From assembly GCA_029207755.1 (NCBI GenBank), contig JARCOQ010000012.1, positions 17,905,740 to 17,969,739 of the forward strand: a stretch of DNA of 64,000 nt, given 5' to 3'. Source of the stretch: Chamaea fasciata. Lineage: Eukaryota; Chordata; Aves; Passeriformes; Sylviidae. Positions 1 through 64,000 of this stretch are shown in pieces; position 1 is the first letter of the stretch; each line of letters begins with the position of its first letter. A model generated the notes under the pieces. It did not search any database. It saw nothing but the letters and a program-made list of their open reading frames with translations, and was not told the origin of the DNA. A program made the translations under genes and the position numbers.

Positions 1-300
1 CAGAGCCCCAGTTAGGCTAGCCTAGTTCATTAAAGAGTAGAAGTAATCAAGTCCCTGGGTGACAATGATAGGTTGGATTCGAACTCAGACAGGGACCCCA
101 GCCAATCCCATTCAATCCTGAATGCAGACATCTCATTGGTCAGTGAGCTGGGCGGGGCAGAGACCCCAACCAATCAGGTGTTTGGGTGGGGATTTGAACC
201 CCCTATAAAAGGAGCGTCCATCAATAAATGCTGGCTGTGGTCGCATGACCTTGGCCGTGCTCAGTCGTGTGCCTGCCTCCAAAACTGTGACCAAATGTGA
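1..300 (+). repeat. Probable solo LTR of an endogenous retrovirus (left edge may be cut by the window)
   Basis: The stretch has a compact retroviral promoter layout: CCAAT at 102-106, inverted CCAAT (ATTGG) at 135-139, CCAAT at 170-174, a TATA box (TATAAAA) at 204-210 and a polyadenylation signal AATAAA at 223-228. A TATA box only about 20 bases before a polyA signal is unusual for a host gene but reasonable for an LTR with a short R region. No coding sequence and no second LTR is visible. The TG and CA ends and a target-site duplication could not be fixed, so both borders are approximate. A host promoter is the alternative. Confidence 0.42.
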
Positions 301-3300
301 CTGAGTGGAAGTGCTCCACCCCTTCTGATAACAAAATGTTCTTATGAAAATCTGCCATGAATGTGGCAAATGTGCCCAAAAAGTAGCTTCACTTCACTTG
401 GCGTAGGCCACGTTTTAAAAATAGGTATGTTAGAGATACTGAAGTGCTCCAGAAAATAAGATGCCAGAAACTGCCGGATGAGAAGCAGTTTCCAGGAGGT
501 CTTGGTCAGCAAGTCATTAGCGGTGAGAAAATGCAATATGCACTCTTTCCCATACATAGCATGATACTTGGTCATCTCTTGTTTCTCAGTGTTTGTTGCT
601 TTTTTTTCTCCTTTTCACAATAATATGAAAGAGTTGGTATAAAAATACCATGCCAACTGCAGCTTTTGTTTAAAAATTATGTTACTAACCCTTATGAGTC
701 AGAAGGCAAGAAAAATATCCTGAAATATATATATATCACTTCTGAGATCTTATCCAGTGTCATGATTATTATTTTTTTTTTGAACAATGTTGAGAGTAGT
801 GTCCACATCCTAGAAAAATAGGAAATGGGGGAGGGGAATAAAAAAAAAAAATTAAGAAACGTCTGTGTCTTTTTATCTCTCCAGTCAATAACACATCCAG
901 CAGTGCTGGTAGTAAAATTAACAGAATGTTTGCATGGAAGAACCATCCAGAAGGTTGTCTGGTCCTTGTCCTGCTCCTTCAGAGAGTTGCACCCAGAAAG
1001 TATTCTCCTTAAACAAAGTTCTGGCTGTTTCCAGCTCAGACAGAGTTGCAAACAAGGAGCCCAGCCTGTCCTCTGTGAGCTGCACGCTCAGCCCAAGGGG
1101 CCAAATTTGCCGGGTCCTGGGTCGGGTGAACCCAAACCAGCTGTTGCAACATGGGTGTGAAGTGGGTCCAGCCTCTCCTATCAGCCATGCTCCATCTCTG
1201 ACTTAGTGGAAGTGGGTCCCAAACCTGGCTTTCTGTGAAGAGAATGCCAAATCTTTTATTTATCTGCAGCACACAATCCACACAGACCATAAAAATAATG
1301 GATCTTGCAGCCTGTTTAAAGTACCTATCAGTTCTGTAAGAACGGACTTATTGTATGTAGAGACCATATTTGGTCTTGCTTGGATAAAACCAAACAATTT
1401 CCCGTAGAGTTAGCAAAGAAAAATATCACCCATGGCTTTTTATTGCATGCACATTTCTTTAAAGATCTGTTGTACATCTGAAATTCTGAATGGATCAGTA
1501 ATTTGTCTAAGCAGCTCTTTCCCCTACAAAGTGAAGTATTAACAACAAGGAAATTCTGTGTCTTTAATTTTTTTTTTTTTTTTTTGGCTGCAGTCAGGTA
1601 AATCAGTTTGTGACTAGTTGTTCAGCGAAGGATTATAGCAGGCAACATTGCTAAAAAACCGTGCATGCTTCATGAATACGAGTCCTGCCAGACTCTCGAG
1701 TGCTGTTTGCTGTCCACAGGAGATGGCACTCCACGCTCAGGGTGGGTCACTCAGGGCACACTGCAGGTGAGGAGGTGGGAGCTGTGATGTTCAAAGGCAG
1801 GCAGAGGGAATCCCTGTGAGAACTGGCTCTCCTGCTCCCTTCAGCCTCGTTGTGGAGGTGCATCCCATGTTATCCAACCAGAACAGGAACTGGTAAGAGT
1901 GGTCAATCACAGTAGTCAGCATCATCAAAGATTATATTCCCAACTGTAGAGTGGGTGTTTAATTGCTGCAGTTGTGACACACGGTCTGAGTATGTGTCTG
2001 GGTATATTTACTATGAAGGGCAAGTTTGGCACCCGTTTCTCAGTGTCAATGTGCGCAAGCTGTAGAAAATGGGAATTTTTTTGCTTTTAAAGTAAATGTT
2101 AGAGAACAACCTGATTTCAGGTACAGCTCTCTCTGGACATATTGGTATATTGTATCCTTAACAGCAGATACAGGCAGTTTTCACAGAGAATAGAATAATA
2201 ATCAAAAAGTTCTCCCATCCTCTCAGGACTCCCACATTTAGGTAGACATTGCTCAGGCCAACAGGATGACAGTCTGTGTCACTGCTTAAAAAAGTTTTCT
2301 TATAAACAAACGCTGAAGCTTTGCATCCTGCCTAGGAGTGATAAATAAATATATCTTTTTTTCAGTAGAAAATACTGAAAAGAATTGAGAATCCTGTTTG
2401 GCAACAGCGACAAAAATGCTTAATCAAAAGGAATTGTGCTTTGCGAACTGTTTAAATCCAAATTAAATATGAGGTGGATTGTGTCAATAATGGTGATGAT
2501 GTAACTCATCACGGATATTTATTTATGTATGTATTTTGCAGAAATCTGCTAAATGAGGCAGCTTCTGATGCAGCTAATTGCCAGTTAATTGGCTCCCAGG
2601 AGTTAAACACTCCCAACGGAGGATGCCAGTGACTGGTTTTGACTGCCACTGCCTGTTTGTGAACTCAGGGCATGAGACAGCTACAAAACCAGTCAAGATG
2701 TAAAATGCACAGCTCATAATTTTGGTGTGAACTGGAAATTTGGTGGCAGTGCAGACAGCCCCAAGGACTCTGTTTATTCACGGTAAATGAACTTGCTGCT
2801 GTCTGGCCTGGCTGAGCTGAAGCTCTGGCTCAGCCCCGTGCCAGGAGAGGTGGCTGCCACATACCACAGCTGCTCTGAGGCTCCCAGTGACCCAAGGCCA
2901 GGCTCAAGGTGCTGCTCAGGCTTTGCCCTGCTCTTCTCCAGCTTACTGACACAAGTGTAGCACCTAATGCAAGAGATTAGAAGTATCCCCTCCTCCCCTG
3001 CTAAAATACAAAGACTCCAAGAAATTCTGAATCAAGAAAACAGGTCTAGAAAATTATTAGGCTGTAGGGACTCAACAGAATTAAAACTATCAAACACTTC
3101 AAGTGCGTTTTCTTAACCTCTAGTCAAACATGAATTTAGGCTATGTGGCAGTTAAGGTATTTAGTGCAATTTCTTGGAGCTTTTTGCTTTTAAATAGCAT
3201 TCAGAAAACTTAATGAAAAATGGATGAAGAACAAAAGGATCTATAAAGCTTGGTATTAAAATAATAGCCATTTAACGTCACATGCAAGTAAAAAAATGGA

Positions 3301-6300
3301 ACTTCTGTATCAGTGGAAAATGAATTTTGGCTGGTCTGCTAATATGCTTGCAACCCACCCCCTCTCAAAAATGCCTGTAAAAATAACAGTGATAATTTAA
3401 TGTCTACAGGGATTAGTATTTAACAAAATTAAACAAACTTAAAACCTGACTTCAAATATTTATGTTAAAATTCCTAGCAAGCAAGAACATGACCAGCCAT
3501 TATAAACTGCTATTCCAGCATTCCAACTGGATTTTACTGCATTAAGAATTTATAATCTGATTAGACTACACACAGCTTTAAAGATTTTAAAAATCAGGCT
3601 GCTTCAAATACTGACAAAAATATTTTCCTTAACTTCTGATAGGTGTATAAAGAAGATTATTTGCCTTCTGAGCGCTAATATGTAGGTGTAGTCCATGAGG
3701 ACTGGAAAAACCAAAGTTTTCTAACAATGAAGGTGTGGATAAAACAGAAAACTGAGTTAAGGAAAGTAAATATTTCAGGCATAGCTTCACTAATAATACC
3801 TGGTGCATCCTCACAAGGTGTGCAACATTCTGTTCCAGTGAGAAGGGTTAGATTTTGCTATTGCATGAGGTACTGTGGAGATCTGTAAATAATTTAAATG
3901 TCTATATATTAAAAATCAATACCTGCTCAGCAGGGCACAGCTGTGCCCTGCCCAGCTGCACGAAGGACAGGGAAAAAGCAGACTTGCCCAGATGGTGGGA
4001 AATGGGCTGGAAATATCTGTTCTCTGGTGAACCTGAAGAGCTGTGGCAAGGATGGAATATCATTCTTATCCTGAATTTTAGTCAATGTTACTGTGGGTGC
4101 CAAATTTTTGGTTTGCTGTTCTCCCCAGTAATCAACTAGTCTGCAGGATGATGGCATGTATCCTTCCCCAGAGAGAGAATACTCTCTGCCTTCTCATCTG
4201 TTATTTTAAGAAAACACCAGACTTATTAAATTGCAAAGACCACTGATAAACAGAACTAGCAAGTGGATTCAACTTGCCAGCATTGTTGTGATTTTGGGAG
4301 TGTGTTAGGCAGCTGTGTTGCAATTAGATGAAAAAAATAACAATCCAAAGAAGAGCAATCAAGGCGAATTTGTGGTAACCTCAGTCTTCATAGGACCTTT
4401 AATATATCTGGGGCCATTTGAATGGTTCTTCAAAAATAGTAAGCTGCACATTTGGCTCTGGCTTAAGGTATATAAACTGCTTAATGATGATGGTTTGTTT
4501 GGGTTCCCTTTCCACCAGCAGTGGAAGGCAGCCTTAAAGGAAAGCAGTACTCTAACCCTGCAAGACACATTTATGGGACTGCAGTGTTTTGCCATTCAGC
4601 TGAAGCCTGCTGCTTGCCACAGGAGACTGACCATGCCCGGGCTATTAGCAGTCCAACCTCTGCCAAAGTACCCAACAGCTTAAACCCACAAAAGTATGGT
4701 GGTTTAAAATTTCTACTTTTCTGTAAAATTAGTGACAATTTGTCAATTACTTTTCTTCTACAGGAGCAGGTTAATCAAGAGAAACATCATCAGGAAAGCT
4801 TTTAAGCCTCTGTTTTGGTAACACGATGTTCACAAAATAGTCTGCTGCTTCAACATCACTCAAAGGAGGTTCCTTTGGCATGTGTTGACTACTTGTAGAA
4901 AGGGCACATAAAGACCTCACTAAAGGAGATACGATGTGGTGATATTCTCATTATAGTACTTGAGTCAAATGCAAATGTTCCAATAACCAAAACCAGCACT
5001 GGAACCTCTGATCCAGTTCTCTGGCTTGCAAGCATCATGCTCTCCTGAGTATGAATGTGAGCATACACCAGGTATGATAGATGAATTTAGAAATCCTTTT
5101 GCCCAAAATTGCAGGGCCTAACTGAGAAGGAAACCTGGTTGTCCCCATCAGTGAGTGCTAGTGCTGACCTGCTGGAGACCAAACATTTAGGTGATGTGTG
5201 CAGGGGACAGATCTGCACTAAGGCAGATAAATGGCCAGGAGGTGCTGGGGATCAGGCTATGCTTAGGAGCATGTGAAATAATAAAGATGACAGATGTCTG
5301 CTAGTACACGTTTAGTTATTTAGTTTTATTTGAGTAACATTGTCACAGTGTGTTTATTTCAAAGAAGAAGCTAAAGCCTCTATCACAGGATTTTGTTGTT
5401 GTTCTAAACTGAAACTCCTTTTATTCTGCTAATCCTTTCACAGGCTGCAGGCTCTGTCTCCTCTTTTCAGGCACACAGTCCACTGCTTTATTTTCCTGCT
5501 CCTCTGTTCTGACTCTTGTACTTGGTCTGACTTCTCTACTTCCTTAACTTCTGACTTGTTCTCCTCTTCTCTTGCCAGCGTTGGGAAATGTGGGCTGCAT
5601 TTCATTACCATGAAGAGGAAACCTCAGCCTCCCTTGCCCTTCTCTGTACACTGCAACGATAAGGCAGAAATATCAGGAAAAGCCTTGTCCTAGGGACCAG
5701 GTGACTTTTTCAGTGGGATATTCTCAGTGTGAGCTCCCACACGCTGCTGCACGCGGAGCAGCCTGTGCAGCAGTACAGCTGTGTCCAGGAGGGGATTACA
5801 CGCAACCTGCTACTCCTGCTGAGCCTCACATTGCACCTTCCACTTCTGCCTTATTCCTCGACATCAGGGACCTTCAGCAGTGTCTACTGCAGGGCAGTGC
5901 TGCCAGGTGAGGATGAGGGAAGCCCACAGACAGCTGCAGAGCAGTTCTTTTTGGTGGCTCCCACTGCACCCCCACTGGCAGTGCTACATGGGTCTATGGG
6001 GAACAGAGGTTCAAACTTGCCCCCTGACTGTGGGACTTCAGCACATAAAGGAGCTACTGTGACCCTCGAAGCAAAGGAGAGAAGGCTACAACCCTCCTAC
6101 TAAATTTCCAGACAGAAACCGAATGCCAAACCTACCTTGATGATATGAGAGGCATGTGGAGGAAACCCCTGTGATGTTCCTAAAATGCCCGGATTGCCCT
6201 AGTGAGAAAGTGCAGCACTGCACACTGACTGTTCTCGATAAATAATGCAGCTTTATGTTCTTTTGGCCCTTGTTATCTGTCCAGCATCTGGTTTCTGTGC

Positions 6301-9300
6301 TCTCTGGATCTCAATATTCTGACCTGGAATTTTACCTGCAAATGGTAGAAATGCGTTGTTAAATCCCCTGATGTAGAAATGGGCAGTGTGTAAAGCTCTG
6401 CCCTGCAAGCCTGCTGGAGGACATGGGGGTCTTCTCTAGGACCCTATGTGACTGATTACTAACTGATAAATTCTGATTTTGAGAAAAGCAACTGGTAGTG
6501 GAGATCAGTCCTTCTCTAGTGGCTAAAGGGGCAGATGCCAGCCCATTCAGCTGATTTACTGTTTGTCCCTTGGCTGAGAAATCCCACAAGTGACAGCTAC
6601 ATCTCTGGGAGTGCTCTCACAGGGCCCTCTACACCTGCAAAGATTTTCAGTATTTACCAAGCAGAAAAGCAGTTACAAAATGCTGCTGTAAAGATCACCA
6701 ACTCAGCTATAAAAACAGCCAGAGTTCAGCTGTGTCAGGGAGTGCTGTGGCTCAGACAAGGACAATATGACAGATACAGCTTTTTACAGCCCGCTTTTAA
6801 GCCCTACTCATGCCAATGGCAAAGACCCTTGCACCATCTTTGAAGTACAATTTGTTTTATGGAAAATGCTGGATTTTTTTTTTTTCCTTTTTTTCTCCCC
6901 CTAACTCTTTTCTTTTTGCTCATTGTGATTGATCATGGTGAACAGATCATTCAGTCTGGAAACTTCATCAGCAGCTGCTGCCCAGTGGGAAAGTCTCTTG
7001 CTGTCCATTCCCGAAAGCTGTCAGTCCTCATGGATGTGTCATTGCCCGAATCAGAAAGATTAAATAAAACATCAGTATGCAATTTCTGAGTTACACAGCA
7101 CACAGAAGGATTTTTTTTTCTTAGACAAGCCTAGGCTCTAGCAGAAGAAACCAGCCTGGAAGTTGGCTGACCCCCACACTGCTCCACTCCCCCTGCTTAC
7201 CTCACACAGCATCTCTGCAGCTTTTTCCTGTGAAAAATGTTCCTCCTTCAGAATTAAAAACTTTATTTGCATGTATTGGTGTCCTTGCAACCCTCAGGCT
7301 ACCAAAAACCCATGTGTGCTCTGCACCAGCCAAGGGATAGTGTGAGACCTCTGGAGCAGCACTACAGGAATGAGCAGGTCTGGAGAAAAGACACAGCTTG
7401 AACTTGATTGCACAACTGCAGATAAAGCAAAGCCTAATTCCCACTTTTGCCTCTGATTTTCTCTCACATTACTGGGGTTTATGCCTTCTGCTCTGATCCC
7501 ACCAAGGTGAGCCCTGCAAAAGTGTCCTCACACTCAGGCTGGTTGGTGGACATTTGACTGTGCCTACACAGCTTCTGCAAACTTGGGATCCATTAAGAGA
7601 ATCTCTAAACTAGGCATCACTTAATCCTTGATTTCTGAGCGGGTATTTTGAGAACTTCAGTATGCTAAACTTTTAAGGTAAAGCTTATTCTTCAATATTA
7701 CCCTGGATAGTAAAAGGCTAAAATGTTCAAAGTGCCTTCCTGAATCGAAATTCCTGGAAATACACATTTAAAACAAAGCTATGTGAAAATGGCTGTAAAA
7801 ATCATCCAAATACATCAACTGTTGTGTTATAGCTCAGATTATGTTAATGAGAAGAAATTTTCCTGTAGGAAATTGCCTAGGATCTTACACAACCTTATTT
7901 TGGATGCAGATGTAAACAAGACATGGACTTCTCAGCAAAGCTTGGGGTAATTGCAGGTTTCACACCTCCTTGAACAGAAGTCATTCAATCTCTCAAGTTT
8001 ACATTCTTCTGGCTGTAAATCTGTGTTGGTGTATTCTGTATAGTTAGTTTTACCTCTTAGCAAGGTAGTCTCAGCATTTACATCTCTCATTTACATCTCT
8101 AGTGGCTCTATCTCTGTTTTATCAAAGAATACAAAGGCTAAGGTCAATGAACTGAGATGGAATTTAAAAGAAAAAAAAAAAGGTATTTATGCTTCCTGGG
8201 GTGTGCACAAGTATTGCACAATAATATTTGACTTAAAGCTTGCACTTAACTCAAAGTGCACTTTGGTAAACAGCTCAACCCGAGTTTAAATGAGATTTAC
8301 AAACACCCATCAGCTCAGTATACACTTTGACAGACACCGCTTATGATGTATTTATACATGTATTTATGGTGTAATAATGATGTACACTGTCCACGTATTA
8401 ATAACCAGTGCTGACTTGTATCTTGACTTTATTTTTAAACTTAGAATTTATTTTAAAGAACATGTTTAGACAATTTTACTGAGAAGAACTAGAAACTCCT
8501 GGGTTTCCAAAAGAAATGGCAGCTTTTCTTGCAGTTCTTAAAAAATCTATGCTCAGGGGATTTAAGGACCTGTTGTAATATGATCATGAGTTAGTAATAT
8601 TGCTATATAATATTCTTATGCATGTGTGAATCTTGTATTTGCAAATATCACAACTATCTTTAAAACTGAAGTATCTTCAGAATTATGAGACTTCATGGTG
8701 CTCACTGATGTCTTTATATATCAGGTTTATCTAAGCAGTTGACCAGGTGTGTAAAAAAATCCATCAAAAGAATGTCACTCCTGCCCCCTGAACAGAAAAA
8801 CTTGTTCATAGAATAGTTTGAGTACACAGAAACATGGAATTAAATTAGCTAATCCTGCAAAACAGATGTTAACACAGACTGGAACACCCCTGGATCACAA
8901 AGTATAAGGCCCTGGTTATAAGCCACACTTTCTGTTGCAGTTTTCCAACAGATTGGAGATCTGTCTTGTTTTCTTCTTTCCTAGTTTCCTAAAGTAACAG
9001 ACTTATGTTTGAAGCATTGCTCTTTATAAACGTCACTTTACAGAAGTTTTCTCCTTGGTTTGGGGTTTTTCAGTTCTAGTGCTTCTGAGCAGCTAAAGCT
9101 CAGCCATGAATTCCTCGGACTATTTCGGAAGGCCTCAAAGGGAAACAAAGGGATTTTGTTAAGATGGTATACTCATAGACCATCCAGGGAGGTTCTGTGA
9201 GCTGATGGCTAAAGGTGAACTTGCTCCTTTTGGCCTCTGCGTGCCCCTTTCCCTGTGTGAAATACAGAGGATGGTCCCCACCGGCTGCGAAGGGCAGCCG

Positions 9301-12300
9301 GGACGCCGCTCCTGTCCCCTGGCTACGTTCAGTCAATGACAAGCGTGTTCATCTTTACATTTGTGGTAAAATGAGTGAATGGGACTGGCCCCTGGAACTT
9401 CAATTAATGAGAACAGATTCCACTGAACATTAAGGGTCATTCTCAACTGCTTCACTGCAGTGTGAGTGCCAGCCTCGCTCAGGCATGTGGGCAATAAAGG
9501 ATTAACGTGTTTGCACCTCGCTGCTTTAATTTAATTTAAAGCCTGATCCTATGAGGCAATGAAGACCTCCACTCTTGTTGCCTTCAGCAGGATTTGAGGG
9601 ACTTGGGAGCAGTTGAGAAAAGGGTCTTTAATTTTCTGTCAGGAGCACAAGCATGTGAAGGAGAGCTATTCCTGCTGTACGCACTCGTAATATGTACAGG
9701 ATTGGGCACTTTTTGTAATAGTCTGCTTAAATCTTACTGTGTTGCTAGGGAACTGGCCCTGTCCACAACCAAAAAACATGGAGACATTGTGTCCTACTGG
9801 GTTCTGGCAGAGTTTACCATAAGAAATGGCTTAATTGCAACACGATCTACTAGCAGGAGTACAAAAAATGTGATTTGTCAGCTTCTTTTTTTTTTAATTA
9901 CAAATATTTTAATTCTAGCACACACATGGAAATCCCTTTCAAGCTGAAGGCTAGGCATGTGAGGACACCACCAGAATCAAACACTTCTTTCCTTTATTCT
10001 TTAAAATACTGATTCAGCTATTTTTAAATTTACTCCAGTCAAAGTACAGTGTTTGGAAGCTTAACAAGCTTGGATACTCTCTGCTCTTTTGTACAAATTA
10101 AGGCTATTACTGTTTTCAAGACTCTTATAAAAAGACTTGATTATGTATGTTTCCAAAATGTATGGCTTTTCAAATTTCCAGACTGCATTTAAAAGTATCA
10201 GATATAAGAAACCTGTATTTATGGAGAGCTAGAATGACATTTCTGACATAGTTTCTTATCCCTTTCAGGACATCAGAACTGTCTGAGTTGTTTTAAATTA
10301 GTGATAAAACAAGGCTTGAAACCCCAGATACCAAAGAATGAGTCTGCTATCAAAACAGGACAAAACCTGGGCAGAGAGAAAAAATAAGCCATGGAGAAAT
10401 CGAAATGAAATATAGTCTGAGGTGACCTCTCTTAAAACAAACAAGTAAATCCTGTCCTATTAAGCTCTCAGGAGAGCTGCTAAAGAATTTTGAAATAATC
10501 CAGACAAGGAACTCAACCCCACACTTTCATTCTTGTCAGTCCTTTTCTTGCAACTCCCTAAGAAAAAATGATCCCTTGTGTGTTTTGTACAAAAGGATGA
10601 ATTTTTATGATATAAAAGCACACACTTTAAAGCTGTAAGTCCTCATTCCTTCTTCAGGTTTATGGAGAAACACATGTTGATCCTCTCCAAGGCATAGGTG
10701 GGCAGGGAGGCAAGAAACACTATTCTGGATTCATCAGCCTTCTTTGTGGGGCCTGACCAGGAGCAATCTCACAGCACAATACTATTAAAAACCTATCATA
10801 ATATGGCACCTGTTCATAGTAATTTCTCCTTCTCTCAGGATGGCTGCACAATTTAACAGCAAAAAGATGGAAGACACTGAGGAACTGGGAGACTAGCCAA
10901 GTAAGGATGTTTCTTCATGTCAGACCTGTAGCTTACAATGTCATGCATGTGTACACAAGTGCCTTTTCACAAAACTCCTTGTGTGACAGAGAAGGCATTT
11001 CAATATTCAGACCTCAACTTTTGTCCTCCACTGTCTGGATCCATCTCTATAAGAGATCAACTTTTTATACCAGCTGCTCGTCCCTGCGTGATTTTCTAAC
11101 CAGAGTTAATGTACAGTAATTAACGTGCCTGACCACTGCTACATGTGAATTAGAAATTTTGTGATAGGCAGCCTTGTGACATTCATTGCCACAGATCACA
11201 TGAATATTGTGGGGTTTAGCTCTCTGACCCAGTGTATTCAACAGAATGAGATTCTTCCTTAACTTGATTTCTCCTGGTATTCGTGGATGTAAATAAGGCC
11301 CTTATATTGTTCAACTATAATTTTTTTTCTGGTATACTATATTAAGATGTTTTGCCTGATCTAGATTAAGCAGCTTCATATAACTGATGAAAGAGCTATT
11401 GTTTTTCACAGCAGAAAAACTGCCACTCATCCAGATCACTGACCTATTTCTTGGGAGTTAGAAGTAACCTTTCTAAAGTTTTACTGATTTTAAATGGTAT
11501 GTTTTACACTTACTGACATTTTAGTCCCACGTCTGAAGTGTGATTACGCCATTATTTAAGGATCAGATAAAAAAAATTAAACTTGATTTTCAGATGCAAA
11601 AAGATTTTAGTTTTCTGTAAGTTTTGGTCCTATTCTAAATAAAATGTTAAATGAGTCAGAGCAATTCAGCTCCAGGGGTTATTCCATTACTCAGTGATAC
11701 AGAAATTCCTCGGGCTTAAACATCACCAGTATGGTCCTTGCCCTTTTCTTGCTCTGAGATCCAGTGGAATTTGTCTCTATTGCCTGAAAGAGATGATGAA
11801 CCATATCTAGGAGCAAGAATTTAAACAGCTCACCCTAGCTGTTACGTACATTACCCTGCAATCAGAAAAACAGCATCTACAAGTTCCTGAAGATGGGAAC
11901 AATTTGTAGGCAATCACCCTTCAAATCTTTCTTTTCACTCCTGACTTGCAAAGGCCAGTGCCAGCAGAAAACCTCAGGAGAACAAACTAATACTGCATAA
12001 AGAGATTTGTGGAGGCTGACATGAACAAATGTATTTACCACGATACATGTCTTTTCTCTGCAGGACAACAGGGCTTGCATATTCTCTGTGCTTTGCCACT
12101 ATACAGAGAGGGGTGCAAGCATTTAAAAAAGAATTAGGGTGCTGAGGTACTCAGTAAATGTTGGATTGCTGGCTCCCTACTTTTTGCCATGGAACATCTG
12201 CTAAAGAACTCTTTGGGACACTTCTGGGTTTCTAAGGACCAGCAGAATAACACAACGCTGTTAGGATGTTTTATATTTGGGGAACTTCAGTACTGACAAA

Positions 12301-13392
12301 TGCCTTCTCATTTTATCATGCTGCAATCAAGATGACAAAAAAGTGTGGCAGCTAGTAGAAACTCCCCCCACAGTACAACAAAAAACAGGGTCTCAAAAGG
12401 AAAAGTTTGGCACATGAAAAGCTGCAAACAAAAAAAAGCTAAACCTCCACCAAACCATTTCTGCTTGTTGTGAGCCTGCCAAAGCAGAACAGACTTTCTC
12501 AACAGAAAAGGCTACATTATGCTAGAAGGAAATGAGCTGCAAGGCACAGGAAAAGGGAACACGAGTGGAGATTTATGGCACTGCTGAAAGCAGGCACTGT
12601 ACTGCCAGATCAGGAGTGAGACACTTACCAAAGGATGTTACCTTTGTTAGTTCATCTGTCAAGGAAAGAGTTTCTGTTGTAGGGTATCTGAACTACTGGC
12701 ATTCATTTCAGAGAGCTCATCGCTTCGGCCTTGGGATTACTCACTATGTCTCAATCACAATTTTCTACTTTTTTTAGAAGGTAGGAAGGCAAAAAAACCC
12801 CCCCAAAACTAGCAAAACTAACCCAAACTAAACCCAGTCAAACCCAGATAGCTAATGACTTCGAAACAGAATTGTGTGGCAATTGTTGCAGAAAAGTACA
12901 AATTTAGCTTTTTTAAAATTATTATTTTTACTCTTAATATTGTACAGGTGGGATTTCACATGCTGAATTCTCCTTGATACAGACTGCAGCAGAAAAGCAC
13001 ATCTGTGGACAAATAAAACCCTTTTCCTTCTCCAGAAATATTCAGTAAAGAAAAATATAAATTTAAGGCTTTTAAGGCTCTTTCCCCCCCCCCCTCCTCT
13101 GCCAGGAATTTCTAATTACAGCTCCTTTTTAGACTTCCTCTGTAAGTAAGTTTAGTCTCAGTGGTAAGCTGCTAGCCCAGAGAAGCTGCAGAATCTCCCT
13201 GAATTTTTACCAAGCTTAATTTGAACTTTGCCATGGTTTTTATTTTCAAATGAAAACTGCAGCTTGTTTTCAGCTCTCTGAACTCAAGTGAAAGGCTACC
13301 CCAAACAATTCTGATGGAGAACTGTATGTTGGACCAGGCTTGAAGACCGTTTATCAACCCTAAAATATTACGCTGTAAATGTAACTTGCATT
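301..13392. other. AT-rich non-coding DNA, probably intron 1 of the transporter gene
   Basis: No convincing coding exon, RNA gene or intact transposon was recognised here on either strand. Open frames are short and lack family signatures. In particular I searched the minus strand for the next SLC7 exon (a GNIIGSG-type motif) and did not find it. Visible structure is limited to homopolymer runs (for example T at 1568-1586), a short tandem duplication at 8075-8100, an A/C-rich low-complexity patch near 12790-12850 and a C run at 13084-13094. Stretches such as 2540-2600 and 9480-9560 carry clustered homeodomain-like TAATTG or GGATTA words and could be conserved non-coding elements, which sequence alone cannot prove. 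Confidence 0.6.
8075..8100. repeat. 13-bp perfect tandem duplication
   Basis: The word CATTTACATCTCT occurs twice back to back. It is probably a replication-slippage duplication with no evident function. Confidence 0.85.
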
Positions 13393-13632
13393 TTGGATGG
13401 GCACCTGCTGCACCAAGGGAAATATAGGTTGGATATTAGGAAAAAGTTTTTTACAGAAAGACTGATAAAGTACTGGAATGATCTGCCTGGGGAGGTGGTG
13501 GAGTCACCATCCCTGGATGTGTTTAAAAAAAGACCGGATATGGCACTTGGTGCCATGGTTTAGTTGAGATGTTAGGGCTGGGTTGGACTCGATGATCTTG
13601 AAGGTCACTTCCAAGCCAGTGATTCTGTGATC
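13393..13632 (+). mobile_element. CR1 LINE 3' fragment, plus orientation
   Basis: The segment matches the general layout of an avian CR1 3' end: a TGCCTGGGGAGGTGGTGGAG block, a GGGTTGGACTCGATGATCTT block near 13580, and the terminal GATTCTGTGATC at 13621-13632. CR1 copies are normally 5'-truncated, and this one retains only about 240 bp with no usable ORF. The right end is well defined by the tail; the left end is estimated. Confidence 0.85.
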
Positions 13633-16600
13633 TTTAGCTTTCTTTTTTTCCAAATGCAGGACTGGACCTTTCTCAGTAGTATGAACCTTTTTTCCTATTG
13701 GGTACCATCCCAAATTATGGATACCTATCAGCTTAAATGTACATATGGAACCTGGAGATGTAATTTTCAGTAGTTTTGAATCTGAGCCTAAGCCTCTGGG
13801 CTATAAGGAAAAAAAAAAATTCACAAGTCCCCCAAAAGTGTCTTTGTGGTTTCTCACTAATAAGGAATATGTGCCATTCATCTGGAATAAAAATTGACTG
13901 CTGACTGAACTGATACTGAATTACATTTCTCTACAGTCCAAAGCTAGATCCTGAACTATCGTCCTAAAAAAAACCCAACCCAGTTGTGCATTTGTAAATA
14001 CTTTGTGTGCTACATCAGTAAGTGCCATGAGGAACTAAATGCTCAAAATATTAGTTAGCAAGGTGTGTAACAGATAAGGAAGGCTGACTCCTTTCTAAAG
14101 TGTTTAGAAACTTTTTTTTTTGAGAGTGTTTTTTTTACATTGAAGTGTAATCTGTATTACTCTCACAAGTCCCCATCAAAAGTGTGTCCTGAAACTTCAC
14201 TTAGCTGTAATAGTGAAATGCTCACGCATGGATTCAGAGAGGGAGAAAATTCTTGCTGCAGCGACACTGTTTTCTATGACTCCAGGCAGGATCACAGAAA
14301 GCAGGAAAAATCATCCAGTGATGTGGGTGGTGGTTTTCTGCTGTTTTTTTCATACATCTTCCTGCTTCATTCCTGTAACTTGGGTACTACTCCAGCGAAG
14401 TCCATGGGGTCTGACTAGGAATGATCTCCTAATGATTTGGTATGTTACTTGATTAACAGATGGATCTGATTCAATGACCAAAACCCAATGGTGGCACATG
14501 AAATATGACCAGAGAGGATAAAGCAGGCACTGTGCATTAACACCTCTCCACTTCCACTTGAAAAAGAGGACTGTGAAGGCTATTCCCAGTTCCATGCATT
14601 CTCTTTCCCCAGTGTTAAGCTAGCAGGTTGCTGATCCTGTGGCTAGGATTCTGCCAATAGACTATCTGTGGGATTTTAAGGGGTGTTAGAATGGCAAGAG
14701 GCACAGCAGTAAGGAGACAGCTAATTGACACACAGGAAGGCTGGCAAATAGTTTTTTGTTACTGACAAGGAGGAAAAATCACATTGGAGTGCTGGACCTG
14801 GAAGTGATATTTATGCAAATAAAAACTTCCGTGTATATGCACATGCAATTATTTGTATGTAAGTACAATGACAGGCAGATATAATGACAACCAAGGCAAC
14901 TCAGTTGTTCCCTTGATGGATTATCATGGTGTGGGCAGTAAATTGCACTACATACTAGGATAACCCTGACTAAGGAAGCATCTCTGATGGAAGGAGGCTT
15001 TTCAGTTTGTAGGTATTCAGCTGAGACCATCCACTGGGTGGCTGACTGACGTCAGCTATGGATAAAGTAAGTGTGTGCTGTTGTCTGGGCAATGTGGACA
15101 AACGAATTCCAGAAAGTTACTTTCAGAACTTGCAAAAACTGAACATCCTGCTCACTGGTCAGCTGAACACAGTTTTGTTAGTATCACTGGACCTGAATCA
15201 GGAATCAGTTTATAAGGGATCTCATATCAAATTTGGGTGTGGGTAGAGTAAGTACCACAAGCATTTTTTAAGCAACACCAAGTCAGCTGATGCAGACAAC
15301 TTGACTGCCTGTGCTCAGCAAAATAAGGAGATGTATTTAGTCTTAGCTAACATATTTTATTGTAGTTGAATCTGTAAGTCTTCTAGTAGGTCTCACATAA
15401 CCTGATATTAAATCATTCGTGAGTATACAACAGATATCATCAGAATGCTAGTATGACCCTATGGCTACTTTCACACAGTTTTACAACCACAAAAATAAAG
15501 ATCTTAAGAGATGTTTAACTGTTTGTTTTATATAATGTTACTTGATCTATATTAAACAGTCAAATGACCCTTTTAAAGTGTTTTATATGCAATTTGTGTA
15601 TACAGTTAAATATCCATTTCTAACACAAGAACAGTGAATTTTGTTACTCAGACTCAAAGAACCAGGCTGCTATCAGACATTCATCAGTCTGCACTTTCTA
15701 ATTCTTGTACTTTCCTAAAGAACAATGGGATGTGGTAGAAATTACACAAAGACAAGTCATGAAACTTCTTACTTAGCTTTTTACCTACACAGGCAAAACA
15801 CCAAGGAAGGCACTGTATAGAAAAGATGCCTGTGCTCAAAGAAAATACACATGCAATAATCTTAACTGCATACACAGTTCTACAAATGAGATGTAAAGTC
15901 AGCTATGTGTATGTGCATGGAATAACTGTTCAATCAAATACATCAAATTGATTTCTGCGTCTGCTAAATAAAATCTAGTGTGGATTTCAAAACAAATATT
16001 TACTATCTATAAGTTATTATCGAGGAGATAATAACACATGTATGTCACTACTTTTTAAGCTGTATCACTTCATCTAAGCACTGGCAAGCTTGATTTGCAG
16101 TGCATTTGAGTACATTAGATTATTAATGTCTGGAGCCCATGAGAGATTTGTTTTCACTGTACACAACCACGTTTGAGACAGAGCAGTTTGGGTGCTTCTA
16201 CAGCATGTCTCAGGCACTTTCCAAAAGTGCTCTTTCTGTGACAGAGATGAATTGCCAGAAAGATTTGTTACTACTACTAAACACTGTTCAGTTTTACGGT
16301 AATGAACTACCAGTCTCTTGTTAGAGTTAAGAGGTTTTGTATTTAGTACCTGTATTTACACTAGGATACTCAGAAGAGCTGCCTCAGTGTGATGCAAACT
16401 TTGGAAATAGTCTTCTCCTCTAATCAGGCGTGTTTGTAAACAAGTTAAAAAATATAAATGAAGTAATGGAGGAGAGATTTACATTGTATGAAAGCTAGGC
16501 TGCGGGAAGAGATCAGGAGACTGTTCTATGGGGTGGATATAGAAAAGATATATTCCTAATTTGATGCAGTTTATTATGGGTTTTTTATGCATAGTTTTTG

Positions 16601-18499
16601 TTAGATGAACAGGTGTTTCTTATGGCAAAACCTTTCAAACCTCTATAAAAGGAGGATAAAAAAGGATAAGTTTTGTACACGCATTAAGACAGCATAGCAA
16701 TTTATTGTGTTGATGAATACCTCAGTTGTAAAAGTAGTAAGAAAATTGCCCTACAATTCAAAACATGGCAAGAAGATTGAAAAGGAAGACCTGTTTTCCA
16801 GGGAATTAGCACAGGGTATGGGAGCTTCAGGACAACTGGCAAGATCCAGGCTGTCTGTGCCCTCCCTGCTCCCTGAACCAGAGTGTGCCCATACTCACGG
16901 GGCAGGCTGAGCCCCTCCGTAGCTCTTACAGCCAGAGGCATGGCATGTTTAACCTGGATGATGTGATGGACCTGTTGCAGAGGTTGTTTTTATTCTCTTG
17001 GTTGCAACTGTGATGGAGTACTAACAGGTTACAAAATATCGAGAGACCCTGCCATTACTGGAATTCTCTCCAATAAGGTATAATGGTGACAAAGGTGCCC
17101 CCACCTCCAAGCCTTCTCTTTCACTTCATGTCATTGCTTTCTGAGTGTTCCCTAGCACAATCTGACTCCCCAGCTCTGCAATTCATATAATGCCTTATTT
17201 TAAGCAAGCAGAATTAGTGTATAGAAGGCAACCACAAACCTATTAATCACATATTTACAGTATTTTTCAAATACTCCCTCATGTTTCCTCTTCTTAATTA
17301 CTAGAAGATTATAATTCTCTATATCCATCCTGCAGCTGATTAGAATTGTAGAACAGTCAGCTAAATCAGAACAAAGCGAGACTACATTCCTACTACATAC
17401 CATTTCCTTACAGAAGACTTTCATACGTGATGTAATTTCATGCATTTGCACGCAAACAAATCAAACTAAAAAACAGGATCTTATGTTGTGTTTCAAATGT
17501 CTTCTATGAAAATATGGGGGAATTTGCAGACAAATTTTTAATTTTATGAGGCAAAGCAGATAACCTTCTCTAATACTTAGACCACTTGAGAATACCGCAG
17601 TTTATCATAAATGTCAATGCTTTTCCCTGCTCAAATGTCCTTGATTAGACGAGAGGCTATTTCACAAGATTTATTTTGGACAGGCATGACATATGCAAGA
17701 TACTGCAAATAAGGCTGATGAAAGGTTGACTGGGAGAGAAGGGTAGCAGTCTCAAGATACCATTCTCTAATACCTAACAAATGATACAGATGCCATAAAT
17801 CTTCCCTACGGCCAACAATAAGTCAGGGAATACCTAACCATGGACGTGCCTTACCTAGAGCAATGTGCAGCACTCAATACTTCATTCTAACACAAGGTCA
17901 TCTGTGCTCCACTGAGATCCAGAACCTAGATTTTCCCCCTTAAATATGCTGAGGGATTCAAAATAAAGGTATCTTTGTGTATGTAGAACACACCTTCCCA
18001 CAAACTGCAGATGCAGATTTTAGTGTTTCACTATGGGAATGGACTGAAATATTTTCTTTTCATGTAACAGTCTTGTTCACAATAATCCTGTTCAATGGCA
18101 TTGAAATGTCTTTTTTTTTTCTTTTCTTTTTTGCAAGACCATATCCACCTACATTGGACATAAAAGCATACATGACTAACAGCATAAAATTGCAGGAGAG
18201 CATTATGATCACCTATAGGAAGCCTGCAGTGAAGTCTTCTTCCTCAAACTTGGTGACATCAATCACAGAGACACATCGGGGTGTCCCAGCCAATTCTGCT
18301 ACTGAACAGTGTATTCCCAGTGGATGTGGCAGATCCTGCTGTGCCCGCTGTTACCTCGCTGTGCTGCCACGGACCTTGGCACACCTGTCACTGCAAGTCT
18401 TGTCCACAGGTCTTGCTGAAGGTAACGGCTGGGTCTTCCTACGGGGCTTTGAGGCTTAGTGGGTTAGTACAGGCTGCTTTTATTCACCTGGGCAAATCT
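13633..18499. other. AT-rich non-coding DNA
   Basis: No exon, RNA gene or recognised transposon. Open frames are short and unlike known proteins. The stretch probably continues the transporter gene's first intron. Base composition rises from about 18280 toward the CpG island. Confidence 0.55.
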
Positions 18500-18542
18500 T
18501 CCTTCCCCACGCTCGTCCCCACGTCTCCAGCCCAAAGGCCGC

Positions 18543-18594
18543 AGCGCTGGAGCACAGCGCTGGAGCACAGCGCTGGAGCACAGCGCTGGAGCAC
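18543..18594. repeat. 13-bp minisatellite, four perfect copies
   Basis: The 13-bp unit AGCGCTGGAGCAC is repeated four times in tandem, followed by a partial AGCG. It lies at the intron-side edge of the CpG island. The perfect identity of the copies suggests recent expansion and possible length polymorphism. Confidence 0.92.
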
Positions 18595-19181
18595 AGCGAG
18601 GGACTGCGCTGTCCCGATCTCCCAGTTTTGACTCTGACGGGGCAGCGGCTCAGCCCCGCCGGCGGAGCGCGCTGCCAGCCCTGGCTGCTGCGGGACAGCC
18701 CCGCTGCCAGCTGGCGCGGCAGGCGCTGCGGGTCCCGGGACACTCCGACAGCGCCTTCTGAGAGCCCCCGCCGCCGCCCTCACTCTGCATAACCCCCATC
18801 CCAGACAAACCCATCGGTCTGCTTGAGCCTTACGAGTAAACGCCGCCGACGCCTCAACAGCTCACCGCTCACCAGGAGAAGTCTTTAGGAAACCTCAGGA
18901 TTTTGCGTTCAGCCGAAGGACTGGGCAGAGCGGGCTTACTGCGACCGGCACCTCAGCACGGACCGTGTGTTACAGGGACAGCGACTGGACGAGCCGCGCC
19001 GTGACCGTGACCGCGCAACAGCGCGCTGTCCCCGCGCCGGTCCCGCACACCTGCCCGCGGAGCCGCGCATCGCCCCACCGCCGCCTGTCCCCGCGCCGGC
19101 CGGTGCCGAGCCCCCGTCCCGGCACAGTGGGGTGGAAGGGGCTGTCAGCGCTGCCGCGGGGGCGGGACGCGATGCCCTTAC

Positions 19182-19275
19182 CGATGATGATGGCACAGGC
19201 GCTCACCAGCCCGATCTCCTTCTTCAGCGCCACCCGCTCGGGGCCGCCGGGCGCGCGCTGCTCCCCGCCGGCCAT
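19182..19275 (-). CDS. SLC7A10: First coding exon of an SLC7-family (LAT/Asc-type) amino-acid transporter, partial gene
   Basis: Read on the minus strand from the ATG at 19275-19273, the exon encodes 31 residues and one base of codon 32. It begins MAGG and contains ERVALKKEIGL followed by VSACAIII; the split codon would be Gly. It ends G|GTAAGG, a strong splice donor (GT at 19181-19180). The motif is the conserved start of transmembrane helix 1 in light subunits of heteromeric amino-acid transporters, plasma-membrane exchangers that pair with SLC3A2. In this family the next exon begins the NIIGSG substrate-binding loop, which matches the phase-1 break. The MAG start, ERV and triple Ile favour SLC7A10 (Asc-1, small neutral amino acids and D-serine); VSAC favours SLC7A8 (LAT2), so the paralog assignment is tentative. 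No further exons are in the window, implying an intron 1 of at least 19 kb. CpG-island context supports a real first exon. Confidence 0.7.
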
Positions 19276-19970
19276 CGCTGCCCGCGCTGCTCTGCCCCGC
19301 GCCCCGCGCGCATGCGCCGCCCCGCGGGCCGGGGGCGGGGGGGCCGCGCCGCTCGGCGCCGGGGGGTGACGGGGGCGCGGAAGGTGCCCGGGACCCCTGA
19401 GGGCGGCCGTGCCTGAGGGCTGCGCCTCACTCGGGGCGCGGCCCCCTCGGACACCCCCCGTGTGTCCCCAGGAGCCGCAGCGGCGGCGCTGGGCGGCGGC
19501 GGCTAAACGCCGAGCGCTGGGCTCGGGCGTTCGGCGTGTCGGGCAGCGGGTCCTGCCCGCCGCCACGAGCCAGCCTGGCGCCGAACCGCGGCCCCCTGCC
19601 AGAGCCGGCCCCGCACGGGCTCCGCGGCCGCCGCCTCCTCTTGGGCTCTATAACTTGAGGTAGCGCGATAACGTAAAGGATAAACACTTCATTGCTTGTC
19701 ATCAGGACTGCCGGAGTTAAAACCAAGCCGGTAATGCCCAAGATTGGCTGGTTTCCGAGCTTTCAACGTTAGTTTCCCCGCTCTTTCTTCCCACGTTGTC
19801 CCACGCTTGTGAAGGGATCCAGCCCCAGCCCGTGCCCGCAGCAGCTCCTCCGCCCCGCCGGGGCTGCCTCCCGTGTCCCCACAGCCCCGCGGGGCTCGCA
19901 CCGCTGCCGGCTGCCGCCTGAGGTTACCAGCCGGGAGCTTGAGGAGAGAAACGTTCTCTTTCCTCACACA

Positions 19971-22719
19971 GGGGATGGAACTTAAATGGTGGGATCTGTG
20001 TCTGCTTGCAAATCCTTTTCTCTGTGAACAAACTGCCTTCACGAGAACGTCAATGAATGAGGTCTCCTCTGCTCTCATATGACACCAAAAACCTAAATAG
20101 CAGCTTGGGGACCTGAGCTCTTCCCTCAAGTTGGAACAGCCAAGGGTTTATTGTTGGGAAATTGACTGGGAAATGCCCAGTTCCTTACTTGTTTATAAGA
20201 GAACACTTTCCTGAGACCATTTCTACGTTCAGAGAAGACCCCTGTGTAGGTGACACATTCTGAAAGTGCATGGGTTATAAAATTCCGTGAGAAGATTATG
20301 TGGTAACTGACAACGTGCATCAGGGGCAAACACTGAGGCAGTGGAAATTGGTTGTGGGGGGTGGAACAAGGAATGTTTGGTTTTTCACCTTTTCAGCGAA
20401 GGAAGTTGGAAAGTTTCTGTGGTGACATCAATCTGATTTTCTTTGACTTTAGAATGAAAAGTATGACCTGACAACTGGCAAACCTTCTGAGAAAATCCGT
20501 GGACTATTCTTAGAAAGCTGATAATTGTAGGTGATTTTACTTTAAACTGTTGCTTTATACTGCTTGTTTAATAGAAAGGCTCACTGATTTTCAGAGGCTG
20601 AGGCTTGTTCCCTTAGTTGATCCACTACTCAGTTTCTGAACGAACTGCCTCACTAACCACTTCTAAAACGTCCTGTTACTGAAATACTATGTGATTTTTG
20701 TAAGAAGGTTTACAACAAGAGTTACTTTTTGGGCTGTGGAAACAGTACTACTGATCTCCTTTTAAAGACTAGGAAATATATGCAGAGACTGGAAACAAAG
20801 TTTCAGGTGTTCAGAAGTAACCTGATGTATTAGCTGTTTCTTCCAGATGCCTTAATTGATTGCTTCATAGCTTCGTTTTTTACTCGTAGCAACTAGTGTA
20901 TATCCTAGTAGGTACCTCTGAAAGTCTCTACATGTTACCCTTATACAGACATTATAATTTGGGAAAGTTTTCTATGATAGTCTATTTCTTTAGTAAAAGC
21001 TAAAAAAGAGTTAGTTTGAATGTCATTGAAAAAGACCAAAAATCAAGAAATACATGAATGAAGGGTGTTTCTAACTCTATTGAGTTTCAAGAACCTAATG
21101 AAATTTAGGCTCAATTAACCCCTACAGAGAAGCCACAATCTGTTAAATGAATGACACTTGGAAGGATAACAGTGTGCTTGTTTATTTTGGCTGTGGCGAA
21201 AATGTTGGTTTGCTCTGAAAAATGTGTATAATCTTTGTGGTATTGTGAGAAAGATAGAAATCCCAGTCAGCCCTCTTCTACTGTTTAGTGAGCAACAGAG
21301 TATGCTGGCTATGGGATGATGAAAATGAATACTAGAACTCAATTAACTCTAATAATCTTCTTCAGATACACTGATCAGTAGCTGCAAGGTTTTTAAAAAA
21401 TAATCTGGCCAGTTTAGAAGGCTTTGCCAGGGAAAATGCTAGATATTTGTACCTGTGTGTACTCTGCCTGCCAATACAAATATTTTGTTCTGTAACTGTT
21501 CTTCCTTACTGAAAGTCAAGAGGAACAACTGACTATACTGATTTAACAGGTAATAAGAAGGAAAAACCTAACAGAAAAGAACCAGAAACATCTCCTTAGG
21601 AGAGGTAGTCAACAAACCATTAAAGCTGTGAAAAGCAGAGGAACCTTAAAGCATTTTATCTTGCTGTCCAGTTTCACATCGGGTGCATTTTGAACGAGGC
21701 TAAAAGTGCTGGCACTGGAGAACCTCAGCTTCTGGGGTGAAATCTCAGCTTCCTCCCAGTAAAACCTTTTGCAGCAAAACCATTAATGAACTGCCACATG
21801 TCACTGTAGCTTAGAACGGCAGGATATTGTCTATGACACCTGACAGTTTCAGCAGCAGATCCTGGTGTGTGAGTTTGATCCTTGAGGGCAGCATTGTGCC
21901 CTGGCCTTTGTGTGGGGTACTCCCAGAAGGAATAGGCAGCCTTTGTGACTGGTCTGGGTGTGCTTCCTGGGCAGCTGTATTACAGCAGACCCCAAGGCTC
22001 AGCTGCCTGCCCAAGCAGGGACCTTAAAAATGTCTATTTGAAGGGACCTGTACCCTTGCCCTGAGAGTTGAAATGAAAGGTATACACTTGCCTTTTTCTC
22101 AAGATGCTTAGCATCACTTTCAAAGGTTCTTCTTTGCGGCATCTCTGCCAGAATGTACTTCCTAATGCAGGTCATAAGCTTGTGAGCAGTTTAGCCTGGT
22201 TATTTGGTGGCCACGTGGTGTTTTGGGTGCAGCTGGGTTGGTGATGAAGGAGGATGGTGGCTGTGCAGCAGCAGCACAGTCCCTTCCTGCCACGTGAGAC
22301 TGACTTCATGCCATATGGATTAAAGGTTACGGGCAAGGGGGTGCAGCCAAGAAATCTGTGCTACTAACTTAATTTAGGACTGTAGTCCTGGACCCCTGTG
22401 GAGAACCTAATTTTTCTCACTTGTCCCTGGACAAATTCTTTCCCTAAATCCACATAAAGAACACTGATTTACTGATTGTTTTCTCGGGGTGTGCATAATA
22501 ATTTGCTTTCCTTTTCAAAGTTTTGAGTGTTTTACTATTGCTGAAGGATTAAGCAGGTGGCTGTTTACAACACAAGTTTTCAATATGCCCACATCCATAG
22601 CAGAACACTGGAGTGTAAAACAGCAGTGAGCCAGAAACCTGTTGGAAAAGACAGCAGTGACAAAGGTTGCCCACATTAACTGCCAAAAAACGCTCTTTCT
22701 TTATTTTCTTCCTTTTTTT

Positions 22720-22750
<31 letters not shown>

Positions 22751-24395
22751 TTTTCAGGCTGAGTGCCTGCCTGTTACACTGTTTTTTGCATGAGGGTGAA
22801 GGGAGGACTTTTCTCTGTTTGTGGTAGTGTTGGCTTATTTAGGTTGTGTGTTTTGTCCTATTGCTGATACAGTTTCAAAATGAGCAAGTCAGAGGGCATG
22901 TAGGTTCTAATTAGTAGTTATCTGAGGCAACTCTCGGAGCAAAAAACTCCTTTAAGTTGTTTTGGATCTGAACATACTGTATCTACTTGAGTGACAAAAC
23001 GTTAGAAAGCAAAAAAGCCAAAGTTCTTTGTGGAAAGGCAATTGCTGCATAGCAACTGCATAGAGAGGATGCAGTGAAGCTTGCATGTATTCTCTTCTGT
23101 TGCTATTTTTGTCCTTTTTTTCTTCATGTTCTGAAATGTACAGAAATTATTGGAGTTGCTGGAATGAGTTATTTCATTCATTGCTACTTATGCTCTAAAA
23201 TAAAAAAGAAGCAAATAATGCAGTTTGAGTTTTGTATTTTGGGAATAAAAAAGGAAATTTAATGCGCTATTTGTGAAGGGATGCTGTGACTGAGTTTTCA
23301 AATTAAGGTGATCTTTGATATATGGAAAGGAAGCAAGGTTAAAGAAATATAAAGATTTGCCATGATAGCAGGTATTTTTCCCAGTATCACTCTGTTTTTG
23401 TATCCATCTAAACAAATCGCTGTTGTCTTAAAATATAAGCAACCTTACAAAACCCAAAACTTGCAACAGTTATTAAAACATAATTCAACTTTGAATTTAA
23501 TCGGGTCCATGAAGAGCAGCTGAGAAACAGTAACTTGGAAGAATTATCTGTTTGTTGAGTATTGTTAAATAAAACAGTGGGCTGGCTGGTTTAGCGAAAG
23601 GAAATTTGGAGAGTAATGGGATTGTAAAGTGTTCCTTAATTGCTAATAAACTTGTGAATGAGGTTTTCCATGTTGTGCAGTGTCTGTGGAAAGCTCATAC
23701 AAAATGCGGGAGACTGATCTTAACTGTCTTTTGGATGTTCCCTGCACAAGTGCATGTTAGAGGGGTTTGGCCACCCCTGCAGCTGATTTGGGCCTTTGGG
23801 GTCCCACTGCAATGGGGTCGCTGTTACTCTGTGTTTCATCACGCTTTTGTAGCAGGACAGAAACTTGTAGAGCATTAGGATTAAGCAAGAATATAAACAG
23901 GAGAAGGCCACCCATTAGTGGGAAGTGACATCAGAGGGAGGGACTCCTAGGAAGCCTTTCCACTTTAATGTGGATGAGTCCCAACAGGTAACTCTGAATC
24001 GAGCCCAGGTGCAGGTGGATCAGCTACCTGTTGAAAGCATCCTACTCTCCATCACCTTTCTTTATTATGTTCAATCTCTTAAGACAAAGGTGGAAAACGT
24101 GTCCTTTGTATTTCTAGAACTATTTTCTCTTGTACATCTCTTTTCAGGAAGCTGTAGTAGAGGAAGATGCATGAGTATGTGACTTCTGTGTGACTCCCCA
24201 GTACCAGAAAATGTACAACCCAGTACAAGAAAATGGGGGATGTATGTTTGAAAAGGAAAGGCAGATTTTTTTTCTCTCTAATTTAGTAAAGTAGGAAAAT
24301 GTCCAGAGTAGCTTTTATTTTTATTCTTCTGTGTAATAAGGGCAACAGGAGAGAGGTTCCCTCAGCTGTGGTTCTGGCATTGTGTTAAAGAGGCT
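19971..24395. other. Non-coding upstream flank of the transporter gene
   Basis: No exon or RNA gene recognised. The stretch contains a long pyrimidine tract at 22696-22754 and otherwise unremarkable AT-rich sequence. Open frames are short and lack domain signatures. Confidence 0.55.
22696..22754 (+). repeat. Long T-rich pyrimidine tract
   Basis: An almost pure run of T with a few C spans about 59 bases and ends in CAGG, which superficially resembles a polypyrimidine tract plus 3' splice site. No coding exon follows, so it is recorded as low-complexity sequence. On the minus strand it is a poly-A-like run that could mark an old retroposon tail. Confidence 0.8.
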
Positions 24396-24530
24396 CATGG
24401 AATCATAGGATGTCCTGAGCTGTAAGGGACTCCAAAGGGTCATTAAAGTCCAGATCCTGACCTGGCACAGAACACCTTCAAGAATCACACCGTGTGCCTG
24501 AGAGCATTGTCCAAATGCTTCTAGACTCTG
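24396..24530 (-). mobile_element. CR1 LINE 3' fragment, minus orientation
   Basis: The left end (24396-24410, ATGGAATCATAGGATG type) is the reverse complement of the CR1 terminal tail. The following TCCTGACCTGGCACAGAACACC and ATTGTCCAAATGCTTC blocks are the reverse complement of the usual CR1 3' UTR. It is strongly 5'-truncated and non-coding. Confidence 0.8.
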
Positions 24531-25983
24531 GCAGACAATGGCGTACACCTTCTGAATTCTGCTATGTATGGCATTTGCTGTGCATTGGGAAGAGGCATAG
24601 GTAAGGTTGACTGCACTGACTGATGCAATGGTTCCATGAGCATCTGCAGGATCTGGGAACTTTCATTCCATAATTTAGGAATCTCAGGAGATTCTCTAGG
24701 CAGTGTCACTGTGTTTTGTGCTCCTCTAGCAGGACTGTGGGTCTTATACACAGCAGGGACTTGCCCACTGTTGATAACTCTGTAGCTTCTATGAAAGACA
24801 GTATTTTGACAACATACAGAAAATTCAGGGCCAGCTGCTTCACATCCTTTGAACAGCATGCTTTTATCTGTAGATTCTGGTGACTGGAGTGTTTACTGTC
24901 TTTTAGGTAGATAATTCATCAGGTATGAACTGCTCAGATACTTAGATACTGTTGGACACACAGGTATCTATGCAAAAACTATTTCTAAATTTCCATCTAC
25001 ATGAAATGGGTCATTTAATGTTCAAATTCTATCCTCCCTTCAAAGACATTTCATGACAACGCTTAAGTAGATGAGGGTAAATAAATTATGTGAAGAGCTA
25101 TTTGTGGGTTGTTGATGAATGAGGTTTCTGGAGGCAGAGTTATTGAAAGAACCTAATTTGAATTAAGCATTGGTTCATTTGGTGTGTTATGAGAGTACCT
25201 TGAAATGCAGGGTGAAAGGGAATGAAAGGATGACCAGTTTCAGAATAAGCACTTGTTTTATGCATCTTTTTAAAGGTCTCTGACAACACTGTGGTATTTC
25301 AACATTTCATCACTATCAAAAGCAAAGAGATTTTCTTAAATCACCAATCTAAATTGTGCCTGTTGACTCAGGCATTTAGGTTGAGGCTCACTGGAAGTTT
25401 TCATATCCTTTACAGAAAGAAGAGAACCACCAGGTCCTTTTCTTCTTCATTGTTTCCTACCCTGTCCTTCCCTATTCTGCATATGTATGCTAGATCCTTT
25501 CTTTCTTCTTGCACCACTTTTTCAGCTAAACATCAGCATCCTAACTTTACACCATTTCACCAGTCAGCTGAGATTGTCCTGAATTTTATCCCTCACTTCT
25601 GCATTCGGTGAACCCATGAATTTTTAGCCTCTGTTCACTCAAGGTGAAGTGATTGGTCCCTGGATAGATTCCAGGGGAATCACTTGGAAATTTCTTTCTG
25701 GCTTGCAAGTGCATTTTGAATAATTAAATCAAGAGGGACAGAGTTTTTTATTATTATTTTTTTAAACTAGTTACACAGGTAACATGACAATTAAAACTTG
25801 GGTCTAATTTCGTATCTTCTTGCTTATGGACATAATACATTTGGCAGAGTTAAAAACTCTAGTTCGAAGGAAGCTAGTTCATCTCGACCACTTCCTGTTT
25901 ATCTACTGAAAGAAGTTCCCTATCAGACATGAAAACCACGACTCACATAATGCCCTCTCTCTGCAAACTCTTGTCACAGAAGC

Positions 25984-25995
25984 GCACTAGATGGC
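25984..25995 (+). promoter_or_regulatory. CTCF-like motif
   Basis: GCACTAGATGGC differs from the vertebrate CTCF core (CCACNAGRKGGC) only in the first base and continues with AC as in good sites. It is a motif match only. Its orientation is the same as the second CTCF-like word at 47327. Confidence 0.35.
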
Positions 25996-26880
25996 ACTCT
26001 GAATCTGTATTTTACAGTAAATGTGATCTCAGTTGCCTTCTCTGACGATTATTGTAAGTACTTACTTTTTGAAGTTTGGCATCTAAGTTTTAGATTAAAA
26101 TTACTGTAGCAGTAAAAGTCTTGTGTAACTGGGTTTGGGTTTATATTGTTATTAACTTCTCACACCTCCTGCCCCCCCCCAACAATCCTTCAGCATGTAT
26201 TTGTAAAGCACAATTTTATGTATGCCATTGAGGGAGTAATCCAGCTCTGTGAGGACAGCTGGGACATGTTCCAGTGTTGGCTGTGCAATGCACTTGTGTA
26301 TCCATGTTTGATGCATGAAGAAGCAAAATAGGAGGAGCAGAGGATGGGAATCATTCTGCCACGTGTTCTCCCAGTCCGAGTATGGCTCAGATGTAATTTC
26401 AATGAAGGCATGAAGGTTGATGAGACCAACTGTTATTACCATGATCCATAGATCTATTGAAAAGGTAGAGTCTGTGCTAAAGATTTCAAATAACATTAGT
26501 TTCACTACTGACATTAGCTCTGGAATTCTGTTTCTGATTGTATTTAAGTTGCCCGAAGCCATACCTTCTGCTTCATTTTGGTGGCATCACGTGACCAAAG
26601 CTTGGATCTCTTGACTCTGCTCATGCTGGGTGCCCTGTAGGTTTCTACAGTGGTTTGGGAAGTGGAGTCTGGATCCTGCTTTCTCTGAGGTCCAAGGCAT
26701 GTCTGTGTGGCTGTGTGGGTGTGCTGTGGGCCTGTAATCAGGGTGCTGGGGCAGGGCAGCTTTCTGCATGTAGGGGGCAACTCAGCTGCCTGAAGAAATT
26801 TCCAGACTGCTGCTTCAGTGATTTACCACTGACACATGATGGGGCACACTGCTGTCTCCTGCCTTTTTGAATACTCTCTT

Positions 26881-26933
26881 CCTGACAGTTGATTTTGTTA
26901 AAATACTGTGGTCCTGATAGTTGATTTTGTTAA
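26881..26933. repeat. Two direct copies of a 21-bp word
   Basis: The word CCTGACAGTTGATTTTGTTAA at 26881-26901 recurs with one mismatch at 26913-26933, a period of 32 bp. It is probably a local duplication without coding content. Confidence 0.8.
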
Positions 26934-27886
26934 GGCAAAAACAAAAGCTGTGCTGTCAGTGGTGCTTAACTTACCTGTCTTGGCTTTGCCTTCAAAGGGC
27001 AATGCTTAAGATGCAAAGTTAACTTCATTCATCTAGGATTTTAGAGCTCCCTCTCAACTCTTCCTGACCTATGAGCACTTCTGAGTCTTCCAGGACAAAA
27101 TAAAACAAGTTAGCTGAGCCACCTGACAGTGGTTTGAACGAACTTGTTTGATTTTGCCCTAGAACTGACTAGAAGTGCTTACACAGCCAGTTACTGGGAC
27201 TTAGCTGTAAGATGTTAACAGCAGAGAAACAGAAAGGAACAGCTTTTTAAAAGGCCTGTGAACTGTGTGCCCTAGGTGAGAGGCTTTATATTAGCCTGTT
27301 CATTTTCCCTTGAGGAGATTAGGTGTGCTTCTATGGCCTATTCCACCAGGGGAATTCAATAAAAAAGCTGTCATGTCTCAGCTGTACCTTTTCTGCAAAG
27401 GTGTGTTCCTTACCTGTGCAGCACAGATGAGATTCCTGTACCTAAGGTGTCCAGTGGAGCCACACCATGTGCTTTACAGGGCTGCTTGCAGTGGAGGCTC
27501 CATTGTAGAACCTTATGTTGTTGTCTGCTTCAGAGAATGGGGAAGGCAGTTTGGCACATTTTTTAACAGTTTCTGAAATACAAAAATGCTTTTTGTTACC
27601 ACTTCTGTTAATAAGCTGGTGCATTTATTGGATCATGGAATACTAAGGAAATTATAGCACTTTTTATCTGTACAACATAATAATTTTTGAGAATAATAAA
27701 AAAGTTAGAACATGTATCACACCCTTAACTTAATGTATTGGTGAATATGTGCACAGAGAACCACAACTAAAGTAGATTCCCTTGTTGTCCAGGAACAAAT
27801 CTGTCTCCAAGATGAAGAGTTGTTTTATAGACAGAGATCTGTATTTGGTTTAAGTGATGTAAGAACCTAATAATAAGAGAAAGGAT

Positions 27887-27962
27887 CCAAAAAGCGCTTC
27901 ATCATTATGACTGCTTAACACCTAAAAGGCTTCCAAAAATGCTTCATCATTATGTCTGCTTA
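27887..27962. repeat. Imperfect tandem duplication, 46-bp period
   Basis: A roughly 31-bp block starting CCAAAAAGCGCTTCATCATT at 27887-27917 is repeated with small changes at 27933-27962. It is non-coding and probably slippage or unequal exchange. Confidence 0.85.
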
Positions 27963-30900
27963 TCATAATCACTCTTGAACTCCTGAAAATTATTTGTGTT
28001 ATGGACCATGGGTAGCCTGCCTTGAGGTCCATAAAAAGGAAGGAGAAACTGGTGCAAAATGTGGAGGGGAAAGTGAGGGGCAGAATCCCTGACAAAAAAG
28101 GCAAAAACCACTCCACTCTACCCCATCCCATCTTAGCAGCACCAAAAGTAGTACAGTGTGGCGGTAGTGACCTATCTGATTAAGGTAACCTTGGCTTTTT
28201 CTAAACTTTTCTCCTTCTTTCTCTTTGCTTCCCTTACTTTTAAATAAAAATCTATCCTTTTTTTTTTTTTTTTTTTGCATCAACATTTAATCTCATTTTT
28301 GTGAATATTTTGAATCTTCAAAGTTTTTTCTGGTTTATATACAAAGACATAGCTTTCTTTGCTCCTCTGGGTTTAAATCGGATCGTAACAAGTGCATTGT
28401 GCTTAGAGTTCACACATGTCCCCTCCAGTACTTACTTATTAAATGAGTTCACAGAAACTACACTGTAAACCTGCTGGAATAATTTTTATGAAATAGTTTT
28501 CTCTGGTAAAGAGGGAAAACAGAGCTGCAAGGAAGTTAATACTTGGGCTTGGCTTCCCCACTAATGACAATCTCAGGCCCCAAAATTTGCTGAGACAGAG
28601 ATGACAGGCTCTCGCAAGTACACTGGGTCATCCACCTACCCCTCCTTTCTGGTTGCTGCAGGGTACAGGTGCACTCAGACAAAAGGGATTGGTTGCTTTT
28701 GAGCTTTTTTTGTTGCTCTTTTTTGCTAACACATAAAGCAGAGCAGGAGTGAAATATAGATAATGCTATACACCTGTCCCATTCAAGTGCACTAGAGCAG
28801 CGCCGCCAGACCTGTTTTTCCTCACGCTGCTTGAAGAATATGGACTGTAAGAGTACTGCAGCACTGTTGGTTTTCTGTCATTTCTGGGTGGCCATTTTTA
28901 AACTGTGAGTCTTGAGTGCAAGTGTTTCCCAGTAAGAACGATTTGTGTTTAAGGAAAAGCTGCATGGAAGGAGGGATGCTATGGGTAGGTAGTGGGCCCA
29001 TTCACTTACATCTGCTATGTGCACCAGCCCAGAAAACTGTGAATGAAGCTCAGATACTGGTGTGTAATATGATCTAGGACAAGTTTCTTACCTCTCTGGA
29101 CTTGGTTGCCTACCTCTAAACCAGATGTGTCCCTTCCTCTTGCAATCTGCCTAGACACTTGTATGTATTACATTATCCTTGGGTTTTATCAGTGGTGGAC
29201 CTTTTCAAAAAGAGGAGGCACAGGGTGCCTTTTCTTTGTGTTAGGCTTTGACAGTTTCATTGCAGGGGTAAGGGACTTGCTGGGGAGTGCGTAATCCCAA
29301 ACATTTTTGATGATAGCATCAGATTTTTCTCCTGCTTGCCCTTTTCCTTTGGAAGAGGTTAGGCTCTTTGGGTGTTGCCTGATGAAATTCAGGAGGTTGG
29401 TGGGTGCATTGAGATTTTTGGCTACACCTCTCCATAGAGTTACTGAGTAGAGAGAGGCCTTCAATCCAAACAGGGAGCAGCCTGCACAAATGCAAGTAGA
29501 AGCAGAAGATTCTCCAAGGCAGCACATTTCTTCTTTCTGGAGCAACTTGCCAATAGAGAAGATTATGTTGGAAGGAGCTGGGCTATTCTCTGTGTGTGCA
29601 TTTGGCTAATGATCCTTCATGTGATCCCATCAGCCTCATGGAAACATGCGGTTTCAGCTCAATGTTGGTACTCATATGCTGGTGGCACATCACAGTAAGG
29701 AAAGGGAAGGGGACTTTGTAAACTATGAAACGTTGTGTCCCTAACAGAAAGGAGGACCAGAATCTAGAGAACATCCTTTACTGGTCATCTCACAGATCTG
29801 TCTTCCAATAATATTCTGTATGTTAGTAGAGCAAAGGCTACTGTTTTTTCACTGCAATTTCAGTGTCTTCTTTCTGTCTTTCTTCAGTATTCTGCCTTTA
29901 GTGCTCCTTTCCTGATACCCTGCATATGTGCTTACATGCCTCCTGACCACCTTCATACTCCTTTCGCACTTGGAAGATGTGGACAGACAGGCATACACAC
30001 ACCATGACTGCAAATTCTCATTTTCCTGGGAGATCATGCTCAAAAGTATTCAAGAGGAGCTACTCTGAAAGTACTGAGGTGCAGGAATCTGGAACTACAT
30101 GATGCATAGTGTTGGAAATATTGATAATTTAGACCTTGTATCACCTGTAGTACTATAGGACAACAGACTGTACAGCAAGTGCTGTTAATGAAAAGTGCTT
30201 AAGTGCTTTCTTGAGCTGGAACCATGGTCCATACTGTGGCATATGGAATCTTTTCAGCTGGAAAGTCTCAAATTGTTGAGTCAAGTCCTGTAGTGTTTCA
30301 GGAATAGCTCAGGAAGCTGCTGCCAACTCAGACAAAATGGTGTTTTTCTACCTGAGTTGTTGGCCGTTCAAGCTGAGCTCAAACCAAATCTTTGGGGCTT
30401 TGTGGAAGCCAGTGACAAGTCAAAGAATCTTGTTTAAATTGGTTGTGGCTGAATGCCGCACTTGCTTCTGAGGCTTGACATATTCCTTTAATTCACAAAC
30501 ATCTGCCTCTTTCCACTGACAATTCCTAAGATGTCCTCTTGAAGGAAAAGGAGCAAACATAATTTTCTGCTGTGCTGGTGATTCTCAGTGGAGCAATCAC
30601 AGGTGTGTGCAGGAGGCCAGAGCCAAGATGAACACCTGCATTCTTCACCTACTTCTCTTTGGTTACCCAGCAGAGATTGCTGATGGCACCGTGTGTTGCA
30701 GGATTTCAGGGGGCCCAGCTCCTAAAATCTAAAGGGCATGGATAAACACTTTGCAAGATCTAAGGACCAACTTTTTTCTGGTCCCTGATGTTAAGTGCTA
30801 CCCATACTTAACAACACCTAAAGTTTAGGGCTTTCATTTCTGCTAGTTTCTAGTCACACTATTTTCTATCTTCATATACATATCTCTTGTCTCTTCCTCC

Positions 30901-33900
30901 CAGTATACCCACCATGCCTTATGTGCATTTTATCTTACATGGACAAAGTATAAGTGGACCTGGGTAGTAGTTTTGTTTGACCAGAGGCTTCCTGTGAACA
31001 GCAACCAGAGGGCCTAGCCCACCCCTGTGGCACAAGCTTTTAAAGTCCCATTATTGCTCTGAATCACACCTTCATCTCCACACCCTGAGTCATATATTAA
31101 AATAAAACTGTGGGAAATAATAAAACCCAGTTATATGAATGCATTTTTTATTATAAGAGTTCTTTTCTTTTTTTTTTATTACTGCTTTAAGGCTAACTCA
31201 TCATCTTTAGTTATGTTCATTACAAAAGGGTTTGCTCCAGTCCCTATTAACTTGAAGGGAAAGGAACGGAGTGCACAGACAGAAGAACAGTTCCTTGCTG
31301 GCATCCACTCCCTTGTCCTCAGTATTCCTCAGTCTTTACCACAGCTGCTGTACAAAGAGCCTTCTGGGGCAGGCTGGGTTACACGGAGGATTGACAAGGC
31401 AAGTTTGCAGAAGACAACTCAGAAGAGAGGGGCAGATCAAGTTCTCTTTAAGTCCCTTATCTAGCTTCTGGCCTGTTTTTCCAGGTACTCCTGTTGCAGC
31501 TACTGTTCTTTTCCAAGCAAATAAACAATTTTCAGCTTTGCCCCAGCAAAGTGAGAAGTTTTCCTCAGTCACAAAGAGGTAGAAGATGAGATTGGAGGGG
31601 AGGAAAAAAAAGAAAGTAAAAGGCAGAAGGCTTGTTTCTATTTACTAATTAGAAAAGTAGATTGTTTCCATTTAAAAAGGAATACTCTACAAGACCATGT
31701 TTTTGTTAAGTACTTGGGCTCTGTAGATTGCAGAAATTGGTGGAACCCTTTTCTTGAGGTTTGTAAATTAAAGTGTTTGTATGTTGACTGAAGCTTGAAA
31801 AATTCCTTCTCATCTTCAATTTTTTATCATACTTGTTTTTCACACCAGTACCAGGACTCCTTGCTCAAGCTACAGCACGTAATCTGTGCCATTTTGTCTC
31901 ACCCTAAGATGTCGCTGAATGTACAGAAACTGACTCCTGAACCAATACTCCACGGGAGCCTGGCATCATACCAGAAGAATTCCTGTGTGCACCTCTGGCT
32001 ACAGTTTCCAACTTCTCCCCCTAACCCTTTTCTTTTCATGTGTCTCTGCTTTCTCAGATAATAGCAGAAGTCTTAGCCTGTGCTCTAGGTATAGTCTGAT
32101 ATTCAAGATCTGCCTCTGTTGCAGGACTTTCTGCCATTCCTGTCACACCTTTATCCAGGCCATCTTAATTTCTTTTGGCTTTTCAAAGAACAGGTGCTTC
32201 AGAGACTACAGCCTGAAGGTCTGATGCAGCACATGAGTCAGAGGGTGGCTTCCTATTTACTCAATGGGGAGAGGATGCTAAAATCTTCATTACAGTTTTG
32301 CTGTAGCTTTTTTCCTGAATTTTCTTATAGAGGCACTATTCAAATAGATATTTTTATGACATGGGCTTCTGTTACTCTAAAATTCTGCTGCCACCCAACT
32401 TACCGTTCATAGAACACCCAACAGTTGGTGAGGACTTGGGGTGGTGGATGACTTCCCAGTAGATTTTTTTTATATATCTACTTTTGTCTGTTTCTGAACA
32501 TGGATTAAATAATGCTCCATCATCAGAAATGCATTAAATGTTCCCTGAGGGACCATCCACAAATCATTTCAATAGTGTTCTTCTGATTTACTGAATGTCT
32601 TTTGAGACATGTATTATTCTCCACTTAATAAACCACGCAGGATCTTAAACTGTGGCAAGTCTACTTGATCTCCAAGGATGGCATGTATTTTAAAATTATT
32701 TCACCCACAGACTCATTAAATCATGAGACATTTTCTGCTTCACTGCTAGGAAATAAATAGAAGTTCCTGTCAGGTAATTAAAAAACCCAACAGACCAAGG
32801 AACTGGCTCTTGAAAGACACAAGAGATCAACAGGATACCCCCATGTGGACCAAATGCCTGGAAACTGAGAGTCATCTGAAAATAATGTTCTCGATGGTTT
32901 AAATCTCTGGACACAGTTGTGAAATCCCTGCTGGTATTTTATTCCCTGTTTCTCAGTAATTCAGGTGTCTTTTCTAAGGCTAATGTCTGGAGAGCTCCCG
33001 TGGAAACGAAAACTAATGATAGAAATAGAGCTGAGGGAAGCACGTTACAAAGACTTCATAAAAACTCCTAGTCCATGAGTTGAGAGAGATCTAGCACATT
33101 CTGTGGAGGATATTGAGTAATGGGTTTGCTCACTGTACAAACATAAGGTTTGTTATAGGCCCCTTCCACTTACTGACATTCTGAAACTGTTCATCTAAGC
33201 TCCAATGCCCACTTTTTTTAGTACTGAGTTATTGTAGGATATATTATGAAACTGAAATATTTGATGCTTCGTTCTTTCTGTTTCTGTGGTTTGTCAGAGC
33301 TTCTGCCTTTCTGAAAAGAAGTGTATTAAGGGAAGAAAATGATAGCTTTGAATCTGGGTGTTTACCCACAGGGAAGCTGTTCATGGTCCTTTTCTTTATG
33401 TGAGTAATTGGTCTGGTCCTGGGCATTCAGTATCTAACATTTTGCATACTGTGAATGGGTGAATGACTTATATCCGTGACAGTGGGGCCTGTGGGAAGAT
33501 AGAACAACTGGGAAATTCAGTTCTTATAAATCTATAAAAATAGCTAAGAGGTGTAATGTACTGTAATAGTGCCACATTAACACGCTCTGGGATGGCTTTT
33601 TATTGTTTTGATATTCAGTAACAGCTTTATAGCTGTTTCAAGAGGTGTTATAAAGCTTTGCTTCAACATGGAGGATATCCCAAATCCAAATTTTGTTTCA
33701 TTTTTATGTGGTTTCAGAAAACTAAAATTAACTATTATACATTTGCATTTACCCTGCTTGTCACAATTACAACGCAGGTGCAGAAATAATGAAAGTTAGT
33801 TTCATTTAATAGCAAAGATTCAGTAATGTTTGTGCCATCCAACTGTCTATTTTTTTCCTTTGTAAGTGAATTGAGAACCAGAGCTTGTGATGCACAATCA

Positions 33901-36900
33901 CTGTCTTCACTGGTCTTTCTTTGCCTCTCTTTCCCCACGTCTCCACAGGGTACCTCAGGAGAGCCTAGTGTGTAAGGCAACTAACACTGAGAATCAAACA
34001 TTCAAAAGGGTGTCAGGGCCCAAAGCAAATGGGAGCAAGGTAGCCAAATGTGTGTTGTAAGGTGACAAACGCCAGTGGTGTTTTAGTCCTGAGACAGTGC
34101 CTCAAAGAGGCATCTGATGGTCAGTGGTAGCTATGCTCTCCCCATTTAGTTCACCCTTCTTCCCTTGCAAACAAGCTCTGGACTGCTTCTTACACCCCCA
34201 GGCTGTTCTTTCTCCTCCTCCATCCCTTTCAATGAAAAACACTCTCTTGCTGTCGTTGTGACTTACATTCATTATTCTCTTCTTCATAATTTCCATCCTC
34301 TTCCTGACAAGGAAGGGACAAGGAGGAGGTGGTAAAACCCAGAGGGGACTAACACCGTGATAAATCAGATAAATGTGAAGAGATAGTGTTTCTCCTCCTG
34401 AAGTCCACAGTAGGACAACTGTCAGGGTCTTTCTTTTGTTACTCCACTATCCTATTGCAGAGCAAGAAGCATTTTTTCGCAACAGTTTCCAGGGAAGAGT
34501 AGCACAGAACCCAGCAGACAAGATCTGTGGTGTGATGGACCTGTTGCTCGTCTGCACGATGCTTGGACTAGGGAGAAAAGCAGTCCTAAAAGGGGGTCAA
34601 GAGCACAACAGTTTCCACCCTAATAATGGCTTATTTTACTGTTTGCTCTCTGAAAAGCAAAACAGCTTGGAGTGGTAAACTTATCTCACTGTGTTCCCCT
34701 GAGAAAACACCCTGACTTCTCCTCCTGTGGTATTTTTTTGGTGGCCTGTCTATTCTGCTGTGTTCATAAGAATGAATTTCTGTTCTGTGACCCAGAAAGC
34801 CTGACTAGAGCAATGTCCAAGGCCTATGTGGAAGTTTTCATGCCTTTTTACTGCCCACATGTGAAGTTGCTCAGCTTAGGCTGACTTCTTGCCTACCTCC
34901 ATGCTAGCACCCGCCTGCCACCCTCAGCATATCACAAGTGATATCAGTTAAAGGGGTAGGACTTCAATCCTTTCCTGAATTTTCAGTTGCTTGGTTTACA
35001 TCAACAAAGAGGTCATTGGTTTATTTTAGTCTGTATAACTGAGAACTGATGATGAGATACAGCTCATGCTCTTTATGAAGCTGTCAATGGAGGACAGCTA
35101 GGACAAATGTTTCCACTTAGAATTATTGCTATGCATTCTGGAAATACCATATACATATCATTCCTTAGTGGTTTAGGCTTGTGGCTGTCCAGCTGATCCT
35201 GGCTAATCCTGTCCTGAGGCTCAGACCTGCAAAGCAGTGAACAGTCAGGTTATTGTGGAGAACTGGAACTCCCTAACACAGAGGTTAACAAAACAAAGGT
35301 TTCAACTGACAGTTGACTTAACAATATGCATATATTTCCTGTCTTCATGTGCTCTGCTTAGTGTCAAACATTCTTTTGGTGTTTAATACTAAGTTTACCT
35401 TTCAGGTAAGGAGTGCCTTCTGAGGGTAAAGTTTTCTTATGGCTGAGGTTGTATGAGAACCAAATAAATTCAATGTCCAAAGCAAATCATGCTTAGTGTT
35501 TTAGTTCCAAAGACAGCAAATGTTTATGTGCATTTGTCTTGTACTTCATGTAGTTAGAGAAGTAAAACTGAAGATGTTTGGATCTACATTTGGTTGTTAA
35601 AGGGAATTGTTTTAATGGTAGTGATGTAGTCCAGGAACTTTGCCCTATTTTTGTTTGTTCTCTTTCTGGGCACTGGAAATCTCAGGTCTCTTTCTCAGCA
35701 TTAAAATGTAGATCATATGTCATTATTTTTTTGTGTGAAATTTGACATCTGTTTCAAAGTGATTCTAGAAAGATTGCTGAAAATGAGCAAGCCACCTTGG
35801 AAATGATGACCTGCAGGTGATGCAGGCTGCTATGATGTCCATAATGGCTATTTTGTGCAAATCTTCTGTGAGAGCTTGTTCCATTAGAAATATCAAAATA
35901 CATCTGAGATTGACTGAGAAAACAGTATCATCTCCTGTCTTTTCACTGACTCTGCTTTATATTGGTACAGCATATATGTGGCTGACCATTTTTCTTCTCC
36001 ACTATACCAACAGACTCTAGCTGAAAAGAATCCTCAAAACCGTATTGATGAGCAGAAGGATGAGTACTGAACACAGATTTTAAGTGGTAGGTGTTAGAAA
36101 TTAGTCCTAAATTCTTTTACAGTATAGATAGTCCTGGTTAATATCCACATTTCAATTTTAGTGGTAATAACAGTTAGATCACCCTGATTATCTTGTATGA
36201 TAATGCACAAATAGGTTTATTTTGCTGGAACTCTGGAACTGTGATGACAGGGACCATAAATGATGGGGTAAATTTAAGTCTGTATGCTGGGTTTTGCTCC
36301 TTACTATGTCTTTGTGCATCTCTTGCTGTGCCGGTAAGAGAAGAGCTGGCCTATTCCTCTCTTCTGACAAGAGGGACATTGCACACGTTATTTTCCCTCT
36401 ACTCAGAAGTGATCTAGGGTCAGTACTTCGCTATATGAGACAGCTTGCATTCTTTTCCTGCACTCTTCCATGGTTGTCTTTCAAACAAACTAAAAAACCA
36501 ACCAACCTGAAACAAAACTCCCTTCCCCCTACAAAACCCCACATTTCCCCAAAGCAGGCCTATTTCTGGTTTTGTGGTCTATAAAACAATGATTTCACTG
36601 TTGATAAGGCAGCTGAATAAAGTTTACCTGCTGTCCGTTAGGGTAATACAGTATTTATTCCTTCCCAGTAACCCAGAGTTGTAGTGGGATTTCATCTACT
36701 TTTGCACCACTCTACCAGAATCAGCCTCTCTCCTGTACTTTCCTTGCAGAGGGGATAATAGGGGGAAAGCATATTTGAGGTTAGTATTTTCTATCTTTTT
36801 TTTTTTCTTCAAACACTGTTTTTACTCTGATTCCCATACAGGAGCCCACAGTAGTTAGAAAATCTGTCTTACTAAACAGCAAATGCAGATAAAGCTTGCT

Positions 36901-38253
36901 TATAGGAGAGCCATTTTAACTTTCTTAGTACTGGCCCTATTGTAGGATTTGTAGAGGAGAATATAGACCTCTAGTGCCTTAATTTTTCAAAGTTCCAGTG
37001 TTATAGGTGTTGCAAAAGTTCTCATCACAGCTTGCTTGGATTTACATTCACTTTTGGGGTTTCTCAGTTATTGTGGATTGCAAGTACTAAATGTAGGGGT
37101 TTGGGTTTGTTCTTTCATTGTCAGCAGCACCTCTGAGGGGAAATTCAGTACTTAAAAAGTTTTCAATGCTAGAAATAATTCCAAGGAAGAATTGAAAAAT
37201 GAATGCAAACATGAATGTCAAGAATTTTGAAGTATTATGCCCCTGATGTAATTTCTGAGATGAAACTGTTTTGAGACCAATGGATGGCACTGAAGGATCT
37301 GATTCGGTAAACAGAGAGTAGTGCCATGAGATGCTGGCAAACCAGGTGTTAAACTCAATAAGATGTATTTGGAAGATTGGGGCCCCAAATGTGATTCTCT
37401 GGTTTCATCTTGAGCTGTGGGTGAATAGGTGTATGCTGTATGACAGCAAGGTTGCTGTAGTAATTATTCATTAGCTTTTAATAACAGGGTAATTATGAAG
37501 TTAAAATTCATATACCCCAACACACCCTTTTTTCCTTGCTTTTCAATTTCTGAAGAATGCCTACAGCCGTCTCCTTTGTGTTGTAAAACAGGGCACTAGC
37601 CCTAGTTGTACATGGTTGTTTCTTTGATTTTTGCATGCTCCTTGCAACAAGAATGTTAACTGGGGTGAAAAGGTAACATGAATCAGGGAGGCCAGCACTA
37701 GAAGAAAATAAAAGCTTATTCTCTCCTATGCCTTCAAGGATAAAGAAGATCACCCTGGTACTCATAAACACATGTATACTCCACATAGGACAGGTTTCTC
37801 CCTGAAATTCTCCAATTATCTGGTTTTATTTAAATTTCTGTTCACTTCTATTCTGGGACAAAAAACAACCAGACCAGAGATGAAGAGGACAAGTGGGAAC
37901 ATTTTGGAATGACAGGATCCATTCTGGTATTCTATATGCTAGTATTTATCATCAGCTGCTTTTGTGTGATGAGGCATGACCAGTGAACTTATGTTACATA
38001 GGCAGAACAGACAGAGTTGGAATGCTTCTGAATAAAAGTTCAGATCCAGGGGTTGGTTTATCTCACATTGGTTGAACCTAATTCAGTGTTTTCAGAATCT
38101 TGGAATGAAGGCTGCAAAAATTGCTCTGTCTTTATGTGTGTAAGAGGGGACCATTGCCCATGATGTGCTGTGGCTATGCTCCAGAGGTTCTGCGTGGCAG
38201 CTGATTTACTGCCCTCATGAGGGGCTGCAGTACGCGGGACAGGGTGCCTGGCC

Positions 38254-38312
38254 TGTGATGTGATGTGATGTGATGTGATGTGATGTGATGTGATGTGATG
38301 TGATGTGATGGA
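38254..38312. repeat. (TGATG)n pentanucleotide microsatellite
   Basis: Eleven uninterrupted TGATG units occupy 38256-38310. The absence of interruptions suggests an active, length-variable locus. Open frames crossing it on the minus strand (repeating SHHIT) are artefacts of the repeat. Confidence 0.95.
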
Positions 38313-40149
38313 TTGACAGCTGGGGAAAGGCCCTCTGCACACCTGTGGTCCTATGCATACCATAAACTGACAGCTTCCTCCTCCACTGCCTCTGCTGGAA
38401 ACTCCATAACCCTGCCTTACACATCAAGGCCTTCACCCTGGGAAAGGGGTGGACAATTCAGCAAGGGTAGTGTGCTCAGCAGTGCTCTCCTGCCTGCCTT
38501 GCCAAGGACACACTGTCACTGCTGGTTTCCTTTACTGAAGTTGTTCAGTTTGCTCTTCTTGACAATTTAATGCTGCAACCACTGGCTAAGGGTTCAGTCT
38601 CTGTTTCTTGCTCATCATATTGTGAGCATCATCTTGTGAATGTCTAGTGGAATGTGATGGAGCTTATGCCTTTAAAGGTATTTCTAGCTCAGGCCCTCGC
38701 ACAGGCTGGGGTACATGTGCCAGATGTCATTGCAGATAAATTTTCAGTGCACTGAACTGATGAGATAGAAGGGCTCAGGAACAGTACCCCATTTGTTTGT
38801 TTTCAGATGTGTCTTCTTCAAGGTCCAGTCTGGTAAGTCTGCTCTAGGATCTGACAATGAGCTTTCTGAACGAGATCGGTGAGATGGTTCTGACTTTGTA
38901 ATCCCAGATGTATCTTCAATGTGAAACTAAGCTTAATGCCTTGTGCTCTTGCAATCTTTTTCTTACCACCTGATAATATTTGCAACTTGGTATCAAAGAA
39001 GTGCTAATAAGTTCTAAGTGAGTCATCTGATGAGTCAGGCAAGAACTTACGATCTTGTGTGGAAATTGTGTATAACATTTTTCTCTTTTAGTGGAGAGGA
39101 TGTGAGCAAAGATGGGATTCTTAAAAGGCCTATGTGGACCACGGATTCTGGTGTTTTCTGAACTCCAGAGTAGAAATAGTTCTAGTCTGGTGCATTTTCT
39201 AAGGTGAAACACTGACAAGAGTGGAGAGTTGGACAGACTTGTGGTAAGGGAAGAAAGAAATTGTCAGAAACGTGAAATTTCTGAAGAAAAATGTCACTAC
39301 GCTGGGGTGTATGGAGAGCAGATCTGTGAGACCAACCATTTGAAGACAAAATGGTAATATTAATTAGCTAGTTCTTGTAATCTAGTGGAGGCTTTTCAAC
39401 AGTGAGTGCTTTGTTGCTGCAGTGTCTGGGTGCTCTAGCCCTGCACTAGGGCCCGTGTTATTTATTCAGAGATATCCTATTATGTTGCAAAATCTGGTTT
39501 TAAGAAAAGCTGAAAAAGAAAAAGCTGTTGGATATCTTCATGGGCAACAAATGGTTTTCATGTTAAAAAAAACCCTCCAAAACATATCTACTTCTGCTAA
39601 TTCAACTCCAGCAAGAAGTCTTTTTGAATTGTCACTGAATTAAAAAAAAAAAAAGATAGTAAGAGTCTAGGCCTGTAAGAAAGGGAGAGTTCCTATCTGA
39701 GCAGTCTGGACAGGGCAATTCTTTTTTCAAATGTTGAGCATGTTTTTAGAGGAGCTTTGTCTTTGTCTGCTTCTTTTCATCCTCTTGCTTTTTGCCCTCA
39801 AAGGAGCACTGTTATTTTTAAACACCTTGGCGGCTTTAAAAAAAAAAAAAATCTTGTTAGGCTTTCAGTAACTCTCTCTCTATCCACCTGCTCCACTGCG
39901 CCCTCCAGCAGAAATGGGACACTCTTGGCCATGTAGTCTGTAGGTGTGTGGAGGGCTGTGCAACAACTCAGTGCTTGATATTACAGGAGTATTTGAGACC
40001 TCATTGAACTAAGGTTAGTATAGCTGTAAGAAATACACTAAACAAACAGTGTTTTACACAATAGGAAAGTGGAAACTGGTACAAAAGCAATTGGTAACAG
40101 ATGGTCTGTGGTTGTTTACAAAATGCTAAGGGTTAAAATAGAAGGTTGT
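38313..40149. other. Non-coding DNA
   Basis: No exon, RNA gene or recognised transposon. It includes A runs near 39642 and 39840 only. Confidence 0.5.
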
Positions 40150-40725
40150 TGTGGTTTAACCGCAGCCAGCAACCAAGCCCCATGCAGCCACTCACTCACT
40201 CTCTTACCAGTGGGACCTGAGAGAATACTGGAACAGTAGAAACTGGAAAACTTGTGGGTTGAGGTAAAGACAGTTTAATAGGGAAAGCAAACACTGCACA
40301 CAAGAGCAAAGCAAAGCAAGGAATTAATTGACTGCTTCCCATGGGCAGGCAGGTATTCAGCCATTTCCAGGAGAGCAGGGCCGCATCCTTCATAATGGTG
40401 ACTTGGGAAGACAAACTCCATCACTCCAAACATCCCTCTTTCCTGCTTCACCCCACTTTATACACTGAGCACGATATCAGATGGTCTGGAATAAGTCAGT
40501 TTGGGTCATCTGTCCCAGCTGTGTCTCCTCCCAGCCTCCCATGCTCCCTCAATGTCCTTGCTCGTGTGGCAGTACAAAAATCAGAAAAGGCCTTGGCTCT
40601 ATGTAAGCCCTGCTCAACATTAACAAAAACATCTTTATATTGTCAACACTGTGTTCAGCACAAACCTAAAACATATCCCCATACCATTGTGGAGGAAATT
40701 AACTCTACCCCAGCCCAAACCAGCA
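40150..40725 (-). repeat. Solo LTR of a common avian endogenous retrovirus, minus orientation
   Basis: The plus strand begins TGTGGTTTAACC and ends near AAACCAGCA, the terminal words of a very abundant bird LTR family (I believe ERVK-type). Read on the minus strand it has a proper promoter order: TATAAA (plus-strand TTTATA at 40457-40462), then a polyA signal ATTAAA (plus-strand TTTAAT at 40274-40279), then a U5 ending in GGTTAAACCACA. The length, about 576 bp, fits an LTR, and no internal retroviral genes flank it, so it is a solo LTR left by recombination. I did not find a target-site duplication. Many differences from the family suggest it is older than the ERV at 49.8 kb. Confidence 0.8.
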
Positions 40726-42649
40726 AAAAGATCAAAACCACCTAGATTGTTTTCTTGCACAATATTGTAAGTTGCAACCATGTGATACATATAAATATAT
40801 ACTTTGCTCTCTTATGTGTATTCCTTGCACCTTACACAGTATTGTTTCATAAATAGAATCTGTAAATGCCTATTGTAGTGAGCCTTGGTTATTTTTATTT
40901 CATAACACTATTTTTTTTTTTTTAATTTGCAAGCATCTGAGAGCCAAGCAGGTGTTTATAGGAAGCATGTTTACCTGTATTGCTGGATTACTTAGCCAAT
41001 GGCCTCTGATCCTATCACACATTTGTGCATCCTAGCCTCAGTGTCATTAAATCAACTCGAGAGTCATGTAAATATTTCAAGCACACATTTGGAGTCCTAA
41101 GGACTGTGGCTTTTATATTTGCAAATATAAAATTTGAATGCCTAGCTTTGGATAATGATGACCATGATGGACAATCAGGAACACAGTCTTCTTCACAGGA
41201 GCTATTGCTGCTTAGTATCTCCAAGAGTTTAGATGTCTTGGGCAGGATACCATGAACTAACACTTCTGTGGATCTTCGCAGCACCCTGATGAAATTTACC
41301 TCATTCTTACAGACTGTTGGTGTATCAGACATGAACAGGAACTTTTCTCTTTGCCTTTCAGTACTCTGTGCTAACCATAGAGTCATTCTTCTCGTGTTGC
41401 TCCAATTAAATGATTGACATGCCAATCCATTTCTTCAGAGGTTAATGGCTACATGGAAAGTAATCAGCTGGGTCCTTGTGGAAAAACAGAAGCTTATCAC
41501 ACAATTTCCTTTCTGATCCCCTGAGTTTTGACATTGAAAAGAAAGAAATCCTTTTGTATCTTGATTTCTCTCAGAAGCATTGGTCAGTGAAACTAGGACT
41601 TTTCAAGTGGAATGAATTCAATTTTTGTGCTTCTTTTTCCTTGTCTCTCCACTAAAAAAACTAAACTAAACCAAACCAAAAACCAGTGGGTGGAAGTTTC
41701 AATTATTTTGTAGATTGAAGTGAATAAAAATTGGATTATAGACTCTGAGAAACTGAAGATTGTAAAAGCAGAACTCTCATAAAATGAGTGTCTGCTTGTT
41801 AAATAGGATTAGCTCTGTCGTGCAAATGTTCAGCCGTAGCAAGCACAAGCAGCAAACAAGCAATTTTCTCACCTTTGTAGAAGTATATCCTATCCTACTC
41901 CTTATGGTGTCCTGTACCATCATAACACTACGGTTTCAGTTTAAAACTCTACATTAAAAAAAAAAATACATCCCCAGCCCCCTTCCCCTTGATGTAAAGA
42001 CTCAGGAAAATTGCAAAACATATTTTAAACAGGAAACATTGCTGCTAGAGTAAAAGAAAGAGGAAAGTTTTATTGCTAAATTAGGTAATGTAAGTTCATC
42101 TGAGAGACGTTTTCCTGAGGAAAAGATTGGTAGATGTGAGGCAAGGTGAGCTGCTACTGCAATATAGCAGCTTTCATCTCTCACCTCCCCCCCATCCCCA
42201 CATACAGTTCTTTCAGGATCACAGTTTTTCTGTGTACCTTATATACCTAGAACACAAACAATACCAGCAAAGAATGAAAATCTGTATGGTGGTCTGGGTA
42301 GTAACTGAGGGTTCTGTAGCAGCAAGGTATTTGATATTAGTGACCTCTTATTGGTGCAGTACTTTGCCATCTGTTTTTTTTTTTTTTTTTTTGTGTATTA
42401 GTTTACTTGTTCATTCTGGAGTGCATGCTAAAGTTTCACTGTTGGTGATTCCATCTATTCACTTGAACTGGTTATAGTTTGCTCATAAGCCACAGGAAAA
42501 ACCTAGTCTTCAACTCAAAAAAAGCTTAGGAAGAAAGAAAAAACCAAACATCTTTACTCTTGTGGGTTATATGAACAAGATCCAGGATTTCAGATACCAA
42601 ACCCTTGTCATGTCATTGTGAAAAAGGAGCCTCAGTAAGGAATTGTTTA
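40726..42649. other. Non-coding DNA with a palindrome
   Basis: No supported gene. A 22-bp perfect palindrome lies at 41111-41132. The 136-codon minus-strand open frame at 41015-41425 shows no recognisable domain and is crossed by the palindrome. A pure T run lies near 42369-42391. Confidence 0.5.
41111..41132. promoter_or_regulatory. 22-bp perfect palindrome with octamer-like core
   Basis: The left arm TTTTATATTTG and right arm CAAATATAAAA are exact reverse complements with no spacer. The centre ATTTGCAAAT resembles overlapping POU/octamer half-sites on both strands. It may be a dimeric POU-factor site or a chance AT-rich palindrome; nothing else in the sequence decides. Confidence 0.35.
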
Positions 42650-42921
42650 ATACCTCTTTCTACCCAGAGGGATGCAACAAAACACAAGCTCAATGGTCAC
42701 ATATTTTAACAGGAGATGTTTTTACCGGCTATGAGAATTTTTTTTCACTAGGGTGGTGGTCCAACCCTAGAACAGGCTACCCAAAGAGATGGCAATCACT
42801 GCTCTTGGGGTGTTCAAAAGCTGAGCCTTGATCAATCTGCTGTAGCTAGATTTGTGCTAAGCAAGGGGGTTGGACTAGGGGCCTACAAAAGTCCCTTCCA
42901 GCCTCAGCTATTCTGTGATCT
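42650..42921 (+). mobile_element. CR1 LINE 3' fragment, plus orientation, diverged
   Basis: The segment carries the usual CR1 3' order: AGAACAGGCTACCCAAAGAG near 42770, a GGGTTGGACTAGGGG block near 42868, CCCTTCCAGCCTCAGC and the terminal TATTCTGTGATC at about 42910-42921. It is more diverged than the 13.4-kb copy and is 5'-truncated. Confidence 0.8.
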
Positions 42922-45900
42922 GTATCTCATTCTGCATGTCTTAGTTCCAGAAATGACTTATTATGGACCAGATTTTTAAATCCTGTGACACAAAATTAAT
43001 AGATGATTTTCTACTTGTCAGAATAAGTATTTTTTTAATTAAAAAATGGTAAATTCAGCAAACACACTTTGAAATAGACTTAAGCCCATGTTTTGTATTT
43101 TAGTAATTTTAGGCATAATGATTTGTCCTCTCTATTGTCATTTCCTTGATCTTGTCCTTTTATGGGTGGCTACAGTCAGATCTGTAATTTTCTGTCCTGC
43201 TTTCCTTCATGTAGAAAGGACCAGTATTGTTAAACTGCAAGTAAATGCTTTCAGCTTCAGTTGTTTGGCCAGTGGGAATTATGTAGGATATAGGACCATG
43301 AAAACTGATATTTCTTTGGGAGTTAGTAATAGTTTTCTCCCCATTTCTCAAATGTCTACATTATGTATAGTATTTTTAATGAAAATCAATGACACGAATT
43401 ACATAGATGAAACTAAGCATCCAGAATAGTTGGTTCTTGCAGATGAAATCTTTTCCTTGATGACCTTCAAATAATTGCTGTAATTATTAAATTTGCTGGT
43501 ATTTTTTAAATAATAGATTTGAGGGATATTTTAAAAGATTCCCTAGTTGAAAAAAGCACTTTTTTTCTACCTTATAGTTTAAATAACTATAAGCTAAGAA
43601 AAAAAGACAAAAAAATCTCTTCTGCAGATGTTACATCTCTAAATGTGAAATGTTATTTTTATGCTTTAAAAGGTGTTTATCTTCAGTCTAAGCAATTATC
43701 TGATTGGCACCTTCTTTCTTTTTCATCTCCCACTATCTTTTCTCTTGTCTGTATTCTTCAGTTTCCCCCTTTTTTTCCTGAGAACTGAAAATTATTAAAA
43801 CTCTCATTAAAATACAGATAGTTAAATATGTATGTTTTGACAAGTATTTCTAATGGCAAGCACTACTTGTGATGGCTGCTGCTGTTAATTGTACTTTGAA
43901 ATTTTTCTAGATTTGGAAAATGCGTCTTGTGTGGACAGACAAAACCTTTCCCTCCCAGAGGTAATTTCTATCCTCACAGTGCTTGATTCAACATGCTTAG
44001 ACTATGTATGAGACGAAAACCTGAGGAATGGAGAAGCATATATAAAGCCTGAAGAAAACAGTCAGTTATTAAAACAATTTAGCTCGTCATTAAATCTCAA
44101 ATTTTGGAATATAAATAGGTTGCTCTTCCCTTTGCCTCATCTGTCATTTTACTGTAGCAGAAAATCTGGTGCCGGACAAAAGAAGAAGGGTAGCTTAGCA
44201 GTTAAAATAGAACTTGAAGCTGGGATCTTCATTTTTGTTGTGACTCCACCAATGACAAACTGTATCATCCTGTGCAACTTAGCAAACCTCTGAGTCTTTT
44301 CACCTACCACTCTGTAAATGTCATATAACTACACAGGATGCTGCGAGGTTTAATTAGAATTAATTTTGGTCTTTCAAGTACCTTGTGTTTCTCAGATGAA
44401 ACGTGCTATTCAAGTGTGAAGGATAATTATGTTGCGTCTGTGTTTTTCTGGTACATTATTACTATTTTATTAACCATGTTTTGGGGAAAAAAACACCAAA
44501 ACCACTGTATTTGCTGCTTTTCAGTTTAGTTTGTATGGTATAAAGTTAGTCCCTATGAGCACGATAAATAATTAAACTGATACTCGGATTGAGATACGAG
44601 GTGGTTTTATTTGAGAATGTTAACGACTATTAGCAGATTGTCACAAAATGTCTGGCTGTTTGGATACTTTGAGCACCTTAAATCATTCACTTCAGTGTAA
44701 CAGGGTCATATTGCTTCTAAATGTAGTGAATTAGCTCAGCAATAACAGCCTGGAAAGTCTCTGTTGATAGCTTCCTTGTAGCTGGTCAGGCCTGACCCAG
44801 ACAGCATTGTGGAGCAATCGTTCAGAAAATTGTTCTAGCAATCAGCGCCTGGTACCGCCTTGGCGTTTGCCAGTCCTGTGGGGCGCTGACCGTGCCTTAT
44901 GCAACAGGCCACTCCTGTTTCTCCTTTTTTCAGCTGTAGCACTGAAGTCCAGGGAATGGACACGAAGCACATGGAGGCTCACTGTCTTGATGGATATGGG
45001 GTAACTGTGTTGTTTCCAGAAGGAATCATGGCTACACAAGAAGTAAAAGTAACTGACTGTAGCAGCAACTCCACATCCCAAGGACATAATAATTCAGAAA
45101 ATGTTGAGTTATAAACTGTTCTTGTACTTTAACATGGATTTGAGCATGTGATTGGGCTTTTCTTGTAGCTGAGAGTTCAGGAGTTTGAAGTAGAAAGGCA
45201 GTATTGACAAACAAGATCAGATCCTTTGGGGATAATGAACTTCTTTCAATAAGGTTATTGTTTTATTGGCAGGTCACATTCTTTTTGTCCTCACTTGCCA
45301 TGTACTATAAAGTATGACTTTAACACACAGGACTTCTGTGTTAATTGCAATTAGATAAATGTGTCTGGAGAGACAGTCTCTGCCAGTCAAGATCACTGAT
45401 GTAACCAACTTACCTTGCTCATTGACACACTTACTGGAAAGCTGCTTGAGCTGCTTTGGTGCCATCCTATTCCAAAGGAGGTTAAAGCAAAAAGATAAAA
45501 AGGAAATGAATTACTTTAGGCTATTCTTACACTTTCTAAATACAGCATGCAAATGTGTACCACAATACTATCTAAGAAAAGTGCAGACCCAACTCATCCA
45601 CTGAGGCTGCATTTTTATTCTGCTTTAATAAAGCCACAATGAAGCAAAGCCCTTCAGAGTGGCAGTCTTACTGGTGTCATTGTCTCCACTGTCCCAAGTA
45701 TAAAGTAGTATTTGATAATCCTGACAGATGTAGAGTAGTATCGGCCCGTGTGAGCTTTGTCAACTTTATGCAAGAATTTTTGCCAGCACAGACCAGATAG
45801 TAACTTCAAGATTCCAAATTTACACAAAAAGTGTATCTTAAATGCTAATCCAGCCCTGATAAAGGTACATTAACATGGAAACTCCAGGCTGACAGCTGAA

Positions 45901-48900
45901 AGCCACATCTAGTTGGCTATTCTTTTGCAGGTAGGCATCTTTGGCTTACCCTGCAACTTGTGTATATGTAAGACAGGATGCTAAATGCAAAGGCATATGC
46001 ATTTTTTAGGGCTTGTTGGATTAAAAAAAAAAAAGTTATTTGCTACTGTAAATACTTTGCTATTATCAGGAGTGTTATGGTACTGGGACATTCTCAGAGT
46101 GGGGATTCGGCAAAGGTACATTTGATGACTCCAGCACTTCCTTGTTTCCCCCTTCCTGTGTCTGTCAGCCTGTGAAGCCCATGTTAACACATGGGATTTG
46201 AGACCTGAAGTCACGTAACAAACTAAGGGCTGATTGTGCTGTAATGCCTAATGATCACTTGGATGCCTGGGATCTGATGGCCTGGCACCATACTGGGCAG
46301 ACAGCAGTTTGCTGTCTGGCATGTCTCTGTTGCCCTTAGAGGAATATCTGGTCATGGACATGGACTTAGCTGAGCCATTAACAAAGAGACTACCAGGTCT
46401 GTGAAGACACTGTCAGACTGAAAGGAAATGCAGATGGGTACTATGCGTTCGCAAGTGTTTATTATTTAAAGTCGGTTACTGGGAAATATATAAAATGAAA
46501 GGGTCAGAGTAAGACACTGTGCCTTGTTGGCTTTGCCTTTTGGATTTTAGGAGATCAAAAAGAAAAAAGGAGGAATATGTCATATTGCAGGTAATTAAGG
46601 ATTCATCAGGAAGTAAGGAACACTTGGTCCTTCTCATAGCTTTGAGGACAAAAGGTGAAGTGTAGCTGGTATAATATCTTCCATATGTGGCTGCTAATTG
46701 GAAGAATAGAAATGAGGTATTTGGAAAGTTGAATCTAAGCTCTTATAAATGGAAATTGCTTTTGCTTAATGATTTTGCTGGTAGGCTCAGTGCTTTACAC
46801 TTGGAAAATAAGAAAATATTTTTGATTATATGTTTGTAAAGTAGGGTTGGCCTACTTGTTGAGTTCGTGCTAAGGATTTAACAACGTATAAGTGGAAAAT
46901 TGTGTCTTTTCTTTCCCTATAAATACTTGGGATTTAATGATGATTCCCAAGCATTGCAGTATCTTCTTACCAGTGCCTTAGTCTAGGTTTTGGGTATTTT
47001 AGTTTAAGTCTTTCCAGAGTTTTGGAAACCTCACACTGGAAATGGCATACAGGAATAGCTTGTTTCTCAGACCTCAGAAAAGTGTGAGGCTTATTTGGAT
47101 TAGGTGTAGCTTTGTCTTTGAGGACAAAAGGGCTGCACTTCCACTTTGTTTTGATAGACACCCCCTGAGCTAGAAGAATAAAGGTCTTTGTCCAGGTGAA
47201 CCGAGCCAGTGGAAACACATTCTGGGTAATGTAAATGTACAAGTTCTTCTGGGATGGAGAGGGCAGGACTTCTCTGTGAAAGGCTGTAACCTGAGAAAAG
47301 TCGAGAGAGGGAGTTGCACATTATTCCCGCTAGATGGCAATTAAACCCCATTGGATAAAACGGCCGGTAACGCCAGGGCTTTCCCGTCTTGTAGCTTACT
47401 ACAAAATACTGAGAGCTGGACTTCGGAGTAAGATTCTGGGATATCTGTGTTTTCCTTGGACTAGAACATGCAATAATTTCCATATGACAAAGGAAATACT
47501 GTTAAAGCTGAACCGAATTTTGGATTGCACATTTGGATTCATACATGTTTTGGCAGTTAGTAAAGGATGTATTTGGTTTCTGTGCTGTAGAACCCCCCAC
47601 CTCCTTGGGGAGGGGGAGTAGTAGAGTCAGCAGCAAGTAGGAGAGCTCTTGGCAGGGTGGCCAATTGGAAATTCGCTGCCAGGAGGCCAGAAGAGCCCTA
47701 ATTAGGTAGGCAAGTAGAGCCTGATCCAAAGCCTGCCGAAGTTAATGCGAGTATCTTGGGTTAGTGCGCTTTTTCCTATTTCCAGGTAAACCAACCAAAT
47801 GAGTCTCTCCTCTAAGCAGTCTGCTTTACATGTGTTACATCATCTGCTGCAATTGTTGGTATACCAGGAGTAAATGCATGGCTGTACTATTTGTAATGGA
47901 GGTACAGCATTCATGTGCTCTGTATGAGTAACTTACAGGAGTACTTGTGAGGTAATTGAATTGTTTTTCTATTTTTTTCCTAATTAGAATTTGCAACAAT
48001 ATAACTTTCTCTTTAACATGTGTGTTAGAGAGTATAATTTCTTTTGAATGAAGGCGAGGGAGAGCTTTTATCCTGACTATTGTCTCAATATATTTCAGCT
48101 AAAGTTCTAATTAAATGTAGAATATCAAAAGTTGAGCTGCCCTAACATGCACCCAGGGACCTTAATAACAGCTGGTTCTGGACTTCTAAAATGTCATAGT
48201 TAGCAAAATTCAGGTGAAAGCTACTATAGTCTTGCTTCTCTGTTTAAAGTTGCTCCAGTACTGGCAATACTCATCTGAGAGATAGCTAATATAAAATACG
48301 GGAAATTACTCTGTACTCTATAATCAGGGAAAAAATCCCTATAGATTCAGTGGGAATACTGCCTGGGTAAACCCACAGGTATTGTGTGCACTGTGAGATT
48401 GCGTGCAAAGAAAGATCATCCCTATAAAATAACTTTATGGCCTGTTTTAAAAAAAAAATCTAAATAAAGATTAATGGAAATAGCTTCTCTGATTACACCA
48501 CTGCTTTATGCTTATTTGAGCAATTTTAAATAGATAAGAAAATATGAGTTTCAATCTGTGCCTGGTGCCCCAGAGTAATTGAAACTCCCCTTTGTTGCAG
48601 AAGTGTTGGCTATAACCACTGTAAAACTGCAAAATGTCTGCCAGTTATTCTTGCAGAATTCTGGCTTTGTCTGTTAAAGTTTTTTCACTCTATTCACACA
48701 ATGTTTGTGTAAATTTTTATGCTTATTTAAAAAGATACACCTAATCTTTTCATTGCAGAAGTACAGCATATGAAAAGAAATGAAAGCACTGTCAGGTTTT
48801 TATACTGGTCAGTCGCAGTAGGGTTCAGGTAGCTTTGCACTAGGTTTTATACAGAGTTGACTTGTGAGCGCAAGAGGACATTAGTTTCCTAAACAGCTGA

Positions 48901-49805
48901 CAATGACTGCTTCAATCACACCTTTCTACAGAAAGGTTTTCATGTTTTTTAGACCAGTGGAGTTGATGTTGCATCCCCGAGAGGCTCAGTTTTCTTTTAC
49001 AAGTTGCTGCACTGCAGCTCTGAGGAAGTAAAGAAGTTCCCTGTTTGTATGGATGGGTGATGTAGCTGTCTTTGATGTTAAAGACAGATGAGTTTGTCTG
49101 TCCCCATCTCCTTTCAGCCACCTCTAGATAATCTTCAGGTAGACACTTTCTTATTCTATGCTTGAACTCCTTCCTTTTCCTTTCAGTTCTTCCGTGTTCT
49201 CATTGAAATTCTGCTATGCCACTTTTTTCAGCATAATGGACAGGATCGTTTGCAAAGGATGGTGGCTAGATCAGTTTGGAAGGGAAATGCAAGGCTTGGT
49301 GTTTGTGTGGGTGCTTAGTGAGATGGGAGAAGCTGTTAATTGGTGTCCTTTGTCTAGAGCTTTTAGACTTGGAGGGTAGATCCAGGTAGGAGTGTAGTTT
49401 CTAGGCAGTGGTGGCTTAATGCCCTGTATTGGAGCAGCACAGGGCTGTACAGTGGTTCCAAGGCAGCACAAGCTGTTTTGGAAGTGGGAAACAGTGTAAC
49501 AACCTTCAGGAAGAGTGCAGGGTACTGAATCTTTAGCTGGGGATATGTAGGCAAGTGGGCCTACATAAAGCAGGAGCTGCAGATTCATTGCTTAAACAGC
49601 CTTCCCAAGGATAGATGCTGGCTCAATTCTTACTAAAAATTAAGTAGAAACTATATGGTTTTAAAAGTTTTTTAAAAGATTTTAGCCATTTTTGTATATA
49701 ATAATCCAGTAGTTTAATGAGGAAGCCAATATTCAGAGCCTCCTCAGGTAGGAGAGTCTTCAGTCATCTTTCTTCTCCCGGGAGAGCTGTGTTGGCTGCC
49801 TCTAA
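42922..49805. other. Non-coding DNA up to the ERV insertion site
   Basis: No exon, RNA gene or recognised transposon over about 6.9 kb. A CTCF-like word occurs at 47327-47338. The local neighbourhood 47285-47760 is somewhat less AT-rich and contains GCTAGATGGC and CCCTAATTAGG words, so it may be a regulatory or conserved element, which the sequence alone cannot show. Confidence 0.5.
47327..47338 (+). promoter_or_regulatory. CTCF-like motif
   Basis: CCGCTAGATGGC fits the vertebrate CTCF core pattern CCRCNAGRKGGC in full. This is a motif match only. It has the same orientation as the weaker match at 25984. Confidence 0.4.
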
Positions 49806-49810
49806 GGAAC
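49806..49810. repeat. Left target-site duplication of the ERV (GGAAC)
   Basis: GGAAC directly precedes the TG of the 5' LTR and is repeated directly after the CA of the 3' LTR at 55988-55992. A 5-bp duplication is typical of class III (ERVL) and some gammaretroviral integrations. Confidence 0.92.
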
Positions 49811-50167
49811 TGTAAGAGACGGTCCGAAGATCCCTCATCTGCCTCACGACCATCGTCAAGGACAGAGACTGAAACCCCTAAAAGGGACTTTAAAATCTCA
49901 ATACAGGAGTTCTGGCCTGGCTGAGGTGGGATGTTGGCCAAGTGCTGCCTGCAGGTGTGTTCGATGGAAAAACCCAGCACCCATATCGGAACATCAGAAC
50001 CTGAGCAGAAACAATGGGCAAGTCACGGTGAAGTGACTGCGCCTGCTGACTTGTACTGGTTGACACTGTACCTGCTGACGACCGACTTGTTCTGGGTTCT
50101 CTAAATGAACACATTGCAATAATTTCCCCCACCTGTTTGGCCAACTGCCTGTCGCTTCGGAGAGGAC

Positions 50168-50175
50168 TATAAAAA
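50168..50175 (+). promoter_or_regulatory. TATA box of the 5' LTR
   Basis: TATAAAAA lies about 357 bases into the LTR and 187 bases before the AATAAA signal, the expected U3/R arrangement. Transcription should start about 25-30 bases downstream. The same site in the 3' LTR is at 55685-55692. Confidence 0.8.
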
Positions 50176-50354
50176 CCCTGGAGACCCCCGCTCACTTTTG
50201 TGATCACCCCACTGGAGAAACTCGCGTCTATAGGCATCTTCAAAAGCCTCGAGGACTCGACCCTCCATGTTGGTAGCTATAATCCCCTTCCCCTCTTTTC
50301 TGTTTTTCTAACTATTCTCTTTTTCTCTCCCTACTATCGCATTTGTTGGCACTA

Positions 50355-50360
50355 AATAAA
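50355..50360 (+). terminator. Polyadenylation signal AATAAA in the 5' LTR (twin in 3' LTR at 55872-55877)
   Basis: AATAAA is followed within about 40 bases by GT-rich sequence, as expected for the R/U5 boundary. The functional copy for proviral mRNA would be the one in the 3' LTR. Confidence 0.75.
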
Positions 50361-50476
50361 GGTGCATTTGTGATTGAGTAAACTGAGTTTGTCCCCCGCT
50401 GTGTCTTTTGCGCTCTGAGATCCCTAAAACGAACCATCACGAACCCCGCTTGTGTGAGCGGATCGTGACATTAAAT

Positions 50477-50494
50477 TGGCGTCACGGACAGGAT
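50477..50494 (+). other. Primer-binding site, tRNA-Ser type
   Basis: TGGCGTCACGGACAGGAT begins six bases after the 5' LTR. It is complementary to the 3' end of the vertebrate tRNA-Ser(CGA) isodecoder (ending ...GTGACG plus CCA) with one position that would form a G-U pair. Serine primers are used by the class III HERV-S group, which agrees with the ERVL-like pol remnant. The tRNA comparison is from general knowledge of tRNA sequences and should be aligned to the host tRNA set. Confidence 0.72.
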
Positions 50495-50906
50495 CTTGAT
50501 GGACAGAGGGGTTGCGGGTTTTATATAGTTTGTAACAGGGGAAGGACCCTCGTCTCAGCCGCACCTAGCACGCCACTTCGGTGAGCGCTGTTAGAAAGCA
50601 AGGGGGGCGAGGGAAAATTCCCGCAAACTGTATACACCCAGGCGTGTAGCACTCCCTGTCATCAGGATTTCACAAAAGGATCTCATTGTGCAAAAGATGG
50701 GACTGTAGTTAGGTTTTGGTTTTTTTTTGTGTTTTGGGCTGCTTGGTGTAGTTGAGGAGACAACCATTTGTAACTAAGGTGAACCTCCCAGGCAGTTTTG
50801 GTCTCCTCGCCCATTCCAGGGAAGCGAAGGGAAACACAGTTTTAGCTGTGCCTTTGGTGTAACTTTAAGCGTACCTCCCTGAGAGTGGTTTTGGTCCCTT
50901 CACAAA
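50495..50906 (+). other. ERV leader with imperfect internal duplication
   Basis: This is the untranslated leader between the primer-binding site and the gag start, presumably carrying packaging signals. A block at 50771-50810 (TAACTAAGGTGAACCTCCCA onward, ending TTTTGGTCTCC) recurs imperfectly at 50860-50902, a period of about 89 bp. AAGGTGAAC near 50776 could be a splice donor for a subgenomic env mRNA; this is inference. Confidence 0.6.
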
Positions 50907-53588
50907 ATGAGTGAAAAACATAAGAATGCATTTTATGCTTTGCTAGCAAAACATAGTGCTAGACCTTCTCCAGACGGAGAAAGGTGGGCACAGAATAATT
51001 GGTTTAACTTTAAAAACATTGTAGATAGAATATATTCTTTGCAACATGATGCTAGATACAAACTGGGCAGAAATAAAACCATTCTTTGCTCAGTTTTGGG
51101 GGCCTGTCTTTCGGCAGCCATAAAGACCCGTTCTGAACGGGTAAGTGAAGAAAAAGCAGTAATAGAATCCCTGCAAAATTTGGTAGAAGCTTTGCAAAAA
51201 CAATTAGAACAGGAAAGAAATCAGAATTATTTGCTGCAAATTTCTCTTGCAGAAGAGCGAAGCAAAAACTTAAAATCTGTAGATTCACCCACAGAAATAG
51301 AAGGAAAGGAGACATACAACATTAAACAAATATACCCTCAGAAAGAATTAGTACACATGCAAAATTGTGGGGAACACTGTTGCTCCAACTTGAGACCTCT
51401 CATTAAAACAGAATATAATTATATAAATGAAGAGGATCATGATCCCCACAAAACCACCAAAGAAATACCATACACGGCCACTGAATTAGCTAAATTAAAG
51501 AAAAAATACTTCCGCCTCCCTAGTGAATCAGAGATGGAGTATGTTTTTAGAGTTTCCCTCACAGGGGGCGACCAAATTAAATTAAGTGAACAAGAAGCAA
51601 GTGGCTATTGGGGACATGGAGTTTTCTTAACAACAGGAAATACACGTGCTCCATGGTCCCTGACACAGTGTGCAGCTCACTGGGCAGGGGGGTTAAACCC
51701 CCTTGAGAGGGGCGACCCTCTGGCAATAGTCGGCACCTCAGACCAACTCCTAGGAAACATACACAAAGCTGCATGCTTGCAAATGATACAGGAAAGAAAA
51801 TTAATCTCTGGCTGTGAGTCACCAATGCAACAGCCTGTCAAACCTGAGATTATGACCCCTTTAATTCGAGGTTTGCCAGAGTTTCTTAAACCAACAGCAA
51901 TTCTTCAAAAAACAATGGCATCTATCTCTCCGGTAGATAGACTTGAAAGATTTCTTAGACATACAAGAGATCAAACTGGTTCCACTGACTCCACTGACTC
52001 CCCACCTTTTACAACTTCTAGCACACAATATAACAGCAGTCATAAACTTTGGACATGGAGTGAGGTAGCAGAGGAGTTAATAAGTTACAGTAGAAAATAT
52101 GGACCAGTGAAGGACTCAGAGGACAAACCAGAAAAACCCAGAGGAGTCAGGCACATTGCTTCTCCTAATGAAAAATCAGAAAAGGGAAAACAAATTTCCA
52201 ACCGGCAGCAACTGTGGTCACTAGGACTGAAAAGGGGAGTGCCGCAAAAAATTATGAATAAATTGCTTTATGATAAATTGGCTAAAATAATTTCTGATTG
52301 GCCCTGTCCCAAACCCATTGTGTTGGAATCATCCAACCAACAACCCAGTGCACCTCCTCTTCCACAAACCTTGGGCAACAAGCCACAGCACTCCCTAGCA
52401 CAAGTTTTAAACAATGAGACACAGCAAGTGGGGGGTGTTCAACAGAAAATAACTTCCCACTTAGAAAGCCTTAGTTTGCAAATCCCCTCAGAAAAAATAC
52501 AAAAACCTTCTCAAGAAGTAAAATTTTTGGGTATCTGGTGGAAAAGAGGTATGACATGCATCCCACCTGACACCCTAACCTCCTTAGATCAAATTAAAGT
52601 GCCTGAGTCCAGGAAAGATTTACAGCATGCCTTGAGATTATTAGTGTTTTGGGGAAAACACATTGCAGATTTTTCAATTTTTGCCAAACCTCTTTATGAT
52701 TTGTTAAGAAAAGGAGTAAAATGGGACTGGAGCCCTTCTCAGGAAGAAGCATTACAATTGTTGATTTTTGGAGCCACAGCTCATCAGGCCCTAGGCCCTA
52801 TCCACCCAACAGATCCTTTTCAGGTAGAATGGGGATTTGCTTCCTCAGGGTTGTCAGTACACATATGGCAGTGGGGTCCTGAGGGTCCGACATGGCCTGC
52901 TGGTTTTTATTCCCGTGGTTTCAGAGATGCTGAAAAGAGGTATAATACCTGGGGAAAAGGCTTGTTTGTGGTTAGCCTAGCTCTCCTAGAAGTAGAGAAG
53001 ATTGTACAACAACAACCAGTTGTTTGGAGAGGGCCTTTCCAAGTTTTTAAGTCAGTCACTACTGGGACTCCCCCATCTGACGGGGTGGCCCAAACAGCCT
53101 CAGTAAGAAAGTGGTATGCTCAGATTGAACATTATTGTAACATCTCAATAACCGAAGGAGCTGTGAAAAAACTGGCAGTACAAGAAGCAGAAAACTTGGA
53201 TAGCATCCAAAACAAACCTGCCTCAGTCATTACCCCTCCCTTTTCCCCCGAACAGTCAGCAAGTCCTTGGTTTACTGATACTTTTCCTTTTAGCCCAACA
53301 GCTCCAAGCATAGTTCCCTCACAAAGAGGACCAAATGATCCCGAAAATCCAGTTCATTACCCTGGACAACCTGTTTTGGTGGACCTCCCCACAGAGGGAG
53401 AGGTACCACTAGTGCTAAAACCCCCTCTGAATAAATACACATGGGTAACCTTTGATGCTCTAGAGAAAGAGTATCGAATAAATGCACACTGGAAAATTTC
53501 CATCATTCTAACTTTCTGCCTTCTGGTGGCAGATTCTGTTGTACTTACTTTTTGCAGGAGAACTCCGAGGGACATGAAGGCCATATAA
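50907..53588 (+). CDS. In-frame Gag-Pol fusion ORF of the young ERV, 893 aa, uninterrupted
   Basis: The ATG has A at -3. Residues 1-about 520 are Gag-like: no Gly2 myristoylation site, a predicted coiled coil at about 78-122, a capsid-like block at about 190-300, and a hydrophilic linker. No CCHC zinc knuckle is present. The frame then runs straight into Pol at about residue 536 (KFLGIWWKRG), giving the RT thumb (about 536-610) and connection (about 610-765). An RNase H start follows (SPWFTD, 786-791, with the first catalytic Asp), then an integrase C-terminal domain (about 818-862). The last 30 residues include a hydrophobic stretch (864-883), possibly the start of env. Missing are the protease active site, the RT fingers/palm with its YxDD motif, most of RNase H, and the integrase zinc-binding and catalytic core. 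The product could act at most as a structural protein. That two large pol deletions both keep the frame suggests the fusion is tolerated or selected. No frameshift site separates gag and pol. Confidence 0.85.
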   Translation: MSEKHKNAFYALLAKHSARPSPDGERWAQNNWFNFKNIVDRIYSLQHDARYKLGRNKTILCSVLGACLSAAIKTRSERVSEEKAVIESLQNLVEALQKQLEQERNQNYLLQISLAEERSKNLKSVDSPTEIEGKETYNIKQIYPQKELVHMQNCGEHCCSNLRPLIKTEYNYINEEDHDPHKTTKEIPYTATELAKLKKKYFRLPSESEMEYVFRVSLTGGDQIKLSEQEASGYWGHGVFLTTGNTRAPWSLTQCAAHWAGGLNPLERGDPLAIVGTSDQLLGNIHKAACLQMIQERKLISGCESPMQQPVKPEIMTPLIRGLPEFLKPTAILQKTMASISPVDRLERFLRHTRDQTGSTDSTDSPPFTTSSTQYNSSHKLWTWSEVAEELISYSRKYGPVKDSEDKPEKPRGVRHIASPNEKSEKGKQISNRQQLWSLGLKRGVPQKIMNKLLYDKLAKIISDWPCPKPIVLESSNQQPSAPPLPQTLGNKPQHSLAQVLNNETQQVGGVQQKITSHLESLSLQIPSEKIQKPSQEVKFLGIWWKRGMTCIPPDTLTSLDQIKVPESRKDLQHALRLLVFWGKHIADFSIFAKPLYDLLRKGVKWDWSPSQEEALQLLIFGATAHQALGPIHPTDPFQVEWGFASSGLSVHIWQWGPEGPTWPAGFYSRGFRDAEKRYNTWGKGLFVVSLALLEVEKIVQQQPVVWRGPFQVFKSVTTGTPPSDGVAQTASVRKWYAQIEHYCNISITEGAVKKLAVQEAENLDSIQNKPASVITPPFSPEQSASPWFTDTFPFSPTAPSIVPSQRGPNDPENPVHYPGQPVLVDLPTEGEVPLVLKPPLNKYTWVTFDALEKEYRINAHWKISIILTFCLLVADSVVLTFCRRTPRDMKAI

Positions 53589-54815
53589 ACCATGATAAAT
53601 ATTTTAAATTGGGAATTTTTAGAAGTATTAATGAAAAAATTGGCTGCCAAAACTAGGGATTTGACCAAATTACAACAACCATTGTAGTTATCCTTATTGG
53701 CTTTGGGAACACATCAGTGGTTGCTATCAAACATACTACCAAATTGGGAAAAAGTGAATGTGAATGATCACAAAATGATAATTGATGCTCTTGGTGCTAC
53801 ACAAAACAATGTTTCTTTGGCTCTTAGCTGCATCCAGGCACAGCTGTGGATGCAAACAGTTGTTGCCTCAATCATAAGGGAAGGAGAAGAAGGCAGTTTT
53901 CCTACTGAAATTTAGAAAATAATTTGAGACAATGCAAATGATTTTGAAAAGGAATTCCAATCCTGGTAGAAATTAGTAAACTTTACCTATAACCCCAATA
54001 CCAACACAGTTACAGCTTTTGTGTTAACCATATGTAATGCCTCTGTACACTCGATATTTCCTATCATTGCATTAGGACTGAATCATGATGGAGCTATTCT
54101 CTATGCTTTTGAGCACAGAGAATGGGCCCGTCAAAATGGCGAGAGATGGCAAACTGTCAATTTAGACTCATGTATTGTTCGGGAACAGCAAGGTTTCATC
54201 TGTGAGAGTAATGCAATCATAGCTCAAGACATTTGTCTGGACACTGAACAAAATATCTGCCACTTTAAAATTCACCCTAACCAAACTTCTGAAGTAGTGC
54301 TAATATGTATAGGCAATGGGTGTGTATGCTTTAGAACTGCTTGTAATGTAGTGTTTGTAGAAGAAATAGTAGTGAATCTTAAGAATCACTCAAATTTTTG
54401 TATTTGTAACTTTACCACAACTACAAGATGTGACTTTTCTTACTCAGCCCCAGTTACCTTTTATCACCTTTTACAATCTGATTATACAGTGATGCACAAA
54501 TTATTGCCTCCCCCTATTGGGATAAATCTTACTTTGGTGAAGCAATTGTTGCTTCATCAGGATTTAATTGAGATTTTGAAAAAGATCAAGAAAAACAGAC
54601 AGAAAGCCCTGGTAACTATTCATTACAAAGTGAGAAAAATACATCATGTCATGGAAAGGGTAAGAAAAGATGCTGAACACAGGTGGTAGGATACCCTTTT
54701 TGGGTAGTCACCTACTGCCACAGGTATCCTGAACAAAGTGTGTTATCCCATTGTTGTTTTTTTTTGATTTTGGTTTTGATTGGTTTTGTCTTATCAGTCA
54801 TTTTATACATCCTAA
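53589..54815 (+). pseudogene. Broken env-like region of the ERV
   Basis: The reading frame used by the upstream ORF stays protein-like for another 1.2 kb but is cut by stops at 53586 (TAA), 53685, 53913 (TAG), 53925 (TGA), 53967, 54687, 54705 (TAG), 54765 and 54777 (TGA), ending at 54813 (TAA). The longest open pieces are 53688-53915 and 53970-54689. Features visible in pieces: a heptad-like helical segment near 53790-53860, several cysteines and N-linked glycosylation sequons near 54270-54430, and a hydrophobic, anchor-like segment at about 54740-54810. These suit a retroviral envelope glycoprotein, mainly its C-terminal part, but I cannot name its closest family. The pieces share one frame, so decay is by point mutation rather than indels. 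The region cannot make a full envelope as it stands. Confidence 0.6.
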
Positions 54816-55327
54816 ATTGAAAAATGATGAAAAAGTTGACACACTTGGCATTTCTAATGGAAGCACACAGTTTAATCAATACCCCTTTTGCAAAAGACCC
54901 TCCCAAAGTTATTGACACGAGATGTACTACCCTAACAGTAAAAATTAGGCCTCCAACAGCAGATTAATTTGAAAATGTTAATTGCTTGTTTTGATTATTG
55001 TTATTTGTTTTAATTATGTTATATTGTAATCAAAATTAAGCTTTTGTTTGAAAATTGTTATAACTTTAAGAAATTTTATGATTTGTTCTGATTATTTTGA
55101 TGAAATTGTTTTAATCAATATTGATTGATTTTGTTTTGTTTCTATTTCCTTTTCCTATTTCTCTCTCTCTCTCTCTCTCTCCCTCTCTCTCTCTTTCACA
55201 CACACTCTCTACTGTCCCTGTTTTTTCCGGGATATGCTACTGACATGGACGAGTCCTGAAGACTTCGCAAGACTACGGAACCCTACAGAAGGAGCTCTCT
55301 TGACGACAATCGTGAGTCACGGGGTGG
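54816..55327 (+). other. ERV 3' untranslated segment before the 3' LTR
   Basis: AT-rich, T- and TTGATT-rich sequence up to about 55150, then a CT microsatellite, then about 130 bp of mixed sequence. The bases directly before the 3' LTR (ACGGGGTGG, 55319-55327) would have to serve as the polypurine tract, which is short and interrupted by C and T. No coding content recognised. Confidence 0.6.
55161..55195 (+). repeat. (CT)n microsatellite inside the ERV
   Basis: A nearly pure CT repeat of about 35 bases followed by a CA-rich patch. It lies upstream of the 3' LTR and may vary in length between copies of the family. Confidence 0.92.
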
Positions 55328-55987
55328 TGTAAGAGACGGTCCGAAGATCCCTCATCTGCCTCACGACCATCGTCAAGGACAGAGACTGAAACCCCTAAAA
55401 GGGACTTTAAAATCTCAATACAGGAGTTCTGGCCTGGCTGAGGTGGGATGTTGGCCAAGTGCTGCCTGCAGGTGTGTTCGATGGAAAAACCCAGCACCCA
55501 TATCGGAACATCAGAACCTGAGCAGAAACAATGGGCAAGTCACGGTGAAGTGACTGCGCCTGCTGACTTGTACTGGTTGACACTGTACCTGCTGACGACC
55601 GACTTGTTCTGGGTTCTCTAAATGAACACATTGCAATAATTTCCCCCACCTGTTTGGCCAACTGCCTGTCGCTTCGGAGAGGACTATAAAAACCCTGGAG
55701 ACCCCCGCTCACTTTTGTGATCACCCCACTGGAGAAACTCGCGTCTATAGGCATCTTCAAAAGCCTCGAGGACTCGACCCTCCATGTTGGTAGCTATAAT
55801 CCCCTTCCCCTCTTTTCTGTTTTTCTAACTATTCTCTTTTTCTCTCCCTACTATCGCATTTGTTGGCACTAAATAAAGGTGCATTTGTGATTGAGTAAAC
55901 TGAGTTTGTCCCCCGCTGTGTCTTTTGCGCTCTGAGATCCCTAAAACGAACCATCACGAACCCCGCTTGTGTGAGCGGATCGTGACA
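55328..55987 (+). repeat. 3' LTR of the young ERV (660 bp)
   Basis: Same sequence as 49811-50470, offset by 5517 bases, with no difference seen by eye. TATA at 55685-55692 and AATAAA at 55872-55877. Because the LTRs are copied from one template at integration, this identity indicates a very recent event (or recent gene conversion). Confidence 0.96.
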
Positions 55988-55992
55988 GGAAC
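55988..55992. repeat. Right target-site duplication of the ERV (GGAAC)
   Basis: Exact copy of 49806-49810, directly after the CA end of the 3' LTR. Confidence 0.92.
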
Positions 55993-56411
55993 ACAACATA
56001 GTGTGAGAGAGTGAGTACAAAGAAGGGAATGGATCTGTCAGTGAGTGACTAAAGAATTCACCAGAAGTCAGGGTTTCATTCCAATTCAAAACAGTTCCCA
56101 GGTGTGCTCTTTTTAAGCCACCTGGCTAGGGAGGTAGGCTCCTGTTGGCTTCTCTTTCTTTTCTGGTCCAGTGAATTCTGAATTCCTTCTTGCACACAAG
56201 CACTTTAACAGAGTATGCTCTCTGACTGCATTTTGAAGGAATGGGGTCTTCTGATTGCTGTCATGCATGAGACCGTCTGTCAAGAGACTTTGATGGGCAG
56301 GCACTGAATTCTTGTATCCTGATTCAAGTTAGCAGTTATATACATGCTGAGCAGAGCTCGAGGAACAAGACAATATTGTAAAAATTAAGGATTCCTCTGG
56401 AATTAGGGTGT
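55993..56411. other. Host flank between ERV and CR1
   Basis: Non-coding host sequence. Nothing recognised. Confidence 0.5.
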
Positions 56412-57320
56412 ATCACAGAACTACAGAATATGGTGAGTCGTAGAGGGTCCATAAGGTTCATCAAGTCCAATTCCTGGCCCTAGAGAGGACCATCCCCATG
56501 AGTCACACCAGCTGCCCAAGACAATTGTCTAAATGCTCCTTGAACTCTGCCAGGCCTGGTGCTGTGAGCACTTCCCTGGGGAGCCAGTTCCAGAGCCAAC
56601 CACCCAGCTGGGGAAGAACGTTTATCTAATAACCAACCTAACTCTCCCCTGACACAACTTCAGGCCAGTCCCTCGGGTCCTGTCACTGGTCACCAGAGAG
56701 AAGAAATCAGTGTCTACACCCCCTCTTCCCCTCATGAGTAAGTTATAATTGCAATAAGGTCTCCCCTCAGTCTCCTCTTCCACTGGCTGAACACACCAAA
56801 TGCTCTCAACTGCTCCTCATATGGCATATGGCTCCCCCTCAAGGCCCTTCACCATCTTCATTGCCCTCTTTTGATGCTCTCTAATAGTTTAATTTTTTTT
56901 ATATTGCAGTGACAAAAACTACCCACAATGTTCAAGGTGAGACTGCCCAAGCTCAGAGCAGAGCAGGGCAATTCCTCCCTGTCCTGGCTGTCAATGCTGG
57001 GCCTGGTGCCCCAGGACAGGGATGTCCCTGCTGGCTGCCAGGGAACTGCTGGCTCAGAACCAACTGGCCACTGACCAGGACCCCCAGGCCCTTTTCTGTG
57101 GCACTTCTTTCCAGCATCTCATTCCTCAGTCTGTCTGTACATCCCAGACTGTCCCAGATGCAGAATTAAGCACTTTCTCTTGTTGAACTTCATATGATTG
57201 GTGATTACCCAATCCTCTGCTTTGTTGAGGTCTCTCTAAAGGGTTTTCCTGCCTTTGAGTGAGTCGACAGCTCCCTCCAGTTTTGTATGTCTGCAAACTT
57301 GCATAGCATCTAGTTGACGT
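56412..57320 (-). mobile_element. CR1 LINE fragment with the ORF2 C-terminus and 3' UTR, minus orientation (about 0.9 kb)
   Basis: The left end ATCACAGAACTACAGAATA (56412-56430) is the reverse complement of the CR1 tail, and the sequence to about 56930 is the usual CR1 3' UTR. Further right, minus-strand translation gives the C-terminal CR1 reverse-transcriptase region, including a FADDTKLGG-like start (degenerate here) and [20 protein letters not shown] at about 57190-57270. It also has an in-frame stop near 57126, so the ORF is dead. It is the longest CR1 copy in the window and 5'-truncated at about 57320. Confidence 0.88.
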
Positions 57321-59470
57321 ATCAGGTTTTTGTATCACAGTTTTGTATTAAGGTATCTTCCTCCCCTTGTATAAAGGTACCTTCCTCCTAAATGATACTG
57401 TGAAATGCCTGCACCTTTCATGCCAGTTAATCCTTAGATCCCTATGTATTTTTGTAAACTAAAGTGGCATCTTATTTGGAATGCTTGTATCCACTACTTT
57501 GATTTACTTCAGTTCCTTTAGAATATACCCAGGTCACAAAATACCTTATACTTTAGCCTAGTTATTGAAAAGCCTTGAGTGACAGGTTTTTAGTAGAGTT
57601 GTACCATGACAAAAAGGAACTGTGAAAAAATACGAGAGAGTATGACAGTACAGTCCCTGAGTATTGACTGTCAGAAACTGAGAAAAGCGTGTGTTCAATT
57701 ACTCTACCTGACAGCATATTAACATTGTTCCACTGGTGCTTAAGGATAAATTTTATAGGGTTTCTTGTAGTGTCTGAACTAATTTGAGCCTCTACAAGGC
57801 TGAAATATGCAATATAAGTCAGTGTGAGACTTCTTTGCCCTGAATGAGGTGCTATGACAGATCCTACAAGTAAAACATGAAAGCTTTTATTTTGTTGGCA
57901 AAGGAAAATATGAGCAGAGCAAAGGCCTTACGGAGTAGTGTGATAACCATTGGAGGATCCTTGGTCAGAGAGGACTGATGTGCTGATTCATGCTCTGGCA
58001 CTCAGAATGATTGTGCTCCTCGTTGGGAAGCACTTCATTGTATCAGAAGAACTGAGGTGGAAAAAGGCAAGGAATTCATTCTGGCTCTTCATTAGACTTC
58101 ATGGCTCCTGGCTGTATTCTGCATTTCAGTGTCTTCCTGCTGCCAGAGAAGATTTGAAAGAACCATGTGGCAATGCTCCCTGCCAGCAGCGAGCCTGATA
58201 CTAGATTGCTCATGGGCCTCTAGCCCATCTCCTCAAACCCACAGGTGACCTTCAGTTCCCCTTCCTTTAGTAATCCCAGGCAAATTAATGGTTGCTACTG
58301 GAGGTTATTGAAAAGGTGGAGAGATCCCCAGAGAATAGAAGGAATATATTCCCAGTGAGTAAATCATGAAACAGGAAATGTGAGAAGACCTGGGTTTCAG
58401 TACCAGCACTTCTGCAGAGTCAGTACTTGTTTGTTGTTTTTTCCCTTGTCTGTGAAATAAAGCTAGAAGTTTTACCCCTGCTTTGAGGAAAAACATTTGT
58501 GGATGAAAAACGAAGCAAATTTTACAAATTGCTGTTCATACTGTGGGACCATCTTACTTCAGATATAAGCTCTGAAAATACATTTAAAAAAATCTTCACT
58601 GTTTAGGTGAATTTATTTCAAATGCAGTGAAGTTATAACAATATCATAGTGCTGTAGTGTTTCAGTTTCTCCATCATTGTATGAAGAGAGAACTTAATTT
58701 TGAAAATTGCCAGAGGTTGCCAGACAGCAGAAACAAATGAAAACATTATTACAAATAATGGAGGAAACATTATTAAAAGTAATGGGCAATATGATTGTAC
58801 AACTAGTACTTATGTATTTATCCTGAGCTGTGTTGCTTTTTTGCTGAGGGATGGTAAGGGAAGGTGTAATGGCTCAGCAACCAGTTCAAAAGGTGCTTTT
58901 CTGAGAATTTTGTCTGATAGTGGAAGGAAAGGCCACATATAACACTCAATATGTGAGAGGATGAGTTCCAAGATGACCTGCTGTATTGCTATGTTCCAGC
59001 AGCAGTTTCAATGGCTGTCTGCTACGGTTCTGCTAGAAAAGGCTTCCAACTGTTCAATTCATATATGTAGCATGAAGATATGTTTTATTAAGTACATCTT
59101 CTGTGTATTATCCTCAATGATATGGGTTACTTGTGCTTGACAGTCAGCTGTTAGCTATCTTTGCTGCCATGGGTTATCCCATTTGAGATGTTTGGGTTTT
59201 TTCATGATTTAGTTTGTTACCTTTCAAGTCTTTTATTCTCAAGTCACCTTAAGGGAAAGCCTTAAGGCAGCAAGTAAATATATCCCACATTATATGAATT
59301 CTGTGATGTATGCTCCAAATCCCCATTGGGAACGTGTCAGAAGGAAAGAGATCAGCTGTGAGTGTTTGTATATGAGCAGTCAAACATAGAAACTCATTTC
59401 TCCTTCCTGCCAACTTTGTTGTCTTGCAGTTAAAAGTTTCCTAGTTGGTATCCTGGAGCAGATAAGGGGC

Positions 59471-59514
59471 TAAGTATGACAAAGAGTGCAGGTAAGTATG
59501 ACAAAGAGAGCAGG
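59471..59514. repeat. 22-bp tandem duplication, one mismatch
   Basis: TAAGTATGACAAAGAGTGCA plus GG (59471-59492) is followed directly by a second copy with one substitution (59493-59514). Confidence 0.9.
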
Positions 59515-62500
59515 TCTTTCTCAGCAGCTTGTCACATCAGTCCTGTGACTTCTGGTGCCAAGGACGTTCCATCTGAATGCTGTCTATCTTCCTCTGTCCA
59601 TGATGATTTTCCATAACTTCCAACAGGACATGGAGCTATTGAAGTTCCAGTTGAGAACCAGTGTGAGACAAAGATCCTTTGAGAACCACACTACTGGACC
59701 CCTGTTGATCTCAATACTCTCTGTACTGCTGGTTTTCCATCGATGCAGTGAAAAGAATCCACACCAACTCAGTCTGACTTGTCTTCAACCAAGTTTCCTA
59801 GGGCAGCTGCAACTGAGTATTACCTTTTGGCATTTTTCACCTTCAACTTGAAAAGAGTGTCTCAGTGTTTAGATTTTTTTTTTTTTTAATTTTCATTTTT
59901 AGGCTTTTATTTCTTGCCTAGATTGAAAGGTGATAATACCTAAGTGTTGTTAAGGCAATTTCCACAGTTTTAAATAGTCATTTTCCTTTCATAGAAAAAC
60001 TCTGGAAGTTCAGCTTTACAATAGAGTCAAGAAACACATAAAAATTTTGGTAGTTTGATAGTAGCTGCAATAAATAAGTTAAAGCAGACATACCTGTGAT
60101 TTCTTGTGCAAACATTGTGTGACAGAATTGGATACAGTATATATGTTTGTATACTTGTCTATGCAAGTATCTTTATGGTACCTGTCCCTGCAGGTAATCT
60201 TATCCATATGTGGTATTTGCATATGCCAGTTTGTTCCTTGCACAGAAAGCATTCTTCACTGTCTGGAAGATTTCACATTATGCTCTTATTTTTAATTGGA
60301 GATTGTAGAAGAGTAAAAGGTAAAGAATTGCTCCAGGAATTAATATTCAGAAAATGCATTAAGATACAGGCAAAACTTGAATTTCTGCGATGTGCTAGGA
60401 GAAAAGAAAATCTCAGCAGAGAAATCCTGAAGTCAAGAAATATGTATATTCAGGAGGACAATGCTGCTCTGTTGTGGAAGACACACATGTAGCCAGCTGG
60501 AGAATGAAACTGTACCAGCAGTGTGAGGACAGGGGACAGATCTAAGCTAGCAGAGCTGTACTGTTCCAACATGTTCAGCGTGTCTGCACCTCCTCCAGTA
60601 ACACAGCACTTGCCTTTGCTGGCTTCCCTCTCAGTTTGTATGATGCCCTCCAGGCCAGTCCCTGACAGACATACTGCCAGACTCAACAGGACTCTCAGCT
60701 GCAGAAAGGGTCAATAAGAAGGGTTTGATCCTGCAGAGCAAACAGCAGCAGTTATTATTTTGCAGAAGATGACCCAAACCTGTTTCATTACTTCGGTGCT
60801 CATGAGATTTTTCTGCCTTAGTGATAAAATCCCGAAAGGGAGGATGACAAAAATCTGATGACTAGTGTGCTTGCAGAGGTGATGTGTAGATCTACTTGTA
60901 TAGCGCATGCATTGGTTATGCCGGCATGATGATTGATTTCAGTGGTACGTGCAATGGTTAATGTCACCCTTTGGCAATGGTGTGATTCTTAAATCCCACA
61001 TAAGGTCCATTTAGAGAGTTTCAGTGAGACTTTAGCAGTGTGTGAGATCTGCCAAGAGTTTTTGCGCTGGAGGAGTACGGGTTGACAGGATCAGCCCTAA
61101 CATGTTAAGTGCTGTTTATGGTATTATTATTGCTTTGTGAATTCATTGCCCGTAGAGACAGACTGGAGATGAAATGTTCAGATTCAAACTTCCTCTCTGC
61201 TCTGGGGTGTCAGCTCCATGGCTTAGATTTGTGTCCATGTCATTCTAGTTATTAACAGCAATAGTCAGTATTGTGATTATAGACTATAAACTGTATGAGG
61301 AATGCAAACAATTTTCATGAAAAGGCTAGGAAGATAGTATTTTTGAGAATAAAAGAAACATAGTCACCCTTCATAGGTAAGATATGTTATTTACACTATG
61401 GGGATTCGTGTCAGTACATTTTAAGTAAGTTGCTTGGCTGAACTTGTTATCTAGCTGCCAAGAACGGAAGTGAGAGAGAAGGGCCAGATAGAATTATTGG
61501 ACTCTACACTCCAAGCTTACATCATGTAAACATTTATAACATGACTTTTATTTTCAGCATTGACCATTCTGGTGGGGGTCTCTTTGTTGCCTTATTGCTT
61601 GCAGGCTTTTGAAGGTACATTTTGGCTTATTTGTGATGATGCAGCAAGCCAACAGAGCTGGACCCACATGGTATTTGCAACATGTACAATGAAAACTTCT
61701 AGTCATCCCTTTCCCTCTCCAGGTTCCCAGCCACAGTCAGCTGCTTGGGTTTAAGCACTTCCTTATGCCCCTGCTGTTAATGCTCACTTCCAGTGATCGA
61801 TGGTCCCACCCTGCTTTCTCAGCATATTGTGGTGAAATCAATAATCATGCATGAGAGAGAAAGAGGTTGACGTTTCCATTTCTCCTTATTCTCACAGTTA
61901 CAACAACAAAAAAACCCCAAAAAACCAACCAACCGACCAAAAAAAAAAAAGAAGAAATATATTATTTTTCCATTGAAGAATAGTAACAGATAATAGTTTG
62001 CAGTACACCTGGCAACATTTACCTTGGCACAGGAAACAATCTTCAGTTGCAGTCCAGCCTTCCTGCTGGTATCAATAGTGCTTTTGTTTTTCGTAGTATC
62101 AAGTTATGCTCTTCCCAAATCACTTCAGTTCACTGTTAAGAATGAAATTTGTAATTCAACAAGTTACCTGTTTCCTTAAGACGAATCTTGTCTGTGAAAC
62201 AACACACAGGAGAGCAGTGGGGAAGACGAGAATAATTCAGGTTTTTTCCTTCATGCAGATTTCAGATTTCTGATGATGCTACAAGTATCTGACCTAGTGC
62301 AATTATGTGGGTAAACTCCATAAGTTTTTCTTAGCATTTTATTGCAGTTCATCAGTATGTATTATTTAGGCTGTAACCACAGCTCAGTTTATACAGGAGT
62401 TTTGTTTGTTGTTGTTGTTTTCAGAGCCCCTTAATGCTCCTCACTGACCCTTTTATAAGCTATAACTTTTGCTCACACTCCATAAGTCAGGGAGTCTTTA

Positions 62501-63088
62501 GTAAAAGAGCCTATCAAGAAAAAAAATCTGGGATGCTTTCCAGGGAAACGCATGTATAATAGAGAATTCTGGCAGTTTTTCATCTGGCGCTAATTTATTA
62601 CTTCAAGCTGGCTTGCTCTTTAGACTATAATAAACAGTATTTTACATCTAACAAATCACTTTTAATATCCCTGACCTTGACAATGGGTATCTAGTATGGG
62701 TTTAAAAGAAAAAAATTGTAACCAGAAAAGCAGTGTGTCACAAACTGATGTAATCATAGTTCTTTGTTAAGTTTCATAGTTTCTGGTGAAATTAAAGATA
62801 TATGGAAGAATAGGTTGTTTTAATAGAGACATCTACTATCTCCAGCTATGCCATATGCTAAGTTTTGGGAAGAACTGTCTTTATGTTTAGACTAAGAGAA
62901 TTTGAATTATTTAGTCATGGAAGACTAAGCAGTCATGGAAGAAGACATTGAATTCAATGAAGTAAAGGCAGCATTTTGCAGAAGTCAGGAGGCTGCTGTT
63001 TGTGTACCCTTAAGAATTCAAAAAATACTGTACCAACACACTCAAATGTGTTTAGATGGAAGTTACATTCAATCCTTACTATCCTGAC

Positions 63089-63171
63089 TATAGTTCCTTA
63101 TATAGCTACTATATAAAGAACTTAATATAGCTCCTTATATAGGTACTATCCTTATTATAGTTCCTTACTAT
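63089..63171. repeat. Degenerate tandem repeat, three copies of a TATAGTTCCTTA-type unit
   Basis: Copies begin at 63089, 63126 and 63156. The first two share 22 of 24 bases (TATAGYTCCTTATATAGSTACTAT); the third is partial. It is AT-rich and non-coding. Confidence 0.8.
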
Positions 63172-64000
63172 CTCAAAGCTAAAAGGATTGCTCTTACTTT
63201 TATTAAAAATCACATGTGAACTCCTAAAAGAGAACAGTGCCAAAAGGTTCTCTGTGCCCCTGGGACCTGCCATCTTTCTCTTAAGACAAATGGTAGCAAG
63301 GGAGTTGCTCCTCAGGTCCCTGGGTGGGAGAAATAATGACAAGTTGAAATATATCTTGATTAAAGAGCAGCAGAAGACTGCTTGCTCCATGATCCCAGAA
63401 ACAGTTTGAATCTTCAACTCTTTCCTCTCTCTTAATAGTAAGTGTACCCCTTGAATGCCTCAGATGTAGTGAAAAATGATACTGGTCGTTAGGCAAAGGT
63501 TTTTCATCTTTTTCCAGTTTACATCATCTTCCTTTTATAGTTCTAGACCAATTAGGGTAACACAGGTACATGTTTTGCATAATTCATAAGCATTTGCTAC
63601 ACATGTATAGACACACATACGGAGTCATCCACAAAGTGTGTCAGTTTACGTTGCTGTTGGGATTGTCTTAATCACTTAATTGATAAAAGAAAGCTTTAAG
63701 CCCAGCTTATTATGACCATTCAAGATGTAAAGAAATTACTTCTTATTTGTGTAATACTATTAGTAAACCTGCTCCCAGAAATGCTAACCCACTGTTTTTC
63801 TTAATAGCCTGCAACTGGCTTCAAGGCTCACTGAAATTAAATTTATTAGTTCTACTCATGTTGTTATTATGCAGACACCTGTTCAATGATAGCTCTTGTG
63901 CTTTTCTCTCTCACACCCTCTTTTTTCCCCTTTTCTTTCTTCCTTCACTTCTTTGACCCTTAAGGTGAAACTTGGCTCTGCTGTGCACACTTTTCATTTC

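What the first reader, a model, noticed from the sequence alone, without database searches (positions are those of the whole stretch)
50907..53588. Uninterrupted 893-codon gag-pol fusion in an element lacking its own enzymes
Seen: one open frame joins Gag to RT thumb/connection, a sliver of RNase H and the integrase C-terminus, with no zinc knuckle, protease, YxDD or integrase core. Two separate large deletions both preserve the frame. Inference: this is a non-autonomous family, an avian counterpart of MaLR-type ERVL derivatives, in which a chimeric structural protein remains open while enzymes come in trans. It could be an undescribed family and might interfere with, or depend on, a full-length partner.
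Basis: partly seen in the sequence, partly recalled or inferred. Interest (0 to 1): 0.8.

Follow-up and report, generated by a model that had tools for sequence, protein, structure and literature searches.

The report
Songbird ERV with fused Gag–Pol remnant
A recently inserted songbird endogenous retrovirus, related to the chicken element that encodes the embryo protein ENS-1/ERNI, has lost its enzymes but keeps a whole Gag protein fused to leftovers of Pol; it is most likely a copy that spread with enzymes borrowed from an intact relative.

Summary
An 893-codon frame without stops (50907-53588) lies in a complete, young provirus (49811-55987) with two identical 660-bp LTRs and a 5-bp target duplication. 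Gag (aa 1-507) is essentially whole. It is fused to the RT stretch after YxDD (aa 508-791), the integrase C-terminal domain (aa 795-864) and a short hydrophobic tail. Protease, RT active site, RNase H (except WFTD) and the integrase core are missing.

Gag is of the avian ENS-1/ERNI (Soprano) type, an ERV-L sister group that in chicken has an autonomous form (ENS-3) and a non-autonomous form (ENS-1). MaLR is the wrong analogy. By mechanism the nearest published case is mouse IAP 1Δ1.

Gag shows no significant speed-up. The RT leftover carries 1.5-2.4 times as many private changes as two intact relatives. This suggests, at modest significance, that Pol was already useless in the parent copy, so enzymes came in trans. 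Barn swallow gene models show the same architecture, in a cluster of 26 sequences, with different junctions.

The host genome could not be searched. Copies sharing these junctions, the partner and dN/dS are untested, and a function for the fused tail is not shown.

The parts
49806..49810 (.). target-site duplication GGAAC, left copy
49811..50470 (+). 5' LTR, TG...CA, 660 bp; TATAAAA at 50168, AATAAA at 50355
   Evidence: identical to the 3' LTR at 660 of 660 positions; motifs
50477..50494 (+). primer-binding-site-like stretch; looks like tRNA-Ser(CGA) (tRNA recalled, not from a call)
   Evidence: sequence
50581..50586 (+). splice-donor-like GTGAGC in the leader
   Evidence: pattern match only
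50907..52427 (+). Gag, aa 1-507, ENS-1/ERNI type, with PLIKTEY motif (aa 164-170) and a predicted long helix aa 56-123
   Evidence: helix from a low-confidence model, block pLDDT 51-83 over that stretch
52427..52428 (+). junction 1: Gag (four residues before the end of the babbler protein P0002) to RT just after YxDD
52428..53279 (+). RT leftover aa 508-791: thumb and connection, ending in the first RNase H motif WFTD
53280..53288 (+). junction 2, near aa 792-794: RNase H start to integrase C-terminus; about 355 residues missing
53289..53498 (+). integrase C-terminal domain aa 795-864
53496..53552 (+). hydrophobic C-terminal stretch (19-residue mean hydropathy 2.35, aa 864-882), read past the place where intact pols end
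53556..53557 (+). splice-acceptor-like AG after a pyrimidine tract, upstream of the env-like region
   Evidence: sequence; inference
53589..54689 (+). env-like remnant, broken: four in-frame stops before 54020, further stops from 54687 on and an apparent frameshift after that (inferred)
   Evidence: relatives of the open piece 54021-54686 in 39 protein rows
55328..55987 (+). 3' LTR, identical to the 5' LTR
55988..55992 (.). target-site duplication GGAAC, right copy

Best explanation
A young, non-autonomous provirus of the avian ENS-1/ENS-3 (Soprano) type in a songbird. Two internal deletions removed protease, RT fingers and palm with the active site, RNase H and the integrase N-terminal and core domains, leaving whole Gag fused in frame to RT thumb/connection and the integrase C-terminal domain. 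LTR promoter, polyA signal, primer-binding site and Gag are kept, so its RNA could be packaged, reverse transcribed and integrated with enzymes from an intact relative. Gag is the part kept by selection; the Pol leftover is mostly a passenger whose frame happens to be open. Shown: anatomy, youth, Gag type, missing enzymes. Inferred: supply in trans, deletion already present in the parent copy, existence of sister copies.
For: Identical LTRs (660/660) and a 5-bp duplication. Gag 75-76% identical to songbird Gags P0002 (Cyanoderma) and P0003 (Anomalospiza), and 46% to P0048, which carries the chicken ENS-1 tags published in PMC3958431 (peptide 3807, PLIKTEY, GLPTVRLE, ESVKVTQ). Proteins named 'pol-like protein ENS-3' are among the hits (P0068, P0070). 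Gag: 2 of 89 otherwise invariant sites changed (0-13 in the 12 other sequences); no significant acceleration against P0003, P0004, P0005 or P0001 (p 0.22-1.0), and slower than P0002. RT leftover: 8 of 103 invariant sites changed against 0-5 in ten other pols; private changes 24-31 against 10-18 in P0022/P0024 (8 tests, p 0.003-0.21, 6 below 0.05), and 22-28 against 10-15 after trimming the ends (8 tests, p 0.024-0.32, 2 below 0.05). With 0 of 660 LTR sites changed, few of these can have arisen in place, so most date from a parent copy. Barn swallow P0001 (cluster of 26), P0016 and P0025 have the same architecture, with a stronger acceleration of the RT leftover in P0001 (p 0.0001-0.008). PMC10996621 calls ENS-1 the non-autonomous variant of ENS-3 (passages).
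Against: No second copy with these junctions and no partner with this LTR was found, because the host genome could not be searched. The relaxation signal is modest and depends on outgroup; the Gag/RT contrast at invariant sites alone gives p = 0.11. In Gag the element has somewhat more private changes than P0004 (31-36 against 22-26, p 0.25-0.30), so the contrast with the RT leftover is not sharp. The integrase C-terminus gives mixed counts: 10-16 against 4-6 for P0027 but 9-10 against 4-11 for P0021. The swallow proteins are gene models whose joins might be predicted introns, their junctions differ from those here, and P0001 itself changes at 10 of 105 invariant RT sites.
Confidence: 0.57

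Rival explanations
1. One-off: a full-length ENS-3-type element was reverse transcribed with its own enzymes, and the deletions arose by template switching in that event or soon after insertion. There is no family; the open frame reflects recency and luck.
For: Identical LTRs mean little time for stops to appear. Both deletions being in frame is about 1/9 by chance if gag and pol share a frame, as in TguERVL2. At least 8 of 71 database relatives are in-frame Gag-Pol-remnant fusions with other joins (P0001, P0006, P0007, P0009, P0015, P0018, P0035, P0065), so such joins are easily made, and a protein database shows only the open ones. The rate contrast between Gag and the Pol leftover is not sharp.
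Against: The RT leftover carries private changes at conserved sites that mostly predate the insertion; the signal is modest.
Confidence: 0.28
2. The whole chimeric protein is functional: the Pol-derived tail (connection, integrase C-terminal domain, hydrophobic end) is kept because it helps the element's own RNA, as the IAP 1Δ1 gag-pol fusion does in cis, or because it interferes with an intact partner or serves the host as ERNI does.
For: Both deletions and the tail keep one frame; the second deletion falls close to domain borders; a very similar layout with a homologous hydrophobic end exists in barn swallow models; IAP 1Δ1 shows such a fusion can act in cis (PMC6466679 and PMC7411935 passages).
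Against: The RT leftover evolves faster than intact pols. The nonsense/missense mutation ratio there is 0.084, so some twenty neutral replacements would give only one or two stops; finding none is weak evidence. The hydrophobic end looks like read-through of a splice-acceptor pyrimidine tract. The HP1 box of chicken ENS-1 (GLPTVRLE) has no match in the frame. Both structure models are low-confidence (mean pLDDT 52.3 and 55.5).
Confidence: 0.12
3. Assembly artefact: the fused frame is a collapse of several copies.
For: Young multi-copy ERVs are hard to assemble (general knowledge).
Against: No N in the window, perfect LTR pair and target duplication, clean reading frame.
Confidence: 0.03

Closest known systems
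ENS-1/ERNI and ENS-3 (Soprano) of chicken
   Same: Gag type (46% identity to P0048, which carries the published ENS-1 tags), PLIKTEY motif; LTR-flanked young copies; in chicken a non-autonomous Gag-coding form (ENS-1) beside an autonomous one (ENS-3) (PMC10996621 passages)
   Different: Here Gag is fused to Pol remnants; the ENS-1 HP1 box is not conserved; LTR not compared; expression and role unknown
IAP 1Δ1 of mouse (PMC6466679, PMC7411935 passages)
   Same: Internal deletion in gag-pol creates one fused Gag-Pol-remnant frame; lacks its own enzyme set; the published need for Gag and Pol in trans is the model proposed here
   Different: Class II, not ERV-L-like; [quoted passage not shown] its fusion protein is reported to act in cis, untested here; here Gag is whole and the integrase C-terminus is kept beyond a second deletion
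Barn swallow proteins P0001/P0016/P0025
   Same: Gag (whole in P0001, partial in P0016 and P0025) + RT thumb/connection + integrase C-terminus + a homologous hydrophobic end; P0001 stands for 26 sequences
   Different: Both junctions differ (YIDD kept, Gag C-terminus lost, second join earlier); gene models may contain introns
TguERVL2 of estrildid finches (PMC6523648, passages and section 3.4)
   Same: Songbird ERVL, recently active, two long ORFs in one reading frame
   Different: Carries intact enzyme domains; its relation to this element was not tested by sequence
MaLR
   Same: Non-autonomous, class III-related
   Different: [quoted passage not shown]

Membership tests
ENS-1/ENS-3 (Soprano) clade | Gag homologous to chicken ENS-1/ERNI | tested here: met
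   46% identity to P0048, which holds four published ENS-1 tags
ENS-1/ENS-3 (Soprano) clade | PLIKTEY motif | tested here: met
   present at aa 164-170; P[LV][IVL]KTEY in 33 of 71 relatives, some of which lack Gag
ENS-1/ENS-3 (Soprano) clade | N-terminal coiled coil | tested here: inconclusive
   single helix aa 56-123 predicted, block pLDDT 51-83, whole model poor; no coiled-coil program was run
ENS-1/ENS-3 (Soprano) clade | HP1 box GLPTVRLE of chicken ENS-1 (a functional motif of ENS-1, not a mark of the clade) | tested here: not met
   no P-x-V-x-L in the frame; aligned stretch differs
ENS-1/ENS-3 (Soprano) clade | Pol of ENS-3 type | tested here: met
   leftover matches 'pol-like protein ENS-3' rows P0068 and P0070 at 36-40% and 39% identity; no tree against other ERV-L pols was built
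ENS-1/ENS-3 (Soprano) clade | Soprano LTR homology | not tested
   no Soprano sequence was fetched
IAP 1Δ1-like non-autonomous fusion element | one frame fusing gag to pol through internal deletion | tested here: met
IAP 1Δ1-like non-autonomous fusion element | many copies sharing the deletion | not testable with these tools
   host genome search unanswered 11 times
IAP 1Δ1-like non-autonomous fusion element | fusion protein helps its own RNA in cis | not testable with these tools
   needs an experiment
IAP (membership proper) | class II ERV | tested here: not met
   named relatives are all bird proteins, two of them called 'pol-like protein ENS-3'; ENS-3 RT is placed as sister to ERV-L in PMC10996621 (passage); no IAP sequence was compared
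MaLR | only traces of retroviral coding sequence | tested here: not met
   whole Gag plus Pol remnants

The most novel reading that the evidence does not exclude
Songbird ENS-type elements have repeatedly produced enzyme-less lineages in which Gag gains a Pol-derived C-terminal arm (RT connection, integrase C-terminal domain and a hydrophobic, possibly membrane-inserting end). That arm is itself used: standing in for the missing nucleic-acid-binding knuckles of this Gag type, giving the element's RNA preference for the partner's enzymes, or poisoning the partner's particles.
Probability: 0.12. Interest if true: 0.75.

Novelty: new variant of a known kind. Interest (0 to 1): 0.45.

Why it matters
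PMC10996621 (passages) presents ERNI as the Gag of a recently active ERV with a role in chick development. A young songbird relative that keeps Gag while its RT leftover relaxes, with a parallel layout in swallow models, would extend the autonomous/non-autonomous pairing known in chicken to songbirds. It also gives a natural comparison with IAP 1Δ1: does fusing Gag to a Pol remnant favour spread, or is it only the easiest deletion to make when gag and pol share a frame?

Tried and rejected
Rejected: MaLR counterpart. Loss of a zinc knuckle as a deletion effect: the CCHC pattern is in none of the 71 relatives. Selective keeping of the integrase C-terminus as a general rule: 11 of 71 relatives carry it and other fusions keep other parts of Pol, so no bias is shown. 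Openness of the frame as proof of selection: env-like is broken while the ORF is open, but env may have decayed while pol still worked, so this control does not decide. The predicted structures were too poor for a fold search.

Led nowhere: relatives in viral contigs and genome contigs and an LTR 22-mer in viral contigs found no relative, hence no DNA for dN/dS. The third protein search, on aa 700-893, gave 7 rows, all already listed; by sequence or, for P0042, by match coordinates only, none shares the second junction. Rfam and tRNA scans of the window: nothing. Eight paper searches were made; by titles and abstract starts none listed a paper on a Gag-Pol-fused ENS-type element in songbirds, and only the held open-licence library was searched. 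PMC3362752, PMC2329609 and PMC2717909 were seen in passages and not used further.

Changed after rechecking the calls: the Gag comparison with P0004 and the mixed integrase counts were added, and the best explanation was lowered from 0.60 to 0.57 (one-off from 0.25 to 0.28) for that reason.

Full report
What is there. A provirus spans 49811-55987. Its LTRs (49811-50470 and 55328-55987) are 660 bp, begin TG, end CA, and agree at 660 of 660 positions; GGAAC flanks both sides. TATAAAA (50168) and AATAAA (50355) are present in both LTRs, and a primer-binding-site-like stretch follows the 5' LTR. With no change in 660 aligned sites, and a recalled bird rate near 2e-9 per site and year, the insertion is probably younger than about a million years. 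The window has no N.

The frame. 50907-53588 is 893 codons without a stop. Relatives place its parts. aa 1-507 are Gag: the babbler protein P0002 (514 aa) runs in parallel with it and ends four residues after the junction. aa 508-791 are RT after YxDD: a PDB match puts 518-714 on residues 227-422 of an RT/RNase H p80, and Pfam sees RT_RNaseH_2. The leftover ends in WFTD, the start of RNase H; the frame resumes at the integrase C-terminus about 355 residues later in three pols that carry all domains (P0021, P0027, P0029). It then runs past the place where those pols end, into a hydrophobic stretch (19-residue mean 2.35) encoded by a pyrimidine-rich tract before a splice-acceptor-like AG. An env-like region follows in the same frame, broken by four in-frame stops before 54020, further stops from 54687 on and, as inferred from comparison with P0072, a frameshift after that. 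Thirty-nine protein rows are related to its open piece; of the six of these scanned against Pfam none reached a cut-off.

What kind. The named proteins among the 71 relatives are all from birds; the rest are unnamed. P0048 carries the tags that PMC3958431 gives for chicken ENS-1 (peptide 3807, PLIKTEY, ESVKVTQ, GLPTVRLE; passages; sequence), and the Gag here is 46% identical to it. PMC10996621 (passages) describes ERNI as the Gag of ENS-3 (Soprano) or its non-autonomous variant ENS-1, in a sister clade to ERV-L. PMC6523648 (section 3.4) reports a songbird ERVL whose two long ORFs share one reading frame; if that holds here, any deletion of a multiple of three over the Gag stop gives such a fusion.

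Is it a lineage or an accident? The host genome search did not complete (11 attempts), so the direct test is missing. An indirect one is the rate of change. In Gag, 2 of 89 otherwise invariant sites differ in this element, against 0-13 in the 12 other sequences. Its private changes do not differ significantly from those of P0003, P0004, P0005 and P0001 (p 0.22-1.0), though against P0004 they are somewhat more (31-36 to 22-26), and they are fewer than those of P0002 (p 0.0008-0.008). In the RT leftover, 8 of 103 invariant sites differ, against 0-5 in ten other pols, some of them partial, leaving aside P0001, itself a fusion, which has 10 of 105. Relative-rate counts are 24-31 private changes against 10-18 in P0022 or P0024 over four outgroups (p 0.003-0.21, 6 of 8 below 0.05), and 22-28 against 10-15 after trimming ten residues at each end (p 0.024-0.32, 2 of 8 below 0.05). 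The integrase C-terminus gives mixed counts (10-16 against 4-6 for P0027, 9-10 against 4-11 for P0021). The Fisher test of 2/89 against 8/103 gives p 0.11. So the RT signal is consistent in direction and modest in strength. As the LTRs have no change, most of these replacements should be older than the insertion: the parent copy probably already had a useless pol and moved with enzymes from elsewhere. A faster-evolving intact partner in this host would mimic this.

Parallels. Barn swallow P0001 (cluster of 26) shows Gag, RT thumb/connection, integrase C-terminus and a homologous hydrophobic end, and P0016 and P0025 show the same with part of Gag; both junctions differ from those here. P0001's RT leftover is accelerated more strongly (32-40 against 9-15, p 0.0001-0.008). 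These are gene models and may hide introns. At least 8 of the 71 relatives are Gag joined to part of Pol (P0001, P0006, P0007, P0009, P0015, P0018, P0035, P0065); P0009 and P0065 come from contigs of 2,480 and 4,658 bases. A protein database holds only open frames, so this count says that such joins are common, not that they are favoured.

Mechanism. The best reading is an ENS-1-like element that supplies RNA and Gag and borrows enzymes. The nearest worked example is mouse IAP 1Δ1, a deletion that makes a gag-pol fusion, needs Gag and Pol in trans, and whose fusion protein helps in cis (PMC6466679 and PMC7411935, passages). Whether the tail here helps is open: its faster change argues against, its open frame only weakly for. 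The chicken HP1 box is absent, so ERNI's published HP1γ link (PMC3958431 passages) cannot be carried over.

Verdict. Observation confirmed. Interpretation right in outline (non-autonomous, enzymes in trans likely), wrong in its comparison with MaLR, unproven on family and function. A new variant of a known kind.

Noticed in passing
53589-54689: Env-like remnant whose open piece is related to 39 avian or unnamed protein rows; none of the six scanned (P0072, P0075, P0087, P0079, P0109, P0082) reaches a Pfam cut-off. Possibly an unclassified avian Env-like family.
   Followed up: partly
18970-19566: G+C-rich stretch with overlapping ORFs on both strands; the minus-strand frame contains VALKKEIGLVSACAIIIG, which resembles the start of SLC7-type amino-acid transporters (recalled), so probably a host promoter and first exon.
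   Followed up: no
38254-38310: Perfect 5-base tandem repeat TGTGA, 11.4 copies.
   Followed up: no
relatives P0035 and P0065: Gag followed directly by the integrase C-terminus, in an owl gene model (cluster of 14) and in a protein from a 4,658-base unnamed contig.
   Followed up: partly
relative P0031, Falco peregrinus: A Gag gene model whose C-terminus resembles the env-like region, possibly a predicted splice between gag and env.
   Followed up: no
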